Source: Paracoccus chinensis (lineage in GTDB: Bacteria > Pseudomonadota > Alphaproteobacteria > Rhodobacterales > Rhodobacteraceae). Taken from it: a DNA stretch of 64,000 nucleotides. The translations under genes and the position numbers were made by a program. This document shows positions 1 to 64,000 of the stretch, piece after piece. Every line of letters starts with the position of its first letter. Position 1 is the first letter of the stretch. The stretch covers positions 1-64,000 of the forward strand of contig NZ_FNGE01000008.1 of NCBI RefSeq assembly GCF_900102885.1, given 5' to 3'. The notes beneath the pieces were generated by a model. The model was not told the origin of the DNA, did not search any database, and saw nothing but the letters and a program-made list of their open reading frames with translations.

Positions 1-338
1 GACATCGGACTATCTCGGCTTCGATCTGGTCATGGCCGACAACCTGCCGGAGCCTTCCATCCTTGCTGGCCGATCGCGGCTACGATTCTGATGATGTTCG
101 CAGGACCATGGAGGCGCGCGATGTGCTGCCGGTGATCCCCATGCGGAAAACCCGCAAGCTGAGGGTAGCCGTGGATCGCACCCTCTACCGGCTGCGCAAC
201 CTCGTTGAGCGCTGCTTCAACAAGCTGAAAAAACGCCCGCCGCATCGCCACCCGGCTCATGACAAGACCGCCGAAAGCTTCCTGGGCTTCATCGACATCA
301 CGTCGATCCGCCTCTGGCTGCGCCATTTGTCAACATGA
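1..338 (+). pseudogene. IS5-family transposase remnant (C-terminal part, frameshifted)
   Basis: This is the C-terminal end of a DDE transposase of the IS5 superfamily, cut off by the window edge. Reading from base 5 gives SDYLGFDLVMADNLPEPSI. The reading frame must then shift near base 62 to continue as LLADRGYDSD, a motif typical of IS5/IS427-type transposases. Further on the protein reads RNLVERCFNKLKK and ends FIDITSIRLWLRHLST before the TGA at 336-338. The stretch at 225-262 (an A-rich run followed by cgccacccggctcat) looks like two compensating indels, because the usual N-A-R-R-x-A-T-R-Y segment is replaced by an unrelated sequence. The copy is therefore very unlikely to be active. Family assignment is from recalled motifs. 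Confidence 0.75.
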
Positions 339-339
339 C

Positions 340-850
340 CTAGGTCCTGCCTGACGGCCTGAGGGTCCGCAGGTATTGGCGCAGGAAGGCGAGCTTCAGC
401 ATGGCGCCGAAGTTGACGGCGAGCTTCTCATGCCGGGTCGCGATTGAGCGGCAGCCTTTGAGCTATCCGACGCGGCGCTCGATCGCATTGCGCCTGCGGT
501 AGAGATCAGGATCGAACCGTCGCGGGCAGCCCTTGCCCATGCTGCCACGCTGGCGGGCTGAGATAACCGGCCGGATCCGGCGTCGGCGCAGGTAGGCGAA
601 GACGGGCCGGTAGCTGTAGGCCTTGTCGCCCGCGAGATACTTGGGACGGGTGCGGGGGCGCCCTCGCAGGTCCGGGAGGCGGACGGCTTTCAGGGTTCGC
701 TTAAGGCGGACATCTCGTGCCGCTGCCCCGGCGTGAGTGTGTAGGCGAGCGGCAGGCCGAACCCGCCGGTCACCAGGTGGATCTTGGTGCCGATGCCCCC
801 TCGCGACAGACCGAGGGCATGGTGCTCCGGCTCCTCGGAATCCCCCTTTT
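340..850 (-). pseudogene. Second IS5-family transposase remnant, nonsense and frameshift mutations
   Basis: Read on the minus strand, this stretch encodes pieces of a different IS5-family transposase: SRGGIGTKIHLVTGGFGLPL, then LTPGQRHEMSALSEP, then LKAVRLPDLRGRPRTRPKYL, GDKAYSYR and LAVNFGAMLKLAFLRQYLR, ending at TAG (340-342). The frame changes near base 693, between SEP and LKAV. An in-frame TAG at 463-465 sits where tryptophan is expected (ERRVG*LKGCR), consistent with a single TGG to TAG change. The N-terminal part of the transposase is not recognisable upstream of about 850. It is a dead copy. Its stop codon lies 1 bp from the stop of the neighbouring remnant, so neither element keeps a terminal inverted repeat at the junction. 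Confidence 0.72.
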
Positions 851-1361
851 AACCGCTCCTGCGGCCGGTCGGGTAGGAAGCACCCTGCCCGGACGGCATG
901 TCCGTTTTTTTGCGCGCTGCCGATACTCTCGTCGAACGCAGCGAAGGTCAGCTTTCCGCCCTTTGCTGTCCGTCCTGCGTGGCATGTAGGGGGCCTACAG
1001 ACGAACTGACAGGTTGAGCATGGCTGTTCAGTTGGTCAAACAAGACTGGGCCGAGTGAGGGGCTCGCCGCGTCATCTACCTTGGATCCTCGACGAAAGTT
1101 CGACTTCTGTTCCGTCTTCCTAGCTGCCGCTGATGTCGAACGAAGCAGGATTCTTCCTGAGTCTTCCAAACAGTTTCAACCACTTGCTAAGCTGTTCACC
1201 GAAGCTGCACAGGCAACAGGTCTAGAGAATATGTGCCAAGAGAGAACAGATCTCGCCTCTGCCGGGGCTGGGCTGGTGAACAGCTTCCCCGTCACATCGC
1301 CAGAGAATAACAAGAAAATCTAACCGAGGGGAGACTGAGAGAACGCTTTCGCGAAGGCAAG
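850..1361. other. Gene-poor, AT-richer stretch between IS debris and tRNA-Ser
   Basis: No gene can be supported here. From about 1070 to 1330 the sequence is clearly richer in A and T than the rest of the window, for example the run around 1300-1322. That suggests a different origin from the chromosome backbone. An 80-codon open frame at 1081-1323 (+) has no recognisable motif and no convincing ribosome binding site. Next to the 3' end of tRNA-Ser a short dyad around 1346-1357 (cgctttcgcg) may serve as its processing or termination signal, read on the minus strand and followed by a T-rich stretch. Confidence 0.4.
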
Positions 1362-1449
1362 TGGCGGAGGCGGTGGGATTCGAACCCACGGTGGGCTGCC
1401 CCACGTCGGTTTTCAAGACCGGTGCATTAAACCACTCTGCCACGCCTCC
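1362..1449 (-). tRNA. tRNA-Ser (anticodon UGA)
   Basis: On the minus strand the 88-nt gene starts GGAGGCGTGGC and ends with the matching CGCCTCC acceptor strand, a G discriminator and an encoded CCA. The anticodon loop CTTGAAAA gives anticodon UGA, which reads UCA and related serine codons. A long variable arm and the T-arm GGTTCGAATCC are present, as expected for a class II tRNA. A sigma70-like promoter lies immediately upstream. The 3' end faces the IS-rich debris, the usual orientation for elements integrated at a tRNA 3' end, but no duplicate of the 3' end was found in the window. Confidence 0.95.
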
Positions 1450-1457
1450 CGCAGGGG

Positions 1458-1486
1458 GCCATAACGTCCAGAGCCTCCGGGATCAA
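1458..1486 (-). promoter_or_regulatory. Sigma70-like promoter of tRNA-Ser
   Basis: On the minus strand a -35 box TTGATC (plus 1481-1486) and a -10 box TATGGC (plus 1458-1463) are separated by exactly 17 bases. The expected start point is around 1451, just before the mature tRNA 5' end at 1449. Spacing and position make this one of the better promoter matches in the window. Confidence 0.6.
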
Positions 1487-1727
1487 GCTGGCGCTTGGCG
1501 AGGCGCAGAGACGCATATCACTCCCATGCGGGTTGATAGACGGGTTATGCGGGATCGCCTCCGATGAGGGCACGAGCATTGCAGACCAGACCAGACCATC
1601 AAGCCCCGGAACACTACGCCGGTCGTCAGGCAGAACGGCGCTGTCGCTGACAGCGTCTTCGAGTTGCAGCGCGGCACGCTCTGAGACAACCGTCACGGGA
1701 CCGCGCCTCTTGTTCCTCTGGAACTAC

Positions 1728-2041
1728 ATGGAGCGGAAACAGACGACAGGGGGCGCGAACCGCGCGACCAAAAGGGCGTTGCGGCGCGTCATTGCGCTGC
1801 CGCCAAAGAACCCGGTGAGCCGTGCAAACCTCGCCCTCTATCACCATGAACAGGATTACCAGGACGAGGCGAAGCCGCTGATTGATCCCACACCTGCGCG
1901 GGGTGCGATCTTGGCGTGGCGTTGTTCCCTCTCTGGAACTGGAAGCCGCAAACGCTGGCCTCGCTGGCGATCGGCGCATACCAAGCCGGCCGCGCCATCG
2001 CTGCCGTGCAGTCCGCCAAGCGCCGCACCCTGCGATCATAG
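1728..2041 (+). pseudogene. Possible frameshifted unknown gene
   Basis: Two adjoining open frames look like pieces of one broken gene. The first, from about 1728, reads MERKQTTGGANRATKRALRR and then NPVSRANLALYHHEQDYQDE, which faintly recalls a TPR-type helix pair. Near 1900 a one-base shift leads into a frame reading FPLWNWKPQTLASLAIGAYQ and QAGRAIAAVQSAKRR, ending at TAG 2039-2041. Both halves have protein-like composition, unlike the other frames here. I do not recognise the family. The region 1450-1727 before it and 2042-2178 after it hold no gene I can support. Confidence 0.25.
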
Positions 2042-2178
2042 CGGCGACTTCGCCAACCCCGAGGCGGATCGGCCATGGTCCGCACGACCGAGGGTAAGAT
2101 CAACGCTCCGGGGTTGAGTTTGGTTCGCACAAGGACCAAGGCAGTGCCGGGCAATCACAGGAACCGGGCAGGAGACCG

Positions 2179-3066
2179 ATGGATCGCGTCCAGAAGATCG
2201 CCGCAGGCAGCATTGCCGTGGGCCTGTTGGTCCTCGGCCTCAAGTTCCTGGCCTGGCGGCTGACCGGCTCGATCGCGCTTTATTCGGACGCGCTGGAAAG
2301 CATTGTGAACGTCGTCACGGCGGTGGTCGCGCTGCTGGCGGTCCGCACCAGCGCCAAGCCCGCAGACGCCTCGCACCCCTACGGGCACGGCAAGGTCGAG
2401 TATTTCTCGGCCGTGATCGTGGGGGTGCTGATCGTCGTGGCCGCGCTTCTGATCCTGAACGAGGCCTGGCACGGCGTCCGCGACCCCAGGCCCCTGGACG
2501 CCTCGCCCGAAGGGCTGCTGGTGAACGGCTTGGCCAGCATCGTGAACGGTGCTTGGTGCTGGGTGCTGATCCACCGGGGCCGCCGGTTGCGGTCCCCTGC
2601 CCTTGTGGCGGACGGCCGTCACCTACTGACGGATGTCGTCTCGTCGGTCAGCGTTCTGCTGGGCGTTCTTCTGGCAACCGCGACAGGCTGGAACAGCCTC
2701 GACCCCGCGCTTGCCGCGCTCGTCGCGCTCAACGTCCTGTGGTCGGGCTGGCAGCTGATGCGGGACTCGGTCGGCGGGCTCATGGATTCCGCCGTGCCCG
2801 ACGCCCTGCTGGGCCGCATCCGGACCCTGATCTCGGCCAACGCCGAGGGCGCGATCGAGGCTCATGACCTGCGCACCCGCCACGCCGGCCCGATGACCTT
2901 TGTCGAGTTCCATCTGGTGGTTCCGGGCGACATGACCGTCTCGACCGCGCATGACATCTGCGACCGGCTGGAGCGCTGCATTCGCAAGGAGGTGGAGCCC
3001 GCCCATATCACCATCCATGTCGAGCCCGAGGAAAAGGCCAAGCACTCGGGGATCATCGTTCTGTAA
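2179..3066 (+). CDS. Cation diffusion facilitator (CDF) family metal efflux transporter
   Basis: This 295-residue membrane protein exports divalent metal ions (Zn, Co, Fe or Mn; substrate not decidable here) in exchange for protons. It has the CDF layout: several membrane segments up to about residue 190, then a cytoplasmic domain of about 90 residues with the FVEFHLVVPG / HITIHVEP signature. In TM2 the metal-site region reads SDALESIVN, followed by the HPYGHGKVEYFSA loop. TM5 has ADGRHLLTD, giving the conserved H-x-x-x-D pair. The start ATG has aggaga upstream at good spacing. It stands alone, converging on the Hsp70-like gene. The gap 3067-3187 holds no clear terminator. Confidence 0.93.
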   Translation: MDRVQKIAAGSIAVGLLVLGLKFLAWRLTGSIALYSDALESIVNVVTAVVALLAVRTSAKPADASHPYGHGKVEYFSAVIVGVLIVVAALLILNEAWHGVRDPRPLDASPEGLLVNGLASIVNGAWCWVLIHRGRRLRSPALVADGRHLLTDVVSSVSVLLGVLLATATGWNSLDPALAALVALNVLWSGWQLMRDSVGGLMDSAVPDALLGRIRTLISANAEGAIEAHDLRTRHAGPMTFVEFHLVVPGDMTVSTAHDICDRLERCIRKEVEPAHITIHVEPEEKAKHSGIIVL

Positions 3067-3187
3067 GGGCGGCGGCCGTGACGGTGCCTCTTGTTCTCAG
3101 GACTTCGGGTGCCAGCAAGTGGCCCGCGTCGGCAAGCGAATCCTTAGGTCCCGCCCCAGCGGTGCAAGGCTAGGGACGCTCCAGCCC

Positions 3188-4417
3188 TTAAGTGGCCAGC
3201 GCAAGGCCATCCACGACCGCGGTGAAGGCTTCCGAGCGGTGGAGGGCCGCAGCCGGGCATTGCGCCTGCGCGACCTCGGCCACCATCCGCATCAGACTGG
3301 AGCCGCCGACCAGGATCACGCTGCCGATCTGCCCGGCAGGCACCTGAGCGAGGGCCAGCGTCTCGGTGATCGCAAAGGACAGGTCGTCCCGGCAGCCCTG
3401 CAGCGCCGCCTGCAGCGAGGCGGCGGACAGGGGCGCGGACAGCCCCGGCTCGATGAAGCCCATGCCGATCCGGGCATCGCCGCCGCTGTTGGCGGCGATC
3501 TTGCCGTGCTCGACCGCGAAGGCCAGTTCATGGCCCAGTTCGTGTTCCAGCACTTCGACCAGCCGTGCCAGCCGCTCGGGCTCGACGGCCAGACGTACAA
3601 GCTGCGTCGCCTGGCGGCGCGTCGCGGCCGTGTAAAGGAACGGGATCCGGGCCCAGGTCGCCAGATCGACATAGATCGCATTGGGCACGGGCAGCCGCCC
3701 CGGCCCGGTTTCGCGGCGCAACTCGCCCCCGTGGCCTAGCAGGGGCATGGCATGGGCCATGGACAGCACATGGTCGAAGTCCGTCCCGCCCAGCCGGATG
3801 CCGTGGTTGGCGAGGATGCGCACCCTGCCCTCCTCGGCGCGGAACACCGAGAAGTCCGAGGTGCCCCCGCCGATGTCCACGACCAGCCCGGTCATGCCCG
3901 CCGCGCCGAGGTGATGGCAGGCCAGCACGGCAGCCTCGGGTTCGGGCAGGAAGTGCACCTCCTCGAAGCCGGCGGCCAGGTAGCAGTCGCGCAGGTCAGC
4001 CTCGGCCCGGGCATCTCGCACGGGGTCAGGATGGAAATGGACCGGCCGACCGGAAAGGGCGCGGGTGTGGCGGCGACCGGTCGCGGCTTCGGCCCGCTTG
4101 CGCAGCACAGACAGGAAGGCCGCGATGATCTGCGCCAGCGTCCGGCGCTGGCCGCCGACAAGCTGGGTTTCATGCAGCAGCGACGTGCCGAGCGCGCTTT
4201 TCAGCGCCCGCATGTAGCGGCCTTCCTCACCGCCGATCAGCGCCTCGCCCGCGGCCTCGCCGATCCGCATGGCGCCACCCCGCGGGGGAAAGAAGACGGC
4301 AGTTGGCAGGGTGTCCGCCCCGGCCTCGATCGGGATGCGGCGCGGACGGCCCGCGTCCAGCACCGCCGCGGCAGAGTTCGAGGTGCCGAAGTCGATGGCG
4401 AGGATGTCGGAGGGCAT
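3188..4417 (-). CDS. Hsp70-family protein (YegD-like)
   Basis: This 409-residue ATPase of the actin/Hsp70 fold resembles YegD rather than DnaK. The N-terminal phosphate loop reads DILAIDFGTSNSAAAV, the second phosphate loop reads VVDIGGGTSDFSVF, and the adenosine motif near the C-terminus reads VILVGGSSLMRMV. It lacks the long substrate-binding domain and lid of DnaK (about 640 residues), so it is probably a specialised, truncated chaperone-like protein of unknown client. The ATG at 4417 is preferred because it begins right before the DILAIDFG strand; an upstream in-frame extension to 4492 adds an unlikely cysteine- and proline-rich leader. No partner J-protein or GrpE lies nearby. Confidence 0.9.
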   Translation of the reverse strand: MPSDILAIDFGTSNSAAAVLDAGRPRRIPIEAGADTLPTAVFFPPRGGAMRIGEAAGEALIGGEEGRYMRALKSALGTSLLHETQLVGGQRRTLAQIIAAFLSVLRKRAEAATGRRHTRALSGRPVHFHPDPVRDARAEADLRDCYLAAGFEEVHFLPEPEAAVLACHHLGAAGMTGLVVDIGGGTSDFSVFRAEEGRVRILANHGIRLGGTDFDHVLSMAHAMPLLGHGGELRRETGPGRLPVPNAIYVDLATWARIPFLYTAATRRQATQLVRLAVEPERLARLVEVLEHELGHELAFAVEHGKIAANSGGDARIGMGFIEPGLSAPLSAASLQAALQGCRDDLSFAITETLALAQVPAGQIGSVILVGGSSLMRMVAEVAQAQCPAAALHRSEAFTAVVDGLALAT

Positions 4418-4744
4418 GGCGGGCGTCCTGCTGCGGAAAGCCGCCGGGCCTAGCGGGTTCTTGCAGGACGGGCAAGCCCGCAGGGGCCGCACGCGGGAAA
4501 GGGCTGCAGGGCCTCCCTTGACTTCGCTGCAGAAACGCCCATGTTGCCCCTGTCGTCACCCGCTGCCGCGTGAGCAGCCGCAGGACCTTTGTCCTTGCTA
4601 GGGCCGACGCCTCAGACTGGTTCCCCATGTCACGCAGGGTTGCCGGCGGGTTTCGTATCTGACCCGCGCCCCTCGCCTGCCGCCGGCATCCTGCCGGGGC
4701 CTTTCGCGCGTCCCGATACGGGGGACGGCGACCAAGGACATGAG
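4418..4744. other. Divergent intergenic region, Hsp70-like / RNA helicase
   Basis: This 327-bp gap separates two divergently transcribed genes and should contain both promoters. No box pair stands out. A small hairpin aggac-cttt-gtcct lies around 4580-4593, within the likely 5' leader of the helicase mRNA. An open frame runs through from 4589 in phase with the helicase, but its composition and the lack of a ribosome binding site argue that it is leader, not coding sequence. Confidence 0.4.
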
Positions 4745-6154
4745 ATGACCGAAGACACCACGACGCGCGCTCCGCGCGCCCGCACCAGCCAGCCGCGCCG
4801 CGACGGCGAGTTCCAGAAGCCCCGTTCGGCCGGCTTCGATGCTCGCCGCGGTCCCGGCCGCGCCAAGAAGGCCCGCGCCGAAGCCGAACCCTTCATCCGC
4901 CGCGCGATCCCCGAGATCGACACCCCCTTCACCCGCATGGGCATCGACCCGCGCGTGGCGATCAACCTGACCGAGCTTGGGCTGAACGAACCCACCCCGA
5001 TCCAGGCCGAGGCGATCCCCGCGCTGGTCGCAGGCCGTGATCTGCTGGGCCTCGCGCAGACCGGCACCGGCAAGACGGCGGCCTTCAGCCTGCCCATGCT
5101 GACCCGCCTCGTCGTCAAGGGCGAGCGCGCCGAGCCGTTCAGCTGCAAGGCGCTGATCCTGGCCCCCACGCGCGAACTCGCGACCCAGATCGCCCAGAAC
5201 GTCGAGGGTTTCGCCCGCGGCACCGGCATCCGCAGCTTCCGCGTGGTCGGTGGCGCCTCGATCAACGTGCAGGTGGACCGCCTGTCGCGCGGCGTGGACG
5301 TGCTGATCGCGACGCCCGGCCGCCTGATCGACCTGATCGAGCGCAAGGCCGTCCGCTTCGACCAGACCCGCTATCTGGTGCTGGACGAGGCCGACCAGAT
5401 GCTGGACATCGGCTTCATCCACGCGCTGCGCCGCATTGCCCGGCTGCTGCCGCGCGACCGCCAGACGATGCTCTTCTCGGCCACCATGCCGAAGCTGATG
5501 GAGGAGCTGGCCGAAAGCTACCTGACCGATCCGGTCCGCGTCGCGGTGAACCCGCCCGGCAAGGCCGCCGACAAGATCGAGCAGGGCGTGCATTTCGTGA
5601 ACCAGGGCGACAAGGCCACGCTGCTGGCCGAGTACCTGTCCAGGCACCCGGGCGAGCTGGCCATCGTTTTCGGCCGCACCAAGCATGGCTCGGAAAAGCT
5701 GGCCACGCTGCTGCAGAAATGGGGCCACAAGGTCGCTGCCATCCACGGCAACAAGTCCCAGGGCCAGCGTGAGCGTGCCCTTGCCTCGTTCCGAGCGGGC
5801 GAGACGCAGGTGCTGGTGGCGACGGACGTGGCCGCGCGAGGGCTCGACATCCCCGAGGTCGCGCATGTCTACAACTACGACCTGCCGAACGTGCCGGAAA
5901 ACTACGTCCACCGCATCGGCCGCACCGCCCGCGCGGGTCGTGACGGCCGCGCCGTGGCCTTCTGCGCCCCCGCCGAGGCGGGCGAGCTGCGGGCCATCGA
6001 GAAGGCCATGAAAGCCGCGATCCCCGTGATCGGCGGCGAGCCGCCCGCGGGTCCCGTGCCCGCCGCCCGCCCGCAGGGCCGCCCGGCCAGCGCCACCAAG
6101 CGCCCGCCGCGCCGCCCCTCGCGCGCGCCCCGCGCCCAGCAGCGGCAGGGCTGA
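4745..6154 (+). CDS. rhlE: DEAD-box ATP-dependent RNA helicase (RhlE type)
   Basis: This 469-residue protein unwinds RNA duplexes in ribosome assembly or mRNA turnover. The two RecA-like domains are complete: Q-motif region FTRMGIDPRVAINLTELGLN with PTPIQAEAIP, Walker A AQTGTGKT, DEAD in VLDEADQML, SAT in LFSATMPK, and HRIGRTARAGRDG for motif VI. About 60 Arg/Ala-rich residues precede the core. A 60-residue tail rich in Arg, Pro and Ala ends in RAPRAQQRQG; such basic tails bind RNA non-specifically. ATG 4745 follows aaggac at good spacing. The gene is monocistronic, with two terminator-like hairpins downstream. Confidence 0.95.
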   Translation: MTEDTTTRAPRARTSQPRRDGEFQKPRSAGFDARRGPGRAKKARAEAEPFIRRAIPEIDTPFTRMGIDPRVAINLTELGLNEPTPIQAEAIPALVAGRDLLGLAQTGTGKTAAFSLPMLTRLVVKGERAEPFSCKALILAPTRELATQIAQNVEGFARGTGIRSFRVVGGASINVQVDRLSRGVDVLIATPGRLIDLIERKAVRFDQTRYLVLDEADQMLDIGFIHALRRIARLLPRDRQTMLFSATMPKLMEELAESYLTDPVRVAVNPPGKAADKIEQGVHFVNQGDKATLLAEYLSRHPGELAIVFGRTKHGSEKLATLLQKWGHKVAAIHGNKSQGQRERALASFRAGETQVLVATDVAARGLDIPEVAHVYNYDLPNVPENYVHRIGRTARAGRDGRAVAFCAPAEAGELRAIEKAMKAAIPVIGGEPPAGPVPAARPQGRPASATKRPPRRPSRAPRAQQRQG

Positions 6155-6160
6155 CCGTTC

Positions 6161-6191
6161 AGGCACCCGGCATGCCCGGGTGCCTTTCCTT
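6161..6191 (+). terminator. Rho-independent terminator after the RNA helicase gene
   Basis: A perfect 10-bp stem (aggcacccgg / ccgggtgcct) with a 5-base loop is followed by a short T-rich run (ttcctt). It starts 6 bases after the helicase stop codon. Confidence 0.8.
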
Positions 6192-6199
6192 GAAAAGCG

Positions 6200-6247
6200 T
6201 GCCGCAGGGAATCGAACGTTTCCTGCGGCACTCGTATTTCTTCTTCG
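6200..6247 (+). terminator. Second terminator-like hairpin downstream of the helicase gene
   Basis: A perfect 9-bp stem (tgccgcagg / cctgcggca, 6200-6208 and 6222-6230) is followed by ctcgtatttcttcttc, a pyrimidine-rich tract. It may act in tandem with the first hairpin and runs into an intergenic repeat copy. Confidence 0.5.
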
Positions 6248-6289
6248 TGCAAATATCCCGCGGGGGTTCCGGGGGCGCGAAGCCCCCGG
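6240..6289 (+). repeat. Intergenic repeat family, copy 1 (helicase/tdk gap)
   Basis: The copy reads cttcttcgtgcaaatatccc, then a GC-rich hairpin (ccgggggc / gcccccgg). It shares a CTTCTTCG-n-ATATCCC core followed by a GC hairpin with six other places in this window (27814, 37830, 37904, 44882, 45027 and 48434). Confidence 0.65.
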
Positions 6290-6350
6290 TCCGACGTCAC
6301 AACCCTGCGCCCCCTTGCATCCCCAAGCCCCGCTTGGCACTCGCCCCCGC

Positions 6351-6923
6351 ATGGCCAAGCTCTATTTCCATTATTCCACCATGAACGCGGGCAAGAGCAC
6401 GCTGCTCCTGCAGGCTTCCTACAACTACCGCGAACGCGGGATGACCACGCTGCTGCTGATCGCAGCACTGGACACCCGCGCCGGTCCGGGCCGGATCGGC
6501 AGCCGCATCGGTATCGCCGAGGATGCGCTGGCCTTCGCCCCCGACACCGACCTGTTCGAACTGATCCAGCGCGAAGGCGCGGGCACCGCCTGTGTCTTCG
6601 TGGACGAGGCGCAATTCCTGACCCCTGCCCAGGTCTGGCAACTCGCGCGCGTGGCCGACGACCTGGACCTGCCGGTCATGGCCTATGGCCTGCGTACCGA
6701 TTTCAGGGGAGAGCTGTTCCCCGGCTCGGCCACGCTGCTGGCGCTGGCCGACGACCTGCGCGAGGTCCGCACCATCTGCCATTGCGGGCGCAAGGCGACC
6801 ATGGTCGTCCGGCTCGGCCCCGACGGCACGCCCGTTCACGAGGGCGCCCAGATCCAGCTTGGCGGCAACGAAAGCTATGTCTCCCTCTGCCGCCGCCACT
6901 GGCGCGCGGCGATGAAAGGCTGA
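6351..6923 (+). CDS. tdk: Thymidine kinase
   Basis: This 190-residue salvage enzyme phosphorylates thymidine to dTMP using ATP. The P-loop reads STMNAGKSTLLLQ, the Walker B/catalytic segment reads CVFVDEAQFLTPAQ (catalytic Glu), and the lasso substrate loop is present towards the end. The zinc-ribbon half-site CHCGRKA is clear, and a late SLCRRHW cysteine gives part of the second half. Length fits the type II family. ATG 6351 sits directly before the first beta strand (KLYFHYS), so the upstream in-frame extension is leader. Two terminators and a repeat separate it from the helicase; 108 bp lie before the next gene. Confidence 0.95.
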   Translation: MAKLYFHYSTMNAGKSTLLLQASYNYRERGMTTLLLIAALDTRAGPGRIGSRIGIAEDALAFAPDTDLFELIQREGAGTACVFVDEAQFLTPAQVWQLARVADDLDLPVMAYGLRTDFRGELFPGSATLLALADDLREVRTICHCGRKATMVVRLGPDGTPVHEGAQIQLGGNESYVSLCRRHWRAAMKG

Positions 6924-7031
6924 CGTTCAGCGAATCTTTACCCGCTGATGCGAGGCTGCCGGGGCCGGGTCACGTTGCGGGTCGGGGCCGGGTCGGGTAA
7001 CGCTGGTGCCAAACCACGGAAAGGAACATTC

Positions 7032-8198
7032 ATGCGCGCGCTTCTGTCCCGTGTGCTTGCCGGCGCCGTCGTGGCCGCCCTTTTCAGCCCCCTTGCGGCC
7101 TTCGCCCAGTCCTTTGACACGACTGCCCGGGCCGCCTGGGTTTATGACGTTGCGACCGGCAGCGTGCTCATGGAAAAGAACGCGCATGAGCCGATGCCGC
7201 CCGCCTCCATGTCCAAGCTGATGACCCTCTACATGCTGTTCGAGGCGCTCGATCAGGGCCAGGTGACGCTTGAAACGACGTTCCCCGTTTCGAGCAAGGC
7301 CAAGCAGATGGGCGGCTCGACGATGTTCCTGGACGAACTCGACCGCCCTACGGTCGAAGAGCTGATCAAGGGCATCATCGTGCTGTCGGGCAACGACGCC
7401 TGCGTGGTCGTGGCCGAGGGGCTGGCCGGGACCGAGGAGGCCTTTGCCCGCAAGATGACCGCCCGGGCACATGAGCTCGGGCTGGAGGACACCCAGTTGG
7501 TCAACTCGTCGGGCTGGCCCGCGCCGGGACACGTCATGTCGGCCAGCGACCTCGGCAAGCTCGCGCAGCACCTGGTTGAGGATTTTCCTGAACATTACAA
7601 GTACTTCGCCCTCGACACCTTCGATTTCGACGGCCGGGCGCCCGCCAACACGCGCAACCGCAACCCGATCCTGGGTCTGGGCGTCGGGGCGGACGGGCTC
7701 AAGACCGGGCACACGCAGGAAGCGGGCTACGGCCTTGTCGGATCGGCGGTGCAGGACGGGCGGCGGGTGATCTTTGTCGTCAACGGCCTGCCGTCTGAGC
7801 GCGCGCGGTCCGAGGAATCCGAGCGCATCGTCAACTGGGCCTTCCGCCAGTTCACCATGAAGACCGTGATCCCCAAAGGGGAAACCGTCGCCTGGGCCCC
7901 CGTCTGGCTGGGCCAGTCCCGTCGCGTCGCCCTGACCACGCCCGAGGGCGTGAACGTCCTGATCCCCGCCGGTGCGGCCTCGGGCGTGACCGCCGAGGCC
8001 GTGTTCAACGGCCCCCTCGAGGCCCCCTTCGACGCCGGCCACCGCGTGGGCGATCTCGTCGTCTCGGTCCCCGGCTCGGTTGAATCGCGCCTGCCGCTGG
8101 TGACCGCGAACGGGGTGACGCGCGCCGGCTTTGTCGGCCGGCTGCAGAATGCCGCGATGCGCCTCGGCCAGCGCGCCGTCGCGGCCGTTGGCGGCTGA
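7032..8198 (+). CDS. D-alanyl-D-alanine carboxypeptidase (PBP5/6 family, penicillin-binding protein)
   Basis: This 388-residue periplasmic enzyme trims the terminal D-Ala of peptidoglycan stem pentapeptides. A signal peptide with cleavage after ALAAFAQ-type residues (about residue 26) is obvious. The three serine-peptidase motifs are in order: SMSK (PPASMSKLMTLYM, nucleophile Ser), SGN (VLSGNDACVVV) and KTG (GLKTGHTQEAGYG). A C-terminal beta-rich PBP5_C-type domain follows. Hydrophobic and small residues near the end (LQNAAMRLGQRAVAAVGG) suggest the usual amphipathic membrane anchor. The ATG has aaagga upstream. The gene is 14 bp from tmk and probably heads that operon. Confidence 0.94.
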   Translation: MRALLSRVLAGAVVAALFSPLAAFAQSFDTTARAAWVYDVATGSVLMEKNAHEPMPPASMSKLMTLYMLFEALDQGQVTLETTFPVSSKAKQMGGSTMFLDELDRPTVEELIKGIIVLSGNDACVVVAEGLAGTEEAFARKMTARAHELGLEDTQLVNSSGWPAPGHVMSASDLGKLAQHLVEDFPEHYKYFALDTFDFDGRAPANTRNRNPILGLGVGADGLKTGHTQEAGYGLVGSAVQDGRRVIFVVNGLPSERARSEESERIVNWAFRQFTMKTVIPKGETVAWAPVWLGQSRRVALTTPEGVNVLIPAGAASGVTAEAVFNGPLEAPFDAGHRVGDLVVSVPGSVESRLPLVTANGVTRAGFVGRLQNAAMRLGQRAVAAVGG

Positions 8199-8212
8199 AG
8201 ACGGCCACGCGA

Positions 8213-8950
8213 GTGTTCATCAGCTTCGAGGGGATCGACGGGTCGGGCAAGTCCACCCAGGCGCGCCTGTTGGCCGAAAGCCTGCGGGCGGAAGGCCGTG
8301 AGGTCGTGCTGACGCGCGAACCGGGCGGCTCGCCGGGCGCGGAACAGATCCGCCGCCTTCTGGTCGAGGGCCGCGCCGATCGCTGGTCCCCGGAAACCGA
8401 GCTTCTGCTGTTCACCGCCGCGCGCCGCGACCACCTGGAACGCACGATCCGACCCGCTCTGGATCGCGGCGCCTGGGTCGTGACCGACCGCTTCGCGGAT
8501 TCGACCCGGGTGTATCAGGGCGTCGCCCGGGCCGAGCTGGCCGAGGCTGTCGAGGACCTGCACCGGCTGATGATCGGCACCGAGCCCGACCGGACCTTCG
8601 TCATCGACCTCGACCCGGCTCAGGCGCTGGCACGGGCGACCGGGCGCGCGTCCCCTGCCATTGGCGCCCCAACGACCTCGCACACCATTCCGCCGGAAAA
8701 CGGGAATGCTGCACAGAGCCACAGGGAAGCCGTCACCCCTGCCCAGAAAGATGGGCGGCGTGGCCCTTCGACTGGCACCGATAAGGACATTTCCGCCGAG
8801 GACCGCTTCGAAGCCATGGGTCTCGGCTTCCAGCAGCGCCTGCGCGACGGCTTCCGCGCCCTGGCCCTCGCCCACCTGGACCGCGTCCGGCTGATCGACG
8901 GCAGCGGCCCGGCCGAGGCCGTCGCCGCCCGCGTCAGGGCCGCACTTTGA
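8213..8950 (+). CDS. tmk: dTMP kinase with an in-frame insertion
   Basis: This 245-residue enzyme makes dTDP from dTMP. It has the P-loop FEGIDGSGKST, the DR[YF/H] motif as TDRFADST, and the thymidine-binding TREPGG. The normal LID segment, which should run directly from ...ALARATGR into AEDRFEAMG, is split by about 45-49 extra residues (bases about 8648-8790) rich in Pro, Thr, His and Gln. No similar insert is familiar from this family, yet the frame stays open and the flanking sequence is normal. It starts at GTG 8213 and ends overlapping holB by 3 bases. Activity with a bulky LID insert is uncertain. Confidence 0.93.
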   Translation: MFISFEGIDGSGKSTQARLLAESLRAEGREVVLTREPGGSPGAEQIRRLLVEGRADRWSPETELLLFTAARRDHLERTIRPALDRGAWVVTDRFADSTRVYQGVARAELAEAVEDLHRLMIGTEPDRTFVIDLDPAQALARATGRASPAIGAPTTSHTIPPENGNAAQSHREAVTPAQKDGRRGPSTGTDKDISAEDRFEAMGLGFQQRLRDGFRALALAHLDRVRLIDGSGPAEAVAARVRAAL

Positions 8951-10053
8951 GCGACGATCCCGAAAGCCCGATCGAATCCGACCGCGTTCCCGGCGCCCCG
9001 CATCCGCGCGAAACGCGTCGGCTGGTCGGGCAGGATGCCGCCGTGGCCGCCTTCACCCGGGCCGCCGCTGCGGGCCGCTTGCATCACGGCTGGCTCATCA
9101 CCGGCCCGCGGGGCACCGGCAAGGCGACGCTCGCCTGGGCCATCGCACGCTGGCTGCTGGCCGAGGCCAGCACCCCCGACCTGTCGGTCCCCGAGGATCA
9201 TCCGGTCGCCCGCCGCCTGCGCGCCCTGTCCGAGCCGCGCCTCCACCTGGTCCGCCGCTCCCTCGACGACAAGGGCCGCCTGCGGTCGGAGATCGTGGTC
9301 GAGGACATCCGCAAGCTGCTCTCCTTCTTCCACATGAGCGCGGCCGAAGGTGGGCGCCGTGTCGCCATCATTGACGCCGCCGACGACATGAACATCGCCG
9401 CGGCCAATGCCGTGCTGAAGATGCTGGAGGAGCCGCCCGAGGGCGCGGTCCTTCTGCTGGTCGCGCATCAGCCCGCCCGGCTGCTGCCGACGATCCGCTC
9501 GCGCTGCCGCGAACTGCGGCTGATGCCCTTGTCGCCCGAGGATATGGCCGCCGCCCTTGCCCCCTTGGACGTGCCGGGCGACCCGGCGCGGCTGGCGGCG
9601 CTGGCGGGCGGCTCGGTTGGCGAGGCGCTGCGGCTGGCGGGACAGGACGGGCTCGACCACTACGCCGATCTCGTCCGGCTGTTCGCCACCTTGCCCGCGA
9701 TGGACCGCCAGGCCGCTGCCGGTTTCGCGCAGGAGGCGGCAGGCCGTCCGGGCGCCGAGGGCGATCCCTTCGACCTGACCATGACGCTGCTCGACTGCTT
9801 CCTGTCGCGGGCCGCCCGCGCCGGGCTGATGGGGCCGCCCCTGCCCGAGGCCGCCGAGGGCGAAGGCGCGCTGCTGGCCCGCCTGTCGCCCGACGACCGT
9901 GCTGCGCGCCACTGGGCCGCGGCGCAGGCGGACCTGTCCGCGCGGGCCCGTGCGGGCCGGGCGGTCAACCTTGACCCTGCGGCGCTGGTGATGGATATGC
10001 TCCTGACCCTGGCGCATGGCCCCGGCGGGACCGACGCGGCGGGCCGAGGATGA
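8947..10053 (+). CDS. holB: DNA polymerase III delta-prime subunit
   Basis: This 368-residue clamp-loader subunit acts at the replication fork. It shows the AAA+ fold of delta-prime: ITGPRGTGKAT as modified P-loop, AAANAVLKMLEEPPEG as the core motif and IRSRCRELRLMPL as the SRC motif. The zinc-module cysteines found between strands in enterobacterial delta-prime are not seen. The start is TTG 8947, overlapping the tmk stop (TTGA), which implies translational coupling. The tmk-holB-tatD order is a conserved arrangement in many bacteria. Confidence 0.93.
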   Translation: MSDDPESPIESDRVPGAPHPRETRRLVGQDAAVAAFTRAAAAGRLHHGWLITGPRGTGKATLAWAIARWLLAEASTPDLSVPEDHPVARRLRALSEPRLHLVRRSLDDKGRLRSEIVVEDIRKLLSFFHMSAAEGGRRVAIIDAADDMNIAAANAVLKMLEEPPEGAVLLLVAHQPARLLPTIRSRCRELRLMPLSPEDMAAALAPLDVPGDPARLAALAGGSVGEALRLAGQDGLDHYADLVRLFATLPAMDRQAAAGFAQEAAGRPGAEGDPFDLTMTLLDCFLSRAARAGLMGPPLPEAAEGEGALLARLSPDDRAARHWAAAQADLSARARAGRAVNLDPAALVMDMLLTLAHGPGGTDAAGRG

Positions 10054-10054
10054 C

Positions 10055-10861
10055 ATGATGACCCAAGCCCCCGAGACCCCGCCACAGCTGGTGGACAGCC
10101 ACTGCCACCTGGACTTTCCCGACTTCGACGGCCAGCAGGCCGAGCTGGTCGCCCGCGCCCGGGCGGCGGGCGTGACCCGCATGGTCACGATCTGCACCCG
10201 GCTGCGGCTGGAGCCCCAGGTCCGCGCCATTGCCGACGCGCATGAGGGCGTCTTCTACGCCGCCGGAACCCACCCGATGCAGGCCGCCGAGGAGCCCTTG
10301 GCGACGGTCGAGGAACTGGTCGCCCTGTCCGCGCATCCGAAGTTCGTGGGCATCGGCGAGACGGGCCTCGACTATCACTACACCGCCGACAGTGCCGCCC
10401 TTCAGGCCGAAAGCCTTGCCATCCACATCGAGGCGGCGCGCCGCACCGGCCTGCCGCTGATCATCCATTCGCGCGATGCCGACGAGGACATGGCGGCGAT
10501 CCTGACGCGCGAACACGCGGCGGGGCCGTTTTCCTGCGTGATGCACTGCTACACCTCAGGGCTGCAGCTGGCGCGCACGGCGCTAGACCTCGGCTTCTAC
10601 CTCTCCATGTCGGGGATCGCCGCCTTCCCCCGATCGACCGAGATCCGCGAGATCTTCGCCGCAGCGCCGTGCGACCGGGTGCTTGTGGAAACCGACGCGC
10701 CCTTCCTCGCGCCCCCGCCCCATCGCGGCAAGCGCAACGAGCCCGCCTACGTCGCCCATACGGCAAAGGTCGGGGCCGAGCTTTACGGCAAGACCCTGGC
10801 CGAGTTCGCGGCGCTGACCAGCGCGAACTTCGACCGGCTGTTTCCGAAGGCCGCCGCATGA
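10055..10861 (+). CDS. tatD: TatD-family metal-dependent deoxyribonuclease/hydrolase
   Basis: This 268-residue TIM-barrel hydrolase has the two-metal signature: VDSHCHLDF (H-x-H), GIGETGLDYHY (bridging Glu), IHSRDADEDM, MHCYTSG and the final ETDAPFLAPPP (Asp). TatD/YcfH proteins act as 3'-5' exonucleases in DNA repair and have also been linked to D-amino-acid release; which applies here is not decidable. The start at 10055 or the adjacent ATG 10058 lies 1-4 bases after the holB stop. The end overlaps the next gene by 4 bases, so it is embedded in the tmk-holB operon. Confidence 0.93.
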   Translation: MMTQAPETPPQLVDSHCHLDFPDFDGQQAELVARARAAGVTRMVTICTRLRLEPQVRAIADAHEGVFYAAGTHPMQAAEEPLATVEELVALSAHPKFVGIGETGLDYHYTADSAALQAESLAIHIEAARRTGLPLIIHSRDADEDMAAILTREHAAGPFSCVMHCYTSGLQLARTALDLGFYLSMSGIAAFPRSTEIREIFAAAPCDRVLVETDAPFLAPPPHRGKRNEPAYVAHTAKVGAELYGKTLAEFAALTSANFDRLFPKAAA

Positions 10862-11658
10862 TGCGGGCCACGATCCTGGGTTGCGGGTCGTCGGGCGGCG
10901 TCCCGCGCCTTGGCGGCCACTGGGGCGAGTGCAACCCGGAAAACCCCAGGAACCGCCGCCGCCGCTGCTCGCTGCTGCTGGAACGGACGAGCGCGCAGGG
11001 CACGACGCGGGTGCTGATCGACACGGGGCCGGACCTCGTGCCGCAGCTGCTGGACGCGGGCGTGGGTCTGCTGGACGGGGTGGTCTGGACGCATCCGCAC
11101 GCCGATCACATCCATGGCCTCGACGACCTGCGCCAGATCGTCCACAACCGCCGATCGATCCTGCCGGGCTGGGCCGACCGGCCCACGGCGGCGGCGCTGC
11201 ACAAACGCTTCGGCTATGCCTTCGAGACGCCGGACGGCTCGCCCTATCCTCCGATCCTGGAACTGCACCTGATCGGCGGCCCCTTTACCGTCCCCGGCAA
11301 GGGCGGCCCGATCCACATGACTCCCTTCACGGTCGACCACGGCATCCCTGCCCTGGGCTTCCGCATCGCCGAGGAAGCGGATGGCCCTGCGATGGTCTAC
11401 CTGCCCGATGTGCTGGCGATCCCCGAGGACGCCTGGCCCGCGATCATGGAGCCCGAGATCTTCATCTGCGACGCGCTGCGACGCACACCCCATCCAAGCC
11501 ACGCGCACCTCGCGCTGGCGCTGGAATGGATCGAGCGTTCGCGCGCCCGGCGCGGCGTCCTGACCAACATGCACATCGACCTCGATTATGACGCCGTCAT
11601 GGCCGAGACGCCGGACCACGTCATCCCCGCTTATGACGGGATGACGATCGAGCTGTGA
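10858..11658 (+). CDS. Metallo-beta-lactamase-fold hydrolase (PhnP-like)
   Basis: This 266-residue protein belongs to the RNase Z/PhnP branch of the metallo-beta-lactamase superfamily. The N-terminus reads ATILGCGSSGGVPRLG, typical of that branch. The metal motif is THPHADHIHGLDDLR (H-x-H-x-D-H), followed by later ligands at TVDHGI, YLPDVL and NMHIDLDY. Related proteins cleave cyclic phosphodiesters; the true substrate here is unknown, and no phosphonate genes lie nearby. It overlaps tatD by 4 bases (ATGA) and the following transporter by 4 bases, so the whole run 7032-12599 may be one transcription unit. Confidence 0.9.
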   Translation: MMRATILGCGSSGGVPRLGGHWGECNPENPRNRRRRCSLLLERTSAQGTTRVLIDTGPDLVPQLLDAGVGLLDGVVWTHPHADHIHGLDDLRQIVHNRRSILPGWADRPTAAALHKRFGYAFETPDGSPYPPILELHLIGGPFTVPGKGGPIHMTPFTVDHGIPALGFRIAEEADGPAMVYLPDVLAIPEDAWPAIMEPEIFICDALRRTPHPSHAHLALALEWIERSRARRGVLTNMHIDLDYDAVMAETPDHVIPAYDGMTIEL

Positions 11659-12599
11659 GCGCCCTTTTCGACGTCATCCTGCCGGTCTTCCTCGTGATCG
11701 GCTTCGGCTATCTGGTGGCTTGGCGGGGATGGTTCGGCCCTGCCGCGGTGGACGGTCTGCAACGCTATGCCCAGAACTTCGCGGTGCCGGTGCTGCTGTT
11801 CAGTTCCATGGCGGCGCTGGATCTGTCGGCCGAGTTCGACCTTTGGCTGCTGTTGTCCTTCTACGCGGGGGCGCTGACCTCGTTCCTGGTCGGCTGGATC
11901 ATCGCGCGCCGGGTGATCGGCCGGACGCCCGAGGACGCCGTGGCCATCGGCTTCGCCTGCCTCTTCTCGAACTCGCTGCTGCTGGGCATCCCGATCATGG
12001 AGCGGGCCTATGGACCGCAGTCGCTCGCCGGCAATTTCACCATCATCGCGCTGCATTCGCCCCTGCTTTACACCTTGGGCCTCACGGTGATGGAGTTCAC
12101 GCGCGCCCATGGCACCGGCGTCTCGCCGGGTCGAGTGGCGCTGCGGGCGCTGAACGGGGTGCTGCGGACGCCGCTCGTGATCGGCATCCTCTGCGGGCTG
12201 GCGATGAACCTGCTGAAGACGGCCGGGCTGGTCATGCCGGAAGGCTTCTGGGCTGCGGTCGAGATGATCGCGCGCTCGGCCCTGCCGGCGGCGCTGTTCG
12301 GCTTGGGCGGCGTGCTGCTGCGCTATCGCCCGCAGGGAGATGCGGCGTCGATCGCGCTGATCTGCGGCTGCTCGCTGATCCTGCATCCCAGCCTGACCTG
12401 GGGGCTGGGGACGGCCTTCGGCCTGGATACGGGCGCTCTGCGCTCGGCGGTGGTGACGTCGGCGATGGCGCCGGGGGTGAACGCCTATCTCTTCGCCAAC
12501 CTCTACCAGTCGGCCATCCGCAGTGCGGCCTCGGCAGTGCTGATCGCGACGGCCCTGTCGATCCTGACGATCTGGGGCTGGCTGGCGATCCTGCCCTAG
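11655..12599 (+). CDS. AEC-family (auxin efflux carrier-like) transporter
   Basis: This 314-residue inner-membrane protein has about ten hydrophobic segments in two inverted repeats. A conserved FACLFSNSLLLGIPI region matches the N/S-rich crossing segment of AEC/Mem_trans permeases. Bacterial members move small organic acids such as malate or malonate; substrate unknown here. It starts at GTG 11655, overlapping the previous stop (GTGA). Its TAG stop (12597-12599) shares the tetranucleotide CTAG with the stop of the convergent hemerythrin gene, leaving no room for a terminator. Confidence 0.9.
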   Translation: MSALFDVILPVFLVIGFGYLVAWRGWFGPAAVDGLQRYAQNFAVPVLLFSSMAALDLSAEFDLWLLLSFYAGALTSFLVGWIIARRVIGRTPEDAVAIGFACLFSNSLLLGIPIMERAYGPQSLAGNFTIIALHSPLLYTLGLTVMEFTRAHGTGVSPGRVALRALNGVLRTPLVIGILCGLAMNLLKTAGLVMPEGFWAAVEMIARSALPAALFGLGGVLLRYRPQGDAASIALICGCSLILHPSLTWGLGTAFGLDTGALRSAVVTSAMAPGVNAYLFANLYQSAIRSAASAVLIATALSILTIWGWLAILP

Positions 12600-13153
12600 A
12601 CCTGCACCTCGTAATAACCCAAGGCCGGGCCGATCTCGGCTTCCTCATAGTGGAAATGCGAGCGCACGGCGCGGTCCAGCGCCGCGAAGCCCTGCGCGCA
12701 GGCCTCGAACCGCGCGGGCGCCGGGTCCAGCGCAAGCTCGTCCGCCGCCTGGGCCAGCACCTCGATCAGGTGCTCGAGACCACGATGCTCCTGACGCAGC
12801 CGGGCCAGGACGGCGTTCAGGCCCTCGTTCCCCTGCACCTCGAGCTGCGGATAAAGGTGGAAATCCTCGATCTGATGGTGCGTCGTGATCGCCTGGCAGG
12901 AGGCCCCGCAGGCCGTGCCGAACAGCCGCAGGTTCTGCGCCATCGGCATCCCGCGCACGGCGGGCGCAAGCTCGCCCGGCTGTCTCAACCCCGCGCGGAT
13001 GTCGCCCATCAGGGCGCCCACGGCGGACAGGTCGCGCAGGTACCAGCGGTGGATGGCCGCCAGTCCGCGCCCGTTCAGCTCCTGGAACGGCGACAGGGTG
13101 AAGGCGGGCGCCCGGGGGCGCGCTGCCTCGTCCTCGATCTCCTCGGGGGTCAT
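12596..13153 (-). CDS. Hemerythrin-domain protein
   Basis: This 185-residue cytoplasmic protein has a hemerythrin HHE four-helix bundle. Likely iron ligands are in ITTHHQIEDFHLYPQL (His, His, Glu, His), RQEHRGLEHLIEV and SHFHYEEAEIGP. Such domains bind a di-iron centre and sense or buffer oxygen, nitric oxide or iron. About 45 N-terminal residues precede the bundle. The ATG overlaps the stop of the upstream permease gene by 4 bases (ATGA), so it is translated as the last gene of the ABC importer operon. That is an unusual partner; no link between the two functions is known to me. Confidence 0.9.
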   Translation of the reverse strand: MTPEEIEDEAARPRAPAFTLSPFQELNGRGLAAIHRWYLRDLSAVGALMGDIRAGLRQPGELAPAVRGMPMAQNLRLFGTACGASCQAITTHHQIEDFHLYPQLEVQGNEGLNAVLARLRQEHRGLEHLIEVLAQAADELALDPAPARFEACAQGFAALDRAVRSHFHYEEAEIGPALGYYEVQV

Positions 13154-14121
13154 GCCGGGGTCAGGCCGCGCAGCCGTTCGCCCCGGCGACGCAGCAGTTC
13201 CACGGTGGCCAGCAGCGCGATCGAGAAGATCACCAGCAGCGTGGCGACGGCGAGGATGGCGGGGCTGATCTGCTCGCGGATGCCGTTCCACATCTGGCGC
13301 GGGATGGTCTGCTGATCGGGGCCTGCGATGAACAGGGCCGCCACCACCTCGTCGAAGGAGGTGACAAAGGCGAACAGCGCGCCCGAAATCACACCCGGCA
13401 GGATCAGCGGCATTGTGACCTTGAAGAAGGTCGTGCGCGGGTTCGCCCCCAGCGAGGCCGCCGCCCGGTTCAGCGACTGGTCGAAGCCGATCAGCGTCGC
13501 CGTCACCGTGATGATGACGAAGGGGATCCCCAGCGTCGCATGGGCCAGGATCACGCCCAGGTAGGTGTTCGCCAGGCAGCCCGAGTTCGACAGAACCGGC
13601 GCCAGCAGCCGTCCGAAGGTCGAGGTCGTGTCCACGCAGGCCGAGGAATAGAAGAAGAACATCCCCGTCGCCGTGATGATGATCGGCACGATCATGGGCG
13701 AGATCAGGATCGCCATGATGATCCGGCGGAACGGCATTTCCGGTCGTGACAGCCCCAGCGCCGCCAGCGTGCCCAGCACCGTCGCCAGGATCGTCGAGAA
13801 GATGCCGATGATGATCGAGTTCTTGGCCGCGCCGATCCAGCGCGCATTGTTCCAGGCATCCGCCCACCAGCTGCCGGTGCGGGGCGCGTCGGGGTTCGCC
13901 ATGCCGAAGGTCAGCAGCGTGTCGTACCAGCGCAGCGAATAGCCCTCGGGGTCGAAGGAGCGCATCTTCTCGGTAAAGGTGAAATAGGGCTCGGCGTTGA
14001 AGCTGAGCGGGATCACCACCACGATCGGCGCGATCAGGAAGAAGAAGATCGCCACGCAGATCGCGATATAGGCCCAGTGCCAGATCCGCTCCAGCGGCGA
14101 GGCGTAGGTCGGCAGCGCCAT
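13150..14121 (-). CDS. ABC transporter permease, PotC-like (polyamine/opine type)
   Basis: This 323-residue inner-membrane permease has six hydrophobic segments and the cytoplasmic EAA loop, seen as AAASLGANPRTTFFKVTMPL followed by ILPGV. A long periplasmic loop near residues 50-95 follows the first TM helix. The family (PotC of the spermidine/putrescine class) pairs with a PotB-like partner, here the gene just upstream with a 4-bp gap. Together with the ATPase and binding proteins upstream it forms one importer. It ends overlapping the hemerythrin start. The substrate cannot be named from sequence alone. Confidence 0.93.
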   Translation of the reverse strand: MALPTYASPLERIWHWAYIAICVAIFFFLIAPIVVVIPLSFNAEPYFTFTEKMRSFDPEGYSLRWYDTLLTFGMANPDAPRTGSWWADAWNNARWIGAAKNSIIIGIFSTILATVLGTLAALGLSRPEMPFRRIIMAILISPMIVPIIITATGMFFFYSSACVDTTSTFGRLLAPVLSNSGCLANTYLGVILAHATLGIPFVIITVTATLIGFDQSLNRAAASLGANPRTTFFKVTMPLILPGVISGALFAFVTSFDEVVAALFIAGPDQQTIPRQMWNGIREQISPAILAVATLLVIFSIALLATVELLRRRGERLRGLTPA

Positions 14122-14125
14122 TCGG

Positions 14126-15421
14126 TCACCCCAGCTTGAGATTGTCGATCCCGACCAGCCGGTCGTAGATCCAGTAAAGGACAAGGACGCTCGCCAGCAG
14201 GATCGCGGCCAGGGCGGCGGCCATGGACCAGTTCAGCGTCTCGGTCATGTGCATGGCGATCATGTTGGAAATCAGCTGCCCCGACGAGCCGCCGACCAGC
14301 GCCGGCGTGATGTAGTAACCGACCGCCAGGATGAAGACGAGCAGCGCCCCTGCCCCAAGCCCCGGCAGCGTCTGCGGGAAGTAGACGCGGCGGAAGGCGG
14401 TCCAGCTGGACGCGCCGAGGCTGCGGGCCGCGCGCACATAGCTGGGATTGATCGTCCGCATCACCGAATAAAGCGGCAGGATCATGAAGGGCAGCAGGAT
14501 ATGCGTCATGGCGATGATCGTGCCGACCTGGTTGTAGATCAGCTTCAGCCGCCCGTCCTGCCCGACCACGCCAAGCCAGACCAGGATGTCGTTCACCACC
14601 CCCTGCTGCTGCAACAGGACCATCCAGGCGGTCGTGCGCACCAGAAGCGAGGTCCAGAAGGGCAGCAGCACCAGGATCATCAGCAGGTTCGACTTGCGCA
14701 TCGGCAGGGTCGCCAGCAGATGCGCGATGGGGAAGCCCAGCAGGAAGGTCAGCCCGGTGATCACCAGCGACAGCCAGAAGGTGCGCTGGAACAGCATCAC
14801 ATAGACCTGCTGCCGCTCGGGCACCTGCACGATGCTGTTCTGGTCGTCCCGCGTGCGGTCCACGGCGGCCAGGTAGAAGTTCGCCGTGTAGGCGGTCGAG
14901 GCCGAACGCATCGCGCGCCACAGCGTCGGGTCACCCCAGTCCTCGTCGGCCTCGATCAGCGCCTCGCGGAAGGGCGGCTCGAACCCTGCGCGCGCCTTGC
15001 GGCCGGTCGAGGTGAACAGCGACCGCGTGCCCGGCACGTCATAGTTCATCCGGGTGCCAACGATGCCGATGGTGCGGATGTCGGCCGCGGTCTTCAGGTC
15101 TGCGGCCAGCGCGGCAAAGGCGGCCTCGTCCGGCTGGGTGCCGGACGGGTTCTCGGCGAACCAGGCCGAGATCTGCGGCATGTTGGCCGCGAAACCGTCG
15201 TTGTAGATCGAGCGGTGCAGCATCTGCCCGATCGGGATCACGAAGGTGACGACCACGAACAGCAGAAGCGGGGCCACCAGCAGGAAGGCCCGCCTGCGCG
15301 CCCGCGCCGAAGCGCGGGCCAGCGCGCGGGCAAGCGGCTGCCCGTCGGCGGTGGTCAGCCGCGGGCTCGCGCCGGAGGCTCCGGCAACCACGGCGGCATG
15401 GGGATCGAGAGCACTGGCCAT
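14126..15421 (-). CDS. ABC transporter permease, PotB-like, with large periplasmic insert
   Basis: This 431-residue permease is longer than a standard PotB (about 280). After the first TM helix near residue 50 (FLLVAPLLLFVVVTFVIPIG) there is a soluble insert of about 150 residues, presumed periplasmic, before the remaining helices from about residue 205. This layout is seen in the opine/mannopine-type branch of PotB-like permeases. The EAA loop reads AARSLGASSWTAFRRVYFPQ. A basic, Ala/Arg-rich cytoplasmic N-terminus precedes TM1. The gene sits 38 bp after binding protein 1 and 4 bp before its PotC-like partner. Confidence 0.93.
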   Translation of the reverse strand: MASALDPHAAVVAGASGASPRLTTADGQPLARALARASARARRRAFLLVAPLLLFVVVTFVIPIGQMLHRSIYNDGFAANMPQISAWFAENPSGTQPDEAAFAALAADLKTAADIRTIGIVGTRMNYDVPGTRSLFTSTGRKARAGFEPPFREALIEADEDWGDPTLWRAMRSASTAYTANFYLAAVDRTRDDQNSIVQVPERQQVYVMLFQRTFWLSLVITGLTFLLGFPIAHLLATLPMRKSNLLMILVLLPFWTSLLVRTTAWMVLLQQQGVVNDILVWLGVVGQDGRLKLIYNQVGTIIAMTHILLPFMILPLYSVMRTINPSYVRAARSLGASSWTAFRRVYFPQTLPGLGAGALLVFILAVGYYITPALVGGSSGQLISNMIAMHMTETLNWSMAAALAAILLASVLVLYWIYDRLVGIDNLKLG

Positions 15422-15459
15422 GTCGGTCCTTTGGTCGTTGCGGCCTTGGGGGCCGTCTG

Positions 15460-16536
15460 TCACTCGCCGCCCAGCCACGCGGTGAAGCGGGCGCGCAGCT
15501 CGGTCTCGTGGTCGGCCCAGAAGGCCGGGTCCACGAACAGGGCATTGGTCATGTTCCGGGCCGCGGTCGGCAGGTGCGGGCCCATCGGGGTCGTGCCGTC
15601 GCCCGCGAAATTGCCGACCATCTCCTGCGCCGAGCGGCGCGGAGGGCCATAGGGCAGGATCTCGGCGGCATCGGCCAGCACCTCGGGCGAGGTCGAGAAG
15701 GCGACGAAGTCCCGCGCCGCATCGTGGTTCGGCGCGCCCTTCGGGATCACCCAGCCCTCGACCTCCATCATCTGCGCGTCCCACAGGATCGCCAGCGGCA
15801 GACCGTCCACCTGAGCGGCCTTGAAGACGCGGCCGTTGTAGGCATGGGTCATCGCGACCTCGCCATCGGCCAGCAGCTGGATCGGCTGGGCACCGGCCTC
15901 CCACCAGACGATCTGTTCGCTGATGCTGTCGAGCTTCGCCAGTGCGCGTTCCACGCCCTCGGGTGTCGCGAGGACGTCATAGACCTGGTCCAGAGGCACG
16001 CCATCTCCGACCAGCGCCAGTTCCATCGTGAACTGGGGCGTGCGGCCGAGGCCGCGGCGGCCGGGGAAGCGTTCGAGATCGAAGAAATCTGCGGCCGAGG
16101 TCGGCGCCTGAGCCACCTTCTCGGTGTCATAGGCGATCACGGTCGAGTAGATGTCGGTCGCGACGAAGCAGTCGGTCAGCGTGTGCGGCAGGAAATCCTG
16201 CGCGACCGCCCCGCCTCCGGGCGGCGGCACGAGGCTTGCCGGGTCGATCGGCAGGGCATCGCCTTCCTCGCACAGGCGCATCCCCGCGCCCTGCCCGACG
16301 CTGGCCAGGTCGGCGGTGACGTTGCCCGCCTCGACCTGCGTCTTGACCATGCCCGCCGGGTCGTCCGTATCGACGAAGCGCACGGGAATCCCGGCCTGTT
16401 CCGAGAACGGCCGCGCCATCGCCTGCTCCTGCATGGCCGCGAAGTCCCCGCCCCATGACAGGATCGTCAGCGGGCCCTGCTGCGCAAGCGCAGGCGTGGC
16501 AAGCAGCGTGGTGGCAAGGGTCAGCGTTCTGCGCAT
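15460..16536 (-). CDS. ABC transporter periplasmic substrate-binding protein, copy 1
   Basis: This 358-residue family 1 (PotD/PotF-like) binding protein starts with a signal peptide ending ATPALAQQ. The first strand reads TILSWGGDFAAMQEQAMARP. Shared family hallmarks are VEAGNVTADLASV, IVWWEAGAQPIQLLADGEVA, VEGWVIPKGAPNHD and the C-terminal FTAWLGGE. It is the third and most divergent of three tandem paralogues, missing short pieces compared with the other two. It lies directly before the permease genes, so it may be the one ancestrally matched to them. Ligand unknown. Confidence 0.93.
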   Translation of the reverse strand: MRRTLTLATTLLATPALAQQGPLTILSWGGDFAAMQEQAMARPFSEQAGIPVRFVDTDDPAGMVKTQVEAGNVTADLASVGQGAGMRLCEEGDALPIDPASLVPPPGGGAVAQDFLPHTLTDCFVATDIYSTVIAYDTEKVAQAPTSAADFFDLERFPGRRGLGRTPQFTMELALVGDGVPLDQVYDVLATPEGVERALAKLDSISEQIVWWEAGAQPIQLLADGEVAMTHAYNGRVFKAAQVDGLPLAILWDAQMMEVEGWVIPKGAPNHDAARDFVAFSTSPEVLADAAEILPYGPPRRSAQEMVGNFAGDGTTPMGPHLPTAARNMTNALFVDPAFWADHETELRARFTAWLGGE

Positions 16537-16556
16537 CGGTCCATCGCATCGAGGTG

Positions 16557-16582
16557 GCCGGGGCGCGGTATGGCGCCCCGGC
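16557..16582 (-). promoter_or_regulatory. Intercistronic hairpin between binding-protein genes 2 and 1
   Basis: A perfect 10-bp stem (gccggggcgc / gcgccccggc) with a 6-base loop lies in the 54-bp gap. No T-run follows, so it is more likely an mRNA-stabilising or RNase-blocking structure than a terminator. Similar elements raise expression of the binding-protein segment over downstream permease segments in other ABC operons. Confidence 0.6.
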
Positions 16583-16590
16583 GCAAGGGG

Positions 16591-17670
16591 TCAGCTTGCC
16601 AGCCAGGCGTTGAAGCGCTCGGTCAGCTCGGTCCCGTGGTCGGCCCAGAAGGCGGCGTCGTTGACCAGCGCCTTTTCCGCATTCTCGGGCGTGGTCGGCA
16701 GGTAGGGTGCCATCTGGGTGGTGCCGTCCTTGTAGGTCCCGACACTCGCCGCCGCCGATTTCCGCGGCGGGCCATAGGCGATGTATTTCGACAGATCCGC
16801 CTGCCGCGCCGGGTCCGAGGCGAAGGCGATGAACTGCATCGACTTCTCGACATCGGGCGCACCCTTGGGAATGACCCAGTAGTCCATGTCGAGGTTCGCG
16901 CCGTCCCAGACGAAGCCGAAGGGCTTGCCCTCGTCCACGATGGCGTCGAAGATCCGGCCGTTATAGGCCAGTGTCATCGACACTTCCTTGTCGGCCAGAA
17001 GCTGCGGCGCCTGCGCACCCGCCTCCCACCAGACCACCTGGTCCTTGATCGTGTCCAGCTTGGCGAACGCGCGCTCCACCCCCTCGTCGGTCGACAGGAC
17101 GTCATAAACCTCGTCAGGGGCCACGCCGTCGCCCAGCAGCGCGAATTCCAGCGCGTATTTCGGGCGCTTGATGATGCCGCGCTTGCCGGGGAACTTGGCG
17201 GTGTCGAAGAAGTCGGCCACCGTCGCAGGCGCGCCGTTCGGGAAGGCCGAGGTGTCATAGGCGATCACCGTCGACCACACCATGATCGCGGTCGCGCAGT
17301 CATGCAGCGCCTGGTCTAGGTAGTCGTCGGCAGCCGGGGTCCCGTCCGCAGCGGCGGGCAGCGCCGCGGGGTCGATCGGCTCGATCAAGCCCTCGTCGCA
17401 CAGGCGGATCACGTCGGACTGCTCGACGTCGTAAACGTCGCTGGTGACGTTGCCGGCCTCGACCTCGGCCTTCAGCTTGGCCGGGGGGTCCGAGTTGTCC
17501 ACCATGTTGGCCTGGATGCCAGTGGCTTCCGTGAACGGCCGGGCATAGGCCTCGTTCACCGCCGCGGCAAAGGCGCCGCCATAGGTGGTGATGTTGATCG
17601 AGTCCTGCGCCTGCGCCGCGCCCGCGGCGATCAGCGCCAGCGCCGTGCCCGCGATCAGTCGTCTTGTCAT
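16591..17670 (-). CDS. ABC transporter periplasmic substrate-binding protein, copy 2
   Basis: This 359-residue PotD-like binding protein has a signal peptide ending AAGAAQAQD. The mature start reads SINITTYGGAFAAAVNEAYA. Hallmarks shared with copies 1 and 3 are VEAGNVTSDVYDV, ADFFDTAKFPGKRG, VVWWEAGAQAPQLLADKEVS, DYWVIPKGAPDVE, YGPPRKSAA and RFNAWLAS. By eye it is closest to copy 3. It probably captures the same class of ligand (polyamine, amino-acid conjugate or opine), with specificity diverged after duplication. It is flanked on both sides by GC-rich intercistronic hairpins. Confidence 0.94.
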   Translation of the reverse strand: MTRRLIAGTALALIAAGAAQAQDSINITTYGGAFAAAVNEAYARPFTEATGIQANMVDNSDPPAKLKAEVEAGNVTSDVYDVEQSDVIRLCDEGLIEPIDPAALPAAADGTPAADDYLDQALHDCATAIMVWSTVIAYDTSAFPNGAPATVADFFDTAKFPGKRGIIKRPKYALEFALLGDGVAPDEVYDVLSTDEGVERAFAKLDTIKDQVVWWEAGAQAPQLLADKEVSMTLAYNGRIFDAIVDEGKPFGFVWDGANLDMDYWVIPKGAPDVEKSMQFIAFASDPARQADLSKYIAYGPPRKSAAASVGTYKDGTTQMAPYLPTTPENAEKALVNDAAFWADHGTELTERFNAWLAS

Positions 17671-17698
17671 GGTTCGCTCTTTCGCAACCTTTGAGAAT

Positions 17699-17726
17699 GG
17701 CGGCGCCGCGCAAGGACGGCGCCGCC
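17699..17726 (-). promoter_or_regulatory. Intercistronic hairpin between binding-protein genes 3 and 2
   Basis: A perfect 9-bp stem (ggcggcgcc / ggcgccgcc) with a 10-base loop occupies the 62-bp gap. No T-run follows on the minus strand. Its placement mirrors the hairpin after copy 2. Confidence 0.6.
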
Positions 17727-17732
17727 GAAACG

Positions 17733-18815
17733 TCAGCCCGCCAGCCAGGCGTTGAAACGCTCGCTCAGCTCGCCGTCATGATCGACCCAGAAGTCGAGGT
17801 TCGAGGCGATGCCCTGCTCGATGTTGCCCGGCGAGGTCGGCAGGTGCGGGCTCATCGGCACGTCCTTGCCCGCGACATTGCCGACCAGCGCGGCCGAGGA
17901 TTTGCGCGGCGGGCCGTAGCTGATGTGCTCGGCGGCCTTGGCAAGCTGCTCGGGGCGGGTCGAGAACTCGATGTATTTCAGCGCGTTTTCCATGTTGGGC
18001 GCGCCCTTGGGGATGACCCAGCCTTCCATCTCGTAGATCTGGCCGTTCCAGATGATGTTGAACGGCTTGTTCTCGCCGATGGCGGCGTTGAAGATCCGGC
18101 CGTTGAAGGCATAGGCCATCGTGACCTCGCCATCCGCCAGAAGCTGAGGCGGCTGGGCACCCGCTTCCCACCAGATCACGTCGTTCTTGATCGTGTCGAG
18201 CTTGGCAAAGGCGCGGTCCACACCCTCGGGCGTCGACAGCACGTCATAGACCTCGGCCGGGGCCACGCCATCGGCCATCAGCGCCAGTTCCAGGTTGAAC
18301 TTGGCGCCCTTGCGCATGGTGCGCTTGCCGGGGAACTTGGCGGTGTCGAAGAAGTCGGCGGGGCTTGCGGGCTTTGCCTCGGGGAACTTGCTGTCGTCAT
18401 AGGCCAGGACCATCGAATAAACGTCGGTCGCCACGAAGCAGTCGGTGATCGCGCCCTCGATGAAGTCATCCGCCGCCGCAGTGCCATCGGCCGCCGCGCT
18501 CAGGACGGAAGGGTCGATCTGCTCAAGCGCGCCCTCGTCGCAGAGCCGCACCGCGTCCGCGTATTCGACCGAGGCCACGTCGGCGGTGACGTTGCCCGCC
18601 TCGACCATTGCCTTGATCGGCGTCGCCGGGTTGTCGGCGTCGGCCACGGTGATGCGGATGCCCGTCTCGGCCTCGAAGGGCGCGTTATAGGCGATGGCAT
18701 GGGACTGGCCGTAGGCCCCGCCCCAGTCCAGCACGTTCAGAACGCCCCCGCTTTGCGCCGAGGCCGCCGTCGCCAGAGCGGCGAATGCAGTCGTGGCGAT
18801 AAGTGGTTTTTTCAT
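17733..18815 (-). CDS. ABC transporter periplasmic substrate-binding protein, copy 3
   Basis: This 360-residue PotD-like binding protein has a signal peptide ending AATAASAQS. The mature start reads LNVLDWGGAYGQSHAIAYNA. It carries the family hallmarks VEAGNVTADVASVE, ADFFDTAKFPGKR, VIWWEAGAQPPQLLADGEVT, EGWVIPKGAPNMEN, YGPPRKSSA and RFNAWLAG. ATG 18815 has the strong ribosome binding site aaagggagg, the best in this operon, and it is the first binding-protein gene after the ATPase. That suggests this copy is made in the greatest amount. Confidence 0.94.
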   Translation of the reverse strand: MKKPLIATTAFAALATAASAQSGGVLNVLDWGGAYGQSHAIAYNAPFEAETGIRITVADADNPATPIKAMVEAGNVTADVASVEYADAVRLCDEGALEQIDPSVLSAAADGTAAADDFIEGAITDCFVATDVYSMVLAYDDSKFPEAKPASPADFFDTAKFPGKRTMRKGAKFNLELALMADGVAPAEVYDVLSTPEGVDRAFAKLDTIKNDVIWWEAGAQPPQLLADGEVTMAYAFNGRIFNAAIGENKPFNIIWNGQIYEMEGWVIPKGAPNMENALKYIEFSTRPEQLAKAAEHISYGPPRKSSAALVGNVAGKDVPMSPHLPTSPGNIEQGIASNLDFWVDHDGELSERFNAWLAG

Positions 18816-18843
18816 TATTTGGCCTCCCTTTGTTGTTGGTTGT

Positions 18844-19983
18844 TCAGACCGGATCGAGCGCCCGCGCATCCTGCGGGTTCCAGCCGATCCTGATGTGCTG
18901 TCCGGGTTCCAGCCGGGTCTGACCCAGCGTGTTGCGGAACTTCATGACGAAGTCGTCGCTGCCCGCGACCTTCATCCGCGCCCGCAGGATGTCGCCCATG
19001 TAGATGACATCGCGCACCTCGGCGTCGATGGTGTGGGTGCCGGTCGGCATCAGGTCGGGCTTGAACTCGACCCGTTCGGGGCGGATTGAGACAAGCGTCT
19101 GCTGCCCCACCTCGCGGATGTTGACGGCGGTGGCGTCGATCAGTTCGCCATTCGCCAGCCGGACCTCGGCGCGGGTGCCGTCCAGCTTCTCGATCCTGCC
19201 GGGCAGCTTGTTGTTTTCGCCGATGAAGCCTGCGACGAAGCTGTTTTCCGGCTTTTCATACAGGACCGCGGGCGGCGCGAGCTGCTGGATGCGCCCGTCG
19301 TTGAAGACGGCGATGCGGTCCGACATGGTGAGCGCCTCGCCCTGGTCATGGGTCACGTAAACGACCGTGATTCCAAGGTTGTCGTGCAACGACTTGATCT
19401 CGTACTGCATGTGCTCGCGCAGCTGCTTGTCCAGCGCGCCCAGCGGCTCGTCCATCAGCACCAGCTGCGGGTTGAAGACCAGCGCGCGGGCCAGCGCGAT
19501 CCGCTGCTGCTGGCCGCCCGAAAGCTGTGCGGGCCGCCGGTTGCGGAAGCGGCCCATCTGCACCATGTCCAGTGCCCGCATGATGCGGGATTCGCGCTCG
19601 GCCTTGCTCATGCCGCGCACTTCAAGCGGGAAGGCCAGGTTCTCGCCCACGGTCATGTGCGGGAACAGCGCATAGTTCTGGAACACCATGCCGATGCCGC
19701 GCTTGTGCGGCGGCACGTCGTTGATGTTGCGCCCGGCCAGCCGGATCTCGCCATGGGTGGCGGTCTCGAAACCCGCCAGCATCATCAGGCAGGTGGTCTT
19801 GCCCGAACCCGAGGGCCCCAGCATCGTCAGGAACTCGCCCTTGCCAATCGAGAGGTTCAGATCCTTCACGACAAGAGTCTGACCATCATAGCTTTTCTGC
19901 ACGTGGTCGAAGACGACGAATCCGTCGTTGCCGGTCGGGGTCAAGGCATCTGCTCCCTGTCTTCCTGTTCTTTGTTGCGTCAC
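18844..19983 (-). CDS. ABC transporter ATP-binding protein, PotA-like
   Basis: This 379-residue ATPase powers the importer. It shows Walker A GPSGSGKTT, Q-loop FQNYALFPHM, signature LSGGQQQRIALARAL, Walker B LVLMDEPLGALD and switch His VYVTHDQGEALTMSD. A C-terminal TOBE domain follows (from about residue 265), as in PotA/MalK. The reading frame opens with GTG at 19983. A TTG at 19944, in phase and preceded by a better ribosome binding site (agggag), is a real alternative start and would remove 13 residues. It is the first gene of the operon; the promoter must lie between 19984 and the tRNA-Leu terminator. Confidence 0.93.
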   Translation of the reverse strand: MTQQRTGRQGADALTPTGNDGFVVFDHVQKSYDGQTLVVKDLNLSIGKGEFLTMLGPSGSGKTTCLMMLAGFETATHGEIRLAGRNINDVPPHKRGIGMVFQNYALFPHMTVGENLAFPLEVRGMSKAERESRIMRALDMVQMGRFRNRRPAQLSGGQQQRIALARALVFNPQLVLMDEPLGALDKQLREHMQYEIKSLHDNLGITVVYVTHDQGEALTMSDRIAVFNDGRIQQLAPPAVLYEKPENSFVAGFIGENNKLPGRIEKLDGTRAEVRLANGELIDATAVNIREVGQQTLVSIRPERVEFKPDLMPTGTHTIDAEVRDVIYMGDILRARMKVAGSDDFVMKFRNTLGQTRLEPGQHIRIGWNPQDARALDPV

Positions 19984-20111
19984 TCTATCCAGCGGAAACG
20001 CAAACCTGCAACGTCATATTGCGGCAGGTTCCCGGCGGCCGGCGAGGCTGGGCAAGAATCGGGCGGATGGGTCGGCAGGCTGCCGGAATGGCGCGCAGGG
20101 CCTGCGTCCAT

Positions 20112-20140
20112 AAAAGAAAAAGGCGCCCCGAGGGGCGCCC
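20112..20140 (-). terminator. Rho-independent terminator of tRNA-Leu
   Basis: On the minus strand a perfect 8-bp stem (GGCGCCCC / GGGGCGCC) with a 2-base gap is followed by TTTTTCTTTT. It lies 8 bases after the encoded CCA of the tRNA. This is the clearest intrinsic terminator of the window. Confidence 0.85.
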
Positions 20141-20147
20141 TTGTCAT

Positions 20148-20234
20148 TGGTGCGGTCGAAAAGACTCGAACTTTCACTCCGGTTAAGGAACAGCGACCTC
20201 AACGCTGCGCGTCTACCAATTCCGCCACGACCGC
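20148..20234 (-). tRNA. tRNA-Leu (anticodon GAG)
   Basis: On the minus strand the 87-nt gene starts GCGGTCGTGGCGGAATTGG and ends CGACCGC-A-CCA with an encoded CCA. The anticodon loop gives GAG, reading CUC and CUU leucine codons. It has the long variable arm of a class II tRNA and a normal T-arm (GTTCGAGTC). Its promoter must lie in the 49 bp before the metH stop codon or within metH. A strong terminator follows. Confidence 0.95.
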
Positions 20235-20283
20235 ATTCCGTGGTGCGCGTGACATAGCCGTGCCCGCGACGTTTGAAAAGGGG

Positions 20284-24006
<3,723 letters not shown>

Positions 24007-24045
24007 GGCAGACCTCGGGCAATTATCCGGCTGCTATACCCCAAG

Positions 24046-24090
24046 GAACAAGGAAAGGAAAATTCATGTCATGCAGGCAGGACATGAATC
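24046..24090 (-). terminator. Terminator-like hairpin between the DUF71 gene and metH
   Basis: A perfect 8-bp stem (ttcatgtc at 24063-24070, gacatgaa at 24081-24088) is followed on the minus strand by TTTTCCTTTCCTT. It begins 10 bases after the DUF71 stop codon. It could end the obgE-proB-B12 transcript or attenuate read-through into metH. Confidence 0.65.
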
Positions 24091-24097
24091 CTGCTCA

Positions 24098-24778
24098 TCA
24101 TTGTCGCACGGAAGGCAGCAGGTCGAAGTCCGTATAGACGAAGCCGCTACGCTCCACTGTCTCCCCTTGGCGCAGGTTCAGCGGCGCGGCGAAGCCGGGG
24201 CCATTCGCCACCACCGTGTGGAACTCGCCACGCTCTCCGCAAGGATCAACGCCGGGCGGCAGCTGGTCGAGGAAGGCCCAGTCGTAACGGCTTCCGCACA
24301 GCTCTCGCGGCACAAGCCGGGGGTCCAGCGTCGCTATCCGCGCGTCGAGGCCGAGGTCCAGCATCTCCTGCGCCAGCAGCCGGGTGTCCGCGCCCCAAAG
24401 GGGGAAATGCCCGGACAGGCCCTGTGCCGCCAGATTTCCCTCGCGATACTGGCGGATGTCCTCAAGGAACAGGTCGCCGAAGATCCAGTCGCGGACACCC
24501 TGCTCCTTCAGCCGCAGCGACGCCGCGCCAATCCGCGCCTCGTAGTCCGCGTTCGAGCAGGGGGCGGGCAGATCGACCTCGATCAGCGGCAGGCCAAGCG
24601 CCCTTGCCTGCGCCCGCGCGACCGCGCGGCGCGTGCCGTGGATGGCGACGCGGCTTGCCGTCTCGTTGAAGGTCGACAGCAGCGCCACGACATCCAGCGC
24701 GCCCTCCTGCCGCGCGCGATGCAGCGCAAGGGTGCAGTCCTTGCCCGAACTCCAGGACATCACCGCCGGCCGGGTCAT
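24098..24778 (-). CDS. DUF71/COG2102 ATP-pyrophosphatase-like protein (B12-linked type)
   Basis: This 226-residue protein has the N-type ATP pyrophosphatase loop SWSSGKDCTLALHRA, with the conserved SGKD. Motif GDLFLEDIRQYRE and a C-terminal region (FHTVVANGPGF) match the DUF71 family. In eukaryotes and archaea the family makes diphthamide, a modification bacteria lack. Bacterial members have been predicted from gene neighbourhoods to work in B12 salvage. Here it is overlapped by a BtuF-like gene (ATGA) and followed by B12-dependent metH, which fits the B12 group well. The exact reaction is unknown. Confidence 0.88.
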   Translation of the reverse strand: MTRPAVMSWSSGKDCTLALHRARQEGALDVVALLSTFNETASRVAIHGTRRAVARAQARALGLPLIEVDLPAPCSNADYEARIGAASLRLKEQGVRDWIFGDLFLEDIRQYREGNLAAQGLSGHFPLWGADTRLLAQEMLDLGLDARIATLDPRLVPRELCGSRYDWAFLDQLPPGVDPCGERGEFHTVVANGPGFAAPLNLRQGETVERSGFVYTDFDLLPSVRQ

Positions 24779-25548
24779 GCCAGCGCCGCGCAGATGGCGT
24801 CCAGCCCCTCGGTCAGTGCGGCGGGGCCGGGCTGCAGGATCAGCGAGGACTTGATCTCGACGATCCGGCCATTCCGCACGGCCGGAAGGGCGTCCCAGCC
24901 GGGCCGCGCCGCGATCTTCTCGGGGCGCACCTTCTTGCCGCACCAGGACGCAAGAATCACGTCCGGCGCCGCCGCGATCACCTGATCCGAGGTGAGTATC
25001 CGGTCTCGCGCCGACTTCATACCGGCGAGTTCGGGAAAGGCCTCGCGTCCGCCCGCGACCTCGATCAGCTCGGACACCCACTGAAGGCCCGAGATCATCG
25101 GCTCGTCCCATTCCTCGAAATAGACCTTGGGGCGCGGCCCGGTCGCGCGCGCGGCAATGCCGGCCAGCCGCGCCTCGTAGCCCGCCGCCAGCGCCTCGGC
25201 GCGCTCGGCCGCGCCCACGGTGGCGCCCAGATGGCGGATCATCGCCAGAATGCCCGCGATGTCGCGCTGGTTATAGGCCATGACGGTCACGCCCAGACGG
25301 ATCAGTTCGGCCACGATAGGCGCCTGAAGGTCCGAGAAGGTCAGCACCAGATCCGGTTCCAGCGCGAGGATCTTCGGAATGTCAGCCGAGGTGAAGGCCG
25401 CAACCCGGGGCTTCTCGCGCCGCACCTGCGGCGGGCGCACGGCATAGCCCGAGACGCCAACGATCCGCTGGTCTTCGCCCAGAAGATAGAGCGTTTCGAC
25501 CGTTTCCTCGGTCAGGCAGACGATGCGTTCAGGGGGAAAGCGGCGCAT
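24775..25548 (-). CDS. BtuF-like cobalamin-binding protein without signal peptide
   Basis: This 257-residue protein has the periplasmic-binding fold of helical-backbone type seen in BtuF/FepB (VCLTEETVETLYLLG, KILALEPDLVLTFSD, YFEEWDEPMISGLQW). It starts MRRFPPERIVCL straight into the first strand, so there is no signal peptide and it is probably cytoplasmic. ATG 25548 has gaaagg at 8 bases. It is in operon with the DUF71 gene (4-bp overlap) and precedes metH. A role in handling corrinoid inside the cell is inferred. No btuC/btuD-like genes are adjacent. Confidence 0.85.
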   Translation of the reverse strand: MRRFPPERIVCLTEETVETLYLLGEDQRIVGVSGYAVRPPQVRREKPRVAAFTSADIPKILALEPDLVLTFSDLQAPIVAELIRLGVTVMAYNQRDIAGILAMIRHLGATVGAAERAEALAAGYEARLAGIAARATGPRPKVYFEEWDEPMISGLQWVSELIEVAGGREAFPELAGMKSARDRILTSDQVIAAAPDVILASWCGKKVRPEKIAARPGWDALPAVRNGRIVEIKSSLILQPGPAALTEGLDAICAALA

Positions 25549-25606
25549 GGTCAATGCCTTTCAGGAGGAGAGTGAGGTTGCGCCTTGGCCTGGCGCATTG
25601 CGGGCC

Positions 25607-29322
<3,716 letters not shown>

Positions 29323-29364
29323 CGGGCTGTTCGACAAGGCGGCACCCGCCCCCGCTCGGATCCC

Positions 29365-31432
<2,068 letters not shown>

Positions 31433-31442
31433 GGCCGTCCCT

Positions 31443-31469
31443 GCTCCGGGGGGCATCGTCCCCCGGAGC
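31443..31469 (+). terminator. Hairpin downstream of eno
   Basis: A perfect 10-bp stem (gctccggggg / cccccggagc) with a 7-base loop lies 10 bases after the stop codon. Only two T residues follow, so it may be a weak terminator or a 3'-end protecting structure. Confidence 0.55.
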
Positions 31470-31585
31470 TTCCGGCCCTGCAGAAGGGCCGACCTGCCGC
31501 CCCACATTTGCAAGCCCAAAGTGGTGGCAGAGCCCGTGCGAAGCGCCTATCTTCCATGAAACGGAAGCAGGACAGGTTGATCGGC

Positions 31586-32005
31586 ATGGCGCATCCGCAA
31601 GAGGCAAGGACCGCAGACCCCGAGCGGATGCTGGGCTTGGCAATGCGCCGCGGCGCGATGGGCCGCTGCCCGAACTGCGGCGAGGCGCGGCTGTTCACCG
31701 GATACCTCAAGGTCAAGGACCACTGCCCGAACTGCGGCGAGGCGCTGCATCACCAGCGCGCCGACGACGGCCCGGCCTATGTCACGATCCTTATCGTCTC
31801 GCATGTCGCCGCCGCCGTGATGCTGTCGGTCTATACGATCTATCGCCCCTCCTCCGAGGTGATGATCGCGATCTTCCTGGGGGGCTCGCTGCTGGCCTCG
31901 CTGATCCTGCTGCCGATCATCAAGGGCGCCTTCGTCGGGCTGCAATGGGCCAAGCGGATGCACGGCTTCGGCCACGGGGGCGAGGATCGCCCGAACGAGC
32001 CGTGA
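31586..32005 (+). CDS. DUF983 membrane protein with zinc-ribbon
   Basis: This 139-residue protein has an N-terminal zinc-ribbon of two CPNCGEA pairs (residues about 23-28 and 43-48), followed by two hydrophobic helices (TILIVSHVAAAVMLSVY; IAIFLGGSLLASLILLP) and a basic end. The DUF983 family is widespread in alphaproteobacteria, often near cytochrome oxidase assembly genes; its function is not known. ATG 31586 is chosen because ggaca lies upstream. An in-frame ATG at 31556 would add ten basic residues. It overlaps the Nudix gene by 4 bases, so the two are co-translated. Confidence 0.88.
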   Translation: MAHPQEARTADPERMLGLAMRRGAMGRCPNCGEARLFTGYLKVKDHCPNCGEALHHQRADDGPAYVTILIVSHVAAAVMLSVYTIYRPSSEVMIAIFLGGSLLASLILLPIIKGAFVGLQWAKRMHGFGHGGEDRPNEP

Positions 32006-32676
32006 CCACAGGCCCAGCGCCCGTGCCGGTCGACCGCCCCGTCCCTTCCGCCGATCGTATCCGCCATGCGGCAACGGTGATCCTGATCGACCGCGACCGG
32101 GCGGATGGCCCCTCGGTCCTGATGGGGATGCGCGGCGCGGGCGCGGCCTTCATGCCGTCGAAATACGTCTTTCCCGGCGGCGCCGTGGATGCCGAGGATG
32201 ACGCGCCCTGCCCCGAGGCCCTGTCGGACGCCTGCCGCGCCCGGCTGTCCGCCGAGCCGCTGGCGGGCGCAACCGTCAGCCCCGATGCCCTTGCCCGCGC
32301 GGCCCTGCGCGAGATGGTCGAGGAAACCGGACTGACGCTGGCCCCCTCGGCCGACGACCCGCTGCTGTTCGTCTTCCGCGCGATCACGCCCCCGGGCCGA
32401 CCGCGCCGTTTCGACGCGCGCTTCTTCCTGATCGACGCGCGCAACATCGTGGGCGACCGCGACGATTTCTCCGGCGCCTGCGACGAGCTGAGCCACCTGC
32501 ACTGGGTGCCGCTGTCCGAGGCCCGCGCCCTGGACCTGCCCTTCATCACCGAGGTGGTGCTGGCCGAGATCGAGGCGCTGGTCCGCGCCGCCGGGTACGG
32601 CCCGCTGCACGCGCCCGAAACGGTGCCCTTCTTCGACAACCGGGGACCGGAGCCCCGCTTCGTTCAGCTTTCCTGA
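32002..32676 (+). CDS. Nudix hydrolase (NUDT7/NUDT19-like)
   Basis: This 224-residue Nudix-fold enzyme has the early strand AATVILIDRDRADG, then VFPGGAVDAED, an insertion of about 50 residues, and the helix ARAALREMVEETGL carrying the R-E-x-x-E-E core. The split between the GG motif and the REVEE helix is typical of the CoA/acyl-CoA pyrophosphatase-like branch rather than MutT. The substrate is unproved. GTG 32002 overlaps the DUF983 stop. Its stop lies inside the 3' end of the convergent ccmH (13-bp overlap). Confidence 0.88.
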   Translation: MTTGPAPVPVDRPVPSADRIRHAATVILIDRDRADGPSVLMGMRGAGAAFMPSKYVFPGGAVDAEDDAPCPEALSDACRARLSAEPLAGATVSPDALARAALREMVEETGLTLAPSADDPLLFVFRAITPPGRPRRFDARFFLIDARNIVGDRDDFSGACDELSHLHWVPLSEARALDLPFITEVVLAEIEALVRAAGYGPLHAPETVPFFDNRGPEPRFVQLS

Positions 32677-33137
32677 TCGCGCATCAGCGCGTCAAGCCGC
32701 GCGCGTTCCTCGGCGGTCAGCGCCTCGGGCGCGGGCGCGGATTCGGGGCGGCGGCCGCGCAGGAACAGGAAGGCGGCCAGCGCCGCGACCAGCGCCATCA
32801 GCGGACCGGCCCAGTAGAGGATGAGGTTCCCGCCCTCGGCCCTCGGCTCGAACAGCACGAACTCGCCAAAGCGCTCGGTCACGGCATCGATCACCTGCGC
32901 ATCGCTGTCGCCCGCGACCAGCCGCTCGCGCACGTAAAGGCGCAGATCGCGGCTGATGGGCGCGTTCGATTCGTCGATGTTCTCGCCCTGGCAGACGGGG
33001 CAGCGCAGCATCTGCCCGATCTCGCGCGCGCGGTGTTCCAGCGCAGGATCGGCCAGCACCTCGTCGGGCTGGACGGCCCAGGCGGCCTGTGCCGCCACCA
33101 GCGCCAGCATCGCGGCGGTTGCGCGCAGCCCCCTCAT
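32664..33137 (-). CDS. ccmH: Cytochrome c maturation protein CcmH (CcmL-type thiol protein)
   Basis: This 157-residue periplasmic, membrane-anchored protein reduces apocytochrome c thiols before haem attachment. It has a signal peptide (MLALVAAQAAWAV), the redox motif LRCPVCQGENIDES (C-x-x-C), one TM helix near residue 105 (LILYWAGPLMALVAALAAF) and a short cytoplasmic tail. It lacks the C-terminal TPR part of fused CcmH, so CcmI must be elsewhere. Its start overlaps the ccmF stop by 4 bases. It converges on and overlaps the Nudix gene. Confidence 0.95.
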   Translation of the reverse strand: MRGLRATAAMLALVAAQAAWAVQPDEVLADPALEHRAREIGQMLRCPVCQGENIDESNAPISRDLRLYVRERLVAGDSDAQVIDAVTERFGEFVLFEPRAEGGNLILYWAGPLMALVAALAAFLFLRGRRPESAPAPEALTAEERARLDALMRDQES

Positions 33138-35092
33138 TCCGCGGCCACTGCGCGGGGTGCCGCTTTGCGCGCCGTCGCCGCCACCCGCCAGCGCCGGTCG
33201 GTCAGGCTGATGACGCCACCCAAGGCCATCAGACCGCAGCCCATCCAGATCCAGAAGGCGAAAGGCTTGATGTAGCTGCGGACGGCCCATCCCCCGCCCT
33301 GCTGCGGGTCGCCGATGACCAGGTAGATGTCGCCCCAGAACGAGGTGCGGATCGCGGCCTCGGTCGTGGGCATGGCCTGCACGGGATAGACCCGCTTTTC
33401 GGGATGCAGGACGGCGACTTCGCGCCCGTTCCGCTCGACCCGCATCGCGGCGGTGGTCGAGACATAGTTCGGCCCCTGCACCTCGGCCACATCCTGAAGC
33501 GTGATCCGGTAGCCCGCGACTTCGAAGGTTTCGCCCTCGCGGGCAACGCGGATGTCCTCGACCGACCAGGCCATCAGCAGGCTGATGCCGACAAAGGTGA
33601 CGCCCAGACCCGCATGGGCCACGACCCGGCCCCAGTCGGCGCGCGGCAGCCGCGACAGGCGCCCGAACTGGCCCGCCGCCCGCTGCCAGATGTCCACCGC
33701 CGACCCGGCAATCAGCCAGGCACCCAGGGCGGCGCCCACGACCGCAAGACCCGAGCGTCCGGTCGAGACGGCATAGACCAGCGCCGCCACCGCGACCGTC
33801 AGGATCACGGCAGGCACCAGTGTCTTTGCCGCGCGGCCCAGATTGCCGCGCTTCCACGGCAGGATCGACCCGATCGGCAGCGCGATGGCCAGCACGATCA
33901 TGAAGGGGGTGAAGGCCTTTTCGAAGAAGGGCGTGCCCACCGACAGGCGGCGGTCCCACAGCAGCTCGGCCACCAAGGGCCAGATCGTGCCGATGAAGAC
34001 GACGAACCCCGCGACAGCCAGCAGCAGGTTGTTCAGCAACAGTGCCCCTTCGCGCGACACCGGTGAAAAGACGGCGCGCGAGGTCATGGCCCCGGCCCGT
34101 GCCGCGTAAAGCGTCAGCGCGCCGCCGATGAAGAAGGCCGTGATGCCGAGGATGAAGATCCCGCGGGCCGGGTCGCTGGCGAAGCTGTGGACCGAGGTGA
34201 TCACGCCCGAGCGCACGATGAAGGTGCCGACCAGCGAGAAACCGAAGGCCAGGATCGCCAGAAGGATTGTCCAGCTTTTCAGCGTTTCGCGCTTTTCGAC
34301 CACGATGGCGGAATGCAGCAACGCGGCGGCGATCAGCCAGGGCATGAACGAAGCGTTTTCCACCGGGTCCCAGAACCAGAAGCCGCCCCAGCCGAGCTCG
34401 TAGTAAGCCCACCACGACCCCAGCGCGATGCCGATGGTCAGGAACATCCAGGCAGCCAGCGTCCAGGGCCGCACCCAGCGCGCCCAGGCGGCATCCACGC
34501 GCCCCTCGATCAGGGCGGCGACGGCGAAGGAGAAGGACATCGAAAGGCCGACATAGCCGAGGTAGAGGAACGGCGGGTGGAAGGCCAACCCCGGGTCCTG
34601 CAGCAACGGATTCAGGTCGCGGCCGTCGAAGGCGGGCGGGCTCATCCGGGTGAAGGGGTTCGAGGTAAAGATGATGAAGGCCAGGAAGGCCACTCCGATC
34701 GCGCCCTGCACCGCCAGCACGCGGGCGCGCAGGCCCGGCGGCAGATGCTCGCCGAAGCTGGCGGCGGCCGCACCGAACAGCGCCAAGATCAGCACCCACA
34801 TGAGCATCGAGCCCTCGTGGTTCCCCCAGACGCCCGTGACCTTGTAAAGCATGGGCTTGGCCGAGTGGCTGTTCTCATAGACCAGCGCCACGCTGAAATC
34901 CGAGGTGATGAAAGCCACCGTCAGCGCCGCAAAGGAAATGCCCAGCAGCCCGAACTGCGCCATTGCGGCGGGGCGGGCGCTTTCCATCCAGGCAGGCCAG
35001 CCGCGCGAGGCGCCGACCATCGGCACGACCGCCTGGAACAGCGCAATGCCAAAGGCGAGGATCAGCGCGTAATGTCCAAGCTCGGCAATCAT
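33134..35092 (-). CDS. ccmF: Haem lyase subunit CcmF
   Basis: This 652-residue membrane protein ligates haem to apocytochrome c with CcmH. About 14-15 hydrophobic segments are visible. The WWD haem-handling motif reads WGGFWFWDPVENASFMPWLI, and HPPFLYLGYVG and NHEGSMLMWV supply further conserved histidine and tryptophan positions. ATG 35092 starts MIAELGHYALILAF; an upstream TTG would add 11 proline/glycine-rich residues encoded by a terminator-like hairpin and is unlikely. That hairpin ends 2 bases before the ATG, so the ribosome binding site is poor or unusual. Confidence 0.95.
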   Translation of the reverse strand: MIAELGHYALILAFGIALFQAVVPMVGASRGWPAWMESARPAAMAQFGLLGISFAALTVAFITSDFSVALVYENSHSAKPMLYKVTGVWGNHEGSMLMWVLILALFGAAAASFGEHLPPGLRARVLAVQGAIGVAFLAFIIFTSNPFTRMSPPAFDGRDLNPLLQDPGLAFHPPFLYLGYVGLSMSFSFAVAALIEGRVDAAWARWVRPWTLAAWMFLTIGIALGSWWAYYELGWGGFWFWDPVENASFMPWLIAAALLHSAIVVEKRETLKSWTILLAILAFGFSLVGTFIVRSGVITSVHSFASDPARGIFILGITAFFIGGALTLYAARAGAMTSRAVFSPVSREGALLLNNLLLAVAGFVVFIGTIWPLVAELLWDRRLSVGTPFFEKAFTPFMIVLAIALPIGSILPWKRGNLGRAAKTLVPAVILTVAVAALVYAVSTGRSGLAVVGAALGAWLIAGSAVDIWQRAAGQFGRLSRLPRADWGRVVAHAGLGVTFVGISLLMAWSVEDIRVAREGETFEVAGYRITLQDVAEVQGPNYVSTTAAMRVERNGREVAVLHPEKRVYPVQAMPTTEAAIRTSFWGDIYLVIGDPQQGGGWAVRSYIKPFAFWIWMGCGLMALGGVISLTDRRWRVAATARKAAPRAVAAE

Positions 35093-35094
35093 GG

Positions 35095-35122
35095 AAAAAC
35101 CCCCGGGGATATGGCCCGGGGG
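35095..35122 (-). terminator. Terminator-like hairpin abutting the ccmF start codon
   Basis: On the minus strand an 8-bp perfect stem (CCCCCGGG / CCCGGGGG, plus 35115-35122 and 35100-35107) with a 7-base loop is followed by TTTTT at plus 35099-35095. Only two bases separate the T-run from the ccmF ATG. It could end the lysis-gene transcript, but it leaves no space for a separate ccmF promoter. Confidence 0.65.
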
Positions 35123-35199
35123 CAAGGTAAGCCTTCACGCGCCCCGCGACCAGACCCCGCGCCGCGCCGGGTTGTCACAGGGGTGTTAGGGCAAAGGCC

Positions 35200-35796
35200 T
35201 CAGCCCAGCGTCTGCGCCCAGTCCCTCAGCGCCGGGTTGTCAGCGAAATCATCGGCGGGGCGGCGGACGGGACTTGCCACGTCGGAGGGTGTCGCCTGCC
35301 CGGGCAGCCCGGGCAGCCCGGCATCGCCCACCGGCACCTGAGGCGCGCGCCAGCCGTCCTCGCCCACCACGGTCGCCTGGACCTTGGCGCGCGGCCAGAC
35401 GCGGCGGCGGAAATAATGCGCCTCGCGCGCGCCGAAATAGAAGCTGACGATGGCCCCCATGAGCCACCAGAGGGGTTCGGGGACCAGCGCCAACCCCTCC
35501 ATCCGCATCGAAAAGCCGGGCGGATCGATCATCGCATAGGCAAACAGCCCGATGGTCCCCAGCGTCAGCAGCGGACGCGGCAGGCGGTTCAGCCCGTTCA
35601 TCAGGCTGTCCCACCAGGTATGCGGCGCGTGGGTGAACTCGGCCTGCGCCTGGGTGATGGCGCGGGCATAGGCCTCCTCGTCCAGTTCCATCCGGCGGGT
35701 GGCGTTGGGGGTGAAGATCTCGGCCACGTTGCCCGCGGCCTCGGCGGCGGCGGCGATCCCGCCCGAGCGGGTCAGGAAACGGTCGATCATGCCCAT
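35200..35796 (-). CDS. Holin-family protein (GTA_holin_3TM-like)
   Basis: This 198-residue protein resembles the three-TM holins of gene transfer agents. The N-terminal part is polar (FLTRSGG; ELDEEAYARAITQAQAEF), followed by two clear hydrophobic stretches (RPLLTLGTIGLFAYAMI; LWWLMGAIVSFYFGAREA) and a Pro/Gly-rich cytoplasmic tail of about 60 residues. Holins make inner-membrane holes that let an endolysin reach the wall; the endolysin gene lies directly upstream and overlaps. ATG 35796 has aaagga upstream. ATG 35790, overlapping the endolysin stop, is an alternative. Confidence 0.78.
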   Translation of the reverse strand: MGMIDRFLTRSGGIAAAAEAAGNVAEIFTPNATRRMELDEEAYARAITQAQAEFTHAPHTWWDSLMNGLNRLPRPLLTLGTIGLFAYAMIDPPGFSMRMEGLALVPEPLWWLMGAIVSFYFGAREAHYFRRRVWPRAKVQATVVGEDGWRAPQVPVGDAGLPGLPGQATPSDVASPVRRPADDFADNPALRDWAQTLG

Positions 35797-36398
35797 CGGG
35801 AGGTCCTTTCGCGGTGCTGCGCCTCGGTCAGGTGATAACGGGGCGAGATGAACTCCTCGGCCCGGGTGATCCAGCCACCCTTGCCGCCGTCCTGACGGCG
35901 CGCGAACTTGCGGCTGGCGGGGCGTGCGTCGGCCAATGCGTAATAGTAGTTGCGCCGGGCGATCCCGTAGGCGTCCGCCAGATGCGCGGGCGCGGCGGCA
36001 GTGGCGGCCTGGGCGGCGGCCTCGGTTTTCGGCCCCACCACGCCGTCGTCGGTGCAGGCAAAGCCCATGCGGGACACCAAGCGTTGCAGGATCTTCACCG
36101 CGTTGGCGCCCGCATTCACCTGCATGTCGAAGACGCTGGCCTGCACCGCCTGCGGCAGGCGGTCCAGGCGCGGACGGCGGAAGTAGTGATCCACATAGAT
36201 GCGCGCGGCCTGCACAGGATCCAGCCGCCGCACGTCCGCCGCGTTCACCCGGCCGTTGCCATCGAGATCCAGCCCCAGGCCGCGCATCGTGCCGAGAGTG
36301 ACCCCGTGGTTCGTGGCCCCGCCGGGGTCATCGGGGTCGTCCACGAACCCCCCTTCGCGCGCCACGATGGCAGCGGCGATCTGCTCGACTGTCTGCAT
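35787..36398 (-). CDS. GH108-type endolysin / N-acetylmuramidase (GTA lysis type)
   Basis: This 203-residue lysozyme-like enzyme cleaves peptidoglycan. The catalytic segment reads IVAREGGFVDDPDDPGGATN with the Glu of REGG, followed by HGVTLGTM, as in glycoside hydrolase family 108. A C-terminal peptidoglycan-binding part follows (VSRMGFACTDDGVVGPKT). An insert DLDGNGRVNAAD looks like a calcium-binding dockerin/EF-hand loop. There is no signal peptide, which fits holin-dependent export. ATG 36398 is preferred over an upstream in-frame TTG. It sits 74 bp after ccmE. Confidence 0.85.
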   Translation of the reverse strand: MQTVEQIAAAIVAREGGFVDDPDDPGGATNHGVTLGTMRGLGLDLDGNGRVNAADVRRLDPVQAARIYVDHYFRRPRLDRLPQAVQASVFDMQVNAGANAVKILQRLVSRMGFACTDDGVVGPKTEAAAQAATAAAPAHLADAYGIARRNYYYALADARPASRKFARRQDGGKGGWITRAEEFISPRYHLTEAQHRERTSRWA

Positions 36399-36472
36399 CC
36401 CTGCCCCCAAGGTTGAGGCAGGCAGGGTCGCGCGGGGATGTTAACCTTGCGTTAACCCTCCGCGCGTTGCGG

Positions 36473-36916
36473 TCAGGAGGTCGGGCCCTTGTAGACGCCC
36501 TGCTCCTTCAGCGAATCCGAGACCTCGCGCGGCATGTAGTTCTCGTCGTGCTTGGCCAAAATCTCGTCCGCAACGAAGACGCCATCGACCATTGTCCCGG
36601 TGCCGATCATGCCCGCGTTCTCGGCAAACAGGTCCGGCAGCACCCCGCGGAAGGTCACGGGGACGACCTCTCCGCCGTCGGTGACCGAGAAACTCACCGT
36701 CTCGCCTTCGCCCCGCACCAGCGAGCCCTCCTCGACCAGCCCGCCAAGGCGGAAGACTTCGCCCGCGGGCGGCGGCGCTTCGGCCAGCTGCGTGGGTGAA
36801 CGGTAGAGGTTGATCCCGTCGCGAAAACCGTAGCCGATCAGCACGGCCGCCACCACCAGCGCGACAGCGGCCGCGATCAGGACCTGGATGCGGCGTTTCT
36901 TCTTGAGCGATTTCAT
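36473..36916 (-). CDS. ccmE: Cytochrome c-type biogenesis haem chaperone CcmE
   Basis: This 147-residue protein carries haem covalently in the periplasm and hands it to CcmF. It has an N-terminal membrane anchor (VLIAAAVALVVAAVLIGYGF) after a basic stretch, a beta-barrel OB fold and the haem-binding LAKHDENYMP motif, with the conserved His and downstream Tyr. ATG 36916 has aaggg upstream. The gene is 18 bp downstream of murI. Two lysis genes separate it from its partner ccmF. Confidence 0.96.
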   Translation of the reverse strand: MKSLKKKRRIQVLIAAAVALVVAAVLIGYGFRDGINLYRSPTQLAEAPPPAGEVFRLGGLVEEGSLVRGEGETVSFSVTDGGEVVPVTFRGVLPDLFAENAGMIGTGTMVDGVFVADEILAKHDENYMPREVSDSLKEQGVYKGPTS

Positions 36917-36934
36917 CGGATTGCCCTTGCTTTC

Positions 36935-37747
36935 TCAGGCCGCTTCAAAGCGGATCGGATGGCGCAGGAACTGCGTGGCCTTTGAGGTGACCCGCTCGGG
37001 GTCGCCGGTAGTCAGGAAACGCGATTGCGTGCCCGAGCCCAGGAACTCGGGCCGGCGCCGCAGGTAGTCTTCGAGGCTTTCGGCCACCAGCCCTGCCTGC
37101 GAATAGACGGCGACGCCCGACCCCAGCGCCTCGCGGAAGGCCTTTTCCATCAGCGGGTAATGGGTGCAGCCCAGGATCGCGGCCTCGGGATGCGGCATCC
37201 GACGCTTGAGGGCCTCGACATGGGACCGCACCAGCGCCTCGGCCAGCATCTCGTCCCCGTCCTCGATGGCGTCCACGACCCCACCGCAGGGCTGCGCCTC
37301 GACATCGACGCCGATGGCGCGGAAGGCCAGTTCCCGCTGAAAGGCGCGGCTGGCGACAGTGGCGGGGGTGGCGAACAGGGCCACGTGCTTTATGGCAACC
37401 TCGCGCGGGGGGCTGTTGTCGCCCCAGTGGCGCTCGGTCAGCGCCTCGATCAGCGGGACGAAGACGCCAAGGACGCGCTTGTTCTGGGGCAGCCAGGTTT
37501 CCTGCATCCGTTTCAGGGCGGCGGCGCTGGCCGTGTTGCAGGCGAGGATCACGAGATCGCAGCCTTCCTGCCACAGCCGCTCGACGCCCTTGCAGGTCAG
37601 GTCGAAGATGTCGTCATGGGTGCGGACGCCGTAGGGCGTATGGGCGTTGTCGCCCAGATAGACCAGCGGCAGGTCGGGCATCCGATTGGCGATGGCCTGG
37701 TGCACGGTCAACCCGCCCAGACCCGAATCGAAGACGCCGACAGCCAT
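36935..37747 (-). CDS. murI: Glutamate racemase
   Basis: This 270-residue enzyme supplies D-glutamate for peptidoglycan. The two catalytic cysteines are in [11 protein letters not shown] and [11 protein letters not shown], and the N-terminal [11 protein letters not shown] binds substrate. Length is normal. It leads the minus-strand run murI-ccmE-endolysin-holin-ccmF-ccmH. Upstream lies a gap (37748-37955) with two facing copies of the intergenic repeat. Confidence 0.96.
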
Positions 37748-37829
37748 CCGAACCCTCCGTGAAGCTGGACCCCATCTAAGGGCGCAAGCGGGGGGAATCC
37801 ATGACTCAAGTCAGATTGATACGCTGGGA

Positions 37830-37871
37830 CCGGGGCTCTGCCCCGGACCCCGGGATACTTAAGCGAAGAAG
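37830..37871 (-). repeat. Intergenic repeat family, copy 3
   Basis: The hairpin ccggggc-tct-gccccgg is followed by accccgggatacttaagcga and gaag. Orientation is minus (the CTTCTTCG end points right). It faces copy 4 across about 32 bases. Confidence 0.6.
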
Positions 37872-37903
37872 AAACACGCGCCGTCTTGAGGGCTGCGTGC
37901 TTC

Positions 37904-37937
37904 CTTCTGGCTTAAATACCCTGCTAGAGGCAGGGGG
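37904..37937 (+). repeat. Intergenic repeat family, copy 4
   Basis: The copy reads cttctggcttaaatacc then the small hairpin ccctgc-tagag-gcaggg. It is a shorter, more divergent copy placed head to head with copy 3 upstream of murI and downstream of the oxidoreductase gene. Confidence 0.5.
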
Positions 37938-37955
37938 AGACACGAGGTTCGGGCT

Positions 37956-40900
37956 TCACTCCGCCGCGATGCGCATCTCGGGCTGCGAGGGCCAGCCGCC
38001 TGCGCGGAAAGCGGCCAGCAGCTCGTCCCGCCGCGCCTGGGCTTTTTCGGCCGCCTCGTCCTTGATGAAGCCGTAGCCGCGGATCTGCTGTGGCAGGGCG
38101 GCAAGCTCGCGGGCGATGTCCATCGTCGCGGGCGTCACCTTGGGCAGCACCTCGGCCATGTCCTGCTCGTACTGCCGCGCCAGCGCACGCTCGCGGCGGC
38201 GTTCGCCCTGCCAGCCGAAGAGGTCCAGCGGCGTACCGCGCAGGCCCCGCATGGCGGACAGCGTGCGGAAGACCGGAAGCATCCACGCCCCGAACTCGCG
38301 CTTCTTCGGGCGGCCTTCCGCATCCTTGCCGCCCAGGAAGGGGGGCGCCATGTGGAACGTCAGCTTCGTGTCGCCCTCGAAGGTACGGGCGACGCCTTCG
38401 GTCGTGGTCAGGTGCAGCCGGGCAACCTCGTATTCGTCCTTTACCGCCAGCAGCCGATACCAGCTCTCGGCCACCGTTTCGCGCAGCTCGGCAGGCGCCA
38501 GGTCCACCAGCTTGAGGAAGCGGCGCTTGAGCTTGGGTCCCTGATAGCCGATCAGCCTGTCGGCGCGATAACCGACGGAATCGAAGCGTTCCACCTTGGC
38601 AGGCGCGGGGGCTGCCTGTTCAGGATAAAGGATCGCCCAGCGGCCGATCTGGAAGGCACGCTTGTTTTCCTCGGCCTTGGCGCCGTTCAGTTCGATGGCG
38701 CGCAGGATCGCCTCTTCGGAGAGCGGGATAAGCCCCTGCTGCCAGGCCGCGCCGGTGATCAGCATGTTCGAATAGATCGAGTCGCCTAGATAGCGCTCGG
38801 CCAGCTTCGAGGCGTCGAGGAAGCTGACGCGATCACCCAGACGCGCCTCAAGCGACATCTTCAGCCGGTCGGCCGGCACGCGGAAGTCGCGGACGCGGGT
38901 GAATTCGCCGGTGATGATCTCGTGCTCGTTGACGACGGCGCCGGTGCGGCCGCCGGTCATCAGGCCGATGGTCTTGGCGCCCGCCGTTACCACCAGATCG
39001 CCGCCGATGATGGCGTCGGCCTCACCCACGGCGACGCGGATGGCGCTGATGTCGGCGGGGTCGTTGGCCAGCCGCAGGTGGATATGGACCGCGCCACCCT
39101 TCTGGGCAAGGCCGGCCATCTCCATCATCCCCGCGCCCTTGCCGTCGAGCTGCGCGGCCTGTGCCAGCACCGCGCCGATGGTCACGACGCCGGTGCCGCC
39201 GACGCCTGTGATCACAAGGTTATGGGTGCCGTCGATCGCGGGCAGCGCAGGCGCGGGCAGGTCAGGCAGGTGCAGCGCCTCCGCGGCAGGCTTGCGCAGC
39301 TTGCCGCCCTGGACGCTGACGAAGCTAGGGCAGAAGCCTTTGACGCAGGAATAGTCCTTGTTGCAGGACGACTGGTCGATGGCGCGCTTGCGGCCAAGCT
39401 TGGTGTCGAAGGGCACGACCGAGACGCAGTTCGATTGGACCGAGCAGTCGCCGCAGGCCTCGCAGACCTCGGGGTTGATCCAGACGCGGCGGTCCGGGTC
39501 GGGAAACTTGCCCTTCTTGCGGCGGCGGCGCTTTTCGGCGGCGCAGGTCTGGACATAGACGATGGCCGTGACGCCGGGCACCTCGGCCAGTTCGCGCTGC
39601 ACGGCCATGAGGTTCGCGCGCTCCTCGAAGCGCAGGCCCGCCGGGAACTGCTTGCGGTCGATCTCCTCCTTCTCGTCATGGACCAGCACCACCGGCACGT
39701 CGATCGCCTGCAGCTCGCGCACGATCTGAGGCGCGGTCAGTTCGCCCTCGTTCGGCTGGCCGCCGGTCATGGCAACAGCGTCGTTGAACAGGATCTTGTA
39801 GGTGATGTTGGTGCCCGCCGCCTTGGCCGCGCGGATCGCCAGAGAGCCCGAGTGATTGTAGGTTCCGTCGCCAAGGTTCTGGAAGACATGAGGCCGCTTG
39901 GAAAACGGCGCTTCGCCGATCCAGTTCGCGCCCTCGCCGCCCATCTGGGTGAAGCCGGTGGTTTCCCGGTCCATCCACTGCACCATGTAGTGGCAGCCGA
40001 TCCCCGCATAGGCGCGGCTGCCCTCGGGCACCTTGGTCGAGCTGTTGTGCGGGCAGCCCGAGCAGAACCAGGGCGTCCGCGTGGCGACCTCGGGGGCATT
40101 GTCGTTGCGGCGCGTCTCGGCCAGCTTGCCCAGCGCGGATTCCAGCCGGTCGGTGCGGCGGCCTTCCTCGATCAGGATGTCGCCCAGACGTTGCGCGATC
40201 AGCACCGGGTCCAAGGCATAGCGGGTGGGGAACAGTTCCAGCCGCCGCCCGTGTTCCCAGGTGTCGCCCTTGTGCCAGCCATAGACGCGGCGGCCGCGGC
40301 GGTCGTCGAAGATCGCCTCCTTGACCTGCACCTCGATCAGCTTGCGTTTTTCCTCGACCACGATGATCAGGTCCAGGCCCTCGGCCCATTCGTGGAAGCT
40401 GACCATGTCCAGGGGCCAGGTCTGGCCAATCTTGTAGGTGGTGATGCCCAGCCGCTCGGCCTCTGTCTCGTCGATGCCCAGCAGCGACATGGCATGGACC
40501 ACGTCCAGCCAGTTTTTCCCGGCGGCGCAGATGCCAATCTTCGCCCCCGGCTTGCCCCACATGCGGCGGTCGATGCGGTTCGCGCGGGCGAAGGCCTCGG
40601 CCGCGAAGCGCTTGTAGTCGATCATCCGCGCTTCCTGCGCGACCGGCGTGTCGCCCAGGCGGATGTTCAGCCCGCCTTCCGGCATGACGAAGTCGTCGGG
40701 CGTCACGAAGCTCATGCGGAAGGGGTCGCCGTCGACGACGCTGGTCGCCTCGACCGTGTCCTTCATGGTCTTGAGGCCGGTCCAGACGCCGGCGAAGCGG
40801 CTCAGCGCCCAGCCGTAAAGGCCGAAGTCCAGGATCTCCTGCACGCCCGCGGGCGACAGCACCGGGATATAGGCGTCCACCATCGCCCAGTCGGACTGGT

Positions 40901-41369
40901 GCAGCACGGTCGAGGATTCGCCTGTATGGTCGTCCCCCATTGCCATGACGACACCGCCATGCTTGGACGACCCCGCCATGTTGGCATGACGCATCACGTC
41001 ACCCGTGCGGTCCACGCCGGGTCCCTTGCCGTACCACAGCGCGAAGACGCCGTCATATTTCCCCTCACCGCGCAGCTCGGCCTGCTGGCTGCCCCAGATG
41101 GCGGTCGCGGCCAGGTCTTCGTTCAGGCCGGGCTGGAACAGGACATTGGCGGGATCGAGCAGCTTCTTCGACCGCATCATCTGCAGGTCCACCCCACCAA
41201 GGGGAGAGCCGCGATAGCCCGTCACCAGCCCTGCCGTGTTCAGGCCCGCCGCCCGGTCGCGTGCCGACTGCATCAGCATCAGGCGAACCAGCGCCTGCGT
41301 GCCGTTCAGCAGCACATGGCGCTTGGTCAGGTCGAAGCGATCGGCAAGGGAAATGTCCTGAACGCTCAT
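37956..41369 (-). CDS. Indolepyruvate ferredoxin oxidoreductase, fused single chain
   Basis: This 1137-residue enzyme oxidatively decarboxylates aryl- or 2-oxoacids to acyl-CoA, as in aromatic or branched amino-acid breakdown. It fuses the alpha, beta and gamma parts: N-terminal pyruvate-binding domain (LVTGYRGSPLGGVD), TPP domain (GDGTYNHSG, then ILFNDAVAMTGGQPNEG), Fe-S cysteines (FCSGCPHNSST; EVCEACGDCSVQSNC) and a gamma domain (ITGVGGTGVVTIGAVLA). ATG 41369 has gggaggaag upstream. A frame extension reaching 42431 runs into the LysR gene on the other strand and is not coding. It is divergent from the LysR regulator. Confidence 0.95.
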   Translation of the reverse strand: MSVQDISLADRFDLTKRHVLLNGTQALVRLMLMQSARDRAAGLNTAGLVTGYRGSPLGGVDLQMMRSKKLLDPANVLFQPGLNEDLAATAIWGSQQAELRGEGKYDGVFALWYGKGPGVDRTGDVMRHANMAGSSKHGGVVMAMGDDHTGESSTVLHQSDWAMVDAYIPVLSPAGVQEILDFGLYGWALSRFAGVWTGLKTMKDTVEATSVVDGDPFRMSFVTPDDFVMPEGGLNIRLGDTPVAQEARMIDYKRFAAEAFARANRIDRRMWGKPGAKIGICAAGKNWLDVVHAMSLLGIDETEAERLGITTYKIGQTWPLDMVSFHEWAEGLDLIIVVEEKRKLIEVQVKEAIFDDRRGRRVYGWHKGDTWEHGRRLELFPTRYALDPVLIAQRLGDILIEEGRRTDRLESALGKLAETRRNDNAPEVATRTPWFCSGCPHNSSTKVPEGSRAYAGIGCHYMVQWMDRETTGFTQMGGEGANWIGEAPFSKRPHVFQNLGDGTYNHSGSLAIRAAKAAGTNITYKILFNDAVAMTGGQPNEGELTAPQIVRELQAIDVPVVLVHDEKEEIDRKQFPAGLRFEERANLMAVQRELAEVPGVTAIVYVQTCAAEKRRRRKKGKFPDPDRRVWINPEVCEACGDCSVQSNCVSVVPFDTKLGRKRAIDQSSCNKDYSCVKGFCPSFVSVQGGKLRKPAAEALHLPDLPAPALPAIDGTHNLVITGVGGTGVVTIGAVLAQAAQLDGKGAGMMEMAGLAQKGGAVHIHLRLANDPADISAIRVAVGEADAIIGGDLVVTAGAKTIGLMTGGRTGAVVNEHEIITGEFTRVRDFRVPADRLKMSLEARLGDRVSFLDASKLAERYLGDSIYSNMLITGAAWQQGLIPLSEEAILRAIELNGAKAEENKRAFQIGRWAILYPEQAAPAPAKVERFDSVGYRADRLIGYQGPKLKRRFLKLVDLAPAELRETVAESWYRLLAVKDEYEVARLHLTTTEGVARTFEGDTKLTFHMAPPFLGGKDAEGRPKKREFGAWMLPVFRTLSAMRGLRGTPLDLFGWQGERRRERALARQYEQDMAEVLPKVTPATMDIARELAALPQQIRGYGFIKDEAAEKAQARRDELLAAFRAGGWPSQPEMRIAAE

Positions 41370-41411
41370 CTTGCTTCCTCCCAAAGCTGGACGGCCATGA
41401 GCCACAGTATA

Positions 41412-41428
41412 GGTCAGGTAAGCTGACC
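41412..41428. promoter_or_regulatory. Candidate LysR-type operator
   Basis: A perfect dyad ggtcag-gtaag-ctgacc lies 42 bases upstream of the oxidoreductase ATG in the 132-bp divergent gap with the LysR gene. Its size and place fit a LysR-type recognition element (an interrupted dyad with T-N11-A geometry). Confidence 0.5.
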
Positions 41429-41501
41429 GATAAAGTCCTTTGTTCTTGTCCCGCTTCTCTCTATGTGTTGCGCAAAACGCATGGCAGGGATGCACCAAGG
41501 T

Positions 41502-42407
41502 ATGAACGGGCTGGACTGGGACAAGCTGCGGATATTCCACGCGGTGGCAGAGGCGGGCAGCCTGACCCATGCGGGGGATGCGCTGCACCTGTCGCAGTCG
41601 GCGGTCAGCCGGCAGGTGCGCGCGCTGGAGGAGGGCCTTGGCACCACGCTGTTCCATCGCCATGCGCGCGGCCTGATCCTGACGGAACAGGGCGAGATGC
41701 TGTTCGACGCCACCAAGGCTATGAACCGCAAGCTCGACACCACCGCCGCCCGCATCCGCGACAGCGAGGAGCATGTCTTCGGCGAATTGAAAGTCACGAC
41801 CACGACCGGCTTCGGGACGCTGTGGCTGGTCCCGCGGCTCGCCAAGCTTTACGAGCGCTATCCCGATCTCAAGATCGACCTGCTGTTGGAAGAGCGGGTG
41901 CTGGACCTGCCGATGCGCGAGGCCGACGTCGCCATCCGCATGAAGGAGCCGAGCCAGGCCGACCTGATCCGCCGCCGCCTGCTGAACATCCGGATGCGGC
42001 TTTACGCCTCGCCCGAATATGCAGAGCGCATCGGCCTGCCGCAGAAGGTCGAGGAACTGGCCGCCCATCGCCTGATCTGCCAGAATCCCACAACGCCGCA
42101 GGTGCAGGCGGGCGCGGTCCTGGCGCAGGCGCTGCTGACCCAGCAGTCGCCCTCCACCCTGCTGGTCAACAGCTACTTCGGCGTCCTGCAGGGCGTGCTC
42201 AGCCATGTCGGCATCGGCATTCTGCCCAACTACATGGAACACGAGATGCCGCAGCTTGTCCGCGTGCTGCCGGACGTCGAGTCGACCGAGGTCCCGGTCT
42301 TCCTGGCCTTTCCCGAAGAATTGCGCTCGTCCCGCCGCGTTGCAGCATTCCGGGATTTCGTGCTTGAGGAAATTCAGACGATGAAGCGCAACTCGGACGA
42401 GAACTGA
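41502..42407 (+). CDS. LysR-family transcriptional regulator (LsrB/VtlR-like)
   Basis: This 301-residue regulator has a winged helix at residues 5-65 (DWDKLRIFHAVAEAGSLTHA, then LHLSQSAVSRQVRALEE and HARGLILTEQGE) and an effector-binding domain with the usual two-lobed fold. The N-terminal wording is very close to what I recall for the LsrB/VtlR group of Rhizobiales, which controls cell-surface functions and AbcR small RNAs. ATG 41502 is chosen for alignment with that group; 41481 and 41490 are in-phase alternatives. It is divergent from the oxidoreductase gene. A candidate sRNA follows about 100 bases after its stop. Confidence 0.9.
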   Translation: MNGLDWDKLRIFHAVAEAGSLTHAGDALHLSQSAVSRQVRALEEGLGTTLFHRHARGLILTEQGEMLFDATKAMNRKLDTTAARIRDSEEHVFGELKVTTTTGFGTLWLVPRLAKLYERYPDLKIDLLLEERVLDLPMREADVAIRMKEPSQADLIRRRLLNIRMRLYASPEYAERIGLPQKVEELAAHRLICQNPTTPQVQAGAVLAQALLTQQSPSTLLVNSYFGVLQGVLSHVGIGILPNYMEHEMPQLVRVLPDVESTEVPVFLAFPEELRSSRRVAAFRDFVLEEIQTMKRNSDEN

Positions 42408-42476
42408 GTTATTGCCTTCTACCAGTGCCATGCATGGTCCGCATGGCGGTCATGCATCAATAAAGTTAAGGCGCGC

Positions 42477-42505
42477 TTGAACTGCAAGCGAGGCGCCGCT
42501 TATTT
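42477..42505 (+). promoter_or_regulatory. Possible promoter of the candidate sRNA
   Basis: TTGAAC (42477-42482) and TTATTT (42500-42505) are separated by 17 bases. The -35 match is fair (TTGA), the -10 is weak. The predicted start, around 42511-42513, agrees with the first base of a compact three-hairpin RNA. Confidence 0.35.
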
Positions 42506-42510
42506 GGGCA

Positions 42511-42590
42511 TTGAAGGAACACGAGGAGACTCGCGTTGCTTCAACCTCCCTGTTGGACTTGGGCCGGGCCTTTGTGCCCGGCTTTTTTTT
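42511..42590 (+). ncRNA. Candidate AbcR-like trans-acting small RNA
   Basis: About 80 bases between the LysR gene and purL fold into three successive hairpins. The first is cgag-gaga-ctcg (42522-42533, extendable). The second is ttcaac-ctccct-gttgga (42540-42557), whose loop CUCCCU would pair with Shine-Dalgarno sequences. The third is an intrinsic terminator with eight T residues. AbcR RNAs of Rhizobiales lie beside lsrB/vtlR, expose CUCCC-type loops and silence ABC-transporter binding-protein mRNAs. Location next to an LsrB-like gene makes the comparison attractive, but homology is inference. Confidence 0.45.
42563..42590 (+). terminator. Rho-independent terminator of the LysR/sRNA region
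   Basis: A perfect 7-bp stem (gccgggc / gcccggc) with a 6-base loop is followed by eight T residues (42583-42590). It is the strongest intrinsic terminator signal on the plus strand. Confidence 0.85.
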
Positions 42591-42676
42591 GCTGCATCGC
42601 AGCGCCGTCCTTCATCTTTCCCTTCCGCGCGGCTGGCCCTAGAAGGCTGGCAACCGCACCAAGGGGGACCCTCGCC

Positions 42677-44860
<2,184 letters not shown>

Positions 44861-44881
44861 GCCTTGCGTCAGCGCCAGACC

Positions 44882-44942
44882 GGGGGCTGTCTGCCCCCAT
44901 CGTCGTATACGACGACCCCGAGGATATTCACGAAGAAGAAGC
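44882..44942 (-). repeat. Intergenic repeat family, copy 5
   Basis: The hairpin gggggc-tgtct-gccccc is followed by the perfect palindrome gtcgtatacgac and then ccccgaggatattcacgaag and aagaag. It lies just after purL and faces copy 6 in the convergent gap before the kinase gene. Confidence 0.65.
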
Positions 44943-45026
44943 TCTTGGGCGCTCTCGCTGACGCCGCAAAGCCCTCGCCGGGTCACGCCCTTGCAAAGGC
45001 GCGGTGCAGGACAACTCCTGCAACAT

Positions 45027-45062
45027 CTTCTGTCTTCAAATATCCCCGCCGGAGGCTCCGAC
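45027..45062 (+). repeat. Intergenic repeat family, copy 6
   Basis: The copy reads cttctgtcttcaaatatccc then cgccggaggctccg. It is oriented opposite to copy 5, reproducing the head-to-head arrangement of copies 3 and 4. Confidence 0.55.
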
Positions 45063-45081
45063 AGGGACGCCAATACGCCGG

Positions 45082-46164
45082 TCAGCCCTGTGGCGCCCCG
45101 CTGCCCGCCGACGTCCATTCCGGCAGAATCACGGTGAAGCGGCTGCCCAGCCCTTTCGCGCTGTCGATCTTCAACCGCCCCCGGTGGCGGGCGACGATGT
45201 GCTTGACGATGGCAAGGCCCAGGCCGGTGCCGCCCTTCTCGCGCGAGCGGTGGGTGTCCACGCGATAGAAGCGTTCCGTAAGGCGCGGCAGGTGAACCTC
45301 GTCGATGCCCTCGCCATTGTCGGCGATCTCGATCGCCCAGCCGGGGCCGCGCAGGACGGGTTCGTGCGCGACATGGGACAGGGTGGCGCGGACCTCTCCA
45401 CCGGTGCGACTGCCGTATTTGACCGCGTTCTCGATCAGGTTGTGCAACACCTGCTGGATCTGGTCGGCGTCGCCCATGACCGGAGCGGCCCTGTCGGTGC
45501 CGATCTGGCGCAGCGTGACATCCGCAGCCTGTGCAGTCGGACCCAGCGTGGCGCAGGCACTGCGGACCAGCGTGGCCAGGTCCACGCGATCAGAGGGGCG
45601 GCGGCGTTCTTCCTGCTCGACGCGGCTGAGAGACAGAAGGTCGCCGATCAGGCGGTTCATCCGGCCCGCCTCCCGGTCCATGATGGCCAGGAACCGCTCG
45701 CGCGCGGCGGCGTCGTCGCGGGCGGGGCCGCGCAGCGTCTCGATGAAGCCCATCAGCGCAGTCAGGGGCGTGCGCAGCTCGTGGCTGACATTGGCGACGA
45801 AATCGCGGCGCATCTGCTCGGCCTGCTCGACGCCGGTGGTGTCTTCCAGCACGACGGTTGCACCGCGGCGGCCTCGCACGGTCAGCGAAGACACGGTAAC
45901 GACGCATCTCCGTTCCCGTCCCCGCGCGCGTATGCCGACCGACAGGCGCACGGGTGCGGGCGCCTGGACAGGTGCAAGGACCTGGTCCACGGCGCGGTTG
46001 ACAAGCGGCTGGCGCAGGACGGTGACGAAGGGGCGGTCGGTCAGGCCGGGGCCCAGCATCTCGACGGCGGCGGTGTTCGCCATGACGACGCGGGCCTCGC
46101 GGTCCAGGACCAGCATCGCCGCCGGGACCGCATCGCCGATCTGCTGCAGGGCGACGCTGTCCAT
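45082..46164 (-). CDS. Soluble PAS-type sensor histidine kinase (PhoR-like)
   Basis: This 360-residue kinase has an N-terminal PAS-like domain (residues 1-110; AMLVLDREARVVMANTAAVE), the phosphoacceptor helix FVANVSHELRTPLTALMGFI and a HATPase domain (NLIENAVKYGS; IADNGEGI; GGTGLGLAIVKHIVARH). The kinase core is PhoR-like, but no TM helix is present, so it must sense a cytoplasmic cue. No response regulator gene lies in the window. It starts 8 bases after the gamma-carbonic anhydrase stop and is in the gmk operon. Confidence 0.92.
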   Translation of the reverse strand: MDSVALQQIGDAVPAAMLVLDREARVVMANTAAVEMLGPGLTDRPFVTVLRQPLVNRAVDQVLAPVQAPAPVRLSVGIRARGRERRCVVTVSSLTVRGRRGATVVLEDTTGVEQAEQMRRDFVANVSHELRTPLTALMGFIETLRGPARDDAAARERFLAIMDREAGRMNRLIGDLLSLSRVEQEERRRPSDRVDLATLVRSACATLGPTAQAADVTLRQIGTDRAAPVMGDADQIQQVLHNLIENAVKYGSRTGGEVRATLSHVAHEPVLRGPGWAIEIADNGEGIDEVHLPRLTERFYRVDTHRSREKGGTGLGLAIVKHIVARHRGRLKIDSAKGLGSRFTVILPEWTSAGSGAPQG

Positions 46165-46172
46165 GGCGCGCG

Positions 46173-46694
46173 TCAGCCGACCGGGCGCAGGCCCGCGCGG
46201 AAGCGTGCGGCGTTGGCGCGATAGCGGGCGGCCGATTGGCGCAGCCCCGCGATCGCTGCCTCGTCAAGCTGGCGCACCACGCGTCCGGGCGCGCCCATGA
46301 CCAGCGCGCCGGGCGGGATCTGCTTGCCCTCGGCCACCAGCGCGCCCGCGCCGATCAGCGCGCCCTCGCCGATGACGGCACCGTTCAGGATCGTCGCGCC
46401 CATGCCGATCAGCGCCCCGTCACCGACCGTGCAGCCATGCAGGATCGCCTTGTGGCCCACCGTCACATCCGCGCCGATCCGCAGCGGGAAGCCGGGATCG
46501 GTGTGAAAGACGCAGCCGTCCTGCACGTTCGATCCCCGGCCGATGCGGATCTCCTCGTTGTCGCCGCGCAGGACGGCGGCCCACCAGACGCTCGCTTCCT
46601 CCTCGAGCACGATGCGGCCGATCAGCTGCGCGTCGGGCGCCACCCAAGCATCGGGCGCGATTTCAGGGGCGATCCCGTCGAGTTCCCAGATCAT
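46173..46694 (-). CDS. Gamma-carbonic anhydrase-family protein
   Basis: This 173-residue left-handed beta-helix protein carries hexapeptide repeats ([40 protein letters not shown]) and the three candidate zinc histidines in [17 protein letters not shown]. Family members (YrdA/CaiE-like) are trimers; some hydrate CO2, others have no proven activity. The start overlaps the gmk stop by 4 bases. The next gene is the kinase. Confidence 0.92.
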
Positions 46695-47320
46695 GCAGCT
46701 TCCTCCATCAGTTTTCGTACGAAACCGCCCAGCGCCGGACGGCGGTCGCGGCGCAGGCGCTCGGCGGTCAGGATGGCGCGGAGGTCGGCCTCGGTCGCCT
46801 CGATGTCGTCATTGACCAGAACATAGTCGTATTCGGCCCAGTGGCTGATCTCGTCCCGGCTTTTCAGCATCCGCCGGGCGATCACGTCCTCGCTGTCCTG
46901 GTTGCGCGTCCGCAGCCGGCGCTCCAGTTCCGGCAGGCTCGGCGGCAGGATGAAGATCGACACGACCTGCGAGCCCAGCGTCGAGGCGCGGATCTGCTGG
47001 CCGCCCTGCCAGTCCACGTCGAAGAGCGTGTCGCGGCCCTCGGCCATCGCCAGTTCCACGGGGCCGCGCGGGGTGCCGTAGCAGTTGCCGAAGACCTCGG
47101 CATGTTCCAGCATCTCGCCTTCCGTCACCATGCGGTCGAAGGCGGGCTTGTCCATGAAATAGTAATGCTGCCCCTCGACCTCGCCCGGGCGCGGGCTGCG
47201 GGTGGTGGCCGAGACCGAGAACCGCAGCGTCGGGTCCCATTCCATCAGCCTGCGCGCGAGCGTGGACTTGCCCGCGCCCGAGGGCGACGAAATGATGATC
47301 AGCAATCCGCTGCGCTGCAT
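46691..47320 (-). CDS. gmk: Guanylate kinase
   Basis: This 209-residue enzyme phosphorylates GMP to GDP. It shows the P-loop [16 protein letters not shown], the GMP-binding [20 protein letters not shown] and the [10 protein letters not shown] strand. Length matches the family. It leads the gmk / gamma-carbonic anhydrase / kinase operon. Divergent from ispH, with 108 bp between the two starts. Confidence 0.96.
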
Positions 47321-47428
47321 GGTCCCTCTTCCGGCTGGGTCGGCGCGGACAGTTGCCCCACGCGGGCAGGCAAGGTCAAGGACAGGGCGGTTATGGACCT
47401 GGGCGCCCGGGCGCTATATCTGGCAGGC

Positions 47429-48379
47429 ATGGACAAGAAGCCGCCCCTGATCCTTTATCTCGCCGCGCCGCGCGGATTCTGCGCGGGCGTGGACCGCGCC
47501 GTGCAGATCGTGGAACTCGCGCTGCAGAAATGGGGCGCGCCGGTCTATGTGCGTCACGAGATCGTGCACAACCGCTTCGTCGTGGACGGCTTGCGCGACA
47601 AGGGCGCGGTCTTCGTCGAGGAACTGGACGAGGTGCCGGGCGACCGTCCCGTGATCTTTTCGGCCCATGGCGTGCCGAAATCGGTCCCGGCCGAGGCGCG
47701 GCGGCGCGAGATGGTCTTCGTGGACGCGACCTGCCCCTTGGTCAGCAAGGTCCATATCGAGGCCGAGCGGCACCACGCCGAGGGCCTCCAGATGGTCATG
47801 ATCGGCCATGCGGGCCACCCCGAGGTGCTGGGCACCATGGGCCAGCTTCCGCCCGGCGAGGTGATCCTGGTCGAGACGGTCGAGGACGTGGCGCAGGTCA
47901 TGCCGCGCGATCCGGACAGGCTCGCCTGGATCACCCAGACGACGCTGTCGGTGGACGACACCGCGCAGATCGTGGCGGCGCTGCAGGCGCGGTTCCCCGC
48001 CATCGTTGGCCCTGCCAAGGACGACATCTGCTATGCGACGACGAACCGGCAGGCGGCGGTCAAGGCCATCGCGCCGAAGATCGACGCGCTGCTGGTGATT
48101 GGGGCGCCGAACAGTTCGAACTCGAAGCGGCTGGTCGAGGTCGGACGCTCGGCGGGCTGCGACTATGCGCAGCTCGTGATGCGGGCGGCGGATATCGACT
48201 GGCGGGCGCTGGAAGGCATCCGCTCGGTCGGCGTCACGGCCGGGGCGAGCGCGCCCGAGGTGCTGGTGGACGAGGTCATCGCTGCCTTTGCGGACCGGTA
48301 TGACCTGACGGTGGAACTGGTCGAGACCGCGCAGGAGCGGGTCGAGTTCAAGGTGCCGCGCGTGTTGCGCGAGGCCTGA
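47429..48379 (+). CDS. ispH: 4-hydroxy-3-methylbut-2-enyl diphosphate reductase
   Basis: This 316-residue iron-sulfur enzyme makes IPP and DMAPP in the last MEP-pathway step. The three cluster cysteines lie in [25 protein letters not shown] and the late [21 protein letters not shown] region with [11 protein letters not shown] 47429 begins just before the [12 protein letters not shown] strand. An in-phase ATG at 47393 has a better ribosome binding site (aaggacaggg) and would add 12 residues; either may be used. The gene ends 54 bases before a strong inverted repeat. Confidence 0.94.
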
Positions 48380-48433
48380 GCCCTTCGCCACCGACGCGCT
48401 GCCCGCACTTGGGCCTGCCGGCCCTTTCTCGCT

Positions 48434-48497
48434 GAAAACAGTCCATTGGACTGTTTTCCCGGCGCTCGGAAGCCGGGATATTTCCACGAAGACGAAC
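48434..48497 (-). repeat. Bidirectional terminator-like inverted repeat plus repeat copy 7
   Basis: A 12-bp perfect inverted repeat (gaaaacagtcca / tggactgttttc, 48434-48458) with a one-base centre includes A- and T-runs and could terminate transcription both ways. It is followed by the hairpin cccggc / gccggg and then gatatttccacgaagacgaa, a minus-oriented copy of the intergenic repeat. It separates ispH from rnhA. Confidence 0.7.
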
Positions 48498-48575
48498 AGC
48501 GGTCTTGCAGGGCGGGCGGGCAGTTGCCCGTTGCCTCCTGTCCCGGATAAGACCGGACCTGAAAGGATACGTTCA

Positions 48576-49025
48576 ATGCCCGAACTTCACGCCTGGACCG
48601 ATGGCGCCTGCAGCGGCAATCCCGGACCGGGGGGCTGGGGGGTGCTGATGCGCGCGCTGGACGGCGAGACGGTCGTGAAGGAGCGCGAGCTTTCGGGGGG
48701 AGAGCCTGCCACCACCAACAACCGGATGGAGCTGATGGCCGCCATCTCGGCGCTCGAGGCGCTGAGCCGCCCTACGACCATCACCATCACCACCGATTCG
48801 GCTTATGTGAAGAACGGCGTTACGAGCTGGATCCACGGCTGGAAGCGGAACGGCTGGAAGACCGCCGACCGCAAGCCCGTCAAGAACGCCGACCTGTGGC
48901 AGCGGCTGGACGAGGCGCGCAACCGCCACCAGGTCACCTGGGCCTGGATCAAGGGCCACGCCGGGCATCCGGAAAACGAGCGCGCGGATGAGCTGGCCCG
49001 CGCGGGCATGGCGCCGTTCAAATGA
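48576..49025 (+). CDS. rnhA: Ribonuclease HI
   Basis: This 149-residue enzyme degrades the RNA strand of RNA-DNA hybrids. Catalytic acids are in [17 protein letters not shown] (Asp), [12 protein letters not shown] (Glu), [14 protein letters not shown] (Asp) and the last Asp in [13 protein letters not shown], with the His of GHAGH. The basic handle [15 protein letters not shown] is present. ATG 48576 follows aaagga. The stop overlaps the start of the following channel gene (ATGA). Confidence 0.97.
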
Positions 49026-49681
49026 CCGAGGGCATCCTGACCGGGGCGAACCTGCCCCTGCTGGTCTGGCTGCTCGACTATTCCTCGGCACTGGTCTTTG
49101 CGCTGACGGGGGCGCTGGTGGCCAGCCGCCTGCAGCTCGACCCCGTGGGCTTCATCTTCATGGCGACGATGACGGCCGTGGGCGGGGGCACGCTGCGCGA
49201 CCTGATCCTGAACCGCGCGACTGTCTTCTGGGTGGACCGCCCCTCGCTGATCCTGCTGGCGGCGGGGGCGGCGATGCTGGTCTTCTGGACCGCGCATCTG
49301 GTCGAAAGCCGCCAGCAGTGGCTGCGCTGGCTGGACGCTTTCGCCTTGGCCGTCGCCGTCCCGGCAGGGGTCGGCGTCGCGCTGGCTGCCGGAGTTTCCC
49401 CGGTGATCGTGGTCCTGATGGGCGTCGTCACCGGCACCTTCGGCGGGCTGATGCGCGACGTGGTCGGCAACGAGCTGCCCCTGGTCCTGAAGCAGGGCGA
49501 GCTTTACATCACCGCCGCCTTCGGGGGCGCGCTGACGGCGGTGGTGCTGATCTGGCTCGGGCTGGACCGGTCCATCGCCGTGGTGCTGTGCGGTGCGGTC
49601 ACGATGATCCTGCGGATCGGCAGTATGGTCCTGGGCTGGAGCCTGCCGGTCTATCGCCCCCGGCCCCCACGGAACCGCTAG
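49022..49681 (+). CDS. TRIC/UPF0126-family membrane protein (YicG-like)
   Basis: This 219-residue inner-membrane protein has seven hydrophobic helices in two repeats, each with a conserved Gly-rich turn ([14 protein letters not shown] in the first, [18 protein letters not shown] in the second). The family is distantly related to trimeric intracellular cation channels and is predicted to conduct K+ or move a small solute; physiological role unknown. It overlaps rnhA by 4 bases. Its TAG stop shares CTAG with the convergent tgt stop. Confidence 0.9.
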
Positions 49682-50805
49682 AGCGGCTCGATATCGCCCT
49701 GCGCCCTTGTGGCGTGGAAGTCGGCGACCCAGGCGTCCAGCGTGCCGGCCGCGATGGCGTCGCGCATCCCCTGCATGATCTCCTGATAGTAATGCAGGTT
49801 GTGCCAGGTCAGCAGCATCCCCGAGATCATCTCTCCGGCGCGGAAGACATGGTGCAGGTAGGCGCGGGAATAACCCGTGCAGGCGGGGCAGGTGCAATGC
49901 TCGTCCAGCGGGCGCGGGTCATCGGCATGGCGGGCGTTCTTGATGTTGACCTGTCCGCGCCGCGTCCATGCCTGCCCCGTTCGGCCGGAACGCGAGGGCA
50001 GAACGCAGTCCATCATGTCCACGCCGCGCTGGACGGCGCCCACGATGTCATCGGGCTTGCCCACCCCCATCAGGTAGCGCGGCTGGTCGGCAGGCAGCAG
50101 GTCGGTCGCGTAGTCGAGCACGCCGAACATCGCCTCCTGCCCCTCGCCCACGGCCAGCCCGCCGATGGCATAGCCGTCGAAGCCGATCCGGCGCAGGGCC
50201 TCGGCCGATTCCTCGCGCAGGTCGCGCTCGACCCCGCCCTGCATGATCCCGAACAGCGCATGGCCGGGGCGGTCGCCGAAGGCGTCGCGCGACCGCTGCG
50301 CCCAGCGCATCGACAGCCGCATCGCCTCGGCCTGCCGTTCATGCGTGGCGGGCAGCGCGGGGCATTCGTCGAAGGCCATCACGATGTCGGACCCGAGCAG
50401 GCGCTGGATCTCCATGCTGGTTTCGGGCGACAGGAAGTAGCGCGAGCCGTCCACGTGGCTGGCGAAGGTCACGCCCTCCTCGGTCAGCTTGCGCAGTTCG
50501 GCAAGGCTCATCACCTGGAAGCCGCCCGAGTCGGTCAGGATCGGCCGGTCCCAGTTCATGAAGCGGTGCAGGCCGCCCAGCCGGGCGATGCGTTCCGCGC
50601 CGGGGCGCAGCATCAGGTGATAGGTGTTGCCCAGCAGGATGTCGGCGCCGGTCGCGCGGACGCTTTCGGGCAGCATCGCCTTGACGGTCGCGGCGGTGCC
50701 CACGGGCATGAAGGCCGGTGTGCGGATCTCGCCGCGCGGGGTCTGGATGGCGCCGGTGCGCGCACGCCCGTCCGTCGCGTTCAGGGTGAAGGAAAATCCG
50801 GTCAT
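49678..50805 (-). CDS. tgt: tRNA-guanine transglycosylase
   Basis: This 375-residue enzyme inserts preQ1 at the wobble position of GUN-anticodon tRNAs on the way to queuosine. It shows [12 protein letters not shown] (catalytic Asp), [30 protein letters not shown] (nucleophilic Asp) and the zinc site [16 protein letters not shown]. Length is normal. Its end meets the YicG-like gene stop to stop. queA is not in the window. Confidence 0.97.
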
Positions 50806-50905
50806 CGGACGCTTCTAGTCCTCGGCGGACCCACCGGCAACCGCGCGCAACCTCACGTCCTTCTTCCCGAACGAAACACCACCGGAGCCCCGGTCCAGCC
50901 CTCAA

Positions 50906-51655
50906 CTAGCCCGCCAGTTGCCGCAGGGTGCGCGCGCGGGCGGGCGGGATCGACCTGACCTCGAGACCCGTGAAGACATGCATGGTGTTCAACTGGCGGT
51001 CCATGACCGCGTGGTCGCTGACCCAGCCGCCCATCATCAGGTAGCTGCGCAGCAGGGGCGGCATCCCGGCCATGGCCCGCCCGGCATCGGGATGGTCGGT
51101 GAGAGGGGCAAAGCGGACCACTTCGGGCGCCTTGACGCGGGGCCGCCAGCGCAGGGGCGCGAGGTGGCGTTCCCGCAGCATGGCAAAGGCATCCTCGTAG
51201 CCGGCGGCGTCGGTGCCAAGAAAGGACGAACAGCCGAAGAGCAGTTCCACCCCCGTCTGGTCCACATGGCGTGCCAGGAAGGCCCAGGCCACGCGCAGGA
51301 TGTCGGGGTCGGAATGCGCCGGACGCACGCAGAAGCGCCCGACCTCGACCATGGGACCGGGGAAGTCGCGCAGCCCCTCCAGGTCGTAGTACTGTGCGGA
51401 ATAGCTGCGGTCGATCTCGGCGCCAGAGGCGAGGTGCATCATGCGGAAGCAGGCGACCAGCCGGCCGCTGCGCGCATCCTCGATCAGGGCATGGTGGCAG
51501 AGGTCGTCCAGGGCGTCCGCGTCCAGTGCCTCGGCGTCCTCGCGGCCGGTCCGTTGCCCGATGAAGCACAGCCAGCGCAGGCGCTGGGCGGCGCGCAGAT
51601 CGTCCTCGCCCTGGGCGACGCGCACGCTGTAGCGGCCCCTGCGCAACTCCGGCAT
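50906..51655 (-). CDS. olsB: L-ornithine N-alpha-acyltransferase (OlsB-like GNAT)
   Basis: This 249-residue GNAT-fold acyltransferase makes lyso-ornithine lipid from ornithine and 3-hydroxyacyl-ACP. Family-like segments are AAQRLRWLCFI, VACFRMMHLASG, MVEVGRFCVRP and the late PPLLRSYLMMGGWVSDHAV with NTMHVFTGLEV. Ornithine lipids are typical of Rhodobacteraceae membranes. OlsA is not adjacent. It is transcribed away from msrB, with 100 bp from the tgt start. Confidence 0.85.
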   Translation of the reverse strand: MPELRRGRYSVRVAQGEDDLRAAQRLRWLCFIGQRTGREDAEALDADALDDLCHHALIEDARSGRLVACFRMMHLASGAEIDRSYSAQYYDLEGLRDFPGPMVEVGRFCVRPAHSDPDILRVAWAFLARHVDQTGVELLFGCSSFLGTDAAGYEDAFAMLRERHLAPLRWRPRVKAPEVVRFAPLTDHPDAGRAMAGMPPLLRSYLMMGGWVSDHAVMDRQLNTMHVFTGLEVRSIPPARARTLRQLAG

Positions 51656-51799
51656 GACGCCACCCGATCCCCGATGGCGGGTTTCCCCGCATGATTCAAA
51701 CGCCCGCGCCCGGGCGCCGTTCCCCGCCGTCCTGCGCGCTTGTCCCGGCGCGATCCAGTCCTAAGTTGAGGGGGAACCGCAACGGAAAGGCCGCCCCTC

Positions 51800-52210
51800 A
51801 TGGCTGACAAGATCACCCGCAGCGACGCGGAATGGCGCGAACTGCTGGACCCGGCAACCTACCACGTCACCCGCCAGGCAGGAACGGAGCGCCCCTTCTC
51901 TCACCCCGGCTTTCCCAAGGGTCCCGGCCACTATGTCTGCGCCTGCTGCGGGACAAAGGTCTTCGACGGTGACCAGAAGTTCGAAAGCCACTGCGGTTGG
52001 CCCAGCTTCTCGCGTGCGGCGGGCAACATCGAGGAACACCGCGACCTCAGCCACGGCATGATCCGCACCGAGGTCCGCTGCGAGCGCTGCGACGCGCATC
52101 TGGGCCACGTCTTCCCCGACGGCCCCCCGCCCACGGGCCTGCGCTACTGCATCAACGGCGTGGCGATCCGCTTCGTCCCCGAAGGCGCGCAGACCGCGGC
52201 GGCGGAGTAA
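51800..52210 (+). CDS. msrB: Peptide methionine-(R)-S-oxide reductase
   Basis: This 136-residue repair enzyme reduces methionine-R-sulfoxide. The structural zinc is held by YVCACCGTKVF and RCERCDAHLGHVF. The catalytic Cys is in RYCINGVAIRF. The conserved SHCGWPSFS motif is present, with Cys at the resolving position. It has no signal peptide, so it is cytoplasmic. ATG 51800 follows ggaaagg. It converges on bamE with 7 bp between. Confidence 0.96.
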   Translation: MADKITRSDAEWRELLDPATYHVTRQAGTERPFSHPGFPKGPGHYVCACCGTKVFDGDQKFESHCGWPSFSRAAGNIEEHRDLSHGMIRTEVRCERCDAHLGHVFPDGPPPTGLRYCINGVAIRFVPEGAQTAAAE

Positions 52211-52217
52211 GGGCGAA

Positions 52218-52682
52218 TCAGTTCTCGCCACCCAGCAGCGAGCCCGCATCGACGCGGCCGACATTGCCCAGAAGCTGGCGCAGCAGGCCCGAGCCCTGGA
52301 CGCCGTTGTCGGTCACGCGCCGCGACAGCGTCACGATGCGGCCACGCTCCAGCCCGAAGCGCTCGACGTTGGTGACGACGCCCGCCTCGTCGAAGCTGAT
52401 GGCGACGACCTGGCGGTCAACCTCGCGCGGGGCGTTCATCGCGTAGTGCTCCCAGCGCGAGCCGACGTAATACCAGCTCGACCCGGTCAGCACCCCCTGC
52501 GATCCGGGCCGGCCGACCAGCATCTCGAGATCGTCGCGCCGCGTCTGGCCGACGACCACGGCGGCAAGCTCGTCATCGGTGGGGACATGGCCGTGGTTGC
52601 GGTACATCCGGGTGCAGCCGGCCGCTGCGACAAGAGGGGCCGCAAGGGCCAGGGCGATCGCCCGCCGCCGGGTCATGGACAT
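52218..52682 (-). CDS. bamE: Outer-membrane assembly lipoprotein BamE (SmpA/OmlA)
   Basis: This 154-residue lipoprotein belongs to the BAM complex that inserts beta-barrel proteins. The signal peptide (AIALALAAPLVAAAGC) ends in a lipobox with the acylated Cys. The SmpA/OmlA fold follows (VVGQTRRDDLEMLVGRPGS; SSWYYVGSRWEHYAM). Start codon 52682 has ggggaagg upstream; an in-phase ATG at 52676 is close. It is divergent from the yceD gene with about 200 bp between. Confidence 0.92.
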   Translation of the reverse strand: MSMTRRRAIALALAAPLVAAAGCTRMYRNHGHVPTDDELAAVVVGQTRRDDLEMLVGRPGSQGVLTGSSWYYVGSRWEHYAMNAPREVDRQVVAISFDEAGVVTNVERFGLERGRIVTLSRRVTDNGVQGSGLLRQLLGNVGRVDAGSLLGGEN

Positions 52683-52884
52683 CGGGATACCTTCCCCTCG
52701 TTCGGGCCTGCCCGTTCCCGGCACCGGCCTTTTGTTCTTAGCGGCCCCCTTCCCTGCCCGAAGGCCCGGTTGACGGCGCCGGACCCGCTTAGCAAACTCG
52801 CACCCGCCGCTCAAGAACATCGGGGCCAAGGTGCCCCGTCCCGCAAACGCGTCCCCCGGGATGCCTGCCCGACAAGGCAAGATC

Positions 52885-53415
52885 ATGTCTTCTGCACCCT
52901 TCACCCATGCGCTGCGCCTGTCGCAGCTGAGCCCGCGTCGCCCCAACCCCGTGGACCTGTCGCCCGATGACGAGGCCCGTGCCCGGATCGCGGCTGCCCT
53001 TGACCTGACCGCCCCGCCCGAGGTTCGGCTGACCGGCACCATCACGGCCGCGCCGAACGATGCCTGGCTGCTGGAAGGCCGCCTGACCGCGCGGGTGCAG
53101 CAGGCCTGCGTCGTCACGCTCGCCCCCGTGCGCACCGACATCGACGAACCGGTGCGCCGCCTTTATTCGCCTTATGCCTCGCCTCCCGAGGGCGACGAGG
53201 TCGAGATGCCGGACGACGAGATCGAGCCCCTGGGCCCCACCATCGACGCGGGTGCCGTGCTGGTCGAGGCGCTTGCGCTGGCCCTGCCGCCCTATCCCCG
53301 CCGCGAGGATGCCGAGTTGCCCGAAGGCGCATCGGACCCTGATGACGAGGGCGACGATGCTGCGCGGCGGCCCTTCCAGGGGCTTGCGGATCTGCTGGGA
53401 CGCAAGGACAATTAA
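52885..53415 (+). CDS. yceD: DUF177/YceD-family protein (23S rRNA accumulation)
   Basis: This 176-residue acidic protein belongs to the DUF177 family, which sits before rpmF across bacteria and is linked to 23S rRNA maturation. The core motif is visible as ARVQQACVVTLAPVRTDIDE with the conserved Cys. The C-terminal half is rich in Asp and Glu (PDDEIEPLG; DPDDEGDDAARR). ATG 52885 has aagg upstream; an earlier in-frame start would add an unlikely 18 residues. It heads yceD-rpmF-plsX-fabH. Confidence 0.92.
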   Translation: MSSAPFTHALRLSQLSPRRPNPVDLSPDDEARARIAAALDLTAPPEVRLTGTITAAPNDAWLLEGRLTARVQQACVVTLAPVRTDIDEPVRRLYSPYASPPEGDEVEMPDDEIEPLGPTIDAGAVLVEALALALPPYPRREDAELPEGASDPDDEGDDAARRPFQGLADLLGRKDN

Positions 53416-53548
53416 GCCACAGCCTTGCGACGCGGGGGCCTTTGCCCTTGCGGATCGCGGGTTTGTGCCGTATCTGCGCGGTTCGATCCGAAACACGAAC
53501 GGGTCGGGATGAGGATTCACCCGGCCCCCTGCCACCGAAGGTTGTCCC

Positions 53549-53755
53549 ATGGCCGTCCCTCAGAACCGAGTTACCCGGTCCCGCCGCAACATGCGCCGTT
53601 CGCATGACGGGCTGGTCGCCGGTAACCCCAACGAATGCTCGAACTGCGGCGAACTGAAGCGCCCGCACCACGTCTGCCCTTCCTGCGGTCACTACGCCGA
53701 CCGTGAAGTCGTCGCCCAGGCGAACGACATCGACCTGGACGACGACGCGGCCTGA
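53549..53755 (+). CDS. rpmF: 50S ribosomal protein L32
   Basis: This 68-residue ribosomal protein begins [20 protein letters not shown] and carries the ECSNCGE / VCPSCGHY cysteine pairs of the zinc-containing L32 form. It is basic at the N-terminus and acidic at the end (DIDLDDDAA). It lies 133 bp after yceD and 21 bp before plsX. Confidence 0.97.
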
Positions 53756-53776
53756 TCGCGCTGATCGCAGGGTGCG

Positions 53777-54886
53777 ATGACGACCTCGCTTTCCAAGGCA
53801 GACCCGTCGCGCCCCGGCGTAACAGGCCCGGTGGTGATTTCGGTCGATGCGATGGGTGGCGACCGCGGCCCCGCCGCCGTCGTCGCGGGCATCGAGAAAA
53901 GCGCCGAAAAGAACCCTGACATCCGCTTCATCGTCCACGGCCCCGAGGATGAGCTGCGCCGCATGATCTCGCGGCGCAAGGGGCTGGCGGACCGCTGCGA
54001 CATCCGCAACGCCACCGGCGTCGTGACGATGGACGACAAGCCCGCGCAGGTGATCCGGCAGGCGCAGGACACCTCGATGTGGTCGGCCATCGAATCCGTC
54101 CGCGCGGGCGAGGCGACCGTGGCCGTCAGCTGCGGCAATACCGGCGCGCTGATGGCACTGTCCACGCTGCGTCTGCGCAAGCTGCCCGGCGTGAACCGGC
54201 CGGCCATTGCGGTGCTGTGGCCTTCGCGGGGGCCGCAGGGCTTCAACGTGATTCTGGACGTGGGCGCCGACATCAAGGCGGATGCCACCGACCTGCTGCA
54301 ATACGCGATGATGGGCGCCTCCTACGCCCGCAACGGCCTGGGCCTGCAGCGCCCGCGAATCGGCCTGCTGAATGTCGGGACCGAGGACCACAAGGGCCGC
54401 CCCGAGCTGAAGGAAGCCCACGCGCTAATCGCTGCAGCCGCCGACCGCGCGAATGCCGAATATGTCGGCTTTGTCGAGGGCGGCGACCTGATGAGCGCCC
54501 GCGTGGATGTGATCGTCACCGACGGCTTCACCGGGAATATCGCATTGAAGACCGGCGAGGGGACAGCCAAGCTGGTCGGCGACTTCCTCAAGGACGCCTT
54601 TGCCAATTCCATCATGTCAAAGTTCGCCGCCGTTCTCGCCATGACCTCGCTGAAGCGGCTGCAGAAGCGCATCGACCCCCGTCGCGTGAACGGGGGCGTG
54701 TTCCTCGGACTGAACGGCACGGTGGTCAAGTCGCACGGCTCGGCGGATGCCACGGGCGTGTCTGCCGCGATCAAGCTGGCCTTCAAGCTGGCGGAGTCGG
54801 GCTTCCAAGACCGCCTGGCCGCACGCGTGGCGCAGGCCAATGAACAGGCCGAGGTCGCGCACGGCGTTAAGCAGGCAGGTCTATGA
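53777..54886 (+). CDS. plsX: Phosphate acyltransferase PlsX
   Basis: This 369-residue enzyme makes acyl-phosphate from acyl-ACP for phospholipid synthesis. Motifs include ISVDAMGGDRGPAAVVAG, AVSCGNTGALMALS, NVGTEDHKGRPELKEAH and VVKSHGSADATG. The first 16 residues are a short leader before the ISVDAMGGD strand. The stop overlaps the fabH start, showing coupling of phospholipid and fatty-acid initiation genes. Confidence 0.96.
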   Translation: MTTSLSKADPSRPGVTGPVVISVDAMGGDRGPAAVVAGIEKSAEKNPDIRFIVHGPEDELRRMISRRKGLADRCDIRNATGVVTMDDKPAQVIRQAQDTSMWSAIESVRAGEATVAVSCGNTGALMALSTLRLRKLPGVNRPAIAVLWPSRGPQGFNVILDVGADIKADATDLLQYAMMGASYARNGLGLQRPRIGLLNVGTEDHKGRPELKEAHALIAAAADRANAEYVGFVEGGDLMSARVDVIVTDGFTGNIALKTGEGTAKLVGDFLKDAFANSIMSKFAAVLAMTSLKRLQKRIDPRRVNGGVFLGLNGTVVKSHGSADATGVSAAIKLAFKLAESGFQDRLAARVAQANEQAEVAHGVKQAGL

Positions 54887-55857
54887 TGCGTCGTTCGGTG
54901 GTTCGGGGAACGGGGCATTACCTTCCCGAGCGCGTGGTCGAGAACAGCTATTTCGAGTCGATGCTGGACACCACGGACGAGTGGATCCGCTCGCGCACGG
55001 GGATCGAGCGGCGGCATTTCGCGGCCGAGGGCGAGTTCACCTCGGACCTGGCCATCGCCGCGGCGCGCCAGGCACTGGAACGCGCGGGCATGGTGGCCGA
55101 GGACCTGGACGCCATCGTCGTGGCGACCTCGACCCCCGACCTGACCTTTCCGGCCACCGCCACCATCGTGCAGGCGGGCCTGGGGATGCAGCGGGGCTTT
55201 GCCTATGACATCCAGGCGGTCTGCGCGGGCTTCGTCTTCGCGCTGTCCAATGCCGACGGGCTGATCAAGTCGGGCCAGGCCGACCGGGTGCTGGTGATCG
55301 GCGCCGAAACCTTCAGCCGCATCATGGACTGGACCGACCGCGGGACCTGCGTCCTGTTCGGCGATGGCGCGGGCGCTGTGATCCTGGAAGCCGTCGAGGG
55401 CGAGGGCACCAGCGACGACCGCGGCATCCTGGCGACCGACCTCAACAGCGACGGCAACCTGCGCGAGTTGCTGTACGTGGACGGCGGCGTCAGCCGCACC
55501 GGCACCGTGGGCTTCCTGCGGATGCAGGGGAACCTGGTGTTCCGCCACGCAGTGGAAAAGCTGGCCGCCACGGCCAAGCGGGTGCTGGACAAGGCGGGGC
55601 TGACGCCCGGCGACATTGACTGGCTGGTTCCGCATCAGGCGAACCTGCGGATCATCGTGGGCACCGCGCAGAAGATGCAGCTTCCGATGGACAAGGTGGT
55701 GCTGACGGTCGCGGACCACGGCAACACCTCCGCCGCCTCGATCCCGCTGGCGCTGTCGGTCGCGGACACGCAGGGCAAGTTCAAGCCGGGCGATGTCGTC
55801 GTGACCGAGGCCATCGGCGGCGGCATGAGCTGGGGCAGCGTCGTCCTGCGCTGGTAG
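54883..55857 (+). CDS. fabH: 3-oxoacyl-ACP synthase III (FabH)
   Basis: This 324-residue condensing enzyme starts fatty-acid synthesis from acetyl-CoA and malonyl-ACP. The catalytic triad is visible: Cys in IQAVCAGFVFALSNADG, His in LVPHQANLRII and Asn in DHGNTSAASIPLAL. RTGIERRHFA matches the CoA-binding segment. The start is ATG 54883 or the adjacent 54886. The ihfA gene that often follows fabH is not present here. Confidence 0.97.
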   Translation: MMRRSVVRGTGHYLPERVVENSYFESMLDTTDEWIRSRTGIERRHFAAEGEFTSDLAIAAARQALERAGMVAEDLDAIVVATSTPDLTFPATATIVQAGLGMQRGFAYDIQAVCAGFVFALSNADGLIKSGQADRVLVIGAETFSRIMDWTDRGTCVLFGDGAGAVILEAVEGEGTSDDRGILATDLNSDGNLRELLYVDGGVSRTGTVGFLRMQGNLVFRHAVEKLAATAKRVLDKAGLTPGDIDWLVPHQANLRIIVGTAQKMQLPMDKVVLTVADHGNTSAASIPLALSVADTQGKFKPGDVVVTEAIGGGMSWGSVVLRW

Positions 55858-55957
55858 GAACCGGGCGCAGCACCGGCCAATTCCTTGATCTTGGCTGGAA
55901 CCTGACCTCCGGCACATGGTTCTTCCTGCTCATGCCATCTTGTCCTAGGCTGGTCCC

Positions 55958-56701
55958 ATGCAGAACGAACCCGCCAGCCTGATCGCCTATTGCGGCGCGC
56001 CTCCGGTCCCTGCCACCCTTGCAGGGGCGTGGAACCTCGATCCCGTCCTTCTTGCGGCGCTGGCTCTCTGGGCCGGGCTGCTGTTGCGCCATCCGGGGCG
56101 CATCGCCGGATGGTCGGCATGGATGCTGGCGGTCCTGGTCTTCGTCTCGCCCCTTTGCAACCTGACCTCGGCGCTGTTCTCGGCACGGGTCGTCCACCAC
56201 GTTCTGCTGACCGCTGCCATCGTGCCCTTGGCCCTTGCAGGATTGAGCGCCCGGTTGCGGGAACGGTTGCAGGTGCTCGGTCCCGGCGCGGCGGTCCTGC
56301 TGCACGCGGCGGCGATGTGGGCCTGGCACGCGCCCGGCCCCTATGCCTGGGCGCTGTCCACCGTGCCCGGATACTGGCTGATGCAGGCCACGCTTGCGGG
56401 CAGCGCCGCCGCCGTCTGGCTGTGCGTGCTGGGCGCAGAGCGTGGCGCGGCCACCATTGCCGCAGGGGGCACCTTCCTGCAGATGGGCTTTCTGGGCGCG
56501 ATCATCCTTTTCGCGGGCCAGCCGCTCTACGCCCCGCATCTTCTGACCACCGCGCCCTGGGGCCTGAGCGCGCTGGCCGACCAGCAGCTTGCCGGGCTGG
56601 TGATGTGGGTTCTGGGCGCCCTGCCCTACATGGGTGCGCTGCTGTGGCAGGCGGCCAGGCTGGCCGAGGACCTGCCCGATCCGGCGGAAGCCGCCCGGTG
56701 A
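55958..56701 (+). CDS. Cytochrome c oxidase assembly protein, CtaG (caa3 type)
   Basis: This 247-residue membrane protein has about six to seven hydrophobic helices with His residues near their ends (VVHHVLLTAAIVPLAL; LLHAAAMWAWHAPGPYAW), resembling caa3-type CtaG rather than the Cox11-type CtaG. It is thought to help copper or subunit assembly of haem-copper oxidases. It overlaps the next gene by 4 bases (GTGA) and sits upstream of oxidase structural genes. Confidence 0.85.
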   Translation: MQNEPASLIAYCGAPPVPATLAGAWNLDPVLLAALALWAGLLLRHPGRIAGWSAWMLAVLVFVSPLCNLTSALFSARVVHHVLLTAAIVPLALAGLSARLRERLQVLGPGAAVLLHAAAMWAWHAPGPYAWALSTVPGYWLMQATLAGSAAAVWLCVLGAERGAATIAAGGTFLQMGFLGAIILFAGQPLYAPHLLTTAPWGLSALADQQLAGLVMWVLGALPYMGALLWQAARLAEDLPDPAEAAR

Positions 56702-57315
56702 TCGGGGCGCTGTTCGATCTCATCAGGGGCATCGTCACCTCCGAGGCCTTCCTTGCCGCCGTCAAGTTCCTTCATGTCGGCGCCATCGCACTCTGGGCGG
56801 GCGGCCTGATCGGCCTGCCCTGGCTGATGGCGCAGCGCGACGGGATCAGGCGGCGTGGCGGGAAGCACGCGCTCAAGCGGCTGCATGCCATGGCGCGGAT
56901 GCTGCATATCAGGCTGGTCTCGCCCGCCGCCGTGCTGGCCATCGCATCGGGCACGGCGCTGATCTTCCTGCGCGAAACCTATGCGCCCTGGTTCACCGCC
57001 AAGCTGGGCTTTATCGTGCTGCTGGGGGCGGGCCATGTCCTTTGCGCGCGCACGATGGTCAAGCTGTTCGCCGACGACCCCATCGAGGAAGAGCCGGACA
57101 ACGACCTCGACCCCCGCCGCCTGCGGCTGCGCCCCGGCCGGGCGATCCTGCTGAACGGCCTGATCGGCGTCGGCGCACTCGGCGTGCTGCTGGTGGTGCT
57201 GATGAAGCCGCCGCTGGACTTTTCCGGGATCGCGCCGGACCTGTTCCAGCCGGGCGCATTGGGCGACCGGCTCGGGCTTCAGTCGTCGGACGACACCATG
57301 AGGCCGATGCCGTGA
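56698..57315 (+). CDS. CopD/HemJ-like membrane protein
   Basis: This 205-residue protein has four to five TM helices with the pattern VKFLHVGAIALWAGGLIGLP, a later HAMARMLHIRLVSPAAV and TAKLGFIVLLGAGHVL. This recalls both CopD copper-resistance permeases and the HemJ/UPF0093 protoporphyrinogen oxidases, with His residues on the membrane faces. It starts at GTG 56698 overlapping the CtaG stop. Its last 37 bp overlap the convergent DUF2231 gene. Role in copper or haem supply to the oxidase is inferred. Confidence 0.75.
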   Translation: MIGALFDLIRGIVTSEAFLAAVKFLHVGAIALWAGGLIGLPWLMAQRDGIRRRGGKHALKRLHAMARMLHIRLVSPAAVLAIASGTALIFLRETYAPWFTAKLGFIVLLGAGHVLCARTMVKLFADDPIEEEPDNDLDPRRLRLRPGRAILLNGLIGVGALGVLLVVLMKPPLDFSGIAPDLFQPGALGDRLGLQSSDDTMRPMP

Positions 57316-57800
57316 TCGAAGATCAGCTTGCCCCCGTGATAGCCCGCCACGCCGACGGTCAGCGCGCCCAGGAACGACAGGGCCAGCCCGTTCGGCAGGA
57401 CAGGGTAGGTGCCGTCAAGCCTGAGGCCCCAGTTCGCCCCCACTACCGCCAGGAAGGTCAGGGCGGCAACCGCGTGGCTCCAGCTTGCGCTGCGCAGGCG
57501 GATGCCGGGGACAAGCAGGATCTCTCCGATCCCCACGAGGCTGGCGGCCACGCCCGACAGGAAGGCACCGCCCACCGCCCAGGTGGCGGCGCGGGCGAAG
57601 AAGGGGTCGCCGAACAGCCAGAAGAACACGTCGAAGCCCAGCACGAGGATCGACAGCGCGATCGGGAAATGCACCAGCATCGCGTGGACCGGATGGCCGA
57701 TGAAGGCGATGGCCGAGCCGCTGTCCAGCTGCATCACCGGGGGCGAGGAGCTGTCCGTCGGCTTGCCCGCGCCGTTCCCGTTGCCCTTGTCCTGCGCCAT
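57279..57800 (-). CDS. DUF2231 membrane protein
   Basis: This 173-residue protein has four hydrophobic helices after a 30-residue polar N-terminus. The family motif is FIGHPVHAMLVHFPIALSIL, with histidines that may bind haem or metal. It is encoded opposite the rest of the oxidase cluster. Its start lies only 27 bp from that of subunit II, and its end overlaps the CopD-like gene. DUF2231 proteins are often neighbours of c-type cytochromes or oxidases; function unknown. Confidence 0.82.
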   Translation of the reverse strand: MAQDKGNGNGAGKPTDSSSPPVMQLDSGSAIAFIGHPVHAMLVHFPIALSILVLGFDVFFWLFGDPFFARAATWAVGGAFLSGVAASLVGIGEILLVPGIRLRSASWSHAVAALTFLAVVGANWGLRLDGTYPVLPNGLALSFLGALTVGVAGYHGGKLIFDHGIGLMVSSDD

Positions 57801-57827
57801 GGTCTGTCCTTCCGTCCGTCTCGGGTC

Positions 57828-58697
57828 ATGATGGCAGGCGCGGCCCTGCTTGTCACCGCCTGCGACCGGCCGCTGTCAGCGCTGAATCCGGCAGGTCCCG
57901 CCGCCTCGCAGATCGGCCACCTGGGCCGGGTGATGCTGGCCAGCCTCGGGCTCGTCTGGATCGGCATGGTCGTGCTGGTCCTTGCCGTCATGCTGCGGCC
58001 CCGTGCGTTTGCCCGCGTGGGGCTGAGGACATGGCTCATCGTGGGCGGGCTGGTCCTGCCCCTGTCGGCGCTGGTGCCGCTGTTCCTGTGGTCGGTCGTG
58101 CTGACGGGCCGCCTGATGCCGGGCGGGGCCGAGCCTACCCGCATCCAGGTCGAGGGCGCGATGTGGGCCTGGACCTTCACCTATCCCGACACGCTGGGCG
58201 CGCTCAGCCGGGGAACGCTGTTCCTGCCCGCGGGCGAGCCGGTGGTGCTTGAGATCACGGCCCGCGACGTGATCCATTCCTTCTGGGTGCCCCGCCTTGC
58301 CGGCAAGATGGACGCCATCCCCGGCCATGTGAACGAGCTGAAGGTCATGGCCGACGCCCCCGGCGTGATCGAGGGCCAGTGCTCAGAATTCTGCGGCCAG
58401 GGCCATGCGCTGATGCGCTTCGTTGTCGATGTCCGCACGCCCGAGGACCATGCCGCCGCCCTGGCCGCCTTGGCCGAAGGGCGCGCGCCCGAGCCCGCGC
58501 CCGAATGGGTGCCGCCACGCGCCGTCGGCGCCGCCGCCCCTGCGCCGCCCTCGCCCTCGTCGGACTCGGGCACGGCCACCGGTGGACCGCCCGGAACCGG
58601 TCCGCAGCCGGTCCCCATGCCGCCTGCGCCGTCGCAGGGCTCGGCCGCAGGCTCTGCCGACGTCCCCACCACGGTCCTGAGGGAGTCCTCGCCATGA
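57828..58697 (+). CDS. Cytochrome c oxidase subunit II (lipoprotein)
   Basis: This 289-residue subunit carries the CuA electron entry site. The start MMAGAALLVTACDRP is a short lipoprotein signal with a lipobox Cys. Two TM helices follow (residues about 30-50 and 65-85), then the cupredoxin domain: VEGAMWAWTFTYPD, HSFWVPRLAGKMDAIPG and the CuA ligands EGQCSEFCGQGHALMRF. A Pro/Ala-rich tail of about 60 residues ends the protein. It overlaps the subunit I gene by 4 bases. Confidence 0.93.
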   Translation: MMAGAALLVTACDRPLSALNPAGPAASQIGHLGRVMLASLGLVWIGMVVLVLAVMLRPRAFARVGLRTWLIVGGLVLPLSALVPLFLWSVVLTGRLMPGGAEPTRIQVEGAMWAWTFTYPDTLGALSRGTLFLPAGEPVVLEITARDVIHSFWVPRLAGKMDAIPGHVNELKVMADAPGVIEGQCSEFCGQGHALMRFVVDVRTPEDHAAALAALAEGRAPEPAPEWVPPRAVGAAAPAPPSPSSDSGTATGGPPGTGPQPVPMPPAPSQGSAAGSADVPTTVLRESSP

Positions 58698-61291
58698 GTT
58701 CGGCCAGTTCGGAGCCCCCGGCCCGTCACGCGTCCGGCAGACGCGCCACCGTTGAAGAGGCGATCGACGCTGCGCCCCCGATGCCTGCGCCCGATGACGG
58801 GCTGTCGCCCCTGGAACGGCACAAGGCGCTTGAGGCGCTGTGGAGCTCGGGGCGGGGCCTGCAGCGGTTGTCCTCGGTCAACCACACGGTTCTCGGCATC
58901 CGCATCATGCTGACGGCCAGCGTCTTCTTCGGCGTGGGCGGCCTGCTCGCCATGCTGATCCGGGCGCAGCTTGCCACGCCCGAGACGGCCTTCCTGGACG
59001 CGCCTGCCTATGCGCAGGTCTTCACCATGCACGGGACGCTGATGATGTTCCTGTTCGCGATCCCCATGCTGGAGGGGATCGCGATGTATCTGCTGCCCAA
59101 GATGATGGGCGGGCGCGACCATGCCTTTCCGCGCCTCGCGGCCTATGGCTACTGGTGCTACCTGTTCGGGGGCGTGACGCTGCTGACCGCCCTGGTGCTG
59201 GGGCTTGCCCCCGCCTCGGGCTGGTTCATGTACACGCCGCTGTCCTCGGACGTGTATTCGCCCGGCATCAACTCGGACATCTGGCTGCTGGGCATCACCT
59301 TTGTCGAGATCTCCTCGATCGCCGTCGGCATCGAGTTGTCGGTGACGATCCTGCGGATGCGCGCGCCGGGGATGTCGCTGGCGCGGATGCCGATCTTCGC
59401 CTGGTACATGCTGATCACGGCGCTGATGATCGTCGTGGGCTTTCCGCCGCTGGCCATGGGCTCGCTGCTGCTGGAAGCCGAGCGCGCCTTCGGGCTGCCC
59501 TTCTTCGATCCCACGCGTGGTGGCGACCCGCTGCTGTGGCAGCACCTGTTCTGGATCTTCGGCCACCCCGAGGTCTACATCATCTTCCTGCCCGCCGCCG
59601 GGATGCTGGCGACCTTGATCCCGACCTTCGCCCGCCGGCCGCTGGTGGCCTACAAGGCGGTGGTCGCGGCCATCATCGCCATGGGGATCATCAGCTTCCT
59701 GATCTGGGCGCACCACATGTTCACCGTGGGGATGCCCAAGCTGGCGGTGGATTTCTTCGCCGTCGCCTCAAGCGCCGTGGTGCTGCCGACCGCGGTGCAG
59801 TTGTTTGCGCTGATCGCCACCATGGCGGCGGGACGGATGATCCGCAGCGTGCCGATGCTTTACGCCTTCGGCTTCTTCGCGGTCTTCGTGAACGGAGGCC
59901 TGACGGGCGTCATGGTCGCCGTCGCGCCCTTCAACTTCCAGATCCACGACACCCATTTCGTCGTGGCGCACATGCATTACGTGCTGTTCGGCAGCCTCGT
60001 CTTCGGCGCGCTGGCCGGGCTTTACTACTGGCTGCCGCACCTGACCGGACGGCTGTCGATCCACCGGCTGTCGATCCCGGCCTTCTGGCTGATCTTCCTG
60101 GGCTTCAACGGAACCTTCCTGCTGATGCACCTGACCGGGCTGCTGGGGATGCCCCGCCGGGTCTATAGCTATGGCTGGGACGACGGCTGGGCCGCGCTGA
60201 ACCTGGTGTCCTCGGTCGGAGGCTTCATCCAGACGATGGGCTTCGGGCTGGTGATCCTGGACGTGATCCTGACACGCCGCCACGGCCCGAGATTCCGCCG
60301 CAATCCCTGGGGCGCGCAGACGATGGAATGGGCCACCGCGACGCCGCCTCCGAACTACAACTTCGCGGCGCTGCCTCATGTCGACCGGCGCGGCGACAAG
60401 CTGGACCCGACGACGCTTGGCGGACAACTGGCCGCGGGGCGCGGCTATCTGGCAACGCCGCGTGGCTGGCAGGAAACGATGGTGGTCGAGGCCGTGTCAG
60501 GCCGGGCGGACCATTTCGCCATCCTGCCCCGGCGCACCTACCTGCCGCTGATCCAGGGGCTGGTGACCTGGGGCGCGATCCTGTGCATCCTGCTCAAGCT
60601 GTATCCGCTTGCCGCCGGGCTAACGGTCGTGCTGGCGGCGCTGTTCATCCTGGGCGCACAGGGCGCGGGTCTCGAACGCGACCACGGCCCCCTGCCCGTG
60701 GGCGGAGGTTTGGCGCTGCCGCCCCACCCCGAGGTCCGCAACTCGCTGCCCGTCTGGGGCATGACCTTCACGCTGCTGGCCAACGCGGCAATGTACGGGG
60801 CCTTGGGCTTTGGCGTCCTTTACCTGCGGCTGACCGCGCCCAACTGGCCGCCCCCTCCCGAGGCGATGGCCCTTCGCGGGCCCGGCGTGGCGCTGGCCGC
60901 GCTGGTGGCCGTCGGGCTGATCTTCGCGGCGGCAGCGGTGTCGCGCCTGACCATCCGCGCGAACGACCGCGACGAGGCCAAGGGCCGCTGGATCGTGGCA
61001 ACCGCGCTGCCCTTGGCGGGTGCGACGCTGCTGGGCTTCTGGCTGCTCGCCAGCGGGCACCTGCCCGACCCGCGCGCCCATGCGCTGGGGGCCACGCTGA
61101 ACGGGCTGGTGGCCTACGTGGCCGTTCATGCGGCGGTGGGGCTGGCCTTCCTTGCCTCGAACGCCCTGCGCTCGGCGGGCGGCTGGACAAGCCCGCGGCG
61201 CGGGACGGATTTCCTGCTGACGCGCATGTGGCTCGACTATACCGCCGCGACGGCGGCGATCAGCCTGGGGCTGGCGGCGCTGGTGGTCTGA
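58694..61291 (+). CDS. Haem-copper oxidase subunit I fused to subunit III, K-channel Lys missing
   Basis: This 865-residue fusion holds the catalytic subunit (about residues 60-580) and a subunit III-like part. Haem a ligand [10 protein letters not shown], CuB His and linked Tyr [10 protein letters not shown], CuB pair [11 protein letters not shown] and haem a3 [13 protein letters not shown] are intact. D-pathway Asp ([10 protein letters not shown]) and Glu of HPEVY are kept, but the Asn pair after FPRL is Ala-Ala. In helix VIII the usual PTGIKVFS is PTAVQLFA, so the K-channel Lys is Gln. Paired subunit II, CtaG and DUF2231 genes are adjacent; Sco, Cox10 and Cox11 are not. Confidence 0.93.
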
Positions 61292-61334
61292 CGCGGCCCT
61301 TTCCCCGACCGCGCGCCCGCGCTATCAGGCGCCC

Positions 61335-62096
61335 ATGCTGAAGACGCGCATCATCCCCTGCCTCGATGTGGCCGATGGCCGCGTGGTCAAGGGCGTCAAC
61401 TTCGTGGACCTGATCGACGCGGGCGACCCCGTGCAGGCCGCCGCCGCCTATGACGCGGCGGGTGCAGACGAGCTCTGCTTCCTCGACATCCACGCCACGC
61501 ATGAAAATCGCGGCACGATGTATGACCTCGTGACCCGCACGGCGGAACAGTGCTTCATCCCGCTGACCGTCGGCGGCGGCGTCCGCTCGCCCGAGGACGT
61601 GCGCGCCCTGCTGCTGGCGGGGGCTGACAAGGTGTCGTTCAACTCGGCCGCCGTCGCGGACCCCGACGTGATCGCGCGCTCCGCCGACCGCTTCGGCAGT
61701 CAGTGCATCGTCTGCGCCATCGACGCCAAGACGGTCGAGCCGGGCCGCTGGGAAATCTTCACCCATGGCGGCCGCCGCCCGACCGGGATCGACGCGGTCG
61801 AGTTCGCCCACACCGTCACGGGCAAGGGCGCGGGGGAAATCCTGCTGACCTCGATGGACCGCGACGGGACGCGGGCGGGCTTCAACATCCCGCTGACCCG
61901 CGCCATCGCCGATGCCGTGGACATCCCCGTGATCGCCTCGGGCGGGGTCGGCACGCTCGACCATCTCGTCGAAGGGGTGCGCGACGGTCACGCCAGCGCC
62001 GTTCTGGCGGCGTCGATCTTCCACTTTGGCACCTACACCATCGCCGAGGCCAAGGCCCACATGGCCGCGGCCGGTATCCCCGTGAGGCTGGAATGA
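61335..62096 (+). CDS. hisF: Imidazole glycerol phosphate synthase, cyclase subunit
   Basis: This 253-residue TIM-barrel protein forms IGP and AICAR in histidine synthesis. Catalytic Asp residues lie in [18 protein letters not shown] and [13 protein letters not shown]; phosphate sites are TVGGGVRS and [10 protein letters not shown]. The stop overlaps hisE (ATGA). The rest of the his pathway lies outside the window. Confidence 0.97.
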
Positions 62097-62407
62097 CCGC
62101 GCTGGAACGCCTTTCCGCCACGATCGAATCCCGTCGGGGCGCCGATCCGTCGTCCAGCTGGACAGCGCAGCTTCTGGCCAAGGGCCCGGAGAAATGCGCC
62201 GAGAAATTCGGCGAGGAAGCCGTCGAGGCGATCATCGAGGCCGTGCGCGGCGATCGCGCCCGGCTGACGGCGGAAGCGGCGGACGTGCTTTACCACCTAC
62301 TGGTCATGCTCGCCGCGCGTGACGTGCCCCTGTCGGACGTGCTGGCGGAACTCGACCGGCGCGAAGGCCGCTCGGGCGTCGAGGAAAAGGCCGCGCGCGG
62401 GTCCTGA
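62093..62407 (+). CDS. hisE: Phosphoribosyl-ATP pyrophosphohydrolase
   Basis: This 104-residue all-alpha enzyme hydrolyses PR-ATP to PR-AMP in histidine synthesis. It shows [20 protein letters not shown] and [15 protein letters not shown], with the Glu/Asp ligands of the MazG-like fold. It is a stand-alone HisE, so HisI is separate. It is coupled to hisF by a 4-base overlap. The gap 62408-62646 holds one strong hairpin. Confidence 0.95.
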
Positions 62408-62598
62408 ACCAGCGCCTCGGCTTTGGGGATCGCCGGGTCGTGCCTCATGGCAAGAAGATGGCAATCGCAAGCGCGGCCTCTCTTGTCAGCCTTCCCTTGT
62501 CAGGACGTCAGGAAACGGCCTTCGTTGTCGTCCTGCAAAACAACAGGCCCTTGCTGCGGAAAGCTGATATCCTGCTGGTGGTGCCATGATTGCCGAAC

Positions 62599-62629
62599 CC
62601 CTTGCCCGGCCGGTCGGCCGGGGTAAGGG
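62599..62629. terminator. Strong hairpin between convergent hisE and rnd
   Basis: The stem ccctt-g-ccc-ggcc pairs with ggcc-(g)-ggg-t-aaggg, with one bulge and a 4-base loop. There is no T-run on either side, so it is likely a 3'-end structure or a poor bidirectional terminator. It lies 18 bp from the rnd stop. Confidence 0.45.
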
Positions 62630-62646
62630 ATCGGGTCCACCGGGAA

Positions 62647-63828
62647 TTACTCGGCCGGGATCACCTTCACCGCGCCGTTCTGCGCCGAGAGGGCGATCTT
62701 GCCCTGCGCCAGCCGCAGCGCGTCGTTGCCGAAGACCTCGGCACGCCAGCCCGACAGCGCGGGCAGGTCACGGACCCCCGTCGCGATGGCGTCCAGTTCC
62801 GAGGACGAGGCGATCAGCTTCGGCGCCACCCCGGCTGCATCGGCCTTGGCCTGCAGCAGCACCCGCAGCAGCTGCGAGAGCGCGGCATTGCCCGGCCGGC
62901 CCGGCTCGTCGGGGACGACCTTGGGCAGGTCAGTCGTCTCGACCCCTGCCCGGACGGCCTCGAGGATGCCCTGTGCGATCTCGCCCTTGCGCGCTTCGCG
63001 CAGCAGCAGACGCGACTTGCCCAGATCTTCCTCGGTCAGCGGCTTGGTCGAGGCCAGCTCGATCAGCGCATCATCCTTGAACACGCGCGAGCGCGGAATG
63101 TCGCGGGTCTGGGCATAGGTCTCGCGGAACCGCGCGAGTTCCCGCACCACCGCCAGGAAGCGCGGCGAGCCGGACCGGGTCCGCACCCGCTCCCACGCTT
63201 CCTCAGGGCGGCTGATATAGGTCTCGGGCTCGACCAGCGCCTGTGCTTCCTCCGCCACCCAGGCCTCGCGGCCCGTCTTCTTCAGCTGCGTGGACAGGAA
63301 TTCATAGATCGCACGCAGGTGGGTGACGTCAGCAAGCGCGTATTCCGCCTGCGCCTGCGTCAGCGGGCGGCGCGACCAGTCGGTGAAGCGCGAGGACTTG
63401 TCGAGCGGCTGCCGCGCGATGCGTTTGACCAGCGTCTCGTAGCCCGCCTGCTCGCCGAAGCCGCAGACCATGGCCGCGACCTGGGTGTCGAACAGGGGAT
63501 CGGGAAACACCCCGGCGTCGTGGAAGAAGATCTCCAGGTCCTGCCGGGCGGCGTGGAAGACCTTGACCGTCGCGGTGTGGCGGAACAGGTCGTAAAGCGG
63601 TTCCAGCGACAGCCCCGGCGCCAGCGGATCGACCAGCGTGGCAGGCCCGCCCTCGGCCTTGGGGCCGGACGCGGGTGGCAGGGCCATCTGGATCAGGCAG
63701 AGCTTGGAATAATAGGTCCGCTCGCGCAGGAACTCGGTATCGAGTGTCACATAGGGCTGCGCCTTGGCGAGTTCGCAGAATGCCGCGAGTTCTTCGGTGG
63801 TGGTGATGATGCGCGGGTCTGCGGCCAT
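62647..63828 (-). CDS. rnd: Ribonuclease D
   Basis: This 393-residue 3'-5' exonuclease trims tRNA 3' ends. The DEDDy core is complete: LDTEFLRERTYYS (Exo I), VFHAARQDLEIFF (Exo II), YALADVTHLRAIYEF (Exo III, with Tyr). The HRDC domains follow (about residues 205-290 and 310-390). ATG 63828 is the clear start. It is monocistronic and converges on hisE. Confidence 0.95.
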   Translation of the reverse strand: MAADPRIITTTEELAAFCELAKAQPYVTLDTEFLRERTYYSKLCLIQMALPPASGPKAEGGPATLVDPLAPGLSLEPLYDLFRHTATVKVFHAARQDLEIFFHDAGVFPDPLFDTQVAAMVCGFGEQAGYETLVKRIARQPLDKSSRFTDWSRRPLTQAQAEYALADVTHLRAIYEFLSTQLKKTGREAWVAEEAQALVEPETYISRPEEAWERVRTRSGSPRFLAVVRELARFRETYAQTRDIPRSRVFKDDALIELASTKPLTEEDLGKSRLLLREARKGEIAQGILEAVRAGVETTDLPKVVPDEPGRPGNAALSQLLRVLLQAKADAAGVAPKLIASSSELDAIATGVRDLPALSGWRAEVFGNDALRLAQGKIALSAQNGAVKVIPAE

Positions 63829-64000
63829 CTTCGTCCTCTTTGGGGCGGGTCATCCGCCGGTTGCTGAGGGTCGCTTTATGCCTGTCGAAAAGGGAATGCG
63901 AGAGGAAACGGGCGGTTAGGTTGCCTTCCTGTTGACGCGGCGCGCAGGGGGCCTTTCATGGGCGCGCAGCCCTTCCGGCCCTGAGGTTTCCATGCTGACC
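63829..64000. other. Upstream region of rnd and window edge
   Basis: No complete gene is visible. The region should hold the rnd promoter (minus strand). An ATG at 63992 (+) may open the next gene, but only nine bases of it are inside the window, so it is not called. Confidence 0.3.

Follow-up and report, generated by a model that had tools for sequence, protein, structure and literature searches.

Described small RNAs of this type

AbcR small RNAs and their activator, LsrB/VtlR, have a role in the symbiosis and host interaction of Rhizobiales, and SorY and SorX have been investigated apart from that work, as photooxidative-stress RNAs. AbcR represses ABC-transporter mRNAs through anti-Shine-Dalgarno motifs (PMC8844928, PMC5461406), the motif pair being CUCCCA and GUUCCC (PMC5461406). 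The LsrB/VtlR box of Rhizobiales reads GCAT-N3-TG-N3-T (PMC7486931, PMC8844928).

For Rhodobacter sphaeroides 2.4.1, the published 5′ ends are 1,632,642 for SorY and 2,598,224 for SorX. SorY has its own transcription start site, whereas the SorX end is made by RNase E cleavage within the 3′ UTR of an OmpR-like gene (PMC6238624). SorY has been seen on Northern blots (PMC7866481). Its target is takP, for a malate transporter, and that of SorX is a spermidine transporter subunit (PMC6238624, PMC8307010). PMC8307010 places SorY transcription under the alternative sigma factors RpoE, RpoHI, and RpoHII, and not under a LysR. In the literature searched, we found neither a placement of SorY within an LsrB/AbcR-like module nor a modern paper treating AbcR together with SorY or SorX; the primary SorY/SorX papers may mention a LysR neighbor. 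PMC11089165 names SorY, LysR, and sRNA only in its references, and nothing on the subject was found in papers on the sRNAs of Paracoccus denitrificans and Caulobacter.

The RNA between LysR and purL

The window is the whole stretch of Paracoccus chinensis DNA analyzed here, 64,000 nt in length. Its gap between the stop of a LysR gene (42407) and the start of purL (42677) is the site of a structured RNA of about 79 nt (Table 1). The RNA folds at −35.6 kcal/mol, against a shuffle mean of −22.8 (z −4.3), and none of 200 dinucleotide shuffles does as well. The first-pass annotation had described a compact three-hairpin RNA whose central hairpin exposes CUCCCU and which ends in a strong terminator. 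The structured RNA and the terminator stand, with two hairpins rather than three: the supposed central hairpin has just two pairs, in the single-sequence fold and the alignment fold alike, and CUCCC is instead a mostly unpaired linker between the two hairpins (unpaired probability in 57 RNAs, median 0.74, minimum 0.42). The CUCCCU stretch is kept in all 57 aligned Rhodobacteraceae loci, whereas its conservation as a hairpin finds no support in either fold.

Folding predicts that the 5′ hairpin closes in 35 of the 57 loci. The alignment of this part is too variable to score covariation, RNAalifold giving no pairs there across the 57 loci, so that conservation of the hairpin rests on single folds. 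In the terminator stem, one pair is changed on both sides, from GC to AU, in 22 of 57 loci.

Table 1. Coordinates of the features discussed, in window positions.
Feature	Position	Strand	Evidence
LsrB/VtlR-type LysR regulator gene	41502..42407	+	Pfam LysR domains; start chosen by homology
LsrB-box-like dyad GCATGGCGGTCATGC, about −71 to −57	42441..42455	+	18.4 bits, Rhizobiaceae AbcR1-promoter matrix
−35 element CTTGAA	42476..42481	+	aligned CTTG element in 57 loci
−10 element CTTATTT	42499..42505	+	lines up with the R. sphaeroides SorY element CCTAAAT, which ends 7 nt ahead of the published start (PMC6238624)
SorY-type small RNA, ~79 nt, predicted	42512..42590	+	SorY at 47.5 bits and SorX at 42.6 bits in Rfam, both under cut-off; model R1 68.4 bits, the window sequence being itself among the 57 used to build R1
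5′ hairpin TTGAAG...CTTCAA	42511..42544	+	fold; sequence varies among species
Invariant core ACCUCCCUGUUGGACU, anti-Shine-Dalgarno seed	42544..42559	+	identical in 57/57 aligned loci
Intrinsic terminator	42561..42590	+	terminator prediction, strong
Polyamine-type ABC operon	13150-19983	-	ATPase of the PotA family, three adjacent paralogous binding proteins, PotB-/PotC-like permeases
Candidate target site AGGGAGG ahead of PotD-like gene 17733-18815	18823..18829	-	7-nt core match, duplex −18.6 kcal/mol

Conservation and identity of the RNA

The family sample comprises 199 Rhodobacteraceae genomes, about one per genus. In 197 of them, and in 36 of 37 genus genomes (own included), a single protein matches the LysR at E 1e-70. 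Fifty-nine family loci were gathered (L010-L039 and L040-L068; 31 from the genus and 28 from other genera). In 57 of these, the RNA lies behind LysR, its core beginning 97-300 nt past the LysR stop. The two exceptions are L057 and L066 (the contig of L066 is cut), and their genomes (G089 and G250) have a match to the RNA model elsewhere. The core, ACCTCCCTGTTGGACT, is identical in all 57 loci, an identity that is partly built in, as the loci were chosen by presence of this 16-mer; an independent, less strict search with CTCCCTGTT recovers the same core in 30 of 30 genus loci. The anti-Shine-Dalgarno, CUCCC-type core of the first-pass annotation is thus present and, across the 57 aligned loci, invariant.

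The covariance model made from the 57 LysR-linked loci, R1, matches at E 1e-5 in 187 of the 199 family genomes, one to four times apiece, and 12 are without a match. Among the 150 matches listed, 125 are placeable and 25 are not; 118 of the 125, all from different genomes, follow the LysR match on its own strand, 92-837 nt beyond its end, and 7 lie elsewhere.

An all-Rfam search of 42300-42800 finds SorX (E 4.5e-9; cut-off 46.6) and SorY (E 1.6e-8), and the window RNA does not reach the curated SorY score of 111 bits. One family genome of 199, G106, does so (115 bits, at C4:1632645). It follows that this cut-off marks near-identity to R. sphaeroides, and the ortholog label used here for the window RNA is one of synteny and core, not of Rfam membership. 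R1, made without G106, picks the same SorY place in that genome (71.7 bits, E 2.5e-14), and SorX is found there at 88.8 bits from C4:2598225. Since both positions are within 1-3 nt of the published ends, we take G106 to be R. sphaeroides 2.4.1. Its gene order is LysR, SorY, PurL-like frame, the same as the LysR-sRNA-purL order of the window. As in SorY, the window has the core ACCUCCCUGUUGGACUU followed by a terminator. The SorX trait, an origin in the 3′ UTR of an OmpR-type gene, is not found in the window RNA; an OmpR-linked candidate sits elsewhere in the genome.

Judged by SorY lying at the R1 site of G106, by the LysR-SorY-PurL order common to both genomes, and by the separate SorX candidate behind an OmpR-type gene, the gap RNA is a real small regulatory RNA and the Paracoccus counterpart (ortholog) of R. 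sphaeroides SorY. The Paracoccus ortholog is new; the sRNA SorY itself is already known.

The SorX candidate of the same genome occupies L003 1501-1577 (G000:C45:254542-254618), behind a response regulator of OmpR type. It has CCUCCCUCCCUGUCUCACUGG plus a terminator and scores 29.5 bits, less than the cut-off.

The LysR neighbor

In a one-way search of this genome with LsrB of Agrobacterium tumefaciens B6, the window LysR comes first (E 2.5e-74, 43% identity) and the next LysR at 2.2e-36, in keeping with the LsrB/VtlR-like neighbor named earlier. Class-wide, one LysR match at E 1e-70 is found in 154 of 289 genomes. In a LysR tree, 32 LsrB-locus proteins stand apart, with weak support (60/81), from five of six own-genome paralogs; the sixth, on a long branch, falls inside. 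Upstream of LysR, a thioredoxin-reductase (trxB) motif is found in all 78 Rhizobiaceae loci scored and in 93 of the 105 other alphaproteobacterial loci, but in none of the 59 from Rhodobacteraceae; the trxB-vtlR order has been termed well conserved in the class (PMC7486931). The window LysR is probably an LsrB/VtlR ortholog, given that it is the best match, that genomes have just one strong match each, and that the intermediates share the trxB-LysR-sRNA locus.

In A. tumefaciens LsrB, the cysteine pair C144/C273 forms a disulfide (PMC11975290). The aligned positions of the window LysR hold V and A (a numbering offset of two is assumed). Thus its signal is probably not that disulfide, and sensing must differ. 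The same source compares chosen species including R. sphaeroides and states LsrB to be unique to Rhizobiales (PMC11975290), which conflicts with the class-wide LysR series beside trxB.

Promoter and operator-like dyad

A CTTG element and a TA-rich −10, the latter in most loci and read off the alignment, precede the RNA at near-constant spacing in the 57 loci, and the −35/−10 pair proposed by the first-pass annotation, CTTGAA and CTTATTT, aligns with them. The small RNA is conserved together with its own promoter elements. A simple sigma-70 scan of 41300-43500 found no promoter. In G106, the −10 element CCTAAAT ends 7 nt ahead of the published SorY start; by this distance, the start in the window is predicted near 42512, where 42511 had been given earlier.

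Upstream of the promoter lies a dyad of GCAT-N7-ATGC-like form, which is also found at −71 to −57 in G106. Its resemblance to the Rhizobiales box was gauged against 80 named Rhizobiaceae LsrB loci. The ar15 RNA lies behind LsrB in 9 of 9 Rhizobiaceae loci scanned. A recognizable motif is present in 79 of the 80, and in 66 of these the strict box precedes the first AbcR. A matrix of 18 distinct Rhizobiaceae AbcR1-promoter boxes, with no Rhodobacteraceae sequence included, scores at least 8 bits in 51 of the 57 Rhodobacteraceae promoters versus 5% of shuffles, and its best site is 20-21 nt before the CTTG of the −35 element in 53 of 57. At locus L058, the commonest Rhizobiaceae box (19/66) is present letter for letter. 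The strict box GCAT-N3-TG-N3-T does not occur in the gap (2 in the window vs 6.45 expected); the window dyad reads GG where the strict box has TG. A box scan of 70 other alphaproteobacterial loci gave mixed scores and positions, and no box is claimed there. One strict VtlR-box match, at 41481-41493 on the minus strand, is just before the LysR start and is a candidate for autoregulation; such matches are not above chance in the window.

RNA identity, synteny, and the conservation of promoter, dyad, and core are thus in hand. How the RNA is controlled can be read in more than one way. The SorY ortholog might be under an RpoH-type or housekeeping sigma factor only, with LysR and dyad having no part. 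SorY is under RpoE/RpoHI/RpoHII in R. sphaeroides (PMC8307010), and CTTGAA-N16-CCTATAT is of the S. meliloti RpoH1 type, used by the LsrB-independent AbcR2 promoter (PMC8844928). Yet the best dyad, by a matrix from another order, is at one spacing in 53 of 57 promoters, and the LysR-RNA linkage holds in 118 of the 125 placeable listed matches, each in a different genome. We regard control by a sigma factor only as unlikely, while giving it appreciable weight.

The RNA could also be a processed 3′ UTR of the LysR mRNA, not a primary transcript, comparable to SorX from its OmpR-type gene (PMC6238624). It is on the same strand as LysR and at the distances from the LysR stop given above. What makes such an origin improbable is the combination of promoter elements and dyad, held at near-constant spacing across the 57 loci, and the own start site of SorY in R. 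sphaeroides (PMC6238624). The preferred reading, a SorY ortholog activated by LysR, is taken up below.

AbcR and the two-motif RNA of other alphaproteobacteria

The first-pass annotation proposed an AbcR-like RNA. A true AbcR (ar15) RNA outside Rhizobiales would explain the same locus behind LsrB, the similar operator, and the same type of seed. However, the all-Rfam search gives no ar15/AbcR row over 42300-42800 at E up to 10. Members of one clan that overlap are masked in this output, but the best from the ar15 clan there, suhB/mmgR, is at just 19.2 bits versus the ar15 cut-off of 40. R1 has no match at E 0.01 in the 80 Rhizobiaceae loci (best 0.78). Of the AbcR motif pair, M1 CUCCCA belongs to hairpin 1 and M2 GUUCCC to the linker (PMC5461406); the pair is missing here, and the window RNA has a single linker core. 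AbcR membership is rejected on these three grounds, that is, covariance match, motif pair, and R1, and a true AbcR RNA at this locus is very improbable. An ar15 scan of the 289 class genomes gave no match either, but is uninformative on absence: its controls were silent too, and Rhizobiaceae loci carry ar15.

CcsR/cuckoo-type RNAs, which carry CCUCCUCCC loops (PMC3927594), were also considered and set aside, their core and neighborhood differing from those of the window RNA.

That only the transcription terminator of the LysR gene is present, with no separate RNA, deserves almost no credence: the strong terminator at the RNA end fits, but an invariant 16-nt core and conserved promoter elements stand ahead of it, and Northern blots detect SorY in R. 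sphaeroides (PMC7866481).

Outside the family, 105 loci were examined, the better-scoring of 149 non-family genomes with a LysR match. In 70 of these, CCTCCCTG, CTCCCTGTT, or CTCCCAGACG is found at most 1 kb behind LysR; 35 are without, some of them on cut contigs. The typical form is ACGUCUCCCAGACGUGAAGCCUCCCUGUU plus a terminator (55 distinct sequences), which we call the two-motif RNA. The 24-mer TCTCCCAGACGTNAAGCCTCCCTG is present in 73 of 289 class genomes, its reversed control in 0. Its 84 hits comprise 54 less than 1 kb and 11 between 1 and 10 kb behind LysR, 11 elsewhere, and 8 in genomes without a listed LysR. In two Rfam scans, of 16 and 8 loci, no sRNA family scored above its cut-off for the two-motif RNA. 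R1 at E <0.01 matches 43 of the 105 non-family loci (41/98 and 2/7) and 0 of 80 Rhizobiaceae loci. It follows that the two-motif RNA is a sequence relative of SorY at a common locus, whereas AbcR shares only locus, operator type, and architecture. Common descent of AbcR with the two is a hypothesis.

Several loci depart from the usual number of copies. L090, L099, and L110 have two or three CUCCC-motif RNAs (by motif) behind LsrB, and L259, of Ferirhizobium litorale, has four ar15 copies there. G436, a 1.8 Mb genome, has four copies of the two-motif 24-mer (L274 and three other places) and is without a listed LysR match. At L103 2812-2901, a long GC-rich inverted repeat draws several microRNA models below cut-off; it is a palindrome, not a microRNA.

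Candidate targets

An ABC operon with three binding-protein genes, which the first-pass annotation considered natural targets, does exist in the window. By the curated cut-offs, its ATPase qualifies as PotA; the first binding protein resembles PotD at a score far under the threshold, and the permeases resemble PotB and PotC, also under threshold. The remaining two binding proteins have no NCBIfam match at 1e-10 and are 55% and 52% identical to the first. As a target, the PotD-like gene is plausible. AGGGAGG occurs once in the window, versus 1.33 expected; as this is not above chance, support for the target comes from relatives only.

The PotD-like leaders compared come from 30 genus genomes, the best among 41 and with the own genome among them; the species are related and the counts are not independent. 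A core-complementary run of at least 7 nt is found in 11 of the 30, versus 2 of 30 LysR leaders and 2 of 28 next-gene leaders, and 19 PotD-like leaders have no run of 7 or more. The runs sometimes pair with other parts of the core (CCAACAGG, GTCCAAC). Three of the 30 leaders lack a start codon at their beginning; without them, the count is 10 of 27, and this set was used for duplex energies. The 27 PotD-like leaders have a median duplex energy of −15.6, reached by 0 of 400 shuffled cores (shuffles preserve base counts, not neighbors). The 26 next-gene leaders have a median of −12.4, reached by 11 of 400. As next-gene leaders also beat most shuffled cores, the signal is in part a general complementarity to ribosome sites. 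These comparisons lend moderate support to the PotD-like gene as a putative target of the SorY-type RNA, weaker in distant relatives.

A search of the own genome for ACAGGGAGG-N3-10-ATG gave two matches, one being the opposite strand of the SorX candidate and the other at C47:139353.

Proposed mechanism and wider reading

We propose that the GCAT-N7-ATGC dyad, at 57-71 nt ahead of the RNA start, is most likely the binding site of LysR, which from there would activate transcription of the SorY-type RNA. The RNA would expose ACCUCCCUGUUGGACU between the 5′ hairpin and the terminator. This segment is predicted to pair, probably with Hfq, with the purine-rich ribosome binding sites of solute-transporter mRNAs, and the pairing would lower uptake, as do SorY/SorX in R. 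sphaeroides and AbcR in rhizobia. Transcription in Paracoccus, LysR binding, the role of Hfq, and target repression are what we infer from the comparison. Taken as a whole, a SorY ortholog that is activated by LysR and blocks the ribosome sites of transporter mRNAs through an exposed CUCCC core is the likely reading of the locus.

A broader view is that LsrB/VtlR with a linked anti-Shine-Dalgarno sRNA constitutes one ancestral alphaproteobacterial switch, of which SorY, the two-motif RNA, and AbcR are descendants or replacements, the locus and operator being kept while the RNA was rewritten. We give this view an even chance. If true, LsrB would occur beyond Rhizobiales, and SorY would serve nutrient uptake under LsrB control. 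Locus and operator would link SorY to AbcR, predicting an activator for SorY and a shared logic running from LysR through sRNA to transporter. The loci would also offer a natural series for the study of sRNA rewriting under a persistent regulator and position, and they point to a widespread two-motif RNA that has no Rfam match above cut-off in the scanned loci.

Comparison with known systems

AbcR1/AbcR2 of Rhizobiaceae (ar15, RF02345) share with the window RNA the place behind LsrB/VtlR, the CUCCC seed, and transporter targets, the last being predicted here (PMC8844928, PMC5461406). They differ in having no detectable sequence similarity to it and in carrying two anti-Shine-Dalgarno motifs, often in tandem copies. 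An LsrB box lies upstream of AbcR1/AbcR2, whereas the window dyad is a look-alike by matrix score, with the strict pattern missing. The S. meliloti LsrB box is at −61 to −49 (PMC8844928), so that the window dyad is about one helical turn further out.

The two-motif RNA of other alphaproteobacteria has the same locus behind LsrB, the CCUCCCUGUU core, and the terminator, but an additional small hairpin with a CUCCCA loop.

The 3′ UTR of an OmpR-like gene is the source of SorX in R. sphaeroides (RF02784; PMC6238624), whereas the window RNA lies behind LysR; the two RNAs have the CCUCCCUGUUGGA core and a terminator in common. From SorY of R. sphaeroides (RF02651), the window RNA differs in the sequence of its 5′ hairpin and in an Rfam score far under the cut-off. 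The two are the same in LysR-sRNA-purL order, core, terminator, promoter elements, and dyad position.
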